NCBI GenBank assembly: GCA_958299035.1
Contig: CATQJL010000223.1
Span: 51,008,302-51,072,301, forward strand
Direction of reading: 5' to 3'
Origin: Cylicocyclus nassatus
Lineage: Eukaryota; Nematoda; Chromadorea; Rhabditida; Strongylidae
Length of the DNA stretch: 64,000 nt
A program made the position numbers and the translations under genes. Each line of letters begins with the position of its first letter. Within the stretch, counting starts at the first letter, position 1. Shown here piece after piece: positions 1-64,000 of the stretch. The notes beneath the pieces are model-generated. The model was not told the DNA's origin and ran no database searches. It saw nothing but the letters and a program-made list of their open reading frames with translations.

Positions 1-209
1 GGAGAAATGGAATTGAAAGCAAATTTGTTCATAAGCTACGCTTATTGTACGCTGTGTAAAGCGAGTTTTGAGCAAGCTCGCGACCAGAATTGTAAAACTA
101 CAGGTCACTGGCTGGAATGAAGGAGAGACAGATTGTTTGACAGCTATGATGACCACTGTGCATATGAAATGATAGAATACAAAATCTTCACTTTTCCTAC
201 GGAAATATC

Positions 210-3200
210 CTATGAGGTATCCATTGTCTCCGTGCTTTCCATCATCTCGTCATTTGCTTGTTCCCTTTCAGCGTGAGTCCGCCTGGAAATAAGACTTTTA
301 ATGTAAAAAAATGCAAGTCAGAGGAAAAAAGATGAATGCTGGATGTATTTTGTGTGCCCAAGGTTCCCATGTGAACCAGCGTGCGTACGTGGTGCGACGC
401 TGCCTTTCGCTCTTTTTGACAGGTTTCTTCTGAGATTTAAACGGAACTGCACGAGGTTAACACGTTCAAAAAAGCGAAAGGCAGCGAGATGATGTGGTAC
501 CTGTGGGAATCTTGCTGGGGAACAAACGATATATCTTGGCAAAATACTGTTTCTGATTGTGATAGATTGAATCAAGTAGCAAAACGAGTATGTTTGTAGT
601 TTAGGTGCGAAGATAAAAGCATGCAAACAAATTTATACTCACCAGCTCTCAATATTATCAAGGACCATTTTGGCTAAATAGCGCACAGGTTCGGTAGTTC
701 TTTGATCAGTTACGAGCTGTTCCAGTAGTGGGATTCCTCCTTCGTCAGTAACATAAGCGCAGTACCTGGAAAATACAGAACTGCTGGAACTGAGCATATT
801 TTAACACATGATAACAAAAACAAAAACAATGAGGATGAATATGAACTGAAATGAGATCAGCTTACTTGGCTCCATCTGTGGTTGTCAGATTAGCCAATGC
901 CCATACGGCCCAATGCTGACTAGCGTAGGCGTGCCATAAAGGCAAAAGGCGAAGAATCGGACGGAAAGATCGGTAGTTGATGAAGCGCTTGGTTTCCAGT
1001 CTCCACGACTCAGTGGCCTACAACAGTCCATTGCATTTTGAAAGCAAACCTTATTCAGATATTTACCTTGACAATGCTAGCCATGACTTGCTCTCTTCGA
1101 ACTGTCAAACAGCTCCACGCCTCTTCGCCATCGCTGACCATGTGTGCGAGAACCCCAGCGCTGTTGTAGCTGATTTCTATGGAATCCTCCACAAGATCCA
1201 GAAGAGCTCTTAAAATGCAGAATTAAACAAACGGCGAGAATGAGAGTGCTATAAACATACGAGAAAATTTTGACGTAGTCATCATTCATTAGCTGAGAAC
1301 GCAGACCATCAACTTCAGCAATATTTCCAATCAAGCCCATCATGTTGCGAACGAGCTCCCTGAAAATCCTAGTATAGTTTACAACGCTTCAAAAAAAAAA
1401 CAGGACTAGGTGAAAAGTCCCTGCTGAGGAACAACAATGACGGTTATGAAGAAAGAAGATTCGAAACTGACCTTTCATTTCGGAATGCGTCAAAGCACAT
1501 ATGGAACAGATGTAGACCATCAGCCCTCAAGAAACGTTCACAGTTTACTGGTGTTTCGTCTGAAATATGACGAACATAAATTGTTGGGATGACTCAAACA
1601 CAGATGTTCGTACCAGAAACGTGATTACAAAGTGATGAACATACCAGTGATGTTCCAGAGGAAACTCCATCCAACCTCCATGACGTCATCGCAAACATTT
1701 GTCGTGAGCTTTCGTCGAATTTGATCAAGAATCATCTGAATATTAGCTTTAGGTAATTACCAGAAATCATACACAGAATATTCGAGAAAAAACCGCTAGA
1801 AATTCAAGACATACCTCGATAGCTCCAAAGCTGCCTACTTGAACTTTCTGATCACCTTCGACATGGCATGCCATAGAGTTTAGAAGGAATACCACGATAC
1901 GTTGGGTCAGATTATCAGCATTATGATGTTGCAAGACCGTCACCAGCAAGATAGCCAGTCGGCTTAAAAATACCAATTGATCTCTTACACCGAGGTCATA
2001 ACAATAACAGCGGAAAGAAAAACTCAAGAGAACAGCTTCGATATAAAAAACTGACCTATAATCAAATAAGATCTCTTGGGGAATTTCAAACTGGCACAAT
2101 GACAAACAGCAGTTCCTGACCATGACTTGTTCCTCCATGTGTGTCTCCATTCCTATGAAATGTAGTCAGATATTGTGAGGCTTTTACACATAGCAATAAT
2201 AACTTACCGCTGAGAAGCGCGCTAACAACCCTTTTCTTGGTGTCACGATTCATAGCAACCTTTCTGATAATGTAGAACAAACTAGCAGAGCCCGCGATTT
2301 GGAGAGTACTGTCTTCAAGATGATTCTGCATGGCATTCAAGACCAGATGGAGCGCTTCAGTGTGACGAACCTTAAAAAAAGAAAATATCGTCGCAGATGA
2401 CTGAGGAAAACGCGGTCAGCAGATAAAAAAGAACAACAAACAACAGAACAAGTACAGGATCTGCTCACCAACGGATTGCTATTTCCAAATCGATAAAGTT
2501 GATAACTTTCGTTCAGAACAGATTGCAGGAGACCAGCTCGATCTTTGTACATTTGGAGAGCCATAATTACCTGGAAGAGCAAACTACAATTCGATGCTAA
2601 AGAAGAACTATATGCATGAACATACCTGATCCTCATTAGCATCGCCAGATATGTGCTTTGCAGGAATTTCACCGAAATGGCTAGCGTTCTCGCAATTGAA
2701 TAGTCCAATGAAGTCCAGTGGCTTGCTGAGGAATCGCAATCCAACTATGTCCGAACGTACATTGCCTTGGCTGGAAAGATAATAATCGACACAATCTCAG
2801 TAAAAAAAATCAGGATGCTCAACGCACTGCATATCAGGCTTAACGGGCCAATCCTTGGGAGTCGGTTGTGCGGCTAGATTGGTCGATGAGATATCCAGAC
2901 AGGTCAGCTCTTTCAGGTTGGTAACTATTTTGTGCAATGCAGTAACTGGTCTTGGGTAAAGTCCTGTATCCCGCGATGATTGAGACAAGTCAAGAAACCT
3001 ACAAAGCGCAACCTTTTATTCGCAATTCACTACAATTTGTCTAGAACACTATACTCAGCAACTCAGTTCAAAAAGCAAGTGCTAAATACCTCAATTCCGA
3101 CATGGTTATGATGCTATCAATGGCCCGATACAAGTCAGGCACGTCGAACAGTATAAGCGTAGTCAGGTGAAGCGGATGAATGCATCTGAGATCTTCCAAC

Positions 3201-4574
3201 TGAAAGTGTAGAGGGTGTGAAATAGTGTGCAAGCAATCCCCTTCATATTCTTGACACTTACTCTATTCCAATACGAGAGATCAAGCGTTGTCAAATCCTT
3301 CAATGGGTCAAACACACGGCGTAGCAGATCATTTGGAGATGTCTCCTCGTCTTCCGGGAATTTCTTCACCTAAATCACCGTTCTCAGCACCAATTCAAAG
3401 AAAGCAAGTAAGATAAATAGATGTGAATTGACCAAAGCATGCTATACCTTGGGTAGGGCAAGCGTAGTTACTCCCGGACATCGCGATGTAAATACTGGCG
3501 GCTCTCGCTCCTCTTCCTCCTCCAAAGCTTTTTCCTCAGCGTCAGTCGACATTCCATTAGGTCCACTAGTCGAGCATCTGAAGAACGTGCATCTGACAAG
3601 GAGCAAAATCAAAGTGGCCACGACATTAGAACTACTGTAACACTAACCCTTCAAAAACTGGCTGCTGTTGATTCGAATGTGATGGCAATGATGGTCCTCC
3701 TCTGTTTTCACGCAATCCTAGCATTCCCTCCCCTTCCAAGTCTTCCTCACCCAAGACGGGTACGTTACGAGTGTCCATGCTTGCAACACCGACCTTCCTG
3801 AAAATAGGACTTTCACCATATAATCCACGTTACGTTAACAGACTGAAGAGGAAATTGTACGCTACAAATGAAGCATGTAAATAAGGACCTGCGTGGAGGA
3901 GGACGGCTCAGTAGTTCCATAGATGTCATTTTGAGAGATCGCAGGTTGGGAAATGCTACATTTCGTTGGTCCAAAAGCGCGTTTGTTTCATCGGAAATGC
4001 CCTGGAAATTGCTAACATAAGCAAAAGGGAACAAACTGCTATTGAACAGAATGTGGACAAACCTTCACATTAGTCAGGTCTAACTGCGTTATGCCACTTT
4101 GGTGAGCTTCTAGTAGATCAGCTAGTAGAGAATCCGTCAAATCTGCTCCAGTCAGATCAAGGTGCGACAATGGTAGTCTAGATGAGTCGCACCATGCTCG
4201 CAATGCCTCTGCCGCAACAGGCTCTTTCTAAATGTTGAAATGCACAATTAAAGGGCAATGATATTCGCAGAAAAAAAAGAAATTCAATAGTTTCTGAGCG
4301 GCTCAAAAAGCACTGCAGTTATATCAAACAAAATATGCTTACTGATCGTTGCCATTCTTCCTTTTTCTTGTTGAACAATGAATGGCTAACAGGCAAAGGC
4401 AAATGCATTTTCAGCACAACATCCTGCAAGGAAATTTTTTTCGAAAATCATTTTCTGTATGCATAACTGTACATGCACTATATTCACCTGGAGTTGAGTC
4501 TTCTGGCACAGGACGCCGGCCGACAAGTCTCGCAACGACGGCGCCGACAACGCGACGTCTTCACCCGCTGTCAT
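210..4574 (-). CDS. zer-1: ZER-1, leucine-rich/armadillo substrate receptor of a CUL2 E3 ubiquitin ligase
   Basis: Twenty-one exons on the minus strand join in frame into 850 codons plus stop: 4574-4488, 4423-4343, 4227-4063, 4001-3889, 3797-3648, 3592-3448, 3369-3262, 3199-3090, 2998-2828, 2770-2626, 2570-2469, 2370-2208, 2152-2056, 1962-1815, 1735-1645, 1559-1472, 1359-1261, 1208-1067, 1017-866, 765-643, 282-210. Residues about 57-320 are leucine-rich repeats, and about 425-825 are armadillo-like helices. Diagnostic stretches include WNITDETPVNC, GLIGNIAEV, INYRSFRPILRLLP, SQHWAVWAL and the extreme C-terminal MDTS, all shared with animal ZER1 rather than ZYG11. The family acts as a CUL2-elongin substrate receptor that recognises N-terminal degrons, notably N-terminal glycine. 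Residues about 150-247 form a low-complexity acidic, Ser/Gln-rich insert between repeats, which makes the protein longer than the ~766-residue human one. Exon 9 uses a weak donor (GTGCGT) chosen because it keeps frame. The paralogue zyg-11 is the alternative, but the C-terminus favours zer-1. Confidence 0.93.
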
Positions 4575-4590
4575 ACGCCTGAAATAGACG
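4575..4590 (-). promoter_or_regulatory. probable trans-splice acceptor just before the zer-1 start codon
   Basis: On the minus strand a TTTCAG acceptor ends four bases upstream of the ATG at 4574. No in-frame coding exon is evident further upstream. An acceptor almost touching the start codon is the usual arrangement for nematode spliced-leader addition. A non-coding first exon joined by ordinary cis-splicing would look the same, so this is inference. Confidence 0.45.
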
Positions 4591-7500
4591 TGATCACTAC
4601 AACGAGTGTTTGCTAAAACGCGAACACATGCGTCTAAAAACAAGTTCAAGGAGATTTGCGATCTTAGATTTGGAGCTTTACCGCTAACTACTCTAAAACC
4701 AGATTGATTCAGAAAAAGATAACAGCAACAGCACTGTCAAGCAATCTTCTCTTGATATACGTAAAAGTGCGGTTGTGCTGCAGAAATGATCTGTGGTAGC
4801 ATAAATAAAAAAAGGCGATTACGAGACTACTCGTTCTGGATTTATCACTTCCACACTTCCTTTCTCTTCTCAAATCAAACAGGAATAACTCAGAAATGAA
4901 TCAATATTGCAACTAGGTTGATGTGACAAAAATATTCCAGTTGCATCGCTTGTAAGGTTTCAGGCGCTTTTCAATGCGGGTTTTTTCTCTTCCAGCCAAC
5001 AGTGGTTCCAAGCAAATGTTGAAACTTGAGGATATGCAAAACTCCATTCAACTGCGAACTTACCCGTTAGGAGGTATATATGAACAAAAATAGATTCAAC
5101 AAATAACTATTCTACGGAACAGGCACGTCGAAATGACACCAGCTGCTATTCTTTAAAAAACTACATCGAGCTGGTTCAATTTGATCTTTTAGCACAGTAA
5201 TTAATGTCACAGAGTCGTCATAGCGCAAGGAGCTTTATGTGCTCAGAAGGGGCTTCTATGACAGTTGTGCGCAGCTGTGCTTTCATGTAGAGCAGATTCT
5301 TTGAGTGCTCACGTCTGCTAACAGGCGATGTACTTCTCAGATCATCTCGTCTCACATTGTCGACTGCCGACTGATGGAAGATGAGGGCAAGAGAAACAAA
5401 ACTGAGGAGAGTTCATAGCATACAGAACATATGCTATGTGCACTACGATGATTAGACTACAACTAGGCTAGGTGTGTGAGATCTAAAGTACGAGACACTT
5501 GGTTGTCAAACGAAAAACCTCGTGTAAAATGTTTACTGGCTTTGGCTCGTGATTCGCATTTCGCACTCTTGAAAATGACTTTAGAGCGAAGTGAGAAAAA
5601 ACTTCACACTTCAAAAAAAAATGCAGAAAACCGCTTCCATCAAATGCCTGACAGAGATGTCGTCGATTTACACACAACAAAGCAAAGCAGCACTAATTGA
5701 ACTTACGTTTCATCGATAAAGTGGAAGAATGGGGAAACCTCGAGCAACATTTCCCCTCAGTGCTTAATTTCACAAATGCTATCTATAGTCCAGTTGTAGC
5801 TGCTGATGTGCGTAATTTGCACAACAGTGAATATACCCGAGGTGGCCTGAACGCTTGCTTGTTTAGAAGTAACCTACAATGAAAAACAAACTATTAAGAC
5901 TTCTCAAAGCGCTTGACCTAAAATAAAACCTGAACTGATAATTGCAAAAAAAACATTTGTAAAAAAACACAGCTGAAAAATGTGGGTCCGCTCCTTCAAC
6001 CGGGCCTGCATGATGCATGATGGACACATTAGCAGCTAGACTGAGTCAACTATCCAGCCGTATAAAACGCAAATTTCCGCTGGGAATAATCAAGGGGTAA
6101 ACGAGGGCTGCAATTGTGCGCAGAAGAAAAAAGACTACGGAAGATCCTTATGAAAGACTCCGACGAGAAAATGTAAAAATGTGAATTCCATTCATTTTCA
6201 CAAACTGACCGAGTACCTCGATGTGATCATCATCCAAAGATGACACTGTTGAAGCGTGCACGAAAAACGAAGTGTACGTTGTTTCCAACGAGAACATACG
6301 ACTCGATGACTGAGGCTGCCGACACAAAAATGACTTTCGGTGGATAATCACCACAGATCAGCTGATCTGATATGACCGCGTGAGACAACCGCTCACACTT
6401 GTGCAAGGAAAAACAGAGGGAACCAGAAAACTACATCTGCAGGGCCAGCAGACATGCAACATCTGTGCACCAGCTATTCTTGTGCATCTATGTAAACGTC
6501 GGCCACAACGTGCGGAGTTGAAAAACAAAGGTCTCAGCCTCCGTAGACAAACACTGCGATCCATCTCGTTAGGTGGTGGAACGCGCCAACAATAACTGGA
6601 TGAATAGGGGATTTGGACAACGGTCACTTTTAGCCGTTGCAGGAGATTAAAATAAATAATAGATCAAGAACAGCTGATGAGTAAAGCGTTCTCACGCAAG
6701 GCATAGTAATTAAACTGGGCAGTGAAGTGTTTTTTTTTGTTGAGAAAATTATTTCACGCCGAGACACACATGGAGCGAACAAGTTCTAGCAAACATCTGC
6801 TGCAAGCACAACTTTTTTGTACGTATATGACCTTGACTAGCTTCGAAAGCAACGCTTCCGCTCTTGAACGAAACAAGTCCAACAGAACCGAGAATTGAGA
6901 TGAATGAATGACTTCTTTAATAACCACCAAGAGGCACAGTGAAACTGATTACTTCGAAGATTACAGCTGCCATTTTCTCAAGGTTAACACCTATGACTAC
7001 ATTTCGATGCTACAAAGAAGTTATGCAGAGATCGATTACTGCAGCAATGAGAGATATTCACATGTGGAGGCGCAAGAAACACGGAGTTTACTGCATCTCG
7101 TACATCGAAGACAGCGACAGAGAAATGCGAGAGGGAGACGCAGAAGATTTAGTGATAATAACATAATAAAAAGGGTTGTTAAGCCCTTTCAGCAAACGCC
7201 TACAGCTCACTTGTTCCGCATATTTGTCCTACTCCCTCTCGACTTTCTATCTCTTTCTCCCCAATCAATGTGATAGAAATTCGTCACAGTCGATAGCGTG
7301 ATTCACGCACACGCACACTCGCTCGAAACGTGTGGGACATTTATGGCCTACATTCCACAGAACAAGATAACAGAGAAGCTTTCAAAAATTAGACGGCCGA
7401 AAAAAATCCAAAAAATAACCTCTTCAGCGTAAACGCATGCTAACAAAAAAATTGTTGCGAATGAAAAGCCGTAACGCCCACAAATTAGAAAAATTATCAG

Positions 7501-9898
7501 CTAGTTGGCGCCAGTTTCAGACCTCCAGCACAACCCAGCCCACCCAACGAACTATAACTCAATAGCATTGACATCAACTTCACACCAACAGGTGCTCTCC
7601 CAAATTTTATATTGAAAAAAAAAACTCTTCCTTTACTAAAAAGTCTTCTATCACCGCAACTGCTTATATCTCAATTTTCTAAACAAAGCTATCAAGGCTA
7701 GAATGAAGTATGAATCCTAGCAGTGAGGAAACGGCTCTAATGTGAATTGCGATATTCATGAAAGAGGTAGGAGGAGTAATGTGTAACAATAGACGGCCCT
7801 CACACCGGAATGTAATTTTTGATTTGGAAATTGTTATATTTTTAGGACTCCCTCAAAAACAATAAAACAAATTAAATTTGCTCTTAGTATTAATAAATTA
7901 AAATTTTTTTCACTAATTAAAACTACACCATAAATAAAAATTATAATGTGTTTACGCACATCCGTGCCACTCGTCTCCCATATGATTAGCCTCCGAAAAG
8001 TACCAATAACGAAAGTGCAAGTTCAATCGCGCAAAGAAGAGTCACGAGATCGATCATTCACCGAACTTATTTTTGACTCAAATGGTCAACAACGCTAGGC
8101 TTTACTACCTATAACCGAAAAGAGCGAAATGTAGGTAAATTAGGATTTTGGCACAGCACAATGAATTCACCAATTCGAGGTGAAATCGCTCTCAAAACAA
8201 TTCATGTGCGGGAAATTTTCCACACACTTGATTAATCACCAACAGCAATCACGTTCAAAATGCAAGTGGTTCTCATTATATTTTTGAATGAGCCATATTC
8301 CGGAATTTTTGCATACAAAGCTGTGACGAATGTGGTCGCACCAGTTAGGTGGTAGATTAGCTAGCACGCAACAACGTGTATTTAAGTGGCTTTTCGAGAT
8401 TCCTACCAACAATTCACGAAAGCAGCCACTTACGCAAAGTCTTGATTGTGTGCTGGGCTTCAGCACATTCATAGAAATGAAATTCATACCCAAAAAAATG
8501 AGGCAAACGCCCATTTATATCGCAATTGCCATATCTACGTCATGTAGTTGCTAGCGTCAATGTAGAATAGTATGACGCAATAGAACCCATTGACATATAA
8601 AAAAGAAACACCCATTTTTATTGCAGTTGTTGGGAAAGGACGCAATGATTAAAAATAGATATGACAAAAGGAGCGCACATTGATGAAGCCGATCGACGAC
8701 CCGGTTCAGATGCGAAAAAGATGATGAACAATCAACAAAAGATGCCCCGTCCAACTGGAGACAAAAGGAGATGAATGATTGAATAATAAACCCGCAATAG
8801 TAATATAAAAAAATAAAACTGCAGGCTGCCTATTAATGACCATCACCTTTGAGTCTGCTCTTTAGTGATAATCAAAACGACTAATATATGGCTGGAAAAG
8901 CCCAAAATAGATGATGGCCTAGCTAGTTATAGGACCGAGAGAGATGCTAGCAAATATAGCCTGATCCTTGAGTACGCAACCAAACGGATTTCGAGACAAA
9001 AACAATAATTAGAGCGCGCGATTTGCGCCTACGCGCTTCAGTTTTCTGTTCTCTTTTTCGAGCGCAGCAGATGCATTCGCTCGCACACAATGCATTTATT
9101 AGCCTTGAATATCATAATGCTGAGCTAGAAAGGATACCCTTGTTCACTGAATCTTCACAGCCAAGTTATTCTGCTAGATTACCTTCACATCACTGGAATG
9201 ATGAAAAAGGGGTACTCAAAAAATGCTAATCTGAGCTCCGGTTGACTTTGCACTGTGACGTATGTGAAAAGATAAGGATGTTTAGGAGACGATGTCCGAA
9301 AGAAGTAAAAGCGGAATGTATAAAGAATGGCCATAAACAGTCTCCTTATAATGTCTCAAATGCATGTGATAAAATTTTTTGCGCATGAGTACACCATAGA
9401 ACTACTGTTCAATCAAACGCGATTAAAAGCACCACAACAGGCCTTTGATGTGCCTGGTAATTACATCAGATGAGTTCTATACAAAAAAAATTAGAAGTCA
9501 TTTTTGTGCACAAAAAGTCTTTTTCGGTAAATAACCTGTCCTTGACTGAATTACGAAATCTGATCTTAGCTGAATTCTTACATTAGATTCATAGTAAGTA
9601 TACATATGGAATGCTGTAATATCAGTGTGAACATAGCAAGTAAAAAAACGCGTTTCACAATATTTTTGCTCAGCAGTAACTACTACTTGGTTGCGACGAT
9701 AACAACGCAGGACTCTGAGGTACCCATTTCATTTTGAATAACTGTCGTAATCAGTCATTTGTCAGCATGAGGCAGCAACATGCGTTGACTAGCAGACCCA
9801 TTCGAGTAGGGAAAGCATTAGAACGAGGTGGATGGACGAACAAAGGCGTAATCGGGACTCACGTGACGGCGCGGGATCGAAAGAGAATGCGGGCTGTG
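4591..9898. other. AT-rich intergenic stretch, no supported gene
   Basis: About 5.3 kb upstream of zer-1. Open frames are short, overlap on both strands, and lack recognisable domains or coherent splice sites. Sequence near 4680-4880 may hold zer-1 promoter elements, but none is identifiable. A poor AT-rich block lies at about 7800-7950. Nothing else could be supported. Confidence 0.6.
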
Positions 9899-10170
9899 AT
9901 GGCTGACAGAAAATATCGACCGATTTTGATCGATATATAGATTGACTTGTAAGCAAAACAGGTTTTTGCTATGTCTAAAACATAACCGCTTCTACGAGCT
10001 GAAAACTGATACAATGTTATAACTGACAAAATTGTTCCACTTACAAAGCATAACATTCTCACACACATCTCAATCAAAATTGCTCGAAGAGTGTTTTCAA
10101 CTGATACAAACTTGTTTTGTTTACATTTCAATCTATAAATTGATCGAAATCGATCGTTATTGTCAGCCAT
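9899..10170. repeat. fold-back element with ~60-bp inverted ends
   Basis: The left end begins ATGGCTGACA and the right end is its imperfect inverse (TGTCAGCCAT). Complementarity continues for about 60 bp through a block of ATCGAT-like motifs and a TGTAARCAAAACA motif. There is no coding capacity. It looks like a MITE-type insertion; the superfamily is not determined. Confidence 0.6.
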
Positions 10171-12960
10171 GGCATCCTCGCATTTTTTGTGTAGATCACG
10201 CGACATGAAAGTCAGAGCTCTAGCTCACAAAACCTTCACAAAATGCTAGTTGAAATCCCCAGAAAAAAATCGATGCAAAGAAATTCGATATGGACACAGC
10301 AAGGTCACTCGCTGGCAGATTTTGTTGCCTTCGAGTTCAGGGTCCCCAAGAAGTACTTTGTGCGTGACATTTCTGCCATGCTCTCAGTGCACTTCGTCAT
10401 TGTGAAGACTTGAAAACATCTGAGAATTCTGGGCTCCGATGTCGCTGCTCATAATACACTACGGAGAGCAGATAAGTGCAACTGGCAAAGCAGTTCCGAC
10501 AGTGCGAGCAGAGGTCACACACCGGAGAACATGTGATTATAGCAATTTGGATTTGCATTAGAGGGAACAAAAGTGCAGCATCGCACGAGAATAAAAACTT
10601 CTCGAAAGGTAGAACAGAGAAAATTCGTGAAAATATCTTTATAGCAACTATCTGTCATGGCGCGATAATAAGGTGGCTGGAAAATTGCTAAAATACGCAA
10701 AAGTAAAAATCTACTACTCTTTTTGACGAAAAAAATCTCGCTAACTTTATTTAACCTGATAATTCCAAATCTGATTTCGCTGGTTTACCTAAGGAAGTTT
10801 ATACGGCAAGCGAACGCAAAATGATTTGGTACGCTAGCGTCCTTTTCTCGGCTTACGGTGGATATACAGTAGAAGCTTGAAAAGTCCATTTGCTCAAAAG
10901 TCAGCTAGGGAGGGTTACAAGCATGCTGATTACGATTATGGTGTTAACTGTGCATGAAGGACCTTTTGTGTGACTAAAGTGGGTGATGCAGCATGTACAC
11001 AAACATCACTTCGCAAAAAAACCTTTTCGGGCGCTATCGGTATGTAATCGTAAACGCCCTGTTGAGATATCACTCTAGACAAAGTTTTACATACAGTGAT
11101 TTTTTAAGACAATGAGGTATACCGTAACAATATCCCCAACAACCTTCTTGGTTAATAATTCAAATGAGAGAGGATCTACTGGGTTTCGTCAGTTGAAATA
11201 GTTTTATTTATTTATTGTAAAGCTTGGAAGCAAGAGCTTGCAAGGCTGCTCTCACAAAAAAAAATGTGATCATTTTGCACAAGCATTACTGGTCGCTCTT
11301 TGTCACGGAGCTAGAACATTCCTGCCTCGAAGCGCAAAATCAATAAAGTTGGCTGCAATGAACACTTTCGAGAATAAAGCAATTCATTCGCAGAATTTGA
11401 CAAGCGTTCCGCATGTTACGCAAATGAAAAGAGATGAAAAGATCCATGTGCAGAAGCGGCATGTACGATGCTCGATCGATAGCAGTCATGACCGCAGCGC
11501 ATGACATTCGCTGCCACCGCGAAGCGAAAATGGCAATAAAAAAAACTCCACGTTCATATAAGGCAAGAAAGTTAAAAACTTGAATGATAGAACAAACTTA
11601 TGCAGTCACCACCTGGAACAAAAATAATTTTGCTACGTTGAACAATTCCAACATTACGACCGCAAATGCGGAACATCTGTTGGAAACTACGCCGACTTCA
11701 AAGTGATTTATCGCGTGTTCCACGAAAAATCGGAATTCAGCTCAAACTTGGGAGTGTTTGTTTTATGAAGAAAGTAAAATCTAAACCCTCTTCTTGTTTA
11801 CACAAAAAGAAATTACTTCTAAAAGCAATGCGAAGAACCAAGCTTTGGCAATTTCAAAGAATGCGGAGCGAATGCCCACCACAAAAACTACTAAATGTTT
11901 GCTCCAATTGATTTCAAGACTGCTACATTGCTAGCAAAAATGTTGATTCAGGCGCCACAAGCAAGTTCCAGATGTTATCACAAAGCGCTATAACTCACTG
12001 AAATCGATTCAAGTTATGGTAGGCTTTGATTAACAAGAAATGGTGGAACAAAATTGGACAGACTCTTTTATCGTGTCTTGATAATCTCTAGAGAACAAGT
12101 ATGCAAACAACTGATAGCAGTTCATGTGAAGGGCGCAAATGAACAATGACATTATGAAACATTCCACGCCGCAGTTTTGGATTTAACCGGGATCTCCTAT
12201 ACAGCCAACTGTAAGTGGCAAAAAATAGCTGGTACAAATGGACGTGGGTGTTTTTTTTTTCTGGCGAGATTTTTGTACATCAAGAGTTCGTTCTGAGGTG
12301 AGAGACCCTAGAACGCTTTGCAGACGCGTGATTAACGAGTCTAAACTCGTCTTTCCATCTCAAATACTCGAGATAAGATCGGAAAGGAACACTAGTATTA
12401 CCTAGTCAGTCGCGCATGTGCAAGGCATTCCGAATCTCCTAGTCTCAAGACAAAAGCTACTGTAAAGACATTTGCGGCTGAGTATGTGAGTTTGCACACA
12501 ACGCGCGGAACCCCACGATCGCTTAGTTGTGGATGGTTGGTAAAACCGGTTTTTGTGGAAGTTTAATAGCAGTGATTGCTTACATTTACTTTAATAAACA
12601 CAGGCTCAGTAGAAAAGAAAATTATAAGACGTTTCCAGAAACTGACAACACGCATGCACCTGAGGCGTGGGATGGCACGCATGCGTGCAGTACGCACATA
12701 AAGTTATTAATGATTCGACTGTAGCAGTAGCAGCAGAAATGTGCGGTAGCAGTCTATGCAAATCCCCCTAATCCACTTGTTTACACTCGCTCAGTTAATC
12801 AAACAATCCCATCTCTGCCGTTTGACGAATTCAAAGGGACAAGGAGACAACAAGACTAAAGAAGTAACATTGTATTCACTTTACAGAAGACAAGTTAAAA
12901 ACAAGGCTACGTATCCACATGTGCAGGACTTTGCCAGAATGTTCTGAGCCAGGGAAAACT
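10171..12960. other. AT-rich intergenic stretch, no supported gene
   Basis: Short frames only, without conserved motifs or consistent splice signals. Small inversions and homopolymers occur, for example a T run near 12251. No RNA gene or transposon end was recognised. Confidence 0.55.
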
Positions 12961-13850
12961 TGCATTAAAAAAAACCGGATGATTCAGAGCCGTTGGTGGA
13001 CGGCCCGCGTCGGGTTACAAATCCTGTCGCAATCGCGATCGGATCGAATTTTTTCGGCATTGTCAATCCATCAGCTGCAAGATTGGCGAGCTGCTCTCAA
13101 TGATGCTGAGTTTCGGGTGCTGAGAAGCAAAAAAAGAAACAGGGACTCTTTCGCGAACCATGGAAGCTCCAAATGCTCCCAAGACGGAGATAAGGGGTGA
13201 AAGAGTGCGATAAAGGTGTAGAAAACAGCCGACACAGCGAATAGCGTCGAAATGGAAGGGAATAGCGGCAGAAAAGGCAGGGGAATGAATCGTGTTGGAG
13301 AGAAACGGGAGCCAGCGAAACACACGACAACGCGATCGATGTTGGCGAGCGGCGGACGGACTAAGCCCGGACGAGGGAGCGGAGGCCCTGACGACGAACA
13401 GACACAGCAGTGACCGTGCCCGTTCGGGAGACACACAGCCGCACGAAAGGACGAGTTAGGTGCTTCCATATGGAGGCGAGAAAGACGGAGAAACTTCGTC
13501 GAAGACTCGCTTTCGGATGACGCGAGTTCAGGTGCCTCGGCTGCGCGTGGGCCGATTTTCCGCCTCAGAGGAAGGTACACGTGCACTGCATGTGAACTCC
13601 GGCAACTTCAGGTGACCCGACTGTGTGGGCCGAATTTTCGGTCCAGAAGAAGATACACGTGCAGTGCACGTGAACTCCGCTGACGGTCAGCTCAGCTGAG
13701 TGCGAGCACGTGCCCCCTCCTTCGCGGAGAATGTAATTGCACGCACAAAGCCATAGCCGCGGCGGCAATCGCCGAGAGAGATGGAAGGTCGCGGACCCGG
13801 AAGTTTTTTGTGACGCGGAGGAGTCAAGGCGAAAGACTAGGTCTTTCGAA
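12961..13850. promoter_or_regulatory. GC-rich island between two AT-rich blocks
   Basis: Base composition rises sharply compared with both flanks. Overlapping frames up to 171 codons exist on the minus strand (about 13071-13586), but they are Ser/Pro/Arg-rich with no domain and look like composition artefacts. The right part contains an 80-bp tandem repeat with CACGTG-type palindromes, listed separately. The island could be a promoter, an unrecognised first exon, or an old GC-rich transposon. No choice can be made from sequence alone. Confidence 0.35.
13527..13686. repeat. two-copy imperfect 80-bp tandem repeat with CACGTG palindromes
   Basis: Copies start at 13527 and 13607 with TTCAGGTG. 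Both carry GTGGGCCGA and then TACACGTGCA followed by TGAACTCCG. In each copy the ACGTG palindrome sits within a larger near-palindrome around TGCA. CACGTG is the canonical E-box core for bHLH factors, so binding is possible but only inferred. Confidence 0.6.
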
Positions 13851-15545
13851 ATTTCCGATCAAAGAGTTTGAAAAAAAAACCGAGAAATTATGAAGATGAA
13901 GTAAGGATGAGGATAATATGAAGAATATAAGCTTGAGTCATTTGTAACCTAATATGTGAGAATGCACATTAAGCCCTATAAGCGACGGCGCCCGTACTAG
14001 TAACTTCCCAGTAAAATATTCTAACCTAAAAAATGTAGAAATGTGTTCTACTGACCAACATATAACCAACTAAAACAAAAGAAAAAGGAATTAAGAAGAA
14101 ATTACTGAAAATGAGCAGGTTCTAGTTTCGCAGTTCGTCAGTTAGCGTGCACAGTGTGCATTCTGCACGTTAAGTTACAAATGACTCGACGATATGCATA
14201 CTAGCATAAAATGCTATAAATATAGTTGTAACAGAAAACGAGTGCCATTGGACTCGAGCACTGAATGAGTACTAGACGCTGAAATCTTTGCGCTATATGC
14301 TCCTCCCTGCGCCACGCCCCGTCGCCCGCGCTGACCAATTGAAGCCAGATCCCAGGACACCTAACCAATAGTAGATGCGTCTCTATTAGGAGCACTATGG
14401 AAGTACGTCTATCCGGAAAAAGTGCTTGTTAGCTATGTACTTTGTAGCATCGATTCCTGGAACTCTCGGAGTTTGTGTAAATTTCGAAACCAGCTTTTAC
14501 GATAAAATCAGAACTAACATTGAGCAACTTAACTTATTGACAGCTTTTCGAGGCTAATAATAAGTAAATTAATGTTGAGTGTTTGAGACTTCAAAATATC
14601 CGAAAAACGTAAGCTTGTTCAGCCTCGAAGCTCTTGATTTGATGCTTTTCAAAAACGTGCGCTTTCTAGAAATGATTGAAACAATTACTATTTCTGACGT
14701 TTTTGCGGCGATACAAACTTTCGTGAAATGCAGTTAAATTCATGGTTTTTTCTTCAAGTTCTCGTCGTTGATAATGTCCTGAAAATTCCACTACAATAAT
14801 CTTAGCGCTTTTCTTGCATATACGAATTGCTCTTCCTACTAACTAGGCTCATTCTACTTTTTCTAACTAGGTAAAATTCGTGATAGAATCTCCAGCAAAA
14901 AGAGTTATGATTTCTATAATACACATACGATTTTTGGTAAAGTATCTGTATGATTTATAACAATTTACAGATAAAAAATAAAAAATATAAATCAAAAAGG
15001 TTTTAAAAATTTGATAGAATTTTCGTTTCGGACCTTTGATTTCTGGGGCAAGACCTATAAAATAACTGATAGATTCTGAAAAAAAAAACTTGATACTTTT
15101 CGTTTCCAGAACAAGCGCTAGCATAAAGGATAGAATTAAATATCGTAATATCGTTACTGCCTAGAATTAAAAAAAAATACAACATGGATCTCCCAGGCTC
15201 TTCTTCCTTATTGCGAAGTTCCGGGTAGAGCTCGACGATCCTAAACTTCGCCTTAAAGCAAGGAACAAGGAAAGGAGATAAGATAAGAGGATTTTCTGAA
15301 AGCATATTTGACAAAAATGAGCTAGGATTCTTTTTTACATTTTTTTTGATTTCGTGCACAATAATATGGTACCACATTGTGCACACTTTTGTGTACTACT
15401 ATTTAGGTTTCTATTATATTAATACACTATAAAACAAGGTCTCCATATTTTATTTCTATTATTTTTTCACTTTTATGTCATGCAAATATTTCATAACTTT
15501 CTCTATTATGCTGAAAAAAAGTTGGTTTACCACTATTATTTTGTA
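13851..15545. other. AT-rich intergenic stretch, no supported gene
   Basis: No conserved frame. About 14220-14400 is locally GC-richer with partial inverted symmetry and may be a decayed MITE. The remainder is A/T-rich simple sequence with short frames only. Confidence 0.5.
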
Positions 15546-15837
15546 CTAGCTGGCAAAACCGGCTCCGCCCGGCCCTGTCAATAATATATTCGTAATCAGC
15601 ATTCTCACTTACCCTCCTGCGCTAACTCCCAGCCCCGTGGCTCGAACTTTTTGAAAAAATCAATAAAATCGATATCGACCGGTGACGAAAAGTAGCCTAT
15701 GACACCCGCTCGGCCCCGGAGTGTATGTGTGCCAAGTTTGGTCCGGATCGGTTCAGAAATGGAATTTTCTATTCGGAACATACGTACATACATACAGACA
15801 TACAGACATACAGACAAACAGACGTTCAGCTTATATA
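15546..15837 (-). mobile_element. Helitron-like element, family H1, 5' end lost
   Basis: Read on the minus strand, the element ends in GGCGGAGCCGG...CTAG followed by T, the H1 3' terminus. It then runs through the conserved block with GGTCCGGATCGGTTCAG and the CATACAGACA repeats toward TATAAGCTGAA. The expected TCTTATATATAAAG start is disrupted where a mariner-like fold-back element begins at 15838. There is no RepHel frame, so it is non-autonomous. Confidence 0.75.
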
Positions 15838-16512
15838 CAGGGTGTCCCAAAAAATGTTTAGAACGTTTGATCGTTAATATCTCTCTTCCCAAGAAGTCAT
15901 TTGCCTTGCTTCAGGTACCGTTTTGTAGAGCTGGCTTCAACTTAGATTTCCATTATAGAACGAATCACCCATCTCTCTTCATTACTGTAGGATTACGGTA
16001 GAAACTTGAAACATATGTTGTTAATGTGGAAAAAGCTGCCGTTTCAAAATTTTTCAAAAAAATGTGAAAACTTGCATAATAGGGTTTTTATGGACGCTGA
16101 GTTCAATACTCAAGGATTCACAAGATTACGAAGCTTTCTAAACGGTGTAACCGCACTTTTTAGGAACATTGAAAAAATGGCCGCTACCTCTTACCTGGCA
16201 TAACTCTTCAATGAAGCATCATAGTAAGTTGGGAACTTTACAGTTATAATCAGCAATTCTAATTAGCCTGGTGTAGAAGTTTTCAGGCTGTTTTGTTTCC
16301 TTTATGAGGCAAAATATGGCCTTTCATGGTTCAAAACCCTGAAGTTTCTACCGTAACTCTACAGTAATGAAGAGAGATGGGTGATTCGTTCTATAATGGA
16401 AAACTAAGTTGAAGCCAGCTCTACAAAACGGTACCTGAAGAAAGGCAAAAGACTTCTTGGGAAGAGAGATATTAACGATCAAACGTTCTAAACATTTTTT
16501 TGGGACACCCTG
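15838..16512. mobile_element. mariner-like fold-back element with ~178-bp inverted repeats
   Basis: Both ends start CAGGGTGTCCCAAAAA. The inverted arms (15838 to about 16016, and about 16336 to 16512) are nearly identical over some 178 bp. The left flank is TATA, as expected for a TA target; the right-hand TA appears mutated to TT. Between the arms is about 320 bp without transposase. The CAGGGTGTCCCA terminus is typical of Tc1/mariner-type elements. The insertion broke the 5' end of the adjoining Helitron. Confidence 0.85.
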
Positions 16513-17357
16513 TTTAAGATTCTGCTCGACCCGTCTTCGAGAAAGCAGCAGTCACAGACGTAAACATAGAGAATACATTGGTATATGATGTTAAAAGGGA
16601 ATAAAAAAATTGAAAATTGAAATTCTGTATCAACCGATGGGCACCAAGATCGAGAGCAGAGTGAATTTGTTTCAAGAGTTGGGTTGACGAATAAACACGT
16701 GCTCCTTAGATAACAAATCGTTGCCCTAATAACTACTCTCGATAATCGTTTCAGCAAAACACTTGTACCTGCACAATTATCAGACGATTTTTGATGCCTT
16801 AACGGTCAATGATGGCTCAAAAGGCCTTTTTTTGAATGTTCTAACGGCCAATAGTGGCTCAAAAGTGCCTATTTTCGTTTCAACACATGTATTAGCGAGC
16901 TATAGGGAAGCAGCACACGTGACCGTTCCTTCTTTGATCTACCTCATTTGAATTCAGATTAGCTTTTCCTCCAAAAAAAGAAAAGAAAATTAATCCCTAA
17001 AGAAGCAATGAGCACCATAATTCCACAATCAATTCGTACGCTTGCCTGATCCGTCGCATGAAATTCGGGTCATTGTGCGACTTTCCGCTTTACGAAATGA
17101 AATACGCAGCATTTTAAATTGCCAATACTCATACAAACGTCCTTGAATTGAATGTTTTCGATTCAATTGCAGTTTTTATATATGTTATGTGCTATTTTGC
17201 TTCAGCAGATGGAAATTACCAATTATATTACAGTTCATTCAACAAGTTTTTGAGCTCAAACTCAGTCAACCTCGAGAAGAAGTTTTAAGTGCATAGCAAC
17301 TAGTTAGTCCTGCTGGTACTCGAGAAAGTCAGAGCGAGATAAAGTAACTAGTTCCTT
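16513..17357. other. intergenic stretch, no supported gene
   Basis: Contains a short direct repeat (AACGGYCAATRRTGGCTCAAAA twice, with gap, near 16800-16865) and A-rich sequence. No coding or RNA feature was recognised. Confidence 0.5.
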
Positions 17358-17406
17358 GTTGATGAGTCAAGCCGCCGAGTCTTTTTCGGCGGCTTGACTC
17401 ATCAAC
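17358..17406. repeat. perfect 21-bp stem hairpin
   Basis: Arms 17358-17378 and 17386-17406 are exact reverse complements around a 7-nt loop (GTCTTTT). The stem is GC-rich at its tip (GCCGCCGA). It is more likely a transposon terminus than a transcription terminator, since it lies far from any recognised gene. Confidence 0.7.
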
Positions 17407-17599
17407 GCCGCCAGTGCAGGGAATCGTCAGGGGCCTAGCTGCGTATAGGCTCCCGTTATTTTATCCCAGAATGTTTAATAACGAATGATATTATTGTTCG
17501 TTATTTATAGCAGTCACATATAGGCTTTCGTCACACTCTTAATAATCCATCTGGAAGGTTGGACCCGAACTACCTGATGAACTATCGTGGTTAGAGTAG

Positions 17600-18360
17600 G
17601 GTGATATAGTGTGGACCCCGACCAGCTTCCCATAGGTACCTCCACGACGCACCCGCAGCGCACGCCTTCAGTGCGCTTCTCCTTCAGGCGGCGCTGAAAG
17701 ATTTCATGTTTTTCATAATTATTTGGTTTTGTTGGTCTTTACCTCTCTTTGCAGGTTCGAGCAATCCAAGGCAATAGCGGGTCATGAGCTTCATGTGTAT
17801 TTGAAAGTCCTAAGTGCTCTTTTATCAAACGGTTCGTGTTTTTTTTTCGACAAGTTGGGATCTGCATAACTTCTAAAGAATATTTTCCTTGAAATCTCTT
17901 AAAACAACAGCAGTAGATACGGTTCTGCAGGGTATAGATGTTTTTAAGCTAGTGTGGAACCTATGTATGGGCCAGTCAGCTTCGTTCGTATAAATGTTAT
18001 TCTTCTTACGGTTTTTGAAGCTTTGTTCGTAAAAAAGGAATGCTTTGCGAATGAGTTTTGTTATTTTGTCTGCTTAACGGTTCTGTCATGATTAGCATGT
18101 CATGATCTGTCATCTCGCATTTGCATCCGTCGGACCGACTGGAGTTCCATAATTAGTGCAAGTTGTACGCGTTCCCTTCGCTGCATGTGCTTTTCTCAGG
18201 TTGGACTTAGACGCTTCCACTGTTCATCTCATCTTATTTGTGCTTAGACGTGGTTTACTGCCCTCAAAAGAAATGAGAAGCAGCAATCCGAACGCGCGCT
18301 GCGGGTGCGCCGCGGCGGTGCTCATGGGAAGCTGGCCGGGGTCCACACCATATGTATTTT
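17600..18360. mobile_element. inverted-end element with GTGTGGACCCCG termini
   Basis: GTGTGGACCCCGACCAGC near 17610 is mirrored by GCTGGCCGGGGTCCACAC near 18335. GC-rich sub-terminal blocks (CACCCGCAGCGC and its inverse) follow on both sides. The ~650-bp interior is AT-rich and has no transposase. It is a MITE-like element of unassigned superfamily. Confidence 0.65.
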
Positions 18361-18393
18361 TGTTCTTTTTTTTGGAACGCCAAGAGCGTATGG

Positions 18394-18395
18394 AA

Positions 18396-18430
<35 letters not shown>

Positions 18431-18433
18431 ATA
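18394..18433. repeat. (AAAT)n microsatellite
   Basis: About ten AAAT units directly follow the preceding inverted-end element. Confidence 0.95.
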
Positions 18434-20676
18434 TTAGAATTCAAGGTAAATTACCTAATTCATTTTTTAACGACTGCAGAAATTAGAGATATTGTAAAAA
18501 TTTTTCTCAAAAAGGGCCAAATTTTGCGGAACCGGAGTGATTTTTCTAAACCATACTTTTGAGAAGCAAGATTTCGAGAATGGGACTGAACGTGGATCAG
18601 TCTTATTTAAAAACTGCGACAGGTGAAACTTTGTCCTAGTTGATTTGCAGAGCCTTCAATGGGCAGGTACAAGATTCAAAAATCCACTTCCGCACGCAAA
18701 TGCGAGAAATTAGTGACAATGATTGCTGAACTAAAGCTCTTATAAGGTGCATCCCAAATTTCATTTCTTCGTTGAGCGGCCAAAGCATATTTTATGAATC
18801 CAAATGGTAGTTTCTGTCTTCTGCGTATTTACGATAGCTCAAGAAAGAAGGAATCAAGAGGATGATTTTTTTTGAAAGCTGAAAGTATCTAGTTTCCATT
18901 GAGTTGGGAATGAAGTAGATGTGACGAATTAAGAATTTGAAGCATGCGACTTGGAAAAGAGATCCAGTTCTAAGTTCATTATCAGGTCTTAATTTTCATA
19001 GAATCTTCAATCGCAGTGAAAGTAAATTTATTTTCTAGCAACCTAATATTTGCTGGCGTCTCTTACTGGGGCCATCACTGACATTCTAAATCTACGTTGC
19101 GAAATGCAGCTAAGCAACGAGATTACACTTCGCCAATTTATCGATAATCTTGCCCAATGAATGGAAAATTGTGAAGAAATTCTATATGTAAGCCATCATT
19201 TTTGGTCTTTTTTTCAGCATTTAAACGTCAAACATTTTGGCTTAGCTAATAAAGGCTCTAGAGAAGCACTGACAGTATATAGCAGCGAAGTATGTAGAGA
19301 GACTAATGCCATGTAATTGAGAGCATGCTTGAATAGGCTCTAGTGTAAGAAAATGCTAGTTACGTCAAACTTTTTTTTATTCTAAGCGCCCCTTCCCGAT
19401 GACTCGAGAAAAGTAGATAGGATGTGAATTATTAGAGGGTGGGAAATTTAGAGCTAATTCAGACTGCTTTCCTCGATTTTACATTCAAGTCTTACTCGTC
19501 CAACAACGTTTTTGTTACCACTAAATTTTCCATGGAGACGATACAGTATGCTAATAAAGTTCTACTTCTCAATAATAAGAGCTCCATTTCTTGTTGACAA
19601 AATGATATAACCTCCAAATAAAGGAAGATGGAGTTCCCAAGGTGCTCCATGCGAAAAGAATACATATGCTGTTATTGGCAGAAAAGCTTGATTTATAACT
19701 ATTTGCATTTGATGAATTCAACCCGACTCCCGGCCTCCAAAAAGAAGACGAAATTGTGAGCTTTTTCATGAGGAATAATTTTAGTTCACCTTGAACGCTT
19801 TGTGCCTGCTTTTATAATTCACAGTAGTATTTTTGGGTCATGTCGCAAACATATTAGATTTCCGCAAAGTTTTAGCAATAATGACGGCGGAAATCCTAAT
19901 TTCCTTTTCGTTGACAGGAAAGTTGTAAGAACTTCCAGTTGGGTTCTTCCAGCTTTTGGATTTTTAGTCAACTAGCGAAATCCGAGACATCCAGAGATAT
20001 GTACATAGTTCCTCCCCGAATATCATACTATCTGAAGAACCGAAAGAGATTCTCACGATTGCTTTTTCCGAAAAGTTTTGTTGACCTCAAGATGGCAGCA
20101 AGGATTGCTCAGATTTGCAACTCATTTTCTCTACCACCGTTTATTAGGCAGCTAGATTGTGCTGTTGTGATCCATTGAACGTCTTGGAAGTGTTATATAA
20201 AAATGCCTTTCTCGCGAATCAAGTTAAAGTAATGCAAGAGAGAAAATCTTTCAAATGAGATTCCTATTTAAGAACTAGAAAATGTAAGAAAGCTGGCAGC
20301 AGAAGTAATCTGACACTTAGGGAGGGCAAAGGCTTCAGCGAGCCTGCAGAATTGATCGCACGGCAGATTCTTGGCAAAACGCTCGCCTTATGCACATCCA
20401 AAATTTTGCTTCAAATACTTTGCGACCCAAAATGAGGAAAGCGCTCAGCATCATACAGCTTCAATTTGCCACGAAAATTATCTGCAGATTATAATTTAAG
20501 GTTTTTGAAATACGTAGAAACAGAAAGATAACATCTGAGAACGGTTCATTTTGTGGTGGTATCTATATCAATGATTATGCCATACCACCCGTTTGCGAAA
20601 AAATCACCCCACCTCGCCGTAGTTCGCCGAACTTCGCGTTGCATCTCCCTACCTTGCTTCGGAGTGGACGAATTAT
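18434..20676. other. AT-rich intergenic stretch, no supported gene
   Basis: Frames are short and incoherent on both strands. No domain, RNA fold or repeat boundary was recognised. Confidence 0.5.
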
Positions 20677-20946
20677 GAATCCAAAAACATTATTCAGCTC
20701 AGCTCGGCGAGAATCTTGCGATACATAAAAGTCCTGTTTGGGCACAACAGTCGGTCAGATTTTAATGGCCCAGATTTTTGTTTACGGTAAGGTGATCGCT
20801 GTGCCATGATTGAACACTGCGCGCAACTTACCATGAGCAATAGTCTGGTAGGATTTGTGGAACTAGACTGATTATCATGCCCAACAGGCAATTTTGCATA
20901 TCAAAAGATGCATCTCGTTGAGCTGAGCTGAATAGTGCTTTTGAAT
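20677..20946. mobile_element. ~270-bp MITE with GAATYCAAAARC inverted ends
   Basis: The left end GAATCCAAAAACATTATTCA and the right end, inverted, GAATTCAAAAGCACTATTCA share about 35 bp including AGCTCAGCTC. A second inverted block (AACAGG / CCTGTT) lies inside. There is no coding capacity. Confidence 0.75.
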
Positions 20947-20974
20947 TCAGAATTAGTTCAGTCTGAAGCAAAAT

Positions 20975-21687
20975 GGCGCTATTCGGCTATCCGGGCCCCA
21001 AAAATTTTTTGGCATGGATTTCGCTCAAACTTGGCCCAGAGGGGTTATCTGACATGCTGATCACGAATGTTACACTTTCTCCGCACGAAAGCGCCTCCCT
21101 GCATGGTTATAGGTTTACGGTAGGGGTCAAAATCACAAATCGGCAAATGTATCTCCCCCTGTGCTTTGCTTAGGCAAAAGCCGCAGCAGGGTGTGTAGCG
21201 CGCGGCGGTGGTCGTGTGTGCAATGCTTCACAGTCGTCCGAATCGTCGTACACCCGTTTCAAGCAGAACTATGCTTTACACCCGTTACCGTGTAGCTACC
21301 GTAACCCGAGAAAATGACGCTATGGTTCAAAACCAATGTGATATTCGACATCAGCGGGCCGAATAACCCCTCTAGGCCAAGTTTCGGGCAAGTCCGTGAT
21401 TTTGACCCTCTACCGTAGTCCTACCGTAACTCCACCGGATGGCGCTGTCGCAAGAGATAAACATCATATTCGTGTTCAGCGTGCCAAATAACCCCTCTAG
21501 ACGAAGTTTCGGGCAAATCCGTGATTTTGACCCCCTACCGTATACCTACCGTAACCCTGCAGGGAGGCATTTTCCTGCGCAGAAAAGGTGATATTCGTGA
21601 TCAGCATGTCAGATAACCCCCTCTGAGCCAAGTTTGAGCGAAATCCATGCCAAAAAATTTTTGGGGCCCGGATAGCCGAATAGCGCC
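20975..21687. mobile_element. ~713-bp fold-back element with internal ~124-bp tandem units
   Basis: Inverted ends of about 165 bp begin GGCGCTATTCGGCTATCC and are nearly perfect. The interior contains three diverged units (period about 122-126 bp, anchored at 21365, 21487 and 21613) with AACCCCTCTAG, GATTTTGACC and CTACCGTA motifs. A related diverged array lies at 53680-54380. It is non-coding. Confidence 0.8.
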
Positions 21688-21737
21688 GTATTGTATTTAC
21701 AAGTCATATGAAACTAGCCTAATTTCACGAGTACGAG

Positions 21738-22054
21738 CTCAGACAATCGCCGGGGGCAGGCGGGCACCGGAAAAATAGATTGCTGATCTCTCGCACCACG
21801 CTCGCGGATTTTTTGGAAAGCGATCAGGACTTTTCGGAAGACCGCTTGCTGAGTTCTCGATCCCTCAGAGATTCAGCAATATATCTGTAAGAAATAAGAG
21901 CGAAAAAAATTCAACAGGCGGTCTCTCAAAAATCCGCTGGCTCAGTGGGCGGTCTTCCGAAAAGTCCTGATTGCTTTGCAAAAAATCCGCGAGCGGGGTG
22001 CGAGATATCAGCAATCTATTTTTCCGGTGCCCGCCTGCCCTCAGCGATTGTCTG
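21738..22054. mobile_element. GC-rich fold-back element, first copy
   Basis: It begins CTCAGACAATCGCCGGGGGC and ends in the inverse. The arms run over 100 bp (GCACCGGAAAAATAGATTGC and inverse) and meet near the centre, so nearly the whole element is a hairpin. Non-coding. Confidence 0.75.
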
Positions 22055-22118
22055 AGGAGAGACCTGTTCTTATATAAACTCGACCACCCGAACACGAGAA
22101 AAATTTTGCGACCAAAGA

Positions 22119-22698
22119 ACTCAGATAATCGCCGGGGGCAGGCGGTCCGCAAACTCGCGCTTTTCTGCAGGCGGTCAGCAGAATTTTGGGGCGTGGCCAA
22201 ACCTTCAGCGGGCGGTACTTCCGCGTTCTGCCAGCGGGCAGCAATACAGAATTTTCTGCGAGCGCTCGTCAAATAATATCTTCCAGCGAGCGCTGGCCAA
22301 ACTTTCAGCAAGCGCACGGACTCTTTTTAGGTATTTTCGGGCGTACGTCGAGCGCAGGTAAGACTCTGTGTGGCAGAGGTGTCACCGTTGGTTTAATTAC
22401 TCAAGTTTGAGGTACTTTCTCTCAGCGGAAAGTACCTGGGGGTTGCGCGGTCCTCCACAAAGGAACGTGCGGCCCTCGAAATTTTTGCATATTCTCGCGG
22501 AAAGTCCGCGAGAATGCGGCCACTGCACCGCAGCTAATCCATAAAGAAACCGCGATTGTTCTTCAAGCATTCGTCTTTAATTTTGCCAACTTTTTTCCAA
22601 ATTTCTGCAAGCGGGCCGCAAAAAACCAACGAACTATTTTTCCGGTGCGCGCTTGCTCAAAATTCGCATGGCCGCCTGCCCCCGGCGGTTATCTGAGG
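22119..22698. mobile_element. GC-rich inverted-end element carrying a spliced-leader RNA gene
   Basis: It has the same CTCAGATAATCGCCGGGG termini as the element beside it, inverted at 22675-22698. Unlike that copy, only about 30 bp of the ends pair. The interior holds the SL RNA gene at 22390-22517 plus GC-rich GCGAGCG/GCGGGC repeats. The host element is non-coding for protein. Confidence 0.65.
22390..22517 (+). ncRNA. spliced-leader RNA (SL1 variant)
   Basis: The first 22 nt (22390-22411) match nematode SL1 except for one C-to-T change at position 12. They are followed at once by a splice donor (GTACTT), as in all SL RNAs. Then come helix I (22411-22419 with 22428-22436, 9 perfect pairs), helix II (22443-22454 with 22461-22472, 12 positions with one mismatch and GU pairs), an Sm-type site AAATTTTTG at 22479-22487, and helix III (22491-22501 with 22505-22515, 11 perfect pairs). 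Leader, donor, Sm site and terminal hairpin in this order are the full architecture of an SL RNA, which donates its leader to pre-mRNAs by trans-splicing. It is slightly longer than the ~100-nt C. elegans SL1 RNA. The TTACTCAAG part resembles SL2. Whether it is transcribed is unknown, and no upstream PSE could be recognised. Confidence 0.82.
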
Positions 22699-22822
22699 AA
22701 CCTACCGTTTTGCTCCTCACGTAAAAGCACTTGTGGAAGAGCGACCAATTCGCGAGGCTCAGTGCGCGACTGAGCTACTTGTTTGAAGAAAGAGATGCGT
22801 CTTGTACTTGTGAAACTAGGGC

Positions 22823-23809
22823 ATATTGGAGTAAAATTTCAGTGAGATATTAAGACTATGATGGCTAGATTACGAAATGTGCGAGAAACTGACTGAAAGG
22901 AATAATGAGCGTTCTTCTGACTTTTTTCGCCTCACTAAGAAATCAACGAATTTGAATTCGAGATAAGGAGAAGGATTCGAGTGGCAGCGCTGATGAATAA
23001 TGCATTGCTCGCCCACAAAAACGCATGCAGTTTGTTTGAATTGTTGATGGGAGCTCGAGCGCATTTTCCTTTCTAGCAAGGAAGAAAAGCTAGGAGCGCA
23101 TTACTGATTATGCATAGTCAGTCCAAAAGTCTTTCTGCAGCTAATTTTCCTGGAAAACAGCGCTGCAGACGTGGAAATCGTGACAGTGAATAAATGTCAT
23201 CAGATGACGAGAGGGCACATAGCTGACAAAGCAGAGAACGTTGCGTTCGTTCGTAGTGCGAATCTTCTTGATGACTCACGTGGGTCGAGAGAGAGGGGTA
23301 GATTAGAGCCGACTATTTTGACGAGGCAGTGCGAGTGAATGGAGTGCACTCGACTGGTTTGCGAACGGGGGTCAACAGAATCAAAAGTTTGTTTTGCAGA
23401 ATCGTAATCTCTCCCAGCTCATACGAATGGATTCTATCTACGATCATTTTCCGGGTGTTTAAGAATCTTGCGGTTTTTAGCTTTCGCAAACGGACCTGGC
23501 CAAGGCCACAATCAATTTCTAAGCTGGTTTGAAACCGCTTTAACAAATGATGCAAACTAAATGGCGGACATTTGACATTTGATGTCGCGTAAGCCGTATT
23601 GAACACCGAAACAGATGAGATAGTGCTCGTATATTTATTAAAAGCTCCCTTGTTCAAATAACTTGTTCAGAGAAACGAACAGAGGGTATAATACTGTTTA
23701 CTAGAAAGACCCTTCGCAAACATTCGCTAAATTCTACGTACACGACACCAAATGTCAAATGTCAGTCCTTTAATGAGCCGCAGTTGCTCAACTGATCCTG
23801 AACAGTACA
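22823..23809. other. intergenic stretch, no supported gene
   Basis: Short overlapping frames only. No domain or repeat boundary was recognised. Confidence 0.5.
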
Positions 23810-24161
23810 TCTTATATATAAAGCTGAATGTCTGTATGTCTGTATGTCTGTCTGTCTGTATGTCTGTACGTATGTGCGAAATAGAAATTTTTATTTCTGA
23901 ACCGATTTGGACCAAACTTGGCACACATATACTTCGGGACAGGGAGCGTGCCATAGGCTACTTTTCGTTATCGATCGATATCGATTTTATCGATTTTTTG
24001 CAAAATTTGAGCTAGGGGGCTGGGATTTTGCACTCAAATTTTGCAAAAAATCGATAAAATCGACATCGATCGATAACGAAAAGTGGACTATGACACGCTT
24101 CCTGCCCCGAAGTGTATGTGTGCAAAGTTTGGTCCCGGGCGGAGCCGGGTTTGCCATCTAG
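23810..24161 (+). mobile_element. Helitron-like element, family H1, complete short copy
   Basis: It begins TCTTATATATAAAGCTGAAT after an A and ends GGCGGAGCCGGG...CTAG before a T, the Helitron A|TC...CTRR|T rule. A GC-rich inverted pair (CCCGG...CCGGG) lies just before the end. The interior has TGTCTGTA repeats at the 5' side and an inverted pair of ATCGATAAAATCG-rich arms at the centre. It is 352 bp with no RepHel protein, so non-autonomous. Confidence 0.85.
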
Positions 24162-24208
24162 TCTTATATATAAAGCTGAATGTCTGTTTGTATGTATGTC
24201 TGTCTGTA

Positions 24209-24305
<97 letters not shown>

Positions 24306-24841
24306 TACGTATGTTCCGAATAGAAAATTCCATTTCTGAACCGATCCGGACCAAACTTGGCCCACATACACTACGGGCCCCGGCGGGTGTCATAGGCTAC
24401 TTTTCGTCATCGATCGATATCGATTTTATCGATTTTTTGCAAAATTTGAGCTACGGGGCTGGGAGTTGGCACAGGGGGGTAAGTGAGCGTGGGGATTCCG
24501 AATACAATATTAGTTTTTAAAATCGTGCATTACTTTTATCGATTTTATCGATTTTTTTGCAGAGTTTGAGCTACGGGGCTGGGATTTGGCACAGGGTAAT
24601 CGAGCATGCTGATCACCCCCGTGGGGGTGATCAGCATGCTCGATTACCCCCCTGTGCCAACTCCCAGCCCCGTAGCTCAAATTTTGCGAAAAATCGATAA
24701 AATTGACATCGATCGATAACGAAAAGTGGACTGTGACACCCGCCGGGGCCCGAAGTGTATGTGTGCCAAGTTTGATTCGGATAGGTTAAAAAATGGAATT
24801 TTCTATTCGGAACATACGGCGGAGCCGGGTAAGCCAGCTAG
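24162..24841 (+). mobile_element. Helitron-like element, family H1, second copy head-to-tail
   Basis: It starts TCTTATATATAAAG directly after the CTAG of the preceding copy and ends GGCGGAGCCGGGTAAGCC...CTAG before T. It contains an expanded (TGTC)n tract and a hairpin centred near 24620 (GAGCATGCTGATCACCCCC and inverse), around which the ATCGAT-rich sub-terminal blocks are arranged as inverted copies. Non-coding. Confidence 0.85.
24198..24304. repeat. (TGTC)n microsatellite inside a Helitron
   Basis: About 26 near-perfect tetranucleotide units expanded from the TGTCTGTATG motif at the element's 5' side. Shorter versions occur in every H1 copy. Confidence 0.95.
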
Positions 24842-25061
24842 TGGGTCATAAAGCAGGCTGACTTACACATAGAGCAGCTTTTTAGGCAACCGTTAATCCC
24901 TTAGTGAAGCAAGGTACAACTTTTACAGAAACAATCCTAAATTATCTTTTTTAGGAGTTTCGACAACTAATACCCATTCCTTCATTCGTTCTCCTAGCAC
25001 TCCCAACATATCTTGTTTAGCTAATCTAGGCCTCTGTTTGAATTTCCAGGTTATTTTTCTA

Positions 25062-25781
25062 CCAGTGATAGTAGAGCCAGTGCGTCACCTCTGCTTCGCA
25101 GAGGTTCGCACTGGCTCTACTATCTATATATGTGCCTTACTCATTCTCTAAAATCGTGGCACTGGAACTCACCGCGCTATGCCGACTACCACGAATAAAA
25201 TGTAAACAACCACTCATTTAGAAAGTCTTTTCACGTGAGATCGGTGATTTCGAGTGGATGAAACTTTTCGCAGGAAGACAAACGCAAATTTGAATAGGTT
25301 CTTGGATTTGTCATGGCTTGGTAGTCGCCATAAAGGTAATGATAACCGTGAGCTACATCTCTGTGCGAAAATCTTCTCAAACGCTTGGCTAGAACCTTGG
25401 CAAGTTGACCATTTACAAAACCAATTCATTTTGGCGCCGTTTTCGTTATGTAGTAAACTTTCGACCACTTTTCTGGCTAAACTCCATCGCTTGCACATTT
25501 GCTTACCAAACTCATCCACGACTCTGCAAAAAGTGGTGATACGGACCGAATTTTGCGGTACAGAAGCCAGGTGGACCCGTTTGGCGCGCAATTTTTAACG
25601 GATCCACTCGACGGATTTGCTCGCGCTTTTGTATATCGGACTTTCATGCTGCTAGCATGCGCCGTGCAAAATTTGGGCTCAGGAGGTTGGCTGGAACATG
25701 TTCTACGAATTTCGTAACGGACAGACACACAGACACACAAAAAGACGTAAACAACCCTTAGCCCGTTATTATAAGTCATGA
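25062..25781 (-). mobile_element. Helitron-like element, family H2
   Basis: On the minus strand it starts TCATGACTTATAATAACGGG after an A and ends with the hairpin CCTCTGCGAAGCAGAGG a few bases before CACTGG. The terminal region is duplicated here (two CCAGTG ends at about 25062 and 25078), making an extended palindrome. The interior, including TTCGTAACGGACAGAC, matches the copy at 26361-27071. No protein is encoded. Confidence 0.8.
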
Positions 25782-26305
25782 TAGAAGTGAACGAAAAAAA
25801 TGTGCTCCACCTCTGCATCATCGAACGTTCATTTGTTCGAGGGTAACACGACTAAGAGCATCCGTTCTCATAGTTAGACTGCTCACTTCGTTACTCAGTT
25901 GCCATTCGCATTATCTTGTGGAGAAAGACTAAGCTGTCATGTTGGCATTTGAAGAAAATGTCAGTTTGTAGATGTCGACCTTTGATGCACAAATATTTCA
26001 GCTATGATATTATGAACGACTCTACTAGGATCTCGAAATCTCATTTGAAACTTCAAAATTGAATTGTTGTTGTTGATTGCAAGGGGCAGGTCGTGTGGTC
26101 GTTAAAGTTGTCATAATATTCTACAAATTTGTTTTTTTTTACTTCGCCATAATTCAACATTATGAATTTTTGATATCAGTGGACAATAACCACTCCCCCT
26201 ATGTGAATTGTGCTTCTGGGTGACAATCTGGAAACTATATGTACTAAGCGCTATGTATTGTTTTCTAACATATACGTTCTCGCAATGGATTACGCAGTGT
26301 GGAGC
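25782..26305. other. intergenic spacer, no supported gene
   Basis: AT-rich sequence between two H2 Helitron copies. No feature was recognised. Confidence 0.5.
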
Positions 26306-26309
26306 TTAA

Positions 26310-27434
26310 AGGCAGTGTCTCACCAAAGTGAGGTCGCGCGGCTCTTTAGATATTCTATTACCAGTGCTTCACCTCTGCTTCGCAGAGGCTCGCACTGGCT
26401 CTACTATCTAGGCCCTACTCATTCTCGCATAATGATGGCATTGGAACTCACTGAGCAATGCCGACTATCACGAACAAAATGTAAACAACTACTCATTCCG
26501 AAAGCTTTTTATGTGAAATCGGCGATTTCGCATGGATCAGAATTTTTGCAGGGGAACAAATGCAAATTTTTACAGGTTTTTGATTTTCCCATGGTCTTGA
26601 CAGTTGCAATAAGAACAGCAGTCACCGTGAGCTAGATCTTTGTGCAAAAATCTCGTCAAATGCTCTGGTAAAACCTTGGCAAATTGACCATTTATGCAGC
26701 CAATACTTTTTGGCGCCGTTTTTCTAAAGCAATGGACTTTTGATCACTTTTTGAGTCTAATTTCATGGTTTGCGCTTTTACTTGGCATAAACATCCACTA
26801 ATTTGCAAAAAGTGGAATTACGGACCCAATTATGCGGCCCAAATGCAAAGTGGATCCGTTTGACGCGCAGTTTCTGAGTGATCCACTCAACGAATCTGCT
26901 CGTGCTTTTGCATGTTAGACTTTCATGCGGGTAGCATGCGCTGTGCAAAATTTGACCCCAGGAGGTTGGCTGGAACACTCTCTACGAATTTCGTAACAGA
27001 CACACTTTCACACACACAGACAGACACACAAAGTCACGTAAACATCCTTAGCCCGTTATTATAAGTTATGATAGGGACCTCTAAATAGGCCACTGCAACA
27101 AATCCCACTCAATTTGACCCCTTCCAAGCTGAGAAAAATTAACTTAAAGTGGTACGCGGAGAGCGGCTTGGTACGCGCGGACGACTCCTTCGGCCTTCAC
27201 CTTACGCGTTTGAACATGTCCCTCCACTTGGCATTCACCTCCCGTCTGTTGCTGCCACTGTGGCTGAGGCTGAAGTTGGAAGGTACAACTCGTCCACGTT
27301 GCTTCCGCGTGGCCTCCAGAAAACGGGGTTTTTGGGAACTTTGTGCGATTTTAAGCCCATACGGTGCTAGACAGGCTCCGACAGGTTTGCAAAATGCAAA
27401 AATCTCGGCAACTAAATTTTGGTGAACACTGCCT
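26310..27434. mobile_element. TTAA-target inverted-end element split by a Helitron
   Basis: Ends AGGCAGTGTYYCACCAAA at left and their inverse at right are each flanked by TTAA (26306-26309 and 27435-27438). TTAA duplication is the piggyBac-type signature. The H2 Helitron at 26361-27071 lies inside; without it the element is about 415 bp. Related AGGCAGTGTCC ends occur at 48960 and 55391. No transposase is present. Confidence 0.75.
26361..27071 (-). mobile_element. Helitron-like element, family H2, nested
   Basis: On the minus strand it starts TCATAACTTATAATAACGGG after A (27071) and ends CCTCTGCGAAGCAGAGG-TGAAGCA-CTGG before T (26361). The hairpin at 7 nt from a CTRR end and the A|T insertion site are canonical Helitron marks. 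It is inserted in the TTAA element described above. It is 711 bp and non-autonomous. Confidence 0.85.
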
Positions 27435-27438
27435 TTAA

Positions 27439-28250
27439 ACCTAGCTGAAACTAGGACACGGTACTAGGTGTTCGAGAATTCCAAAACAAACTGTCGTTTT
27501 ATATCTCAAAAGACTATAAATCCTTTTGTGGTGTCAAAACGCATAGTTTGCAATCAACTTTCGTAGCAGATTCTTTTGAACTCGAGCTTAGAAAAATTGC
27601 GGCTAATCATGAGGAGAAAAGACAAGGAAAATAAAAGAAAAAAGTAGCGAAGAGCTGAAAACGGCACTTTTTCAAATGTGAGCTGTACAGGAAAACGGAA
27701 GACAAAGTTTGGAATGAAAACTAATAAGTATTTGGGATCTCCGTAATGGCTTGTGTGAACTTTACAAGCTTGACATCTCCAGAAAGCTTATAAAATGTAT
27801 AATTTGACGTACAAAGGGAACATGATCGTGGTAACTTCAGCTTGCAAAATGTTTGTTGTTTTTTGTGGGGATCCTATAAACGGACAAACGTTAACCTTCG
27901 GCAAATTCATGGTCAAAACAAGCCAGATAAATCAGCCTTAAGAAAAAAGATGAATTTGGTAATCTATTGGTACCAAAGCAATGGAATTTTCTGCCGTATT
28001 CAAAGAGAACAGGATCACTGATTCACTGTCTCTTATGCTAGTGTGGATGCATTTCGATTTTTTTGGACACGACTGGTAAACAACTGCATGTTCCCCTTTG
28101 CCCAGCGAGAGGAATCGTTACTACGTCCACAGTTACGTTTTTGATCAATACCTCACTTTTTTCTGTTTAGTTGGACTGATATAAGTGTTCATGTTCATAA
28201 AAAGTGGGAGGCTATGCTTTTTCTGCCCGTATTGGTTCATAGATACTTAC
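27439..28250. other. intergenic stretch, no supported gene
   Basis: AT-rich; nothing recognised. Confidence 0.5.
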
Positions 28251-28318
28251 ATCTGCTAATTCAACCAGATTTTGGATGCAATCTTGTTCCATCGTTCCAG
28301 ACGATCGCGCAATGTGTT
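28251..28318 (-). CDS. isolated exon-like segment, gene unknown
   Basis: 68 bp bounded on the minus strand by a TTTTCAG acceptor and a GTAAGT donor, both close to consensus. One frame is open and would read HIARSSGTMEQDCIQNLVE. No flanking exon could be linked and the peptide is not recognised. It may be a real internal exon of a minus-strand gene with long introns, or chance. Confidence 0.25.
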
Positions 28319-28718
28319 CTGAAAATTCCAAAGTTTGGTCATAGCAATGAAGAGGTACTCTGATACTGGTACCAGGCTCTCTCTGCCTTCATTCTACTGT
28401 GTTTTTTTTTTTACAAAATTGAAAGGCTTGCTTTGTCAGTCATCAATCGGAAAACATTTGAAAGTGGTTTCAATCTGAGAGCTGATGTATGCAACCTAAA
28501 ATGCTTCTAATCCATGTATCAAAACTCCTAGAACTCGTTGTTTTGAGAAAAAAAAATGAGAAGATGCAAAAGTATCATGTGACTTTTTGTTAGCATGCTT
28601 ATCTATTTTTGGCTTACTGTACTGTCGATTTTTGAAAGCGGAGACCAACCTGACGATGAATATGGTCTCAAGCTAAAATCCTTTCATCTTCGTATGTGAC
28701 GTGCGATTCTGAATTATC

Positions 28719-28742
28719 CTAGTTTCACGAGTACGAGACGCA
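28719..28742. repeat. solitary transposon terminus (CCTAGTTTCACGAGTACGAG type)
   Basis: Nearly the same sequence forms the outer inverted ends at 21717 and 22820. No matching second end was found nearby, so this is probably a truncated or highly diverged copy. Confidence 0.45.
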
Positions 28743-29524
28743 CTTTTCTATCGTAAACTCTACCATCGTGAACAAAAGGACCATCCAATGTGCTGCTCTT
28801 TGTCTAAAAGAATTGTGTGAAGAGCAACCATTTCCGAGGCACAGGGGCGAGAGAGCTGCTATCTCGATAAAAAAAAGAGCACGCCTTGTGTCGTTGGAGT
28901 ATCTCCATCTCCATATCCAGAAAGATTTCGTGCACAGTTTTAGCGATTCCCTTCGGTGAGTGTTATTGAGTGGTTGTTAGGCTATGTAGGTGGAAGAATT
29001 CTCTTGCTCTTTCTACTCTGAAACGGAAATTTGTGTCGGTAATTGCAATGATACGAAGACAAGCATACAAAAATGCTTTTGTGAGTTAATTTTAAAATTG
29101 CCAAAACGTCTACATCCATTTCCGGTTAATGGCTTTATGACTTGCTTATTCCTAGAGCTTATGATTGGTTGTTCCTATGAATATCAAGAATTTCGATATT
29201 TTAAATTCTTTGTAATTTTGATTTAATCGTCTCTAGAATCAACAAGATTTTCCAACTAATTTCGCCTTACATACTTGCTTTCGATTTTCCGACTGTATTT
29301 ATGGCTCTGTTTATAGCATCTGTTGCATAATATCAACAATCATCACATAGGAACTGACAAGTTGTCTTTTTGTTTTCACAGGATACGTTGGGCGGTCCCT
29401 TTTATATGAGGGAACGGATTCTGGGCATAAGAATCATCAAATTCGTAAGATCGATCTGCTACCTGTGCAATTCTAACCATCTCTTCATGAAGCATGTCTG
29501 CATAGAAGTCTAAAATATTATAAA
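28743..29524. other. intergenic stretch, no supported gene
   Basis: Short frames without domains. No RNA or repeat boundary was recognised. Confidence 0.45.
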
Positions 29525-30155
29525 CTAGCTGGCTTCCCAGCTCCGCCGAATGTTCCGAATAGAAAATTCCATTTCTTAACCGATCCGAATCAAACTTGGC
29601 ACACATCCACTTCGGGCCCCGGCGGGTGTCACAGTCCACTTTTCGTTATCGATCGATGTCGATTTTTTTGCAAAATTTGAGCTAGGGGGCTGGAATTTGG
29701 CAGAGGGGTGTAATCGAGCATGCTGATCACCCCCACGGGGGTGATTAGCATGCTCGATTACCCCTCCCCCCTGTGCCAACTCCCAGCCCCGTAGCTCAAA
29801 TTTTGCAAAAAATCGATAAAATCGATATTGATCGATGACGAAAAGTAGCCCATGACACCCGCCGGGGCCCGAAGTGTATGTGTGCTAAGTTTGGTGGGTT
29901 GAGGAACGAACACCTCAATTCGGCACCGTTGCCGCGGGCTGCTGGTCCTTTCGTCCTATCGTTGTGCATCGTGTTGGGACCAGTGGTCCGCGGAGGCGGT
30001 GCCTAATTGAGGTGTTCGTTCCTCCACCCAAGTTTGGTCCCGATCGGTTCAGAAATGGAATTTTCTATTCGGAACCTACGTACATACAGACATAGAGACA
30101 TACATACAGACATACAGACATACATACAAACAGACATTCAGCTTTATATATAAGA
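29525..30155 (-). mobile_element. Helitron-like element, family H1, with nested palindromic insertion
   Basis: On the minus strand it starts TCTTATATATAAAGCTGAAT at 30155 and ends in CTAG at 29525 before T. A hairpin centred near 29738 (GAGCATGCTGATCACCCCC and inverse) divides inverted ATCGAT-rich blocks. A 136-bp palindromic element is inserted at 29895-30030. It lies about 140 bp upstream of the dehydrogenase start codon. Confidence 0.85.
29895..30030. mobile_element. 136-bp palindromic MITE with 8-bp target duplication
   Basis: The inverted ends share GAGGAACGAACACCTCAATT, preceded by TGGGTT at left and GGGTG at right (inverted). Nearly the whole element is one hairpin. It is flanked by direct repeats AAGTTTGG (29887-29894 and 30031-30038). 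An 8-bp duplication is typical of hAT-type transposition. Removing one copy of the repeat and the insert restores the Helitron's conserved CCAAGTTTGGTCC region. Confidence 0.85.
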
Positions 30156-30296
30156 TGCTATTCTTTCAACTTTTTATGCCAATCTCGAAAGATATTTGCC
30201 AAAGTTTATTTGAAGATACAACAAGCTTTTCCGCTCTCGCTCTTTTGTTTTATTATCAAATAAAATCTCGGTATTAGAGGTGAGAGTGGTTGAGGA

Positions 30297-32709
30297 ATGG
30301 CTCCGTACTCGGTCCTCGTCACCGGAGCAAATCGTGGAATCGGTCTGGGTCTCGTAAAGCAATTTCTCAAAAATAAAGAAGTCCAGCATGTAATTGCTAC
30401 CTCTCGTGAGTCATCCAATTCAAACGTGAGTACATTACCGCTGCCTTCTGTTTTAGCAATTGTGATTTCTCCTTCAGAACAGCAAAGAGGCTTCCAAAAA
30501 AGGAGAGGTTGGTTTCTTTGCTGTATAGTGTTGTGTATGAGTGCTTTTTTAGAACTATTCATATTATCGAGCAATGATTATGATATGAGCATTTTTGAAA
30601 ATGATATAAAAATCCTATAAAAAATCGGAAATGGTTGCTCAACAAGTGTTTTTATCTTATTTTATTGGTGTTTTGTGTGGTGTACTGTAGAGCATGCATG
30701 TGCTTCCGAAAAGTTTGATTCTCCTTCATCAATTCCTCTGTTTCGATTCCTGGATTCGAAAATGTTGAAAATTTTAGCTTGAGTTGTAAAGCCAAATTAC
30801 CGTGACGATCATTTACGATACGCTTAAATGGATCAGAGACCTTAATGATCAGATAAATCGAATTATCAAAGAGGATAGTCTGTGATAAGAAAATTGCAGA
30901 ATTTATGTATCATTCACTCATAAATCAATGTTTGTGGGAAACAGCTTAAGTGCGCGAGACATCGAACGTCGTAGCAGATCCTTCGCCGAGTTTTGAATAA
31001 AGGCAAGACACAGTGGAAGGAAGTAAGCAGACTAAAATGAATAATGATGTTACCTGGCAAGCGATCAGTCTATTTTGTTTGTTGTGTATCTTGTTAATCA
31101 AATCCTATTAATGAGAAAAGAGAAAAGTTAGAGACAAAAGGAGTTTCGAAAATGATTTCTTCGCATTCTTAAAATTTCACTCTAAATCCGAAAAGCTTCA
31201 AATTCTTAGTAAACTAGTGAAGCACGTTTTTGTAGAGTTTATACATTTTACCAAATGCGAATAGATCAAGAAAAAAAAACAAAAAATCATCACACAACCT
31301 GTTATGCGCTTTCAAGCGTACCTCTCATGCACCTTCACTCTTGTAGTTCTTCATTTTAACCTAACGAAACATTGACAAAAGAAGCCTTCTTGCAGGAATT
31401 GAAAGAGATCTCTGACAAAAGACTGGCCGTGCTCAAGCTAGATGTGACGTCTGACGAGTCTATCAACACTTTGTATCCTCAAGTAAGCTAGTTTTTTGTT
31501 CTCACCACAAGATAGGACTTCAAACGAAAGGCTTGATTAATGGGAGAAGAAGGGTGAAGCGGAAGGAGATTGACGCACAGGTAGAAGATTGCAAAGACGA
31601 GGCTATCCAAATATAACAGATTCTTCCATTAAGCAAGATTGGCTTCGGCAAAGTAATGTGTTAGATACTAAAAGATTCTGTATTTGAAGCAAAGTGACCT
31701 TGAATTGTAGAGGAAAAGTTTGCCATGCGAATGCTTTTCCACTTCCTGGCAAAAATCATTCTATCAAGTCAACTTCAGGTAGAGAAGATCGTAGGGGACC
31801 GTGGGCTGAACGTTCTCTTGAACAATGCTGGAATGTTTGTGAAGTATTCTACAAACCAGAAGCCAGATCGCGCAGCACTCATTAAAAACTTTGATACCAA
31901 TGCGGCTAGTGTAGCTGTTCTTACTCAGGTGATTGATGTGATGATCTAGCTCAGTAATAAATTTCGTTTGTACAATTTTTTTCAGACATTCCTTCCCTTG
32001 TTGCGCAAGGCTGCTTCACAAACCGCTTCCGATGAATTCTCAATAGACCGCGCTGCTATTTTAAACATCTCAGCTGGGATTGGCTCCATTACGGATAACA
32101 CTTCAGGATCAGGTCATAACGGCATGTTGGCCTACAGAATAAGCAAAGTTCATAGCATATCAAGCGTCACCAAGCCTTAGGCCTCGGGTAGAGTTCACGC
32201 GATTTCATCACTACAAGACATGTGTAACGAGTTTTTTGCGTGCCGATCTTCTTGTATTTAAGTTGTGATAGTTAGTCGCGACTAGTCGTGTTGGAGAACT
32301 ATCATAACCGAAATGCAAGAAGATCGGCATGCACTGATATTTTACAGTTGTCTTGTCGCGATCAATCGCGACGATCAAATTGCGTGAACTCTGCCCGAGG
32401 CCTTAGCCTTTGCATAACATTTTTCAGACAGCATTGAATGCTTTGATGAGGACCATGGCCGTTGATTTGATTCCTGACCATATTCTCGTTGCGAATTTTT
32501 GTCCTGGATGGGTGCAGACCCGAATGGGAGGAAAGAAAGCAACTTCTACGGTACATTAATTATTTACAGCTAGTGAAACCAAAACTGCTTCACATTCCTT
32601 TTTTGAGATCGAAGAAGCCACAGCGCTTTTGGTACGCTCCTTTTCCAAGCTGAGCAAGGAGCATAACGGCGGTTTCTTCAATGGCGATCTGTCTCGTATT
32701 CCGTTTTAA
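30297..32709 (+). CDS. short-chain dehydrogenase/reductase, C-factor/sniffer type
   Basis: Six exons in frame: 30297-30425, 31396-31482, 31779-31928, 31986-32147, 32428-32550, 32608-32709, giving 250 residues, the usual length for a classical SDR. The N-terminal Rossmann motif TGANRGIG binds NAD(P)H. An aspartate-containing LDVTSD segment follows, then NNAG, the catalytic serine in [11 protein letters not shown], and the active-site YRISK (YxxxK). [10 protein letters not shown] is the usual post-catalytic loop. This profile is closest to C-factor-like, sniffer and carbonyl-reductase-like SDRs, of which nematodes have several. The enzyme is predicted to be soluble and to reduce carbonyls; the substrate cannot be told. 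All introns are phase 0 except where read by consensus alone. The exon 6 acceptor is TTTTTTGAG, weaker than the others. Intron 4 contains a Harbinger-like MITE. The upstream Helitron lies about 140 bp from the ATG. Confidence 0.92.
32181..32402. mobile_element. Harbinger/Tourist-like MITE in intron 4 of the dehydrogenase
   Basis: Inverted ends GGCCTCGGGTAGAGTTCACG and its inverse bound 222 bp, flanked by TTA direct repeats (32178-32180 and 32403-32405). A 3-bp TTA target is typical of PIF/Harbinger. Internal inverted blocks include GCCGATCTTCTTG / CAAGAAGATCGGC, so the unit forms an almost complete hairpin if transcribed with the intron. Confidence 0.85.
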
Positions 32710-33254
32710 AATCTGTACATGTCTCTTGTTTTAGTGTCAATACATTGCTTGAATAATTGCAACCTGCTAATGTTCTGTAAACATATTGGTGAACTAATTA
32801 GTGCCACTCAGTTAATTGAAAAAAAAACTTTGTTCTTAAGATCCCTGTCTTTACATCAAAGTCGTTGATGCTATATTGAGAAAATACGGGTGCGTAGCAA
32901 GTGGTACCCAGGCAGGGCCCGGCACGAGTCGGTCTCTAGGGTTTCTGAAAACGAAGTCTCCACTGACTTTCGGAAGTTTTACGAAGTTCCCATTGGCCTA
33001 CCTGCTTAGAAGAAGATGAAAACAAGAAAGACTTACTACTCTGAAAGAAAAGACGTAAGGTAAGAGTGAAATTCCATATGGAGCTGAATACTAAGCATGC
33101 ACAAGACTTTGGCATTAGAGCGCGATATTTAACAAAGCGAGAAGAAATGAAGGCAAAAAACAAAGGAAAAGCAATGATATGAAAATGATTTTGTAGATTT
33201 TTGACCGGAGAATCCGTCTATGCTAAAAAGGTCCGAAAATTATGTGAAGTGACG
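32710..33254. repeat. 3' flank of the dehydrogenase with a fragment of a GGCCCGGCACGAG repeat
   Basis: AT-rich 3' UTR-like sequence runs to about 32880. Then comes GGTACCCAGGCAG, the terminus of the large element at 36436-40433. It is joined to GGGCCCGGCACGAGTCGG and AAAACGAAGTC, a repeat also found at 60262-60360. This looks like a junction of two transposon fragments. No gene was found. Confidence 0.5.
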
Positions 33255-33301
33255 AAAATATATGCACCAGACGATCTCAGATCGTCTGGTGCATATATTT
33301 T
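33255..33301. repeat. perfect 23-bp stem palindrome
   Basis: Arms 33255-33277 and 33279-33301 are exact inverses separated by a single base. The core is GCACCAGACGATCT. A second hairpin follows immediately at 33311-33347. Confidence 0.9.
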
Positions 33302-33310
33302 ATATGCATA

Positions 33311-33347
33311 CCAGTCCGAAGCGCCGCTTCGCGGCGCTCCGGACTGG
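33311..33347 (-). mobile_element. Helitron 3'-terminus-like hairpin
   Basis: CCAGTCCG...GCGCCGC-TTC-GCGGCGC...CGGACTGG. On the minus strand this reads as a strong hairpin closely followed by CTGG before T, the same layout as the H2 3' ends (CTCTGCGAAGCAGAG...CTGG). The matching 5' end was not located. Confidence 0.5.
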
Positions 33348-35364
33348 CTGTGTGTGTGAAGTGGGATATGGCTCTCAAAGTTAGAGCGTGGAAACCTTTT
33401 CTCCTCCAAAAGTAGGCGATTTCTCAGACACTCAACGAATTCGGAGATCATCAAAGTTAAATGTCAGGATCTCCTGCTTTAAATGGTTTCCCAAGTTACA
33501 TCATTAACCAAAGTGATGAATTGATCGCTTCCTCTCAGCTTTCTTTGCAACTCGCGTTCTATTGTCATTCCTGAGTTCTGAGCCAAACTGCCCCCCCCCA
33601 ACTCGTTTTCATCCAAATGTTTCCTTTATAAACCGCCGAAACTACCGATCTTTTCTCGCATTTTCAAATCCTTTTGATCTTACTTAATCGCTTTCGAATC
33701 TAGCTCCAAAGATGATGTTGAGAAAATGCGCCACCTTACACCTTTAAAGTTTGTGCACCGAATCAGACCAAAATTGATGTGATGAGCTGCGCAACGCAAA
33801 GATTCTGCATCATGTCTGCGACGTTAGGACTTGTCCATTCCCACTTTCTTTGAACCCTCCTGCAATGCGAAATGCAGCGCAAGCCCTAAGCGTTGGTGTG
33901 CGGTTTTGAGCCAAAGTTTCAGCGTTATCACCATAAATTGTAGCTGCCAAAGTTGCTCATTCCCACATTTGCGAAAATCCTCGGATACTCTCAAATTTTC
34001 ACATCCTAAAGTTTTCTGACCAAAGTGGCCGTCACAAACCCGGCAAGCCTTTCCCAGCTATGTACATTTTCATGGCTGTTTTCACCCGGGGCTCTGCTCT
34101 CCTCATCGACTGTCCCTACGAACTACCTTAGAAGGCCCACATGAAAAGCGGGGGTGAAGGGGGTGAAGTAAGCGACGTCCCTTGTCATAAAAGGGCCGCG
34201 GGCGAACACTGCTATGGCTTTTCATCACTGGGGACGCCGCTTCTTTTTTTTGCCACTGGGAGGATTTTCATGCATATGGGTCTCAAAGTAACTCTTTGCG
34301 AGACTTCAGCAAGAGGAGCATTCAACTCAGCGCACTTGAATGCATTTAGCCAAAATTCTAACTTACTATTATGAAATTTCCTAAATGAAAAAACCTCCCT
34401 TTCGCCTCACGAAATATGCTTAAAAAATTCTAATGCCAGGGCTCGTGTTCGCGTCTTATATGGGCTTTCCAAATTGTTCAACAATCTGGAAAGCCTTCCA
34501 TATAAGACGCCCATTTAGAACTATAAACTCCACCCGAAATGCTCTAAAGCGCACCCATTTTCCAACTTGGTAGGCTATTGACTCGAATTCCGTAAAGAGA
34601 GCTAGTATTGAAGCGTATATCCAATTTAAGCTGTTCATTCAAGCAAATCATCGTTGTCTATACGATTTTGAGGTAGTACAATGTTCTGACAAAATTGCAC
34701 TAAAAAGCTACATGTTCCTGAGGTTAGCAAGGGTTGAGTTGATGGTTAGTGAAGCGTCCCTTTCTTTCCATCTCTTTTGTTCACAACTGGTATATTGATA
34801 ACAGACAGACAGCGTGTAGCTCTTTTCAAAACTTCTCTCACGATCACAGCAACTTTTACAGTTTTTTTTTTGAAATTTTCAGTCTTTGGATTAATTTAAA
34901 ATCCTGAGATGAAGTGTTCGCTTAGAACCTGCGTTGCTTGCCAAGTAAGCTTTTTGCATAACGTTTAGTGTTTCAAGGCAATTCGCATCACCATGTTTTT
35001 TTTATCACTTAGTGGATAACAATTTGGAAAGTTCGCACAGTATTGATGTTTAATTTTTTTCTCAAAAAGGTTCGATTTTCATAGTGAGTTTAAGGATTTT
35101 TTCATGCGAAGATGCGTTCAGCATGCCATTCGCTTCTTTTGCTTCATTCTTGTGGAAGGGTTTTTTCAGAGTAAAATTTGAAAATTTTCGATGAGATACG
35201 TTTGGAATGAAGACAAAAATGGAATGGTGCACAATAGGAAAATGGACAATGAGTAATATCATTTTGCTTGATTTTTGAGGAAAGGTTCAAATTTGAGAGT
35301 AAATTTTGATTTTGCACGTAAAGATGCGTTTAGTGATAAAAACAGTGATGATGTGGTGCACCAA
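33348..35364. other. intergenic stretch with one hairpin, no supported gene
   Basis: No coherent coding exon. A long hairpin lies at 34451-34510 (listed). The remainder is AT-rich with poly-T tracts. Confidence 0.5.
34451..34510. repeat. 60-nt imperfect hairpin
   Basis: GCGTCTTATATGG pairs with CCATATAAGACGC, and GCTTTCCA pairs with TGGAAAGC after a small bulge, around an AT-rich loop. Length and small bulges resemble a microRNA precursor, but equally a transposon end. No conserved seed is recognised. Confidence 0.55.
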
Positions 35365-36174
35365 TTAAGAAAGAATTGAGGAGATGTAATGCAGATATTT
35401 ATGTTAAGTGTTATCACCTACCTGAAGATGCTATCCGACGTTTGCTTATTTTCGCAAATGAAGCAAAATGTAAAGCGGTTGAAATTAATCGACCGCTAAC
35501 AGCGTTGAAGGCGACGGAATTGGGGTTGCACTTAGCTTGACGTCGTGATAAACATCACCGAAGCAGGCGGGAACACCGAAGATGGCAGAAAACATCATAC
35601 CATTGATGACGTCAGAGGTTGCACTTAGTCAACCTAAGTGAGTCGTAACGGTAAACAGTATGGAAGCGGGCGAAAGTGCAAGAATTAACTCAGAGAACTG
35701 GGCAAACATCCTTCGCCGGTTGTTGACGTCGGATGGTCCCCCCTGCGCTTTATTATAGGGTATGATGATTGGTTAAGAAAGAATTGAGGAGATGTAATGC
35801 AGATATTTATGTTAAGTGTTATCACCTACCTGAAGATGCTATCCGACGTTTGCTTATTTTCGCAAATGAAGCAAAATGTAAAGCGGTTGAAATTAATCGA
35901 CCGCTAACAGCGTTGAAGGCGACGGAATTGGGGTTGCACTTAGCTTGACGTCGTGATAAACATCACCGAAGCAGGCGGGAACACCGAAGATGGCAGAAAA
36001 CATCATACCATTGATGACGTCAGAGGTTGCACTTAGTCAACCTAAGTGAGTCGTAACGGTAAACAGTATGGAAGCGGGCGAAAGTGCAAGAATTAACTCA
36101 GAGAACTGGGCAAACATCCTTCGCCGGTTGTTGACGTCGGATGGTCCCCCCTGCGCTTTATTATAGGGTATGAT
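35365..36174. repeat. 408-bp tandem duplication, two near-identical copies
   Basis: Unit 1 starts TTAAGAAAGAATTGAGG at 35365 and unit 2 at 35773. They are almost identical to GGGTATGAT, where copy 2 stops. On the minus strand each unit begins TCATACCCTATAATAAAGCG, which recalls the H2 Helitron start, but no CTRR end or hairpin is seen. Inverted and direct GTTGCACTTAG motifs occur inside. No protein. Confidence 0.85.
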
Positions 36175-37204
36175 AGTTCAATTTTGGTGTCATATGCTTC
36201 TGTGTGCGCTGTAAACAAGCAGTTTGTTTATTTAAGCCTTACTTTCAAATCGCGCGCACTTTTCGGCATACACGATAGAGCATGTCAATTGTGTGATAAC
36301 CTGTCCGAAAAGCTTGTGTTCGACTAAATGGCGCTTATTCTTGGTACTCGGTTCCGATTTGTCAAAAACGATATCCCCTTTGCTGTTTGCTTCAAAAACG
36401 AAGTCCAGCCTGCTTCCAGACGATCTGTGCCGGGCCCTGTACCCAGGCAGCCGACTACTGCCGCAACCAGCCGCCAGAGCTGGCGTCAGCACCGACGCAT
36501 ATGGTAAAGTAATTACGCTAGCCGTCTGAAATCTCTTGCCGAAAGGTTTTCTCGCACTTCTCGAAGTTCAATTTCTTGAATTACCAGGAATTGAAGTAAT
36601 TCAATTGCAAAAAAGTTTAGTTATCAAAATATTCTGGGATTTAAAATCGGAGGATAATGTACGAGACATAAAAAAAAGTTTGTTTAGCATTTCAAGACTA
36701 ACGAGCTGAATCAAGATAGGTCATATAAACGAGCCAAATTAGATAAAAATTGAGTAGGTCGCTGATAAAAGGTGGAAATATGTCACATCTGCTAATATAA
36801 AAGGGAACAGCGCAGATCATTTTATAATAAAGAATGGCAAGGTTTTGCACTTACATGTTGACAAGTTGCGGAATGAGGCGAGTGATTGCCGAGGGTGCGG
36901 AGGGTGCAGATTGTCTACAAGGCTAGCGTGTTTTCGTAGGGGTACAGGGGGTGGTAAATATCGACTGTCTTCGAGGAAGGCGTCCAAAAGGGGTGCGGTT
37001 CTTAAGTGCAAAAAGGCCTTAGTCGGGAAGGGGCCGACACTCTCGTAAGGTTGCTAACAGTATCCCCCCCCCCCTCTTTCGCAAATTTGTACTCGGATGT
37101 ATGACTTGGGAACTCGGTGTCTTGCGTAAACATGCTGTAGTAGTTTCTCAACGTTTACGCTTCAACTGTTCACACTCCAATCTTCCTGCTAAAGTTCTTG
37201 GCAG

Positions 37205-39580
37205 CCCGTAATTCGTCAAAGTTCATGGTTGCTCATAATTGGTGAGGACTGATAAGAACAGTTCTTTGTTCTTCTCGAAATAAAAGTTGGTAAACGGCCC
37301 GTAGAGCGATTTCTATAGGTCTCTAAGGCTCATAGGGCAATCATTTCTTACAACTCTGGTCTATTAGCTGTCCATTGGGTAGATCTTTCAATAAATGTAG
37401 TTGTTCATAGGACACTTTCTTGATTTGTAGGGGCTCGTAAGGCAGTTCTGTTAATAGTATTCTCAGCTTCTCAGCTTATTCTTCGCTACGTGAAGCTTAC
37501 AGATCGGCATCTGTAAGCTTCACATAGCGAGTTTTTTCTACAAATCATTCAGTTATCGTTCCATAAGTTTCGCATATGGCAAAATTATTTCTCAGATGCT
37601 GATCTATAAGCGGCCAGAGCATCTCCTAGAATAGTCGGTCTGTATGCGGCGCATAGGGTAGTCCCTTTGAAAATTGCTTTGCATGAACGTGAATATCGTA
37701 AGCGATTCATTATTATTTTTTTGTTTGGATACTGGGAAATCACAAATACTTGTTTATAAGGGACTCGCAGAGCGGTTCTTTTTCAAATATCTTTCAATAA
37801 ATGTAGTTGTTCATAGGACACTTTCTTGATTTGTAGGGGCTCGTAAGGCAGTTCTGTTAATAGTATTCTCAGCTTCTCAGCTTATTCTTCGCTACGTGAA
37901 GCTTACAGATCGGCATCTGTAAGCTTCACGTAGCGAGTTTTTTCTACAAATCATTCAGTTATCGTTCCATAAGCTTCGCATATGGCAAAATTATTTCTCA
38001 GATGCTGATCTATAAGCGGCCAGAGCATCTCCTAGAATAGTCGGTCTGTATGCGGCGCATAGGGTAGTCCCTTTGAAAGTTGCTTTGCATGAACGTGAAT
38101 ATCGTAAGCGATTCATTATTATTTTTTTGTTTGGATACTGGGAAATCACAAATACTTGTTTATAAGGGACTCGCAGAGCGGTTCTTTTTCAGATATTGAT
38201 CTATGGGCGGCTTTTGAGGCAATTTCTTTCAAGATGTTTTTTATATACCGGTCTGTAAGCGGCGCATAAGGCAGTTCCTTACCAAGATAATGGCCTGCAA
38301 GAGGCCCATGGGCATTTTTTCACAAGATATCGGTTTACAACCACCCCTTCTCCCCTCCTCCTTCCCCCATAGGGCGGCCGTTATGTAGGTATCTAAGTAG
38401 CTGGTAGCTCCATTTTCTTCGATCAGAACTTCGGTCTTTGGCTCCATAGAGCAGATCATATGTGAGCGCTTCGTACGGCAGTACAGTTTGTAGGGGTTCT
38501 AGGGTAATAGAATTTTAGGATATCGGGCTGGTTCCTATAGGACAGCGCCTTCTCATAATTATTGGTCCGTGGGGGAAGGAGGAGGGGGAGGGGGAGAATG
38601 GTTGTAAGGTAGCTTTTTCTCAGAATATCTGTAGGGCGGCCTTAGCGCAGTTTTTTCTCAAGTATGGGTTTGTTGGGGGTCAGGGGAGGAATTTGTGTAC
38701 TTTCTGAACCGGTACATAAGCTTCTTATAAAGCAATTATTTTTTTTTATAAACATCGGTCTATAGGGATTGTAACCTCTTAACACATTGGTCTTTCAGTG
38801 GCTCATAGGGCATGTTCTTCCTATAGTTACTGGTCTACAGTGGAGCGTAGGGCTGTTATTTTTTGATGCATTAGTTAGGACGTAAAGATATGTCTTAAGC
38901 AGCATCAGAGCTTCTCTTGTTCTCAAAATATTAGCTTGTGGTATACACAGAGCGGTTGTTTCTTGAAAAAGTAGTCCAAGCGGCTCTTTGGGCATTTTTT
39001 AAAGGTTAATTTGAAGATTTTAAGAGCAATTCCTTTCTAAAATATCGGTCTATGCGCGGTCCATAGGGCAACCTCTTCTCGAAGTGAAGGACCGCAAGCG
39101 GCTCATAGGCTTCTTTTTCATGTGCAGTTTTTTTGAAAAATATCGGTTCGTAGGCAGCCCACAGGGCAGTTACTCTTCAAAGTAAGGATCTGTAAGCAGC
39201 CCATAGGGCCCTTCTAATGACTGATCACCGTTCGCGGGCAGTTTCTTTCTTCTGTAAGCAGCCCATACCGCTTCCTCGCAATATTATTGTGCAGGGGGCG
39301 TGGCAGATTTATCCCAGAATGTAATATCATTTATTGTTGTTCAGAGGACAGTACTTTCTCAGGTTACAACTCTGTAGAAAACCCGTTAGAAAGCTTTTTC
39401 TCGTGAAATACCGTTCTGGACAATCGGGGCAGCTCTTACGTATGTCGCTCTGTAGGCGGTACGCGGAGCAGGGTTTATTCAAAAATGTGGTCTGTAAGCG
39501 ACACGCAGGGCATGAGAACAATCCTTGTGTTTGCTGCCGAAATTTTTCGGACATTAAAGTATGTTTTCAGTTTAGCTGAG
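37205..39580. repeat. degenerate minisatellite, ~40-70-bp units
   Basis: Dozens of diverged units carry the core CGGTCTGTAAGCGGC followed by CATAGGGCAGTTC, then a T-rich TTTCTCAAAATAT spacer. Spacing between cores varies from about 40 to 70 bp. The array fills most of the large inverted-end element. Confidence 0.75.
37385..38196. repeat. 406-bp tandem duplication within the minisatellite
   Basis: Copies 37385-37790 and 37791-38196 are almost identical. Each contains a hairpin, GCTACGTGAAGCTTACAGAT with its inverse (37485-37528 and 37891-37934). The second hairpin is perfectly paired, while the first has one mismatch. Confidence 0.85.
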
Positions 39581-40433
39581 GTATTGTAGACTACATCGTT
39601 GTTCTGAGAATCGACTGCTTGGTGATTCTCAGTGAAGGTTGGTGGAAAAATTTGGCCCAAAGAAAATTTTTAAAAGGGACTCAAAAGATATCGACTATCA
39701 ACAATGAGATTCTTATATTTAAAGGAGAGTCAAAAGTCATTGATTAATCAGTTTCGTGTTGCCCACAACTGAAAGTATAAAACGTAGGTGTAATTGTCTT
39801 GACAATCATACGGCTAAATTGTATTGCCCCAACCCACTTGCAAGCGGCCCTTAGGGTCGCTAGTCATCTAGAACTTACAGGTTGTAAAGGAAGTTCCTGG
39901 GCAGTTTTGAGAATTTTATTTTCAGAATCGTTTTTTCCGCATTCAGTCGAATCTTTACATTTTTTTGCAATGTTTGGCAGTAAACAACTTTTTTACAGCA
40001 GCGAGTGTGACATATTTCCACCTTTTATCAGTGACCTACTCAGTTTTTGATCTATTTCGGCTCGATTATGAATCTCAGAGAACAATTTTGATGACTAAAC
40101 AAACTTTTTTGTATCTTGAATTACTTCAACTTTTGTTTATTTTAAGGAATTGAATTGCATAACCGTTTCCCTTTAGGAGAACTCTACACTGTGCAAATCT
40201 GTTCATTTGATTTTCATCAGTGATCTATAAAATTTTTACTGTTCAAAATGACATAAATATTGATGATAGCGGTGTCCCTGAGGCTGATATCGCAAGTCAG
40301 CGCGACGAGGTGCGAGGAGACCTCTTGACAGAAGATTTCAGACGACTAGCGTAATTATCTTACCATATGCGGCGGCGCTGACGCCAGCTCTGGCGGCTGG
40401 CTGCGAAAGCAGTCGGCTGCCTGGGTACCACTT

Positions 40434-42075
40434 GCACGCCTCCCAGAAAATACAGAGCATCGCTGATAAAGATTATTTTTCAGAAGTGATTAGTGGGAGA
40501 CTGCATTGGGCTGCATTTTAATAATTGAAAAATCTTCCCACCTGAAAACTAGACCTGTATCATTTCTGTTATCTGAACCTCCTTTTATTATCCTGTATTT
40601 CATAGTCTGCTAGAAGCTCCGCCTATTTTTGACTGCAAAATGTATGAACTAGCAACAGGTGTTTTGGCTCATGTATCGCCTGCCCGTAAGCGATGCTTGG
40701 TACCGCATTTGATCTAATGTAAAAAGAATCGTAACGTCAATTCAAAAAACATCAGATAGCGGGAAACCGCGGTGCAGTCACGAAGCGCGCGGATGCAATC
40801 TGGCACCTTCAATTACTAGTTCACTGTCACTTACAAGGTATGCTATGGTCGATGTGGTGCGCTTTATACCATTTTGTATAGGATCAGACGCTAATTCCAA
40901 GTCCGTTCTTGTTATCCGCTGCGCTCCTCTCGACGCCGAGTTATGAGTTTGAATTGTAAAATGTAGCTCATTCTGGACAACATCAGACTTGCAGAAGGTC
41001 ATTCTATCAAATTACGAGAATTACACGCATTCGTACCCCGCCAGCACTGGATTTAAAAGGATCTGGCACATCAGATCATACTATAGAGCTTGTCACACGC
41101 AATACTGCGTTATGTGTAGAAATGGAAAGAGTTGGGAGACTGCTCAAAATGGCCTTTATATCGGTTTTAGTGTTGAATACGTCGGGCCATTTACGGTGAA
41201 ATCGGGGCTACCAGTTTGTGCTTGTGAATGAATATGTGGCAGGCGAAAAGGACAGAAAAGACCTTCTCTAAGTCCGTTGGGTATGAGAAAAGATTGAATG
41301 CTGAATATCAGCATGAGCACTTGTCTATAACAAATGATCTCAAGCATTCTATTTGTGGTATTCGAACAGCTCATCACCGCTTGAGCGTATCCAAAACGTC
41401 TGAAGTGCTCATTTCTATTGTCAACTGTGGGCGATTGGAGTAACGAGCTTACAGAGCATATCAACTGCAGTGTTGGGAGCATCAGCATCTCCCTCCCGTG
41501 CTTCCGCTTCGCCTGAACTGGAGGACGCGCAGGAGGAATCAAAGGCCTGGCCGGCAATGTCCGCAGGAGATAATTAGAGGCGCGAACGCGCCGGAGATTT
41601 GGCCAGGATCCAAAAAAAACTTGGCAGGAATCCATAAATGTTGCTTACCTCTTAACTTCGCTGGGGAAAACGCTAGAGGGGCAGTTTTGTAATCTGCGTT
41701 TTCAGCCGCATTTATACGAGAAATGAAAGCGGAATTCACTTTTCATTTACATTCAGTCTTTGAATATGAATATCCCCAGAAAAACATTAGCTACGTCGAA
41801 GTACTTACACTCAAGTTTCAAGTTTTTTTTAAGAATTATTGAATGTCAAGAAACCAAGTCGTCAAATCGTGACGCTGCAAATCGATAGCAGAAAATTGAA
41901 GATTAAGGAATTGTTCACGAAATCTTGCTCGAATTCAAATCATGAACCATCTGAAAACCATAATGGTAAATCTACAACTTACAGAAAATTTTACGTCAAT
42001 ATGATCCAAATTCTCAATTTCTGAAAATTTCCAATTTGGTTCAAACACAATTTTGCAATCATTTAATTTATCAAT
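40434..42075. repeat. intergenic stretch with one copy of a CAAAGGCCTG repeat
   Basis: 41500-41640 carries a repeat (CAAAGGCCTGGCCGG, GGAGATAATTAGAGGCGCG, GGCCAGGATCC) that recurs at about 44100 (inverted), 44755 and 45785 (inverted). Elsewhere no gene or RNA was recognised. Confidence 0.55.
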
Positions 42076-42080
42076 TCAAG

Positions 42081-42336
42081 TGTGCCGGCAATGTCGGCAC
42101 CCTTCTTTGCCGTATCACTTTACTCACTGCTAAGTACCGCACAGGTCGTGCCATAAGCATGACCTGCTGTGATTGAGTATCTCCATAGCCCAGATGCATG
42201 TATACTACCTTGTCACGCCCATTATATGCAGCATTCTACTACTGCACCCATGCAGGTCGTCTGACTCAATAAAGCTCTAAGCTTACGTCTAATATCACAG
42301 CGGAGCTACTTAATCCAAAGGCGCTATTCCGCCATA
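42081..42336 (+). repeat. 5' LTR
   Basis: TGTGCCGGC...CCGCCATA. It contains AATAAA about 65 bp before its end. Identical by eye to the 3' LTR. Confidence 0.92.
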
Positions 42337-42340
42337 TTTA

Positions 42341-42353
42341 TGGTGCATCGGCC
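42341..42353 (+). promoter_or_regulatory. probable tRNA primer-binding site
   Basis: TGGTGCATCGGCC begins with TGG (complement of tRNA CCA-3') four bases after the 5' LTR. The tRNA cannot be named with confidence. Confidence 0.6.
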
Positions 42354-42413
42354 AAACACGAAGGCCGACACAGTGCTTCGCTCTAATAGCAGCACGAAAA
42401 GGATCACTACACA

Positions 42414-43451
42414 ATGATGCTGATTCCTCGCCACTACGTAGAAGAAATTAGATGGCACACCAAAGAACTCACGAAAGTACTGCAAGAGTATGCATGCCAA
42501 GGTGAGAAAACCGCACTTCCAGAGGATGACGAACTGCGACGAAAATTTTGCGCCTACAATCTGCGTGTATCGACAAGGATTATCAAGGAAGTCGAAGAGA
42601 ATTCACAGTCATTACAAACGGAAATCGATCTACTGGAGCAGCTGTATTTGAAACAAACGAAAATGATGAGGAAGGTTATGGTAAAGGAGCTTGACGCGCT
42701 TGAAGAAGAAATCAGGTACTTTCAAGCTATGTTCGATGCCGAAATGTTCGTTAACAAGCTGCATGATCGAGTACTGGAATGCGAGATAGAACTATCTAGA
42801 CTGGAACGCAGAAAATCGTTCAATTCATTGCGGAACAACAGTAGACCCGAGCATACTTCTACGAAACCAGCAAACAAGGAAGATACTCATATTGGGACCT
42901 CACACACTAGGAGAATCATTGCTGTGGACAGCCCACCATCAGCTGTCGATAAACTACAGCAAGATTCTAGCATAACAATCATTTTAAGTCTCAAAGGAAA
43001 TGATCAAATCGCTACAACAGAAGCGGAATTATCGCAAGACATCAAGCTGGAGAAAGCAGATCCAGAAAAGGAAAACAACAAGCAATACGATAGGATTGAT
43101 CGATGCAATACAAACAAGGTCCTATCTGCATGTGAGGTATCTTTGCAGGTCATGTTGCCCACGGCTACCACAAAGGTAGAGAGAGCCGATACCGAAGATG
43201 GAAAGTCAATGCCTTCAAATTCAACTACGAGTATTCAAAGTGTGAACGTTTCGAGACTCAACTGCATGTGCCATAATCGATGTACTAACTTCAACATTTC
43301 TACTGAAACCTGCTTTCTCCAATCGTCTGCCTCCTGCCGTCGCTACATCCACTCATGCTTCGCGGATATCAACACAGTCGAAGCGATATGCGCCGCTCAC
43401 CAACGACCACTACTCTATCCAGACAAAAGAAGAATTTGCGAGCAGGAGTAA
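42414..43451 (+). CDS. Gag-like coiled-coil protein of the LTR element
   Basis: 345 residues, uninterrupted, the longest frame in the window. It is charged and helical: residues about 35-140 are rich in Glu/Lys/Leu heptads and predict a coiled coil. A Ser/Thr-rich linker of about 170 residues follows. A cysteine cluster near residues 285-320 (CMCHNRC, then further Cys) lacks the spacing of a standard CCHC zinc knuckle. The position between the LTRs marks it as the element's structural protein. No homologue was recognised by eye. It starts at ATG 42414, where a second ATG is adjacent (MM). Confidence 0.8.
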   Translation: MMLIPRHYVEEIRWHTKELTKVLQEYACQGEKTALPEDDELRRKFCAYNLRVSTRIIKEVEENSQSLQTEIDLLEQLYLKQTKMMRKVMVKELDALEEEIRYFQAMFDAEMFVNKLHDRVLECEIELSRLERRKSFNSLRNNSRPEHTSTKPANKEDTHIGTSHTRRIIAVDSPPSAVDKLQQDSSITIILSLKGNDQIATTEAELSQDIKLEKADPEKENNKQYDRIDRCNTNKVLSACEVSLQVMLPTATTKVERADTEDGKSMPSNSTTSIQSVNVSRLNCMCHNRCTNFNISTETCFLQSSASCRRYIHSCFADINTVEAICAAHQRPLLYPDKRRICEQE

Positions 43452-43511
43452 ATTATTTTACATGTCTCTATATGTTGCCTCTCCTTTTCTTTTCATACCC
43501 GGCCGGCCGCA

Positions 43512-43555
43512 GTGTGCCGGTACATTCGGCACCTCTTTCACACTTTTCGTAGATT
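43512..43555 (+). repeat. degenerate partial LTR start upstream of the 3' LTR
   Basis: GTGTGCCGGTACATTCGGCAC and CTCTTTCACACTTTT echo the first ~40 bp of the LTR (GTGCCGGCAATGTCGGCACC, TATCACTTTA) about 115 bp before the true 3' LTR. This suggests an old internal duplication of the LTR edge. Confidence 0.5.
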
Positions 43556-43627
43556 ACTTTTCCTAACAATCAGTCGTTATATTTTCATCACGTTCCTCGC
43601 TGTCCATTCGCTTTCCGTCGGTGGCAG

Positions 43628-43883
43628 TGTGCCGGCAATGTCGGCACCCTTCTTTGCCGTATCACTTTACTCACTGCTAAGTACCGCACAGGTCGTGCCA
43701 TAAGCATGACCTGCTGTGATTGAGTATCTCCATAGCCCAGATGCATGTATACTACCTTGTCACGCCCATTATATGCAGCATTCTACTACTGCACCCATGC
43801 AGGTCGTCTGACTCAATAAAGCTCTAAGCTTACGTCTAATATCACAGCGGAGCTACTTAATCCAAAGGCGCTATTCCGCCATA
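43628..43883 (+). repeat. 3' LTR
   Basis: Same sequence as the 5' LTR, followed by the target duplicate TCAAG. Confidence 0.92.
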
Positions 43884-43888
43884 TCAAG

Positions 43889-44965
43889 ATTTCATCTTGG
43901 ACTGCTGACTTTAGGTTTACCTTCCCCTCCATTTTCCAACTTGAATCGTGAAAATTCTTCATGGTGAGTTTTTCGAATGACATTATTTCATTAAGAGAAG
44001 CCATGAAAAGTGGATTTCAAAACTTTTACTCGTATTTCTCGTGCTTTTTCCCAAACAGAGTTATAAAATACGTTTTCATATGGTCTCCTTCAAGTTTCTT
44101 TGCTGAGTTGTTTTGGATCCTTGGCAAATCCTCCCCACAGTGCTTGCTCTCTTAATTGCCTCCTGCGGATATGGCGGCAGGGCCTTTGGTTCCTCGTGCT
44201 ACGCCGCCGCCTGAACTCTGCACCTCCTTTGCAAACATGCTCTCTGATCACTTTCCCACCGCGGGCGTGGTAAAGGCGAAGCCTCAGTTGAGCGAATATG
44301 ATTAGAGAGCATGTTCGCAGAAGAGGTGCAGGGTTCTGCGCGGGAATGGAGATGCTGGTGCACCCGACACTGCAATTGATAAACCCTGTACATTTGTCCA
44401 GTCGATCATTGAAACACTTGGTGATGATTAAAAGCGCCCAGGTACAGACGTCCAAGCCTCAAGGACCACGCCCACTTCCTCGCACGGCCCACCCTTTATA
44501 CAAAATCCCCTCAGCTCTTGACATGTTTCTACATGGCAAACACAGTCAAACACACAGTCTTTACCTGTTAATGGGTGCTTTTCACAAGGATAGCATTGGA
44601 GGCGTTTTCACAAAATAGCTCAAAAAGGTGGTTTTTGGAAGAATTTACGCTTTTTGAGTGCCACATTTGGAATCAGCCATGAAAAGGCCCGAATACGGCA
44701 AAAATACTGACGTTGAGAATCTGTCCGTATGCTGCCGGTGAAGGCGGATGCGGTGCAGGAGGACCAAAGGCCTGCCGCCTGTAGCCGTAGGAGATATATA
44801 ATTAGGAGCGCGAGCGCTGTGGAGAAGATTTTGGCAAGGATCCAGGAGAACTTGGCTAGGACATCCATTAGAAACAAACCCTTATAACTCTTCTTGGAAT
44901 TAACTTTCAAGGTTACGAAGGACAGATTTGGAATCAGTATTGAAAGGCGCATTTTTCAGTAATAC
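43889..44965. repeat. fold-back region with inverted CAAAGGCCTG repeats
   Basis: GGATCCTTGGCAAATCCTCC...GGCAGGGCCTTTGG near 44115-44190 is mirrored by CAAAGGCCTGCCGCC...GGCAAGGATCC near 44765-44852. An inner pair (GCACCTCCTTTGCAAACATG / CATGTTCGCAGAAGAGGTGC) lies at 44219-44331. No protein. Probably a composite of MITE-type insertions. Confidence 0.6.
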
Positions 44966-45775
44966 GCCTACCGGATGGATAAATAACTCGCTTCTCGAGT
45001 TCTATTTTCACCAAAAAGTGTGCCTTCAGAATTTACCACTAGAAGAATTGAGGAATTCCAATTTCAAGATCAGTGTTGTGTGAAAGATTTTGAGTGAATT
45101 TTCAGGGGTGGAGGACTATAAGTCGCCGAATTTGGAAGAATCCCGCGCGGATTTCCTGCAGGAACGCATGTCCGCGCATGTATAAGGGTGCGTATTTGTC
45201 GCAAATGACCGCGGGGACCGCCCTTTTTCGGTGACATATAGTCCTCTACCCAATTTTCAGCAAAATTTCTGGATTCGAAGTTGAAAGTAGGTAGTGGTAA
45301 TCAGGAACTAATGTTAACTAAATTGCATGTGATGAACTTCTGCTATTGTGTACAGCCTCGAAAGGATTACCGACATAGTTTCAATGGCAAATCCTATGTC
45401 TTTAGTGTCAAAATTTAGAATTGGAGTAACGTTTGAAGTTATGAGACAAACTGCATATCGCATCTTGACACAAACCTCCAGATGTGTTTTTATGACATTT
45501 TGATTGCTTGTTCTCATTGACTCAATAGGCAGACTATTCCTTTGTCTTAGAGAAGAAAGAATGAATTTTGACCGCTGTTCAACAATTTGAAACTTCAAAA
45601 TTCACATAGCAAAAAGTTTCTATAAAGAATGACTTCTATCAACACTGCAATTCCAAATTTTCACTTGCTTTTAGGCCCAGTGAATGCGCCTTCCAATTTG
45701 CAATACAAATCCTTTTTTTAAATTTTTTCAAAGTTATCTACAGGCGAAGCTATGAAGATTTCTTCCTAAAGGATG
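44966..45775. other. intergenic stretch, no supported gene
   Basis: AT-rich, short frames, nothing recognised. Confidence 0.45.
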
Positions 45776-45890
45776 TCCTTGCCAAGTTTTCTTGGATCCC
45801 TGCCAAAATATTCTCCACAGCGCTCGCGCTCTCAATTATTTCCTGCGGATAGGAGCGGCAGCCCTTTGGTTCCTCCTGCACCCCCGTTGA
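45776..45890 (-). repeat. fourth copy of the CAAAGGCCTG repeat
   Basis: CTTGGATCCCTGCCAAAATA, then CGCTCGCGCTCTCAATTATT and CAGCCCTTTGG, is the inverse of the 41500 and 44755 copies. Confidence 0.65.
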
Positions 45891-46255
45891 AGGCAGCGTC
45901 CAAGCAAATCTGGAGCTATGTGGATCTCACTTGGAGGGTAATCTGGAGCCCTAACTAAAACACTGCCCAAGCGGCAGCTCAAATGGTGAGCTCACAGTTG
46001 AGATATTCGCCTCCAAACTGGACCCCGGGATCGTCGCATGATTCATGGCGCGACACATCCAGTTTCGCGCGAGGACCACGAGTGTCGCGCCACGAGTCCA
46101 TGCGAATACGCATGGGGTGCAGTTTGGAGGCGATTATCTCAACTGTGAGTTCACCAATTGAGCTGCCGCTTGGGCAGTGTCTTCGTTAGGGCCCCAAAAC
46201 TACTTTCCACATTAGAACCTCGTATGTTCAGATTTGCCTGGATGCTTCTTTTATA
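45890..46255. mobile_element. fold-back MITE with nested inverted blocks
   Basis: ACACTGCCCAAGCGGCAGCT at 45960 is mirrored at 46160-46180. Pairing continues inward through CAGTTGAGATA and CGCCTCCAAACTG to a central GTGTCGCGCC palindrome, and outward through GGSCCCTAAC to GCAAATCTG. Nearly 350 bp folds back. The outer AGGCAGYGTCC resembles the TTAA-element ends. Confidence 0.75.
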
Positions 46256-46837
46256 TCTGTGTTAGACTGCGATTACGATAGATGACCAAGTACACGTGAT
46301 GGACAGGTCGTTTAGTGGGATAAAGGCTTCTGTGAAACTGATTGGGTCACTTTCAGCCTCTCAGAAAGGCCGAAACGAAGATGCAGTTAAAGGGTTCGAA
46401 TATTAATCAGTTGTGGCCAAATATTGTAAACAACAGGAATTATTATCCGGACGAAATACTCAGTATACTACTATGTGACGATTCCTCGATGGTACGGATA
46501 CTTCCTTAGGCACGATATATCGCAATAATTCAATATTCCTCTCCTCTTTCCTTTACATTTTTTCCTACACTGCGAGTTAGATGATAAGATTCAGTGGTAT
46601 CGGCACTGATTGTACCTGCTTAAGTGTCTGTCTCCATCCAGGAACCGATGTCGTTGGCACGTTTTCGGTGAGTGCTATCGTTGTTGAAGTTCCGCTGCTG
46701 TGAACCTTGTCCATCATGGTGCACAAACTCACCAGAAGAATAATGAAGAAGCAGGCAAGCATATGCTCTCTGAAGATTTTTTTTAAAGTACAAAAGATAA
46801 ATACAAAAGTCTGATGCTTGACTTTGACCTTTTCGCA
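46256..46837. other. intergenic stretch, no supported gene
   Basis: Nothing recognised. Confidence 0.45.
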
Positions 46838-48680
46838 TGCTTAGCACCGTAGGTGCGATAGGGGGAGCCGGGCCCTCTCCAAGTGAAGGGGGTCCCTGCT
46901 ACTCCCATTCTTGTAAGGTGAAGGGGGTAAGTGAGCCCTGAAAGCAAAACCCACAAGTTACATACCATTTGAAAGCTGAGGTCATGTAGAATCGACCTAG
47001 ACAGTCGACTTTTTTCTAGGTCTTGCGCCGCGAGATATGAGGGATTTTATGTACTTCAAAAATCAACTGATCTTTTGTCCTCACTTTCTGCTCTCCGAAT
47101 GAATGCTGCGAGAAAGTCGACGGTCTACGTTTGTTAATGAAGACTTGCTCTGTAACATAGATAGATAATCAGCAGTGATTAGGTCTTCGTTTGCCAGAAA
47201 TCTACCGTTGAAAATGGACATGTTTTCAGATAAAATGTGGTGTATCTTTCGGTAGAGGGGGGGGGGGGGGACTAGAAAGAAGTCGATGATCTAGGTTGAA
47301 TCCCTGTTTCCTGAGCTTTCGAGTGGCATATAAATTGCTGGGCGAAAAAACTTACCAGTTTTCAAAAATAGGGTGGAGATATCTACTCTTAGCTTGCTCC
47401 ACCCAGCTCCACCAATGTATTGGCTTTTATCGGTCACGGGAGCAAGTACTTTTTAGAGCTGGGAAGCAAAAAAGCCCCAACATGCTTTATATACATTCGA
47501 AAGCTGAGATTAATCGATAGAATAGTAGAATCGACGTAGACCGTCTCTTTTTTCATAGCTTCTCTGTGAAGCGACATACGTGCAATTTTATACGCCTACT
47601 CACCAGCTAATTTTGTGTAATTATTTTGTACTTCATTTTTGAAACAAAGGACAAAGATAGAAAAAAGAGACGGTCTACGTTTACTGCCAAGGTCTTGCTC
47701 TGTGATACTGTTAGACAATCACGCACCTTCACTCATTCTTCACGCAGGAATTTCTTGATAAATACACACATGTTTAGCTAAAATGCCATGTATCTCTAGG
47801 TAGAGGGAAGATAGAGAAAAAGAGACGATCTATGTCGAATCCCTTTTTCGTAGGCTTTCTAATGGTATATAGTTTGTTGGGTGAAAAAACTTGTGGCTTT
47901 TCAAAAATGAGGTGGAGATATTTAATACTAACTTGCTCCACCCCGCTCCGGCTTTCTATGGGTCGCCGGAGGAAGACTTTTTTGGACTGGGAAAACTTTG
48001 TGCACCAACAATATACATACCATTCGATAGCTAAGAACACGAGGAATCGACGTAGACCGTCTCTTTTTTCCTCGCTTTTCTGTGAAGCGAGATACGAGCA
48101 GTTTTATCTAGCTACAATATCAGCCAATTCTGGGTAATTATCTTTTCAAAACAAGAAAGTCTTTTTCGAACTTTTATATATGATTCGAAAGCTTGAGAAA
48201 CAAGTAATCTAACTGCTTTTTTATTTGTTATCATTCAAGTGAAAGGAGATATGATACGATTATTGTCAGTAAACATGCATCCATGCTAGCCAATCCAGAT
48301 TTCCTACTCTTTCTCAACTCTTTCTTGCGATAGTGTGTATTCATTGATACAATGTTAATTATTCAAAGAATCGGACACCCTTTTGATTTTTATTTTTGAT
48401 TATGTTTCGTTAACAATCACTTTCAGTGCGCAGAGGGTCTCAAGCATGCGTTTTTTCAACAAACGCTGTTGCTTCGATACTCTCTTGCAGTCTTGATGTC
48501 TGAGGAGAAGAGCATCTGGCTTTTCCTTTTCAAACAAAGTGCCGTTGTAACAGCTGTTTGGTTCTCCCGCTATACCTTGATTCTAGTCTCATCCTCAGGT
48601 GAAAGGGGTCAGCCAGATTCCGGCCCTAAAGTGAAGGGGGTCAGAGATTTCTCCACCTATCGTATCTATGCTTAGCACGC
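46838..48680. repeat. three diverged ~525-540-bp tandem units between weak inverted ends
   Basis: Units are anchored by TTYGAAAGCTGAG/ATCGACSTAGAC at about 46966, 47494 and 48020, and by CTTTTCAAAAATGAGGTGGAG at about 47355 and 47897. Each has inverted GTAGACCGTCTC / GAGACGGTCTAC blocks. TGCTTAGCACCG...CGATAGG near 46838 and its loose inverse near 48655-48675, plus GTGAAGGGGGTC on both sides, may be the element ends. A G run of about 14 lies at 47257. Confidence 0.6.
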
Positions 48681-48959
48681 GATCTTTCGCGGGCTCTAGA
48701 ATTTTGCAATATCTGGCTTTAACTTGGAAGTCAATTTAACTCAATCAGTATATTGAAAAATGACTGACGTTTGCTTAAATATGTAGTGTGTAATCCCTGT
48801 TTGTATAGTATGTAATCCCTGTTTGTATATAGAAAGTTGTTTTGCTTGTTCTGTGAATACTATCGATGAACTCCTCTGTGCAGAACCAATGAAGATAGAA
48901 CTTTTCCCCATGATTGAAGCACGACGAGTGTTTGAGCCATTTTCTCGGCAGTCCGTTAA

Positions 48960-49310
48960 AGGCAGTGTCCGGGCAAAAACTCGATTTTAGGATTTTGTGC
49001 TTACGTGGACCTACTCGCTATGCTGAATTCGAAAACCTACACTGTAGAGCGCAAAAGCAGCGAAAAAGCTCTCTAACACAGGAGGGATATTACAGGTGGG
49101 CGAGGTCCTCCACCGTGAATTCACACTCCCAGCTTCCGGAACGATCTTGCTGGTTCCGATTTCAAGTCACGCGTTCGCACTTGCCGGTGGCGATAGCAGG
49201 AAGGCTACCGGAATTGAGAAGATCGCTCCGGAAGCCGAGAGCATGAATTCACCGTGGGGAAGGCCCCGCCCTTGATATCCCTCCTGCTTAGAGCCCTTTT
49301 TTCCCGTTTT
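48960..49310. mobile_element. AGGCAGTGTCCGGGC element, right end not found
   Basis: The left terminus follows TTAA (48956-48959), as for the 26310 element. Inside, CCACCGTGAATTCA and GGATATTACAGG-type blocks are inverted around a centre near 49170 (CTTCCGGAACGATCTT / AAGATCGCTCCGGAAG). A CACTGCCT right end with TTAA was not seen, so it may be truncated. Confidence 0.55.
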
Positions 49311-51114
49311 CGCAATTTATGTTACTCAAAATTACGAGATTGAAACTCATTTTTTGAAGGTATTTTTGGCTATCTGAATAAACTGCATTTCAATAGTGGA
49401 ACGCAAGTCTGTAATTATCACGGAGAACAAAATCACAAATCAACATTTAGTGGGAAGTATTGAATTCTGTTGAAGTCACGTAAGATTTCTCGATCCACCC
49501 AATGCATAGAGCATTCTATCAATATTCCTCCTTTTTATCATATTTTGTAAAGGTAAAAGTTCTGAAGGCTTCTAGTGTACTTGACATCTTATTCTTTTTG
49601 ATTTTGTGTTTTCAGTGCTAACAAAAGGAGGAATCTATAAATAGTACCAGAGTTAGACAAACTACATAGTTCCTGTAACTGAAATGAAAGCAAGAAGACA
49701 AAACCTACCGTGTACGACAGAGGCCAAATGCACTATCCTTTGAGGTAGGCGGTGTATATATGTATGATTTAAGTGCGCATATTCCCGCGTTAAATAAGCA
49801 GCAATAAGAATATTGAGGAATTGTTAATGTCTAAACATCAAAATGGTTGTTTAATTACAGCGGCAACAATGATATCAAAATTAAATGTTCATATCATACG
49901 TGGCAAAGATGGCAAAGCAGATTCGGTTCGATACTCGTCAGCGTCCTTGTGATTTGACGCTTGCTTTCAAATGCTTTCGTCCCAGGAAAAAGTGAACTCA
50001 CTGTTTGGAATTTTGATTTTGTCACTTTGTAACAGATGTCCAAGCTTAAAACAAGACGACGTCAGGGGCTTCTTTATGAATGTTAGGTTGGCAAACGTTA
50101 GTCTTGCAAGTAGTTTCATAACTCTCCATTTTTTTGATATCGTCCACTCATTTTTTGATAAAGGCAATGTAGATTAGTTGATGAGCTACAAATGTACATA
50201 AACTGTCTGATTTTTGGTGGCAAAGCGGAAAAAGTTCAAGCCTTTCCCGAAAACATACTAAACTAGCAAAAAGAAAATAGGCCGCGTAGCTTGATGGATT
50301 TGATTCAACAGCTTGAATCAAATCCAAGCATCAAGCCGAAACTACACCCAGATCGCTAGTCCATCTAGCAACCTCAAAGTTTTTCAACTCTGTGAAATTC
50401 TAATTTGACCAGCTTTAGGGAGATACGTTCATCTCCATTTCGCCACGAAACAATTTGCCCAGATCGTAGCTTAATCAACATATCAAAAGGTGAGCGCACC
50501 ACATTCAAGAGCAAAAGTTACAAAATTAGTAGCAAAACTTACGTGCCAAAACAGTATGCCTTGGCGGTGGTCAACATCTTACTTGGGGCCAAGTAAACAT
50601 AAAGCTTCCGCACTGCATCAGGTCAGCATACGAGCAGTGCGCAAGCCAGATTATCGTTGTCGCACCGCAGTCCTTCTTGAGGAGTAGGTGATGTTGACGG
50701 ACAGTCTAATAGATTTTCCGCTCATCATAGTGCGCTTGCTGTGCCGGGAGAATGCGGTAAAATTTGTATGTGAACAAGTAGATATTAGCTATGCTTGTGA
50801 CGTCAGCCACTTGCGCGCGCAAAATATACCGACAATACTGGTTGGCCATTTGTTCATGCACAAATTTTTCCCCGTTTTCTTGTCACCGCAGGCACAGTAT
50901 ATTTAGCGAAAGGTCTGCTCGATTGTACGCGAATGTCGAAGGCGTTTGGTATCGACGGGTACTCGTGCAATTGCCGCTCACTAATTACAGTTAGGCAAAG
51001 ATGAATCTGTATAAGATGCAACATTACATGTGAAGCGCAAGAGAATAAGGGATGTGCGGTAGGACCTCAAGACTATTTTGTAAAAACATAAAACAGTGAA
51101 AAACCTTCGTTCGA
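49311..51114. other. intergenic stretch with one hairpin, no supported gene
   Basis: Only short frames. A hairpin at 50289-50336 (GCTTGATG-GATTTGATTCAA with its inverse around a short loop) is the only structured feature seen. Confidence 0.45.
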
Positions 51115-51349
51115 TATACATTGGACATTTGCAGCAAAACGTTGAACAGTCTGTCATTTTGAGACCATCGTGCCGAGGGTCGTAGTCTTCCCTGAAGAAG
51201 TCGCGGAGTCTACCAGTCACCTTCAAGTCAAATCTAACTGGGCAGTTATACTCGTACGGTATAACTGCCCAGTTAGATTTCCTTAGCAGTGCTATGCAAA
51301 TCTGAGATGATGAGAGCTTCAACGTTTTACTGCAAATGTCCAATGTATA
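51115..51349. mobile_element. 235-bp palindromic element with internal perfect hairpin
   Basis: Ends TATACATTGGACATTTGCAG and their inverse bound the unit. Arms 51230-51251 and 51259-51280 form an exact 22-bp stem around a 7-nt loop near the right side. Non-coding. Confidence 0.75.
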
Positions 51350-51354
51350 GTGAG

Positions 51355-51556
51355 TACCCTATTTTCAGGTGTATAAGCCGCACCCTTTTTGCTCTGAGCG
51401 CGAGCAGATCCAGGCGTGCCGCCGCGCATATGTCTCGCAAAGCGGTCGCCTTATCGCATACTGCTCTCACTTAACGCGCTCCATGATGCCAGTCAGTCTT
51501 TTGGTGTGTTCGCCTTTAGAGCGAAAAGGGTGCGGCTTATACACCTGAAAATAGTG
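51355..51556. mobile_element. ~200-bp MITE with TTTTCAGGTGTATAAGCCGC ends
   Basis: CTATTTTCAGGTGTATAAGC and GCACCCTTTT at left are inverted at right. It abuts the preceding palindromic element. No protein; superfamily not determined, though the CACTATTTTCAGG-type end is shared with hAT-like families. Confidence 0.75.
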
Positions 51557-51679
51557 TAAAAGTATTTTTCACTTGTAGTTTTTTAAAAAATTCCTTATGA
51601 GCCAGCTTTATGTGGAACAAATCATAAAGTAGATTTTGCCATTTTTGCCCGTGGAATTTGACATTTTTGGGGTCAGTAT

Positions 51680-52443
51680 GTATAGGGGCCTGCAGGATCG
51701 CGAGAGTCGGACGTGCGTACGGCCATTGCGCCGCGCACGTCGTATGTCACTGGGTCGTACTCGATTTAGGCTGGATAGGTAAGATTTTTTTGTTTTTCCT
51801 CTCATTTCTCGCCTTCTTTTCCTTTCAGGCGGCGAACATATGTTGGTGCAGAGGAGTTTAAGATCTAGATTAAGGTGAGGTGCAGGATTATGCTCAATAC
51901 GGGCCAATATTGTGGACTTTTCACCCTTGCTTTGAAGAATGTTGAGTTTTCTGTTCTGGCTGTCCGATTATGTTCGATTTTTCGTCCTGCCTGCCCGGTT
52001 ACCAAACTCCGTTTTATTTGCAACGACTGTTCTACCTCATCTTGCATCATGCGTGTCATCACAATCATAATCATTGTCATCATCATCATCATCATCACAA
52101 GCAATATGCAAGATAAGGTAGAATAGACGGTAGAAATAGATCAGTTTGCTGTAACAGGGCAGCCAGGACAGAAAATCCAACATCTCAACCAGCAGGCATG
52201 GAAGGTCTGCAATATTGAGTCCGTATTGAGCATATTCCTGCACCTCACCTTAATTCAGATCTTAAACTCCTCCGCACCAACACGTGCTCACCGTCTGAAA
52301 AGAAAAGAAGGCGTGAAATGTAAAGAAAAACAAAAAAAACTTACCTATCTAGCCTTAATCGACTACGACCCAGCAATATCAGGCGTGCGCGGCGCAAAGG
52401 CCGTACGCGCGTCCGACTCTCGCGATCCTGCAGGCCCCTATAC
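51680..52443. mobile_element. 764-bp near-complete palindrome
   Basis: GTATAGGGGCCTGCAGGATC and CGCGAGAGTCGGACG at left are inverted at right. Pairing continues through GGCTGGATAGGTAAG, TTTCAGGCGGCGAAC-like and AGGTGAGGTGCAGGA blocks to a centre near 52085 marked by a (CAT)n tract. Each arm carries a GGTAAG donor-like and a TTTCAG acceptor-like motif about 50 bp apart on one strand. No conserved protein. Confidence 0.75.
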
Positions 52444-52669
52444 TTCAATCAGACTGAATGGACATGGGCTAGACACGTGCAAAATAAGGTGGACCTGTAT
52501 GCAGTAAACATGATTTTTGTATTTGCAATCAATTTCCATCATTCGACGATATCCCATAATAGTACGAAACATTTACACATTGCATACGGTAAGTGCGGTT
52601 CTTCCTCGTAATACAAGGACGAGATTGACATTCGTTTCATGTAATAGTGGAAGATATACAGCACTGACT

Positions 52670-55600
52670 ATGAAAATGCGCTTGGCTGTGTTTATTATGG
52701 CAATGCTTTTAGCAACACTAAGTAAGAAGGGAAATAAAATCACAAAAAAGCCAACAAACACCGGCAAAGGTAAGCTTCGTTTTTCCGAGCTCAGAAATTC
52801 TTTAGATATTCCGCATCAACTTTTCTAAAGTTGGTGTGATTACAAAAACCGCCACAGAAGATATAAGCTTGAAGACTATTTGAAATCATGAGATCAAAAG
52901 CGCGCTAAAGCAGGTCTGGCAGGTTGTCACCAAAAACTTGAGGAGATTACATTTCTGACAGAAGTGGCGTTGATTATCGAAAAATAACGGGAGAGTGAAC
53001 GGAAATATGGACTGTGTCAGTTGTAAATGGTCGCTTCTAAGATGCTTGTCAAACAACTCTTAGTCTCCATGATTTGCGTCAGATTTAGAAATTGTGGCAT
53101 AATAGGTTGAAACTCCAAGCAATGACAGGCTTTTACTCGAGCCATCTTTTGACAAAGATTTCATGCATTATTGAGCCAGGGACGGTCGGCCAAAAAATAT
53201 GATGACGATCTACGCATACGCTTCGCTTTGAATACTGACACTATTGGACCACCGAATCAGCACTTCTAGATCGGAAAAAATGATTATCTTCACAATATAT
53301 TGAGCAACTGAAAAATGTGGTGTGTCGGCGGTATGAATGAGCATGTATATGGAATCAAAGACTCTAAGCATTTCGGAATTGAAGAAACCAGGTGCCCAAT
53401 TTTCACGTAAGATCTAGTTCCGGAAGAAAAAATTTTATAAGGAGCACTCCTCAAGGCAGCACTCACGGCCAATTCCACATCCGTCGCAAGCTTTTTGATC
53501 CGCCATCACAATGCAGGGAGTCAAATCTTTGTTGGACTGTGTAAGATAAGAATATCTCATGCTTGTGTCTACGTGCATATTCTGCTCATGGTACGCAATA
53601 ATTCGAAAAAGGGCTATTCCAATATACGCCTCAAAAATTCAAAATCTCGAATTCCGCTGAAACATTGCACACAGGGGTAACTAGACATGCTGATAAATGT
53701 TAAATACTCATTTCGCATGAAAGATGCTTTTTTGCGGAGTTATGGTAGGTATAGGGTGGCGGGCAAGGTTCTCGGATTGGCAAAATTTCTAGGGGTTTAT
53801 TCGACATGCTGATAGCGAATATGACATTTTCCTTACGAAAACATCTTTTCGCATGACTACTGTAGGTGTACGGTAGGGGGTCAAAACCACAGACCTTCCT
53901 GGAACATCGCCAAGGTGGGGGGGGGGGGAGGGAGGGTATCTAGCATGCTGAACATGTGTACCATACTAACTCTGCAAGGTAATGCCATTTCCTTGGTTTA
54001 CGATGGGTATAGGTTAAGTGGGTCGAAATTCCCGATTTGCTCAAAACCGCCACCGAGGTTTTCAAACATGCTGATTACGAATAGTGCTGCTTGCTATAGT
54101 AACGCAGTATTTGGAGTCAAGGTAATTTGTACAACAAAAAATAATTGCCTTTTCCGCTTCAGGCCAATCTAAACCCCAAAATAATCCACGAAAAAGATTT
54201 ATCTTGCAAAACGAGAGCGATATTCGTCACATCAGATAACTCCCTGAACAAATTTCACGCGGAACAATTCTGATTCCTGCCATATAACTACCGTAACCCT
54301 ATGAGAAGTCTCAGAGCGCAAGAATACTTCAATATTCGTGATCAGCATGTCAAGTCAGTCAAATCGAGGTTTTGATTAACTCCCTACCCTGACCTAAGTA
54401 CTAGGGACGTTTTCGTACGAAAAAAGAAGGCCTACAAGCAAAGTGAATATCCCTCTGTGAGCGAGATCCGAGATTTCGAACTTTGGGTTTTGTATTCTGA
54501 CAGTACCATCTGAGCTAACTGAACACTATCTATAACAATTTTGACAGAGAAAACCCGATGATAAAGAAAGGAAAAAAGTATCGTTAGAAAATATTTTCTG
54601 CAACACATAATCTCTCGTGCCATTGAACACTGCTGACACCGTATAATCGATGGTTTCAACCAACCAGGTAATTAATCTTTCAGGTAACACGCTTCCGAAG
54701 ATCACTAAAGCCAATTATGCTTCCATTCTGAAAAACGTTGCATCCAAGTCGGAGTTAAAGGGAGAACCGTTCGACGCTGCCGAATCTGAACTTACCGAGA
54801 AGGAGGTCGAGGAGCTCTTTCGCGGTAAAAAAACGGTTCGCATGTGTATACGAATAGCAGAAACGAATTATGCAAAGCTCGATCTGAGCTCAGTACAGAA
54901 AATCATAGTTTCAGGCTGTAAGAATAAGGGCGAAGGTTCGTGTTTATGGTATTAAACGCGCCACAATAAATTATATTTCAGACATTCCCGCTCTGGTTGT
55001 AGAAGATAATCAACTTTTGAAGAAATTCTTCTTGTCTCCAAAACTTGTTGTTGAGTATGGATCAGGGAATTTGCCCATGATGCGAATACAAAGGAACAGA
55101 GACCTTGAGAACATTGATATGCTCAAATATGCATTCAAAAACAAAAATGCGTTGATTTTAGAAGACGGAGGTGAGAATGTTCATTACTGCACATCAAGCA
55201 TGTTCACGACTGAACGCAGGGTTTGTGGCAGACACGACTAGAAAAGATAATTAGTCAAAAGTGAGCATGCGCTTCCCATTCTGAGATTTATTCAATCGGT
55301 TTTTGCAATCACATATCTATCATAGCGCAGGAGAAGATCATTTCGGAATTCTTGTAAAATAGACTGTCGCAAATTGATGCTCTTTTCAAAGGCAGTGTCC
55401 GGGCAATGACTCGACTTCTGGAAAATTCATTACCTGGGGTTTTTCGCAGGCTGAATCCAAAGATCCACATTAGAAGGCGCGAAAATGGGGACATGCGTTT
55501 TTCGAAGCCTTACAATTTAAAATAGTACGGTTACCGCCAAAGCTGAGACGCAGAGTCGCTGCGAGATCCTACGGTTTAACCGTGGCGGCATGCGTACTGC

Positions 55601-58600
55601 CGCGCGCGTTCCTTTATACTCGATCCGTGCCGCCCGCGCACCTGCAATTATCACATGCTGTAAGCGCAAGGAATAGCCGCGTAGTGTGCGACGCAGTGGT
55701 AAGGCTGCCTCATCAATCAAGAGGTTAGGTATCACATCTTACGAGGGAAGGATACTTGGTGACCGTGACCTTTTGCAATGAGATGTATACCAGAAGGTGC
55801 GCCTTGGAACGCTGATTCTAAATCTATGTTCATTGCCTGCTGTGAGACTCCCTGAACGAAGTTATGGACTTTTCTCCATATTGATTTCGCGAGATTTAGG
55901 CAGTCAAAATCGTCAGTATCCCAGCTTTTTGGATTCTTATGTATCGGTGATGGTTTTCCTGAGCTTAACGTAAAGCTTTACTCTATCTGTACGCTTTTTG
56001 GTAGTGCGTAAGCGAACATTCCAACGATATTGGTGAATCCTGCATCACAAACAGAGCAAATTTTGGTGACAAGAAATGTTCATAACTTCTTTCGGAAGAG
56101 TGCACAGCACATAACGAAAACAGATTTGGAATCAGCGCTTCAAGATGCATTTAATGGTGTTCGTTTCATTTCGAAAGGCCACGGTCACCAAGTATCCTTT
56201 CCTTGTTAGTGTATGATTCGGAGAAACAGAAGTTGTCTTTTGCTTCCAAATGTTAACCTTCGGTAGCATTGCGAATGGGTGCTGAGCTTGAATTTTTGGA
56301 TCCAAATACGAAGTCATATTTTTTTGGCGTAAGTGTAGAGTTGATTATCAAGATGTGCAGCATACAGCGTAACGAAGAACTGGGAAATGGCAGCCATCCG
56401 CGGACCAGCAGCAGCGGCGCGGCATCCAATGTCCCGCCACCCGCGCACTAGATGTTGCGCCAACGTGTGACTGCAAGCGCGCTGCCCGCTCCAAGTGCCT
56501 GAGCAGGCGGTTAGTTTCCCAGCTATATTTCTTGCTTGTGGTCAAACGTCATGGGTTCGCACTTGCGCGATGGTATGTCCGAGGGGCCCTCTTTCACACC
56601 ATATTGAAGTCGCAAAACCTCCATCTTTCCGGACGCTGGTTTTAAGTGCTAACGTAAGGGTTTATTAGGCAACTCAGACTAAGAATTGTGTGGCAGAAGA
56701 TGGTCAAGAAAGTTTGTTACGGAGTATAGTTGGCAGCACGGAATCGCCCGATTGAACGCCCGCGCGCGTGTCTCTGGTGGGCTAACATTGGCATTTGCGC
56801 ATGAGTCATCATAGCGCCTGTACATGGCATTCGCGTTGCAGGCAGCTCGCGAGCGTTCAGTCTACAGCGACCCGGGCGATTTGGTGCAGTCGAGTTTACC
56901 ATGAGATTGAAAGATAATGGAACTCAGTATGAAAAGGGTTTCTTGGTGCTGGTACTATACTGATCGTACTGACAAGGGAATGGTCAGAAGTCGAAGTGGC
57001 CAAACCAGAGAAGCTGTATATCATTCGATGCAGTATAAAACGCTGACTTCGAATCTGTCTTCCTTATCTGCTTCCCGCTTTTGTGGACGAAGCTACAAGG
57101 GGTTTTATTGTGAAATAATCATACATAAAAACAGCAAAACTGAGCACATTATTGCGCTTTTAGCTTAGCTTCTGGCTTTAAATTTTAAGTAAGCTAGCTG
57201 CATGTTTTGGCCCAGCATTGAGGCGAACGTGGCTCTATACGGCTAAATTTTCAATTTCACGCATAATTTCTTAGCCAAATAACGGTCTTTAATGGCTTAT
57301 AGCTTCGTCCAGAAAAGCGATAAGCAGGTAAGGAAGACAGATTTAGAGTCAGCGCTTCATGCTGCATCTAACGGTATGCAGCTTGTCTGGAATGGCCACT
57401 TCGATTTTTGACCATTCCCTTGTGAGCATGAGTACGAATTGAGTGTGCAGTGAGACCTTACATAGGGTATCACCCAACAAAGGGAAAGGGATTGGATGGA
57501 AGCAAAACTCAAACAAAATCAGATAATGACCGTAAACTGATATCTGCGCTAATTGCCGTACTTCAAACATCTAGGTGGTATTTAATAATTACTGAACCCA
57601 AAATGACAATGTAGCAAACTTCTAGATTCAATTTTATCAAGAATAGCAAACATCACGGCGTCTCAACCATGTTACTTTCAGAATGTCACATCACAAAAGA
57701 GTTGACAACATTCAACGGAATTACGAACTGTAAAATAATCAGTGGCAATATAACTATTTCAAGCTCGATCGAGAATCCGCCAGCAAATTTCCGACTGCAG
57801 AAAATTAGTGGCTGCTTGAGAATAGATGGTACAAACATCACTAATATAGATTTCCTATCAGATGTGACCTATGGTCAAGTAACATGCACTCGAGGAAAGC
57901 ACGGTAGGTTCTTGGCGAAAAATAGGCCATGCTTTTGTATCTCTTGTGTCCATTGATCTTATATATAAAGCTGAATGTCTGTTTGTATGTATGTATGTAT
58001 GTATGTATGTATGTCTGTATGTCTGTCTGTGTGTACGTATGTTCCGAATAGAAAATTCCATTTCTGAACCGATCCGGACCAAACTTGGCACACATACACT
58101 TCGGGCCCCGGCGCGTGTCATAGGCTACTTTTCGTCATCGATCGATATCGATTTTATCGATTTTTATCGATTTTTTTGCTGAGTTCACCTACGGGGCTGG
58201 GAGTTGGCACAGGGGGGTAATCGAGCATGGGGATTCCGAATACAATATTGGTTTTCAGGATTATCGATTACTTTTATCGATTTTATCGATTTTTTTGCAA
58301 ATTTTGAGCTACGGGGCTGGGAGTTGGCACAGGGGGGTAATCGAGCATGGGGATTCCGAATACAATATTGGTTTTCAGGATTATCGATTACTTTTATCGA
58401 TTTTATCGATTTTTTTGCAAAGTTTGAGCTACGGGGCTGGGAGTTCGCACAGGGGGGTAATCGAGCATGGGGATTCCGAATACAATATTGGTTTTCAGGA
58501 TTATCGATTACTTTTATCGATTTTATCGATTTTTTTGCAAAGTTTGAGCTAGGGGGCTGGGAGTTGGCACAGGGGGGTAATCGAGCATGCTGATCATCCC

Positions 58601-61600
58601 CAAGGGGGGTGATCAGCATGCTCGAACACCCCTGTGCCAAATTCCAGCCCCCTAGCTCAAATTTTCAAAAAATCGATAAAATCGATAAAAGTAATGGACG
58701 ATCTTGAAAACTAATATTGTATTCGTAATCTGCATGCTCGATTACCCTCTGTGCAAACTCCCAGCCCCGCAGGTCAAACTTTGCAAAATCGATAAAATCG
58801 ATAAAAGTAATGGACGATCCTGAAAACTAATATTGTGTTCGTGATCAGCATGCTCGATTACCCCCCTGTGCAAAATCCCAGCCTCGCATGTCAAAATTTA
58901 CAAAAAATCGATAAAATCAATAAAAGCAATCGATAATTCTGAAAACTAATATTGTATTCGGAATCCCCATGCTCACTTCCCCCCTGTGCCAACTCCTAGC
59001 CCTGTAGGTGAACTCTGCCAAAAAATCGATAAAAATCGGTAAAATCGACATCGATCGATAACGAAAAGTGGACTGTGACACCCGCCGGGGCCCGAAGTGT
59101 ATGTGTGCCAAGTTTGGTCCGGATACGGCGGAGCCGGGTAAGCCAGCTAGTATTTCATAAGTACAATGTTCTAGTAGATTTTTAACATTGCAAAAATATT
59201 GTTCATAGCTAATTTCTAGAAATTCACAATAACAAGAAACTTTGTGTTAAGAAAAATCTCCTTAGCAATGACAAACTTGACTTTCAAAATAATATGGATC
59301 CAATATGTAGTACGTTAAATTTCATTCTCATCGCTATTATGAATTGTATAGCTCAAAATTTCCAGATAGCGCATGTCGGGCCCGTCCAATTACTTCAGAG
59401 ACTATCAGTAGTTTTCAAAACTGCAAGAAAATCTTGGGAAACTTGGAGATTATAGGATGGCCAGGTTATTTTTGAACAAAAGAGCATGAAGAACACTAGT
59501 ATTCATGGGTTTCAGAAGACGTATCCCAGCTTCAGCAAGCATTTGGTAACGTCGAGGAAATTCATGGACAGTTGTTGATTACTAACACATCTATCAAATC
59601 GACCGCAGACATTTTTAAGTCACTACGAGTTGTCGAAAACCACGGTCCAACGGGTAGTCGGTCTCAAATTCACAATTTTGGACGTACACGACTCTTTCAG
59701 GAGCTGTTATCATCAAGGATAATTCAAATCTGGAATTAATTCAGATAGATTCTTTAGAAAGCATTCATTCTGATCAGAAAACAGCAGTCATCATCCAACA
59801 GCCAAAAGCGATTATCACATCGGTAAGACAGCTCCAGTGATGACTTCTACCTGGACTATTACTCCAGCCCAAATCGGTGCATACTGAGATTTGACCAGAG
59901 TTTTGAGGAAAATTATTCACTTTGTGGGACAAAAAATATAATAAACATACCGAATATTTCAATCGCTTACTTCCTCAGAAAGGACACATTGCTACTTGCT
60001 TAACGTTCAAAAAACAATGGATTGATCTGATTTCACCTGAAAAACTGAAAGCGTATCCCTGCTATCGCCTCACACAGTAATTTGCGACTCTGTTGAAAAC
60101 AATGTTTCCTTTTTGCAGAAAACAAGCTACAGGTTGCGCGTTTCCACCTCAGGAAAGGTAGAACTAAAAGCCATGGTTTCTAATCCGGATGAAGGAGGTA
60201 TGGTACCCTACTTTGTTTCTAACACATTGAACGTATGATAGACTAGCTGGCTTCTATGGAGGGCTCGGCACGAGCTGACACTAGGGAAATTTTCAAAACG
60301 AAGTCCCCTCTGGTCTTGAAAATTTCGCACGAATTCCTCTTTGACCCTGAACTCTAAATGTAAAAACCCTAAAAAACGAAACGCGGACTCAAAAAAAAGA
60401 AAAAAACGTCGCAACTTTGTGTCTTCTCGGCCACAAAAAATCCATTTACTTTTTGTCGCAAAAACGATGCGCAGCTTCGCCCGGTGCCAACTGTGCCCAG
60501 CCCTGTTCATAGTACCCGGTAACTGAATTGGTCAACACACAACGGAGGCTTTAACATACTAACATACAAGCATACTTAAGAATTTCGAGTTTTACATATG
60601 TAGAAATTGAGGTAATCACATTATGGGCATATTTTACCGTACCGCCGCAGTAAAAATAGCTTCTCACAAATAAATTTTACAAATGTGACCTGTCTAATTT
60701 TCATCAAAATTTACTTGGGATGACAACTAGCTTCACCTTACAAAACTTGAATTTGCTAGAACTAATAGCCCTATGTAAGACTGACCTGTTAAATTGAAGC
60801 TCAGTAAACCAGTCATTTTAAGGACTGATTGTTCTGTACGTCCTCTATGCAGTTATTCTTCTCATTGTTAACATTTTCCTCATCGCTGGGTTCGTATACA
60901 TAATATTTGTACAGGTACATATTTCTATTAGGTTGTCCGGAAATTAATGCCCGTTTTGAATTTCAACCGCAATAAGTAATACACCTCTCACTTCTAAATA
61001 GGATGCAGAGTACCATTCGATAGAGTAAAGCAAGCTCTACAAAAACGCCATATTGCTTTTGCAACAGCTTTCATCCACCTCGAGTTTCAAGCCAACTAAA
61101 AAGACTCAGCAGCCCGAAAAGTCGAAAAAAATCGTAACTCAGTTTACAAAAATCCTACAAAAATTCTTACTTGCTCATGTAAACACTATTCACATAAGAC
61201 ATCTATATACGCCTTTGCCGTATTTTTTTCTCTGCTAGAAATCAAGAAAACGGAAATTTTCGCGCATTTGCCATTTGCCGTGTTGTGCCGTCCTCACATA
61301 GATAGTTGTATACTACAAACCTGTAGAAGTGCAAACGTAAATCCTCAGCTCTCTATAAGCTTTAATTCTCAAGAAATTTGAATTTTAGCTTGGACCACCT
61401 AACTAAGGAAAGCTATATTCGGTATTTCTCGAGAACTAAAGCTTGTAGAGAGCTGAAAATTTAAGTCTGTACTTCTGCAGGCTTGTGGTATACAATTACC
61501 TATGTGGGGACGGCACAGCATCACTTTGGCAAATGCACGAAAATTTCCGTTTTCTTGGTTTCTAACGGAGGGAAAAATGACAAAGGCGTATATAGATGTT

Positions 61601-62418
61601 TTATATGGATAGTCTTTACGTGAGCAAGTAAGAATTTTTGTGAACTCAGTTACGATTTTTTTCGATTTTTTGGGTTGCTGAGTCTTTTTAATTTTAGGCT
61701 CGAAATTCGAGGTGGATGAGAGCTGTTGCAAAAGCAAGATGGCCTTTCTATAGAGCTTGTTTTACTCTATCGAATGGTACTCTGCATCCTATTTAGAAGT
61801 GAGAGGTGTATGACTTATTGCTGTTGAAATTCAAAACGGGCATTAATTTCCGGACAACCTAATATTATGTTTTTTTTGTTGAGATAAGGTTAACATGATA
61901 CAGAGAAAGAAAAAGAAGCCACAACCTCAGCCTCTCAAATTCTACACAGCAATTCAAGGAAAGTAAGATCATAATGATGAAAAATCTTGATTCACAACCT
62001 TTCAATCATTGAATAAATTTGGTTTTTGGCTGGCACGTGTATCAGATCCCGCTAATTTTTTTCTGGAAAATGTTCAAAGAAGGGTCAGCAAGTGAAATAT
62101 TTTTACCTTACTGTCTTGACAATAGACTGAAGTGATTAGAGATACTGTGTTGCCAATATCTGAAAAACTTTGGTATAATTTCGTAGCTGAACCAACAATT
62201 TTGTGCGTAGATATGTTCCAACCACCTAGTTGTTCAAGTTCAAATAGTAATTAAAAAGAAGTTTATTATGAGTAGAAGATTGGTCATACAAATGTTAAAA
62301 ATGTGTAAACATGCAATGGCAGTAAAGGTTAGTATCTACTTTTGCCTCGACAAATGATAATAGCAGGTTGAAAATGCGTGATGAGAAAAAGAATACTGCA
62401 TTGATAAACAGGGATTAG
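52670..62418 (+). CDS. receptor L-domain (irld-type) single-pass membrane protein, no kinase
   Basis: Exons join in frame: 52670-52769, 54684-54935, 54982-55170, 57682-57903, 59366-59464, 59516-59653, 59701-59822, 59979-60076, 60133-60197, 60823-60914, 61889-61962, 62367-62418, about 500 residues. Most early introns are phase 1. Exon 1 encodes a signal peptide (MKMRLAVFIMAMLLATLS). The body has two or more leucine-rich L-domain-like segments with their typical cysteines (ECHITKEL...NCKIISGNITI; CRARPIT...FQNCKKILGNLEI). These resemble the ligand-binding L domains of insulin/EGF receptors, as in the nematode irld families. Exon 10 gives a hydrophobic helix (LYVLYAVILLIVNIFLIAGF) and exon 11 a basic stop-transfer segment (RKKKKPQ). 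A short tail follows with no kinase domain. The acceptor of the 60133 exon (alternative 60119) and the last exon are the least certain. Introns are filled with transposons. A decoy or non-kinase receptor role is inference. Confidence 0.72.
53680..54380. repeat. diverged GACATGCTGAT/GGTAGGGGGTCAAAA array in intron 1 of the L-domain gene
   Basis: At least three or four ~130-bp units carry ACATGCTGATNNCGAATAT, GCATGACTACTGTAGG and GGTAGGGGGTCAAAA. An inverted part near 54230-54360 ends the array. The motifs match the interior of the fold-back element at 20975-21687, so this is an older relative. Confidence 0.6.
55391..55740. repeat. AGGCAGTGTCCGGGCAA terminus plus GC-rich block in intron 3
   Basis: AAAGGCAGTGTCCGGGCAA matches the left terminus at 48960, and ACTCGA and AAGGCGCGAAAA-like blocks follow in the same order. 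A GC-rich stretch with inverted CCGTGGCGG/CGGTTACCG blocks follows. The right terminus was not found. Confidence 0.5.
55745..56202. mobile_element. fold-back element, family F1, copy 1 (intron 3)
   Basis: GGAAGGATACTTGGTGACCG at left is inverted at right. About 125 bp per arm pair, including GCGCTGATTC and AAATCTRTKTTC. The arms resemble those of the element at 56973-57423. Confidence 0.75.
56973..57423. mobile_element. fold-back element, family F1, copy 2 (intron 3)
   Basis: CAAGGGAATGGTCA and GTCGAAGTGGCCA at left are inverted at right. Arms of about 130 bp carry the same inner block (ACGCTGACTT...AATCTGTCTTCC) as copy 1. Non-coding. Confidence 0.75.
57957..59150 (+). mobile_element. Helitron-like element, family H1, longest copy, with tandem 120-bp units
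   Basis: It begins TCTTATATATAAAGCTGAAT after A and ends GGCGGAGCCGGGTAAGCC...CTAG before T. Three full units and one partial unit of exactly 120 bp (anchored at 58201, 58321, 58441 and 58561) carry GGGCTGGGAGTT, GGGGATTCCGAATAC and ATCGATTTTATCGATTTTTT. After a hairpin centred near 58603 the units recur in inverted order to about 59040. It lies in intron 4 of the L-domain gene. No RepHel protein. Confidence 0.88.
60243..60570 (-). mobile_element. partial Helitron-like or fused repeat
   Basis: ACTAGCTGGCTT at 60242 is the H1 3' end read on the minus strand. It continues as GGAGGGCTCGGCACGAG and AAAACGAAGTCCCC, matching the repeat at 32920-33000. It fades near ACATACTAACATACAAGC. The H1 5' start is absent. 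It sits in an intron of the L-domain gene. Confidence 0.5.
60928..61862. mobile_element. mariner-like fold-back element with >400-bp arms
   Basis: Both ends begin TTAGGTTGTCCGGAAATTAA and are flanked by TA. The arms pair almost throughout and meet near 61395, so the 935-bp element is one giant inverted repeat. Features such as GCTTTTGCAACAGCT and GCAAATGCRCGAAAATTTCC recur in both arms. The TTAGGTTGTCCGGAAA terminus is of Tc1/mariner type. It lies in an intron of the L-domain gene. Confidence 0.85.
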
Positions 62419-62625
62419 CATGAAGTTCACTCGAAGTTCATAGATCAGAACTAACCGAACTAAGTATGTACAAAGACTATAAGTAAATCGGAGTCATAGG
62501 CCTGATGGAGGTGAAAACAAATCGGCACGGTCAACGTCGCACTAATATACATGCTGTGATTGAAGAAGCATCAAATGGCAAGTGGATGGATAATAAGCTG
62601 CCGCAATTTAAACTTCTACAACCAT

Positions 62626-64000
62626 TTATCGGGTTTTGAGTTTTTCTCCTCTGGTTCCGGCATAGTCGGTGAACACATGGAGAAACACCAGGAAAGTGCA
62701 CAAGATGATTGGTCCAATTATAGCACCCTAAATAGCAAGTTTGCATGTGGTAGACCGAGCTGTCAAAAACCAAGAACTATCCCTTTATCAATACTCTTAC
62801 TCAGATCAACGGATCAGAGCGAAAGATTTATGGTTCGCAATATATGTGAATCTTTGGTGCCTGACCTCGTAATTATTGTAATGACTAAGTAATCATAAAA
62901 GAAAACCTCCAAAAGCAATGACTGGAAATGCAAATCCCATCACCAAACTCGTGGGTACCCTTCGGCTACTGTAGCCGATGGCCGCATACTCAAGCCTAAG
63001 AAAAAAGCAAGGAAGCTTACCTGAAGCCCAAGCCAGTACATGCCGCCGATAATGGACAGACCAGTCAAATATGGATGGGAGAATCTGCAATCAAAATGGA
63101 TGAGGTTTGACGATAAACGAGACAAATAACAGGCTCACTTGACTTCTTTGTAGAAAGCCGTATCAGCGAACAAGCGTGGTGCAAATGACAAGACAGCAAA
63201 TACTATTGCGGAAGCTAGCTCGCCTCGCACCTATAAAAGAGTCAAAAAATCAAAGCCCGGTCGGAAATCTGCTAAACTTACAAGCCACAGCTCAATTACG
63301 CCAAAGATGCAAACAATATAGGGAGGCATGAGGGGGATGGCGGCAAATAAGGCGGCGAGCACTGAAACAATTAGAAAATGATTACTACAAGACAATGTTC
63401 TAACATTGATGAACTTACTGCTAGGAACGAAAACAACGTTGAGGTCAAAAAGAGTATGAAGAAAATAGGTGTAAAGACCATAAAAGAGGGCCATCTTCGA
63501 CGAAAGGACGAACACCCCCCTAAAGCATTTGATTCAAAAACAATAAAATCGATGTAGTTTATACTCACGAAATTGCCTGCTCAATAGCACCGGTCACTTC
63601 ATGATTAGATGACTTAGACGGTTCTGTTTGAAGATTACTAGTTGCAGATGTAGTTGCTGGACTTTCGGACGTTTGTAGCAAATGCGGCAGGTTGCTGACC
63701 CATTCAATTGGCAGCCAGCGATCGCGAGAGGCAGACAGGAGGTAGTAAACCACTGTCAGGAACACGATCTGAAAAAAGCAGTGTATAATTTCATTTAAAA
63801 GAGAAGGAATTAAAATCCCAACTTACTGTTTCAATGACTAGGTTGATAATGTCTGTTCCAAAGTCCAGAATAAGTCCACCCAGGGAACCCAGCAGTGACG
63901 CAACTAGGGAGAGATTACCAGCCAGCAGGGACCATGCCGAACGAGCCACCTGAATTGGCTCCTCGAGAAAAATTAAAACAAGTTCCTCGTGACTGATAGT
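62626..64000 (-). CDS. TMEM245: TMEM245 homologue, C-terminal part (AI-2E transporter-like membrane protein)
   Basis: Exons on the minus strand: 64000-63827 (continues beyond the window), 63768-63569, 63519-63419, 63361-63282, 63230-63139, 63084-63021, 62727-62626 (stop), all in frame. The translated end shows VFVLSSKMALFYGLYTYFLH, VVFVPSMLAALFAAIP, FADTAFYKEVKFSHPYLTGL, GMYWLGLQGAIIGPIILC. These match the most conserved C-terminal region of animal TMEM245, which belongs to the AI-2E/TqsA-like membrane permease superfamily. At least four to five transmembrane segments are visible. The Ser/Thr-rich stretch in the 63569-63768 exon (residues like SESPATTSATSN) is a loop that varies between species. 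Cellular function is poorly known; the transporter role is inferred from the family. It is convergent with the L-domain gene, whose putative stop is about 200 bp away. Confidence 0.93.

What the first reader, a model, noticed from the sequence alone, without database searches (positions are those of the whole stretch)
22390..22517. Variant SL1 spliced-leader RNA gene carried inside a transposon-like element
The sequence shows a 22-nt leader one base off SL1, a donor directly after it, three helices (the third with 11 perfect pairs) and an Sm-type site in the right order. SL1 genes usually sit in 5S rDNA clusters and SL2-type genes are dispersed as plain genes. Here the gene lies within a GC-rich inverted-end element (22119-22698), itself nested in another. 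A mobile carrier could multiply and diversify SL RNAs. The C-to-T change gives TTACTCAAG, the 3' part of SL2.
Basis: partly seen in the sequence, partly recalled or inferred. Interest (0 to 1): 0.88.

Follow-up and report, generated by a model that had tools for sequence, protein, structure and literature searches.

The report
Transposon carrying a spliced-leader RNA gene
In this roundworm genome a small jumping DNA element carries a complete-looking copy of the gene for the short RNA leader that worms splice onto their messages, and it has spread to about a thousand places; whether those copies are used is not yet known.

Summary
In detail: a 22-nt leader one base off SL1, an adjacent GT donor, three hairpins and an Sm site, inside a 578-bp element (22120-22697) with 26-bp inverted ends. 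It belongs to a large transposon family: the exact variant leader+GT occurs 1047 times in the 514.7-Mb genome (control 0), and of 118 such places in fetched loci none looked like anything but this element. Of 100 copies with standard ends, 87 have matching 2-bp target duplications (14.3 by shuffling). It is not nested here; it lies beside a second foldback element with the same ends. The cargo derives from the host SL1 lineage, whose genes also form separate 680-bp tandem arrays. Private mutations fall equally on leader, SL body and flanks (about 2% per site per copy), so single copies are unselected; variants that spread through lineages spare the leader and mostly keep the hairpins paired (p=0.0025). 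Use on mRNAs is not shown: in an LTR-type context the canonical leader occurs 142 times and the variant 0 times, with 4 exceptions elsewhere. Promoter evidence is inconclusive. Most likely a non-autonomous DNA transposon captured an SL1 RNA gene; it is possibly transcribed, with no sign of major use.

The parts
22120..22697 (+). Non-autonomous DNA transposon copy, 578 bp, termini CTCAG...CTGAG
   Evidence: Full-length matches in 28 of 28 fetched copies that had an identical SL region; ends CTCAG..CTGAG in 100 of 111 unique full-length copies
22120..22145 (+). Left terminal inverted repeat, 26 nt
   Evidence: 96% complementary to 22672-22697; no variant of >=10% in 26 sites across 99 copies
22672..22697 (-). 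Right terminal inverted repeat, 26 nt
   Evidence: 1 variant of >=10% in 26 sites
22117..22119 (.). Left copy of 3-bp target-site duplication GAA
   Evidence: Read directly; 2-bp duplications are the rule in the family and 3-bp ones the minority
22698..22700 (.). Right copy of 3-bp target-site duplication GAA
22390..22411 (+). Variant SL1 leader (C12T)
   Evidence: 21/22 to SL1; exact leader+GT 1047 times in the genome, reversed control 0
22412..22413 (+). Splice donor GT directly after the leader
   Evidence: 37 exact variant leaders in the genome are followed by a non-G base, 33 of them element copies with a changed donor region
22410..22437 (+). Hairpin I, 11 bp, contains the donor
   Evidence: Fold; double change U-A to C-G at SL positions 27/42 in 2 of 78 copies
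22438..22477 (+). Hairpin II
   Evidence: Fold; pair 50/87 is G-U 43, G-C 20, A-U 11, other 4 of 78
22479..22487 (+). Sm-type site AAATTTTTG (other lineages AAAATTTTG)
22490..22516 (+). Hairpin III, 11 Watson-Crick pairs plus G-U
   Evidence: Fold; no variant of >=10% in the 28 sites of element positions 371-398
22343..22350 (+). Possible PSE-like core GTACGTCG at -47 (weak)
   Evidence: Within 1 nt of the register of the U2 and host SL1 cores by eye; position-weight score in fixed register not significant (p=0.42)
21738..22056 (.). Neighbouring foldback element with the same TIR family and no SL leader, flanked by GAG/GAG
   Evidence: Arms of 116 nt, 92% complementary; side by side with the SL element, not around it; flanks read

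Best explanation
A short non-autonomous cut-and-paste DNA transposon (26-bp TIRs, 2-bp and sometimes 3-bp target duplications) captured an SL1-type spliced-leader RNA gene of the host and amplified it to about 1000 or more copies, using a transposase supplied in trans (inferred; none was looked for). Shown: the mobility anatomy, the copy number, derivation from the SL1 RNA lineage, neutral decay of single copies, and preservation of leader and most RNA pairing among variants that spread. Inferred: active source copies make or made a structured, Sm-binding SL-like RNA, and lineages that lose it spread less; most copies are passengers. Donation of the variant leader to mRNAs is at most minor in the only germline record I could read.
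For: Exact leader+GT 1047 times (511 +, 536 -), reversed control 0. Of 118 leader+GT places in fetched loci, 116 pass a simple test for the element and the other 2 (in L005 and L094) are diverged copies by eye. Of the 40 best matches to the 128 nt, on 6 contigs, 28 were fetched and 28 are full-length elements. TSDs: of 100 copies with CTCAG..CTGAG ends, 87 match over 2 bp (shuffled mean 14.3) and 8 over 3 bp (1.4); 8 show neither. Body aligns with host SL1 body at score 31, mean of single-letter shuffles 3.2, 0 of 2000 as high. Private rates in 28 downstream-anchored copies: up .0209, leader .0211, body .0212, dn .0195. Variants of >=10%: leader 0 of 22 sites, body 9 of 106, up 38 of 191, dn 20 of 130. 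Of the 9 body variants 8 are unpaired or keep pairing, against 16 of 49 singletons, p=0.0025; with a 5% cut 15 of 20, p=0.0028. Covariation score 0.069, reached by 1 of 500 shuffles.
Against: Spread against private variants in the whole SL region compared with flanks is not significant alone (59:9 against 242:68, p=0.13; p=0.09). Pairing over all internal tree changes is not significant (18 kept, 11 broken against 28:37, p=0.12); only deep ones are (11:2, p=0.013). Five of 20 variants at the 5% cut break a pair. The cuts and some contrasts (leader plus hairpin III, p=0.018) were chosen after seeing data. Homoplasy on the flank tree suggests recombination between lineages, which could mimic conservation. 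Covariation is modest: changes on both sides at 3 pairs, which 39 of 500 shuffles reach and slid structures match or exceed (0-5 pairs); the tool warns that related sequences can beat shuffles without structure.
Confidence: 0.7

Rival explanations
1. Functional amplification: the transposon-borne genes are transcribed and donate the C12T leader to a real share of mRNAs, so the transposon has become a main source of SL RNA.
For: 1047 exact leader+GT copies, against 470 for canonical SL1+GT; of the first 100 listed canonical places 72 lie in the two tandem arrays. Leader and most pairing kept in spreading lineages. 4 loci (3 sequence groups) with the variant leader in LTR-like contexts outside the element. 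A GTACGTCG core 1 nt from the U2/SL1 PSE register.
Against: In the TAAA+leader context: canonical 142, variant 0, upper 95% bound about 2-4%. Of the 37 variant leaders followed by non-G only 4 lie outside the element, and none of 118 leader+GT places in fetched loci does; the rest of the 1047 were not looked at. PWM scores for the promoter are not significant (p=0.42 and 0.46; host SL1 p=0.002 in register), and the upstream 70 nt carry many lineage variants (17 of >=10% in 70 sites). The predicted fold puts the donor in an 11-bp hairpin on the intron side.
Confidence: 0.2
2. Dead passenger: an SL1 pseudogene trapped in the element, with no RNA function at any stage; apparent conservation comes from recombination between lineages or from hairpins useful as DNA.
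For: Equal private mutation rates in leader, body and flanks; young copies with deletions in leader, hairpin II or hairpin III (L033, L030, L035); homoplasy on the flank tree; no germline donation signal in the TAAA context; whole-SL contrast not significant.
Against: Spread variants mostly keep pairing (p=0.0025) and spare the leader (0 of 22 sites); pair 50/87 occurs as G-U, G-C and A-U and pair 27/42 as U-A and C-G. A DNA-hairpin role does not explain conservation of the leader, unpaired in the predicted fold.
Confidence: 0.35
3. Selfish use: the SL-like RNA or its snRNA-type promoter helps the element itself, for instance by opening germline chromatin or by tying up SL factors.
For: Constraint seen on lineages that spread and not on single copies is what selection on transposition ability predicts; the TIRs show the same pattern (1 common variant, 41 singletons in 52 sites, p=0.0014).
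Against: No expression data and no mechanism tested; promoter signal weak.
Confidence: 0.2

Closest known systems
Nematode SL1 RNA genes (C. elegans ~110 copies in the 5S array; PMC1657053, passages read)
   Same: 22-nt leader, GT, three stem-loops, Sm-type site, same order; body related to the host SL1 RNA
   Different: C12T leader, much more stable and GC-rich hairpins, dispersed on a transposon in about 1000 copies instead of a tandem array
SL2-type dispersed SL RNA genes
   Same: Dispersed genes
   Different: Leader is SL1-type; the TTACTCAAG match to C. elegans SL2 (recalled) comes from a single base, and diverged element lineages read TTACCCAAG. The host's own SL2 genes could not be searched
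CACTA/EnSpm-like and other short-TSD DNA transposons (class recalled)
   Same: TIRs, 2-3-bp target duplications, subterminal repeats
   Different: Termini CTCAG rather than CACTA; no transposase known; carries an snRNA-type gene
SINEs and snRNA pseudogenes (repeats that spread small RNA genes; PMC4233971, passages read)
   Same: A small RNA gene becomes a high-copy repeat
   Different: Spread here is by a DNA transposon with TIRs, not by retroposition of the RNA
Flatworm leader fragments in retroelements (PMC12582326, passages read)
   Same: Leader sequence in mobile elements
   Different: Those 597 loci had only partial leaders; here the whole SL RNA unit is cargo. That study set aside SL RNA candidates within 500 bases of mobile elements, with a later rescue step that ignored this, so its main filter could hide a case like this one

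Membership tests
Nematode SL1-type SL RNA gene | 22-nt SL1 leader followed at once by GT | tested here: met
   21/22 and GT
Nematode SL1-type SL RNA gene | Three stem-loops with an Sm site before the third | tested here: met
   leader unpaired in the predicted fold, unlike stem I of the Rfam SL1 model shown
Nematode SL1-type SL RNA gene | Rfam RF00198 gathering score | tested here: not met
   18 of 75 bits; the host array gene also fails at 37.5
Nematode SL1-type SL RNA gene | snRNA-type promoter (PSE) at about -60 to -40 | tested here: inconclusive
   Core-like GTACGTCG 1 nt off register; PWM p=0.42/0.46 in register
Nematode SL1-type SL RNA gene | Transcribed, capped, leader found on mRNAs | not testable with these tools
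   No RNA data; indirect LTR-type record 0 against 142
Non-autonomous DNA transposon | Terminal inverted repeats | tested here: met
   26 nt, 96%
Non-autonomous DNA transposon | Short target-site duplications | tested here: met
   Of 100 copies 87 match over 2 bp, 8 over 3 bp, 8 show neither
Non-autonomous DNA transposon | Dispersed high copy number | tested here: met
   1047 exact leader+GT; 934 matches to a downstream 24-mer with <=3 mismatches
CACTA/EnSpm superfamily | CACTA-type termini (recalled) | tested here: not met
   Termini CTCAG/CTGAG in 100 of 111 copies
CACTA/EnSpm superfamily | Related transposase on an autonomous partner | not tested
   No search for a partner was made

The most novel reading that the evidence does not exclude
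A DNA transposon has taken over part of a species' SL RNA gene supply: its copies make a C12U SL RNA with an snRNP of its own, used in some tissue or stage, or used by the transposon for its own spread, so that selection on transposition maintains an snRNA.
Probability: 0.25. Interest if true: 0.92.

Novelty: new variant of a known kind. Interest (0 to 1): 0.72.

Why it matters
How SL RNA genes spread and how new leaders arise are open questions. A DNA transposon that carries a complete SL RNA unit in about a thousand places is a direct route, and SL-gene pipelines that set aside candidates near mobile elements (PMC12582326, passages read) could miss it. It also makes testable whether a transposon can be selected to keep a small nuclear RNA.

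Tried and rejected
Nested element: rejected, the two elements are neighbours. SL2 chimera: rejected. Purifying selection on single copies: rejected (one search agrees: in 17 full-length copies chosen by the upstream part, SL 2.8% and downstream 2.9% from the window copy, whose own private changes inflate the downstream figure). Promoter by U2 position-weight matrix: no support for the element; the host SL1 array scores in register (p=0.002) but not as best place anywhere in its 120 nt (p=0.23). 5S linkage of host SL1 arrays: no 5S in the stretches L089 and L091 at Rfam gathering. The 353-aa ORF at 42390-43448 found no relatives at E<=0.001 and no Pfam family, so it did not identify the species. 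Host SL2 genes and canonical leader followed by non-G did not complete. My note said 16 of 20 subfamily-B leaders are intact; searches give 15 of 20. Rows dropped: 29 copies chosen for an identical SL region were left out of the variant counts and 3 of 20 B copies (L141, L142, L158) out of the alignment; 6 of 117 copies were removed as duplicates; copies with indels in the SL unit or rows identical to others were left out of alignment A1.

Full report
What is there. The leader GGTTTAATTACTCAAGTTTGAG at 22390-22411 is SL1 with C12 changed to T, and GT follows at once. No other stretch of the window comes within 6 mismatches of SL1. The RNA folds at z=-7.22 with three hairpins, and an Sm-type site lies before hairpin III. 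Rfam's SL1 model aligns end to end but at only 18 bits.

Genome. The window is G000:C223:51008302-51072301 of a 514,686,895-base assembly in 369 contigs. The exact 24-mer leader+GT occurs 1047 times, the reversed control 0. Of the 40 best matches to the 128 nt, all identical, I fetched 28; all 28 hold a full-length copy of one 578-bp element. Of the first 100 listed leader places I fetched 20, all in copies of the element, a few broken, and 16 more stretches. Over all fetched loci except the 37 discussed below, 118 leader+GT places were present; 116 pass a simple test for the element and the other 2 are diverged copies by eye. The remaining places of the 1047 were not looked at.

Mobility. Of 111 unique full-length copies 100 end in CTCAG..CTGAG. 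Of these 100, 87 match over 2 flanking bases, against a shuffled mean of 14.3, 8 match over 3 bases, against 1.4, and 8 show neither. TA and TG are the commonest 2-bp duplications (23 and 17 of 83). The window copy has GAA on both sides. Copies have inserted into other copies (L001, L012, L014, L025, L027). The 319-bp foldback element at 21738-22056 shares the ends and lies beside, not around, the SL element.

Origin of the cargo. Canonical SL1+GT occurs 470 times; 100 places were listed, of which 51 form one tandem array and 21 the listed part of a second one on contig C1, both with a 680-bp period. These are ordinary SL1 RNA genes (37.5 bits to Rfam SL1). No 5S RNA was found in the array stretches L089 and L091 at gathering. 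The body of the element's SL unit aligns with the array SL1 body at score 31 against a mean of 3.2 for single-letter shuffles, with 0 of 2000 as high; GTA.TTTCT after the leader and the Sm neighbourhood are shared. Diverged lineages of the element read TTACCCAAG as SL1 does (L003, L115, L124). The unit therefore derives from SL1, and the resemblance to SL2 is a one-base coincidence.

Selection on single copies. In 28 copies found by a downstream anchor outside the SL unit, private changes per site are .0209 upstream.0211 in the leader.0212 in the body and .0195 downstream. Copies found by the upstream part give the same picture, with deletions in leader and hairpins. In loci chosen by a part outside the SL unit, an exact leader+GT is still present in 12 of 20, 20 of 30 and 15 of 20 (a locus may hold more than one copy).

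Selection on lineages. I compared singletons with variants carried by at least 10% of copies, in 99 copies after leaving out 29 that had been chosen for an identical SL region. Spread variants: leader 0 of 22 sites (66 copies not chosen by the leader), body 9 of 106, upstream 38 of 191, downstream 20 of 130. The 9 body variants are loop or single-strand changes or keep a pair, except one (C76A). Of 49 body singletons 33 break a pair. Compatible against broken is 8:1 for spread and 16:33 for private variants, p=0.0025. With a 5% cut it is 15:5, p=0.0028; counting paired sites only, kept against broken is 7:5 and 8:33, p=0.024. The TIRs, which a transposon needs, behave alike (41 singletons, 1 spread; p=0.0014 against flanks), and leader plus hairpin III show 20 and 0 (p=0.018, chosen after seeing the profile). 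Weaker results must be told: the whole SL unit against flanks is not significant (p=0.13; p=0.09), nor is pairing over all internal tree changes (p=0.12, against p=0.013 for deep ones). On 78 copies 96.8% of pair cells are standard (15 of 500 shuffles reach this), the covariation score is reached by 1 of 500 shuffles, and changes on both sides occur at 3 pairs, which 39 of 500 shuffles reach and which slid structures match or exceed (0-5 pairs). Recombination between lineages is likely and could add to apparent conservation.

Is the leader used? No RNA data are at hand. An indirect record may exist. Of the first 20 dispersed canonical SL1+GT places (L069-L088), 14 have TAAA within 7 bases before the leader and 15 have GTGGC[A/C] within 130 bases after it (sequences). 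Three pairs lie 7.8-9.7 kb apart in the same orientation, and 3 of 7 ORFs scanned match DUF1759 (PF03564), a family I recall from BEL/Pao LTR retrotransposons. If the leader there comes from trans-splicing, these elements record donation; if it is merely inherited, they do not. In the context TAAA+leader the canonical leader occurs 142 times (9 of them are among the loci I read) and the variant 0 times; the 95% upper bound is 2% if sites are independent and 4% if they come in pairs. The variant leader is followed by a non-G base at only 37 places. All 37 were fetched: the script called 32 element copies, I add L190 by eye, and 4 (L184, L185, L196, L202) look like LTRs. These 4 may be point mutations of the canonical leader or rare donations.

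Promoter. Of 20 U2 genes read, out of the 46 listed (not L160) share by eye a PSE-like block with a core near -46. In that register the host SL1 array fits (p=0.002) and the element does not (p=0.42 and 0.46), although a GTACGTCG or GTACGCCG core lies one base off. The upstream 70 nt are not conserved between lineages (17 spread variants in 70 sites). This is inconclusive and leans against a standard promoter.

Reading. The best-supported account is a non-autonomous DNA transposon with a captured SL1 RNA gene. Most copies are passengers. The lineages that spread kept the leader, most of the pairing and the Sm core, which suggests that the RNA mattered at least in source copies. I hold active donation to mRNAs as unproven and probably minor.

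Literature. Nothing in print on an SL RNA gene carried by a DNA transposon was seen in the listings (0 papers; 20 of 378 listed; 15 of 46; 10 of 16; 10 of 221); the library is open-licence PMC only. Passages were read in PMC1657053, PMC7986045, PMC7346339, PMC12582326, PMC4233971, PMC11822377 and PMC7652881. PMC12582326 sets aside SL RNA candidates near mobile elements in its main filter.

Noticed in passing
L069-L088 (first 20 dispersed canonical SL1+GT hits on contig C1), e.g. L076/L077, L072/L073, L081/L082: LTR-retrotransposon-like repeats, 3 of 7 scanned ORFs with a DUF1759 match, carry a perfect canonical SL1 leader in what looks like the LTR, in 14 of 20 after a TAAA end and in 15 of 20 before a GTGGC motif. 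Several unrelated families share only the 22-mer, as if the trans-spliced leader served as the R region (142 TAAA+SL1 sites).
   Followed up: partly
L090 (G000:C1:31164700-31167000): A palindromic repeat holds eight canonical SL1 leaders in both orientations, about 65-82 bp apart within clusters: a second repeat family that contains SL1. Whether it has an Sm site was not tested.
   Followed up: no
L184, L185, L196, L202: The variant (C12T) leader outside the element in LTR-like contexts; L196 and L202 look like one family, with a short duplication of the leader end.
   Followed up: partly
G000:C1:30138576-30172831 and from C1:31608642: Host SL1 genes sit in 680-bp tandem arrays with no 5S RNA found in the stretches read, unlike the 5S-SL1 array of C. 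elegans.
   Followed up: partly
window 24012-24520 and 58124-58664: A simple repeat that reads QTDR/CLSV in its frames, and a tandem repeat of about 120 bp, both visible in the ORF list.
   Followed up: no
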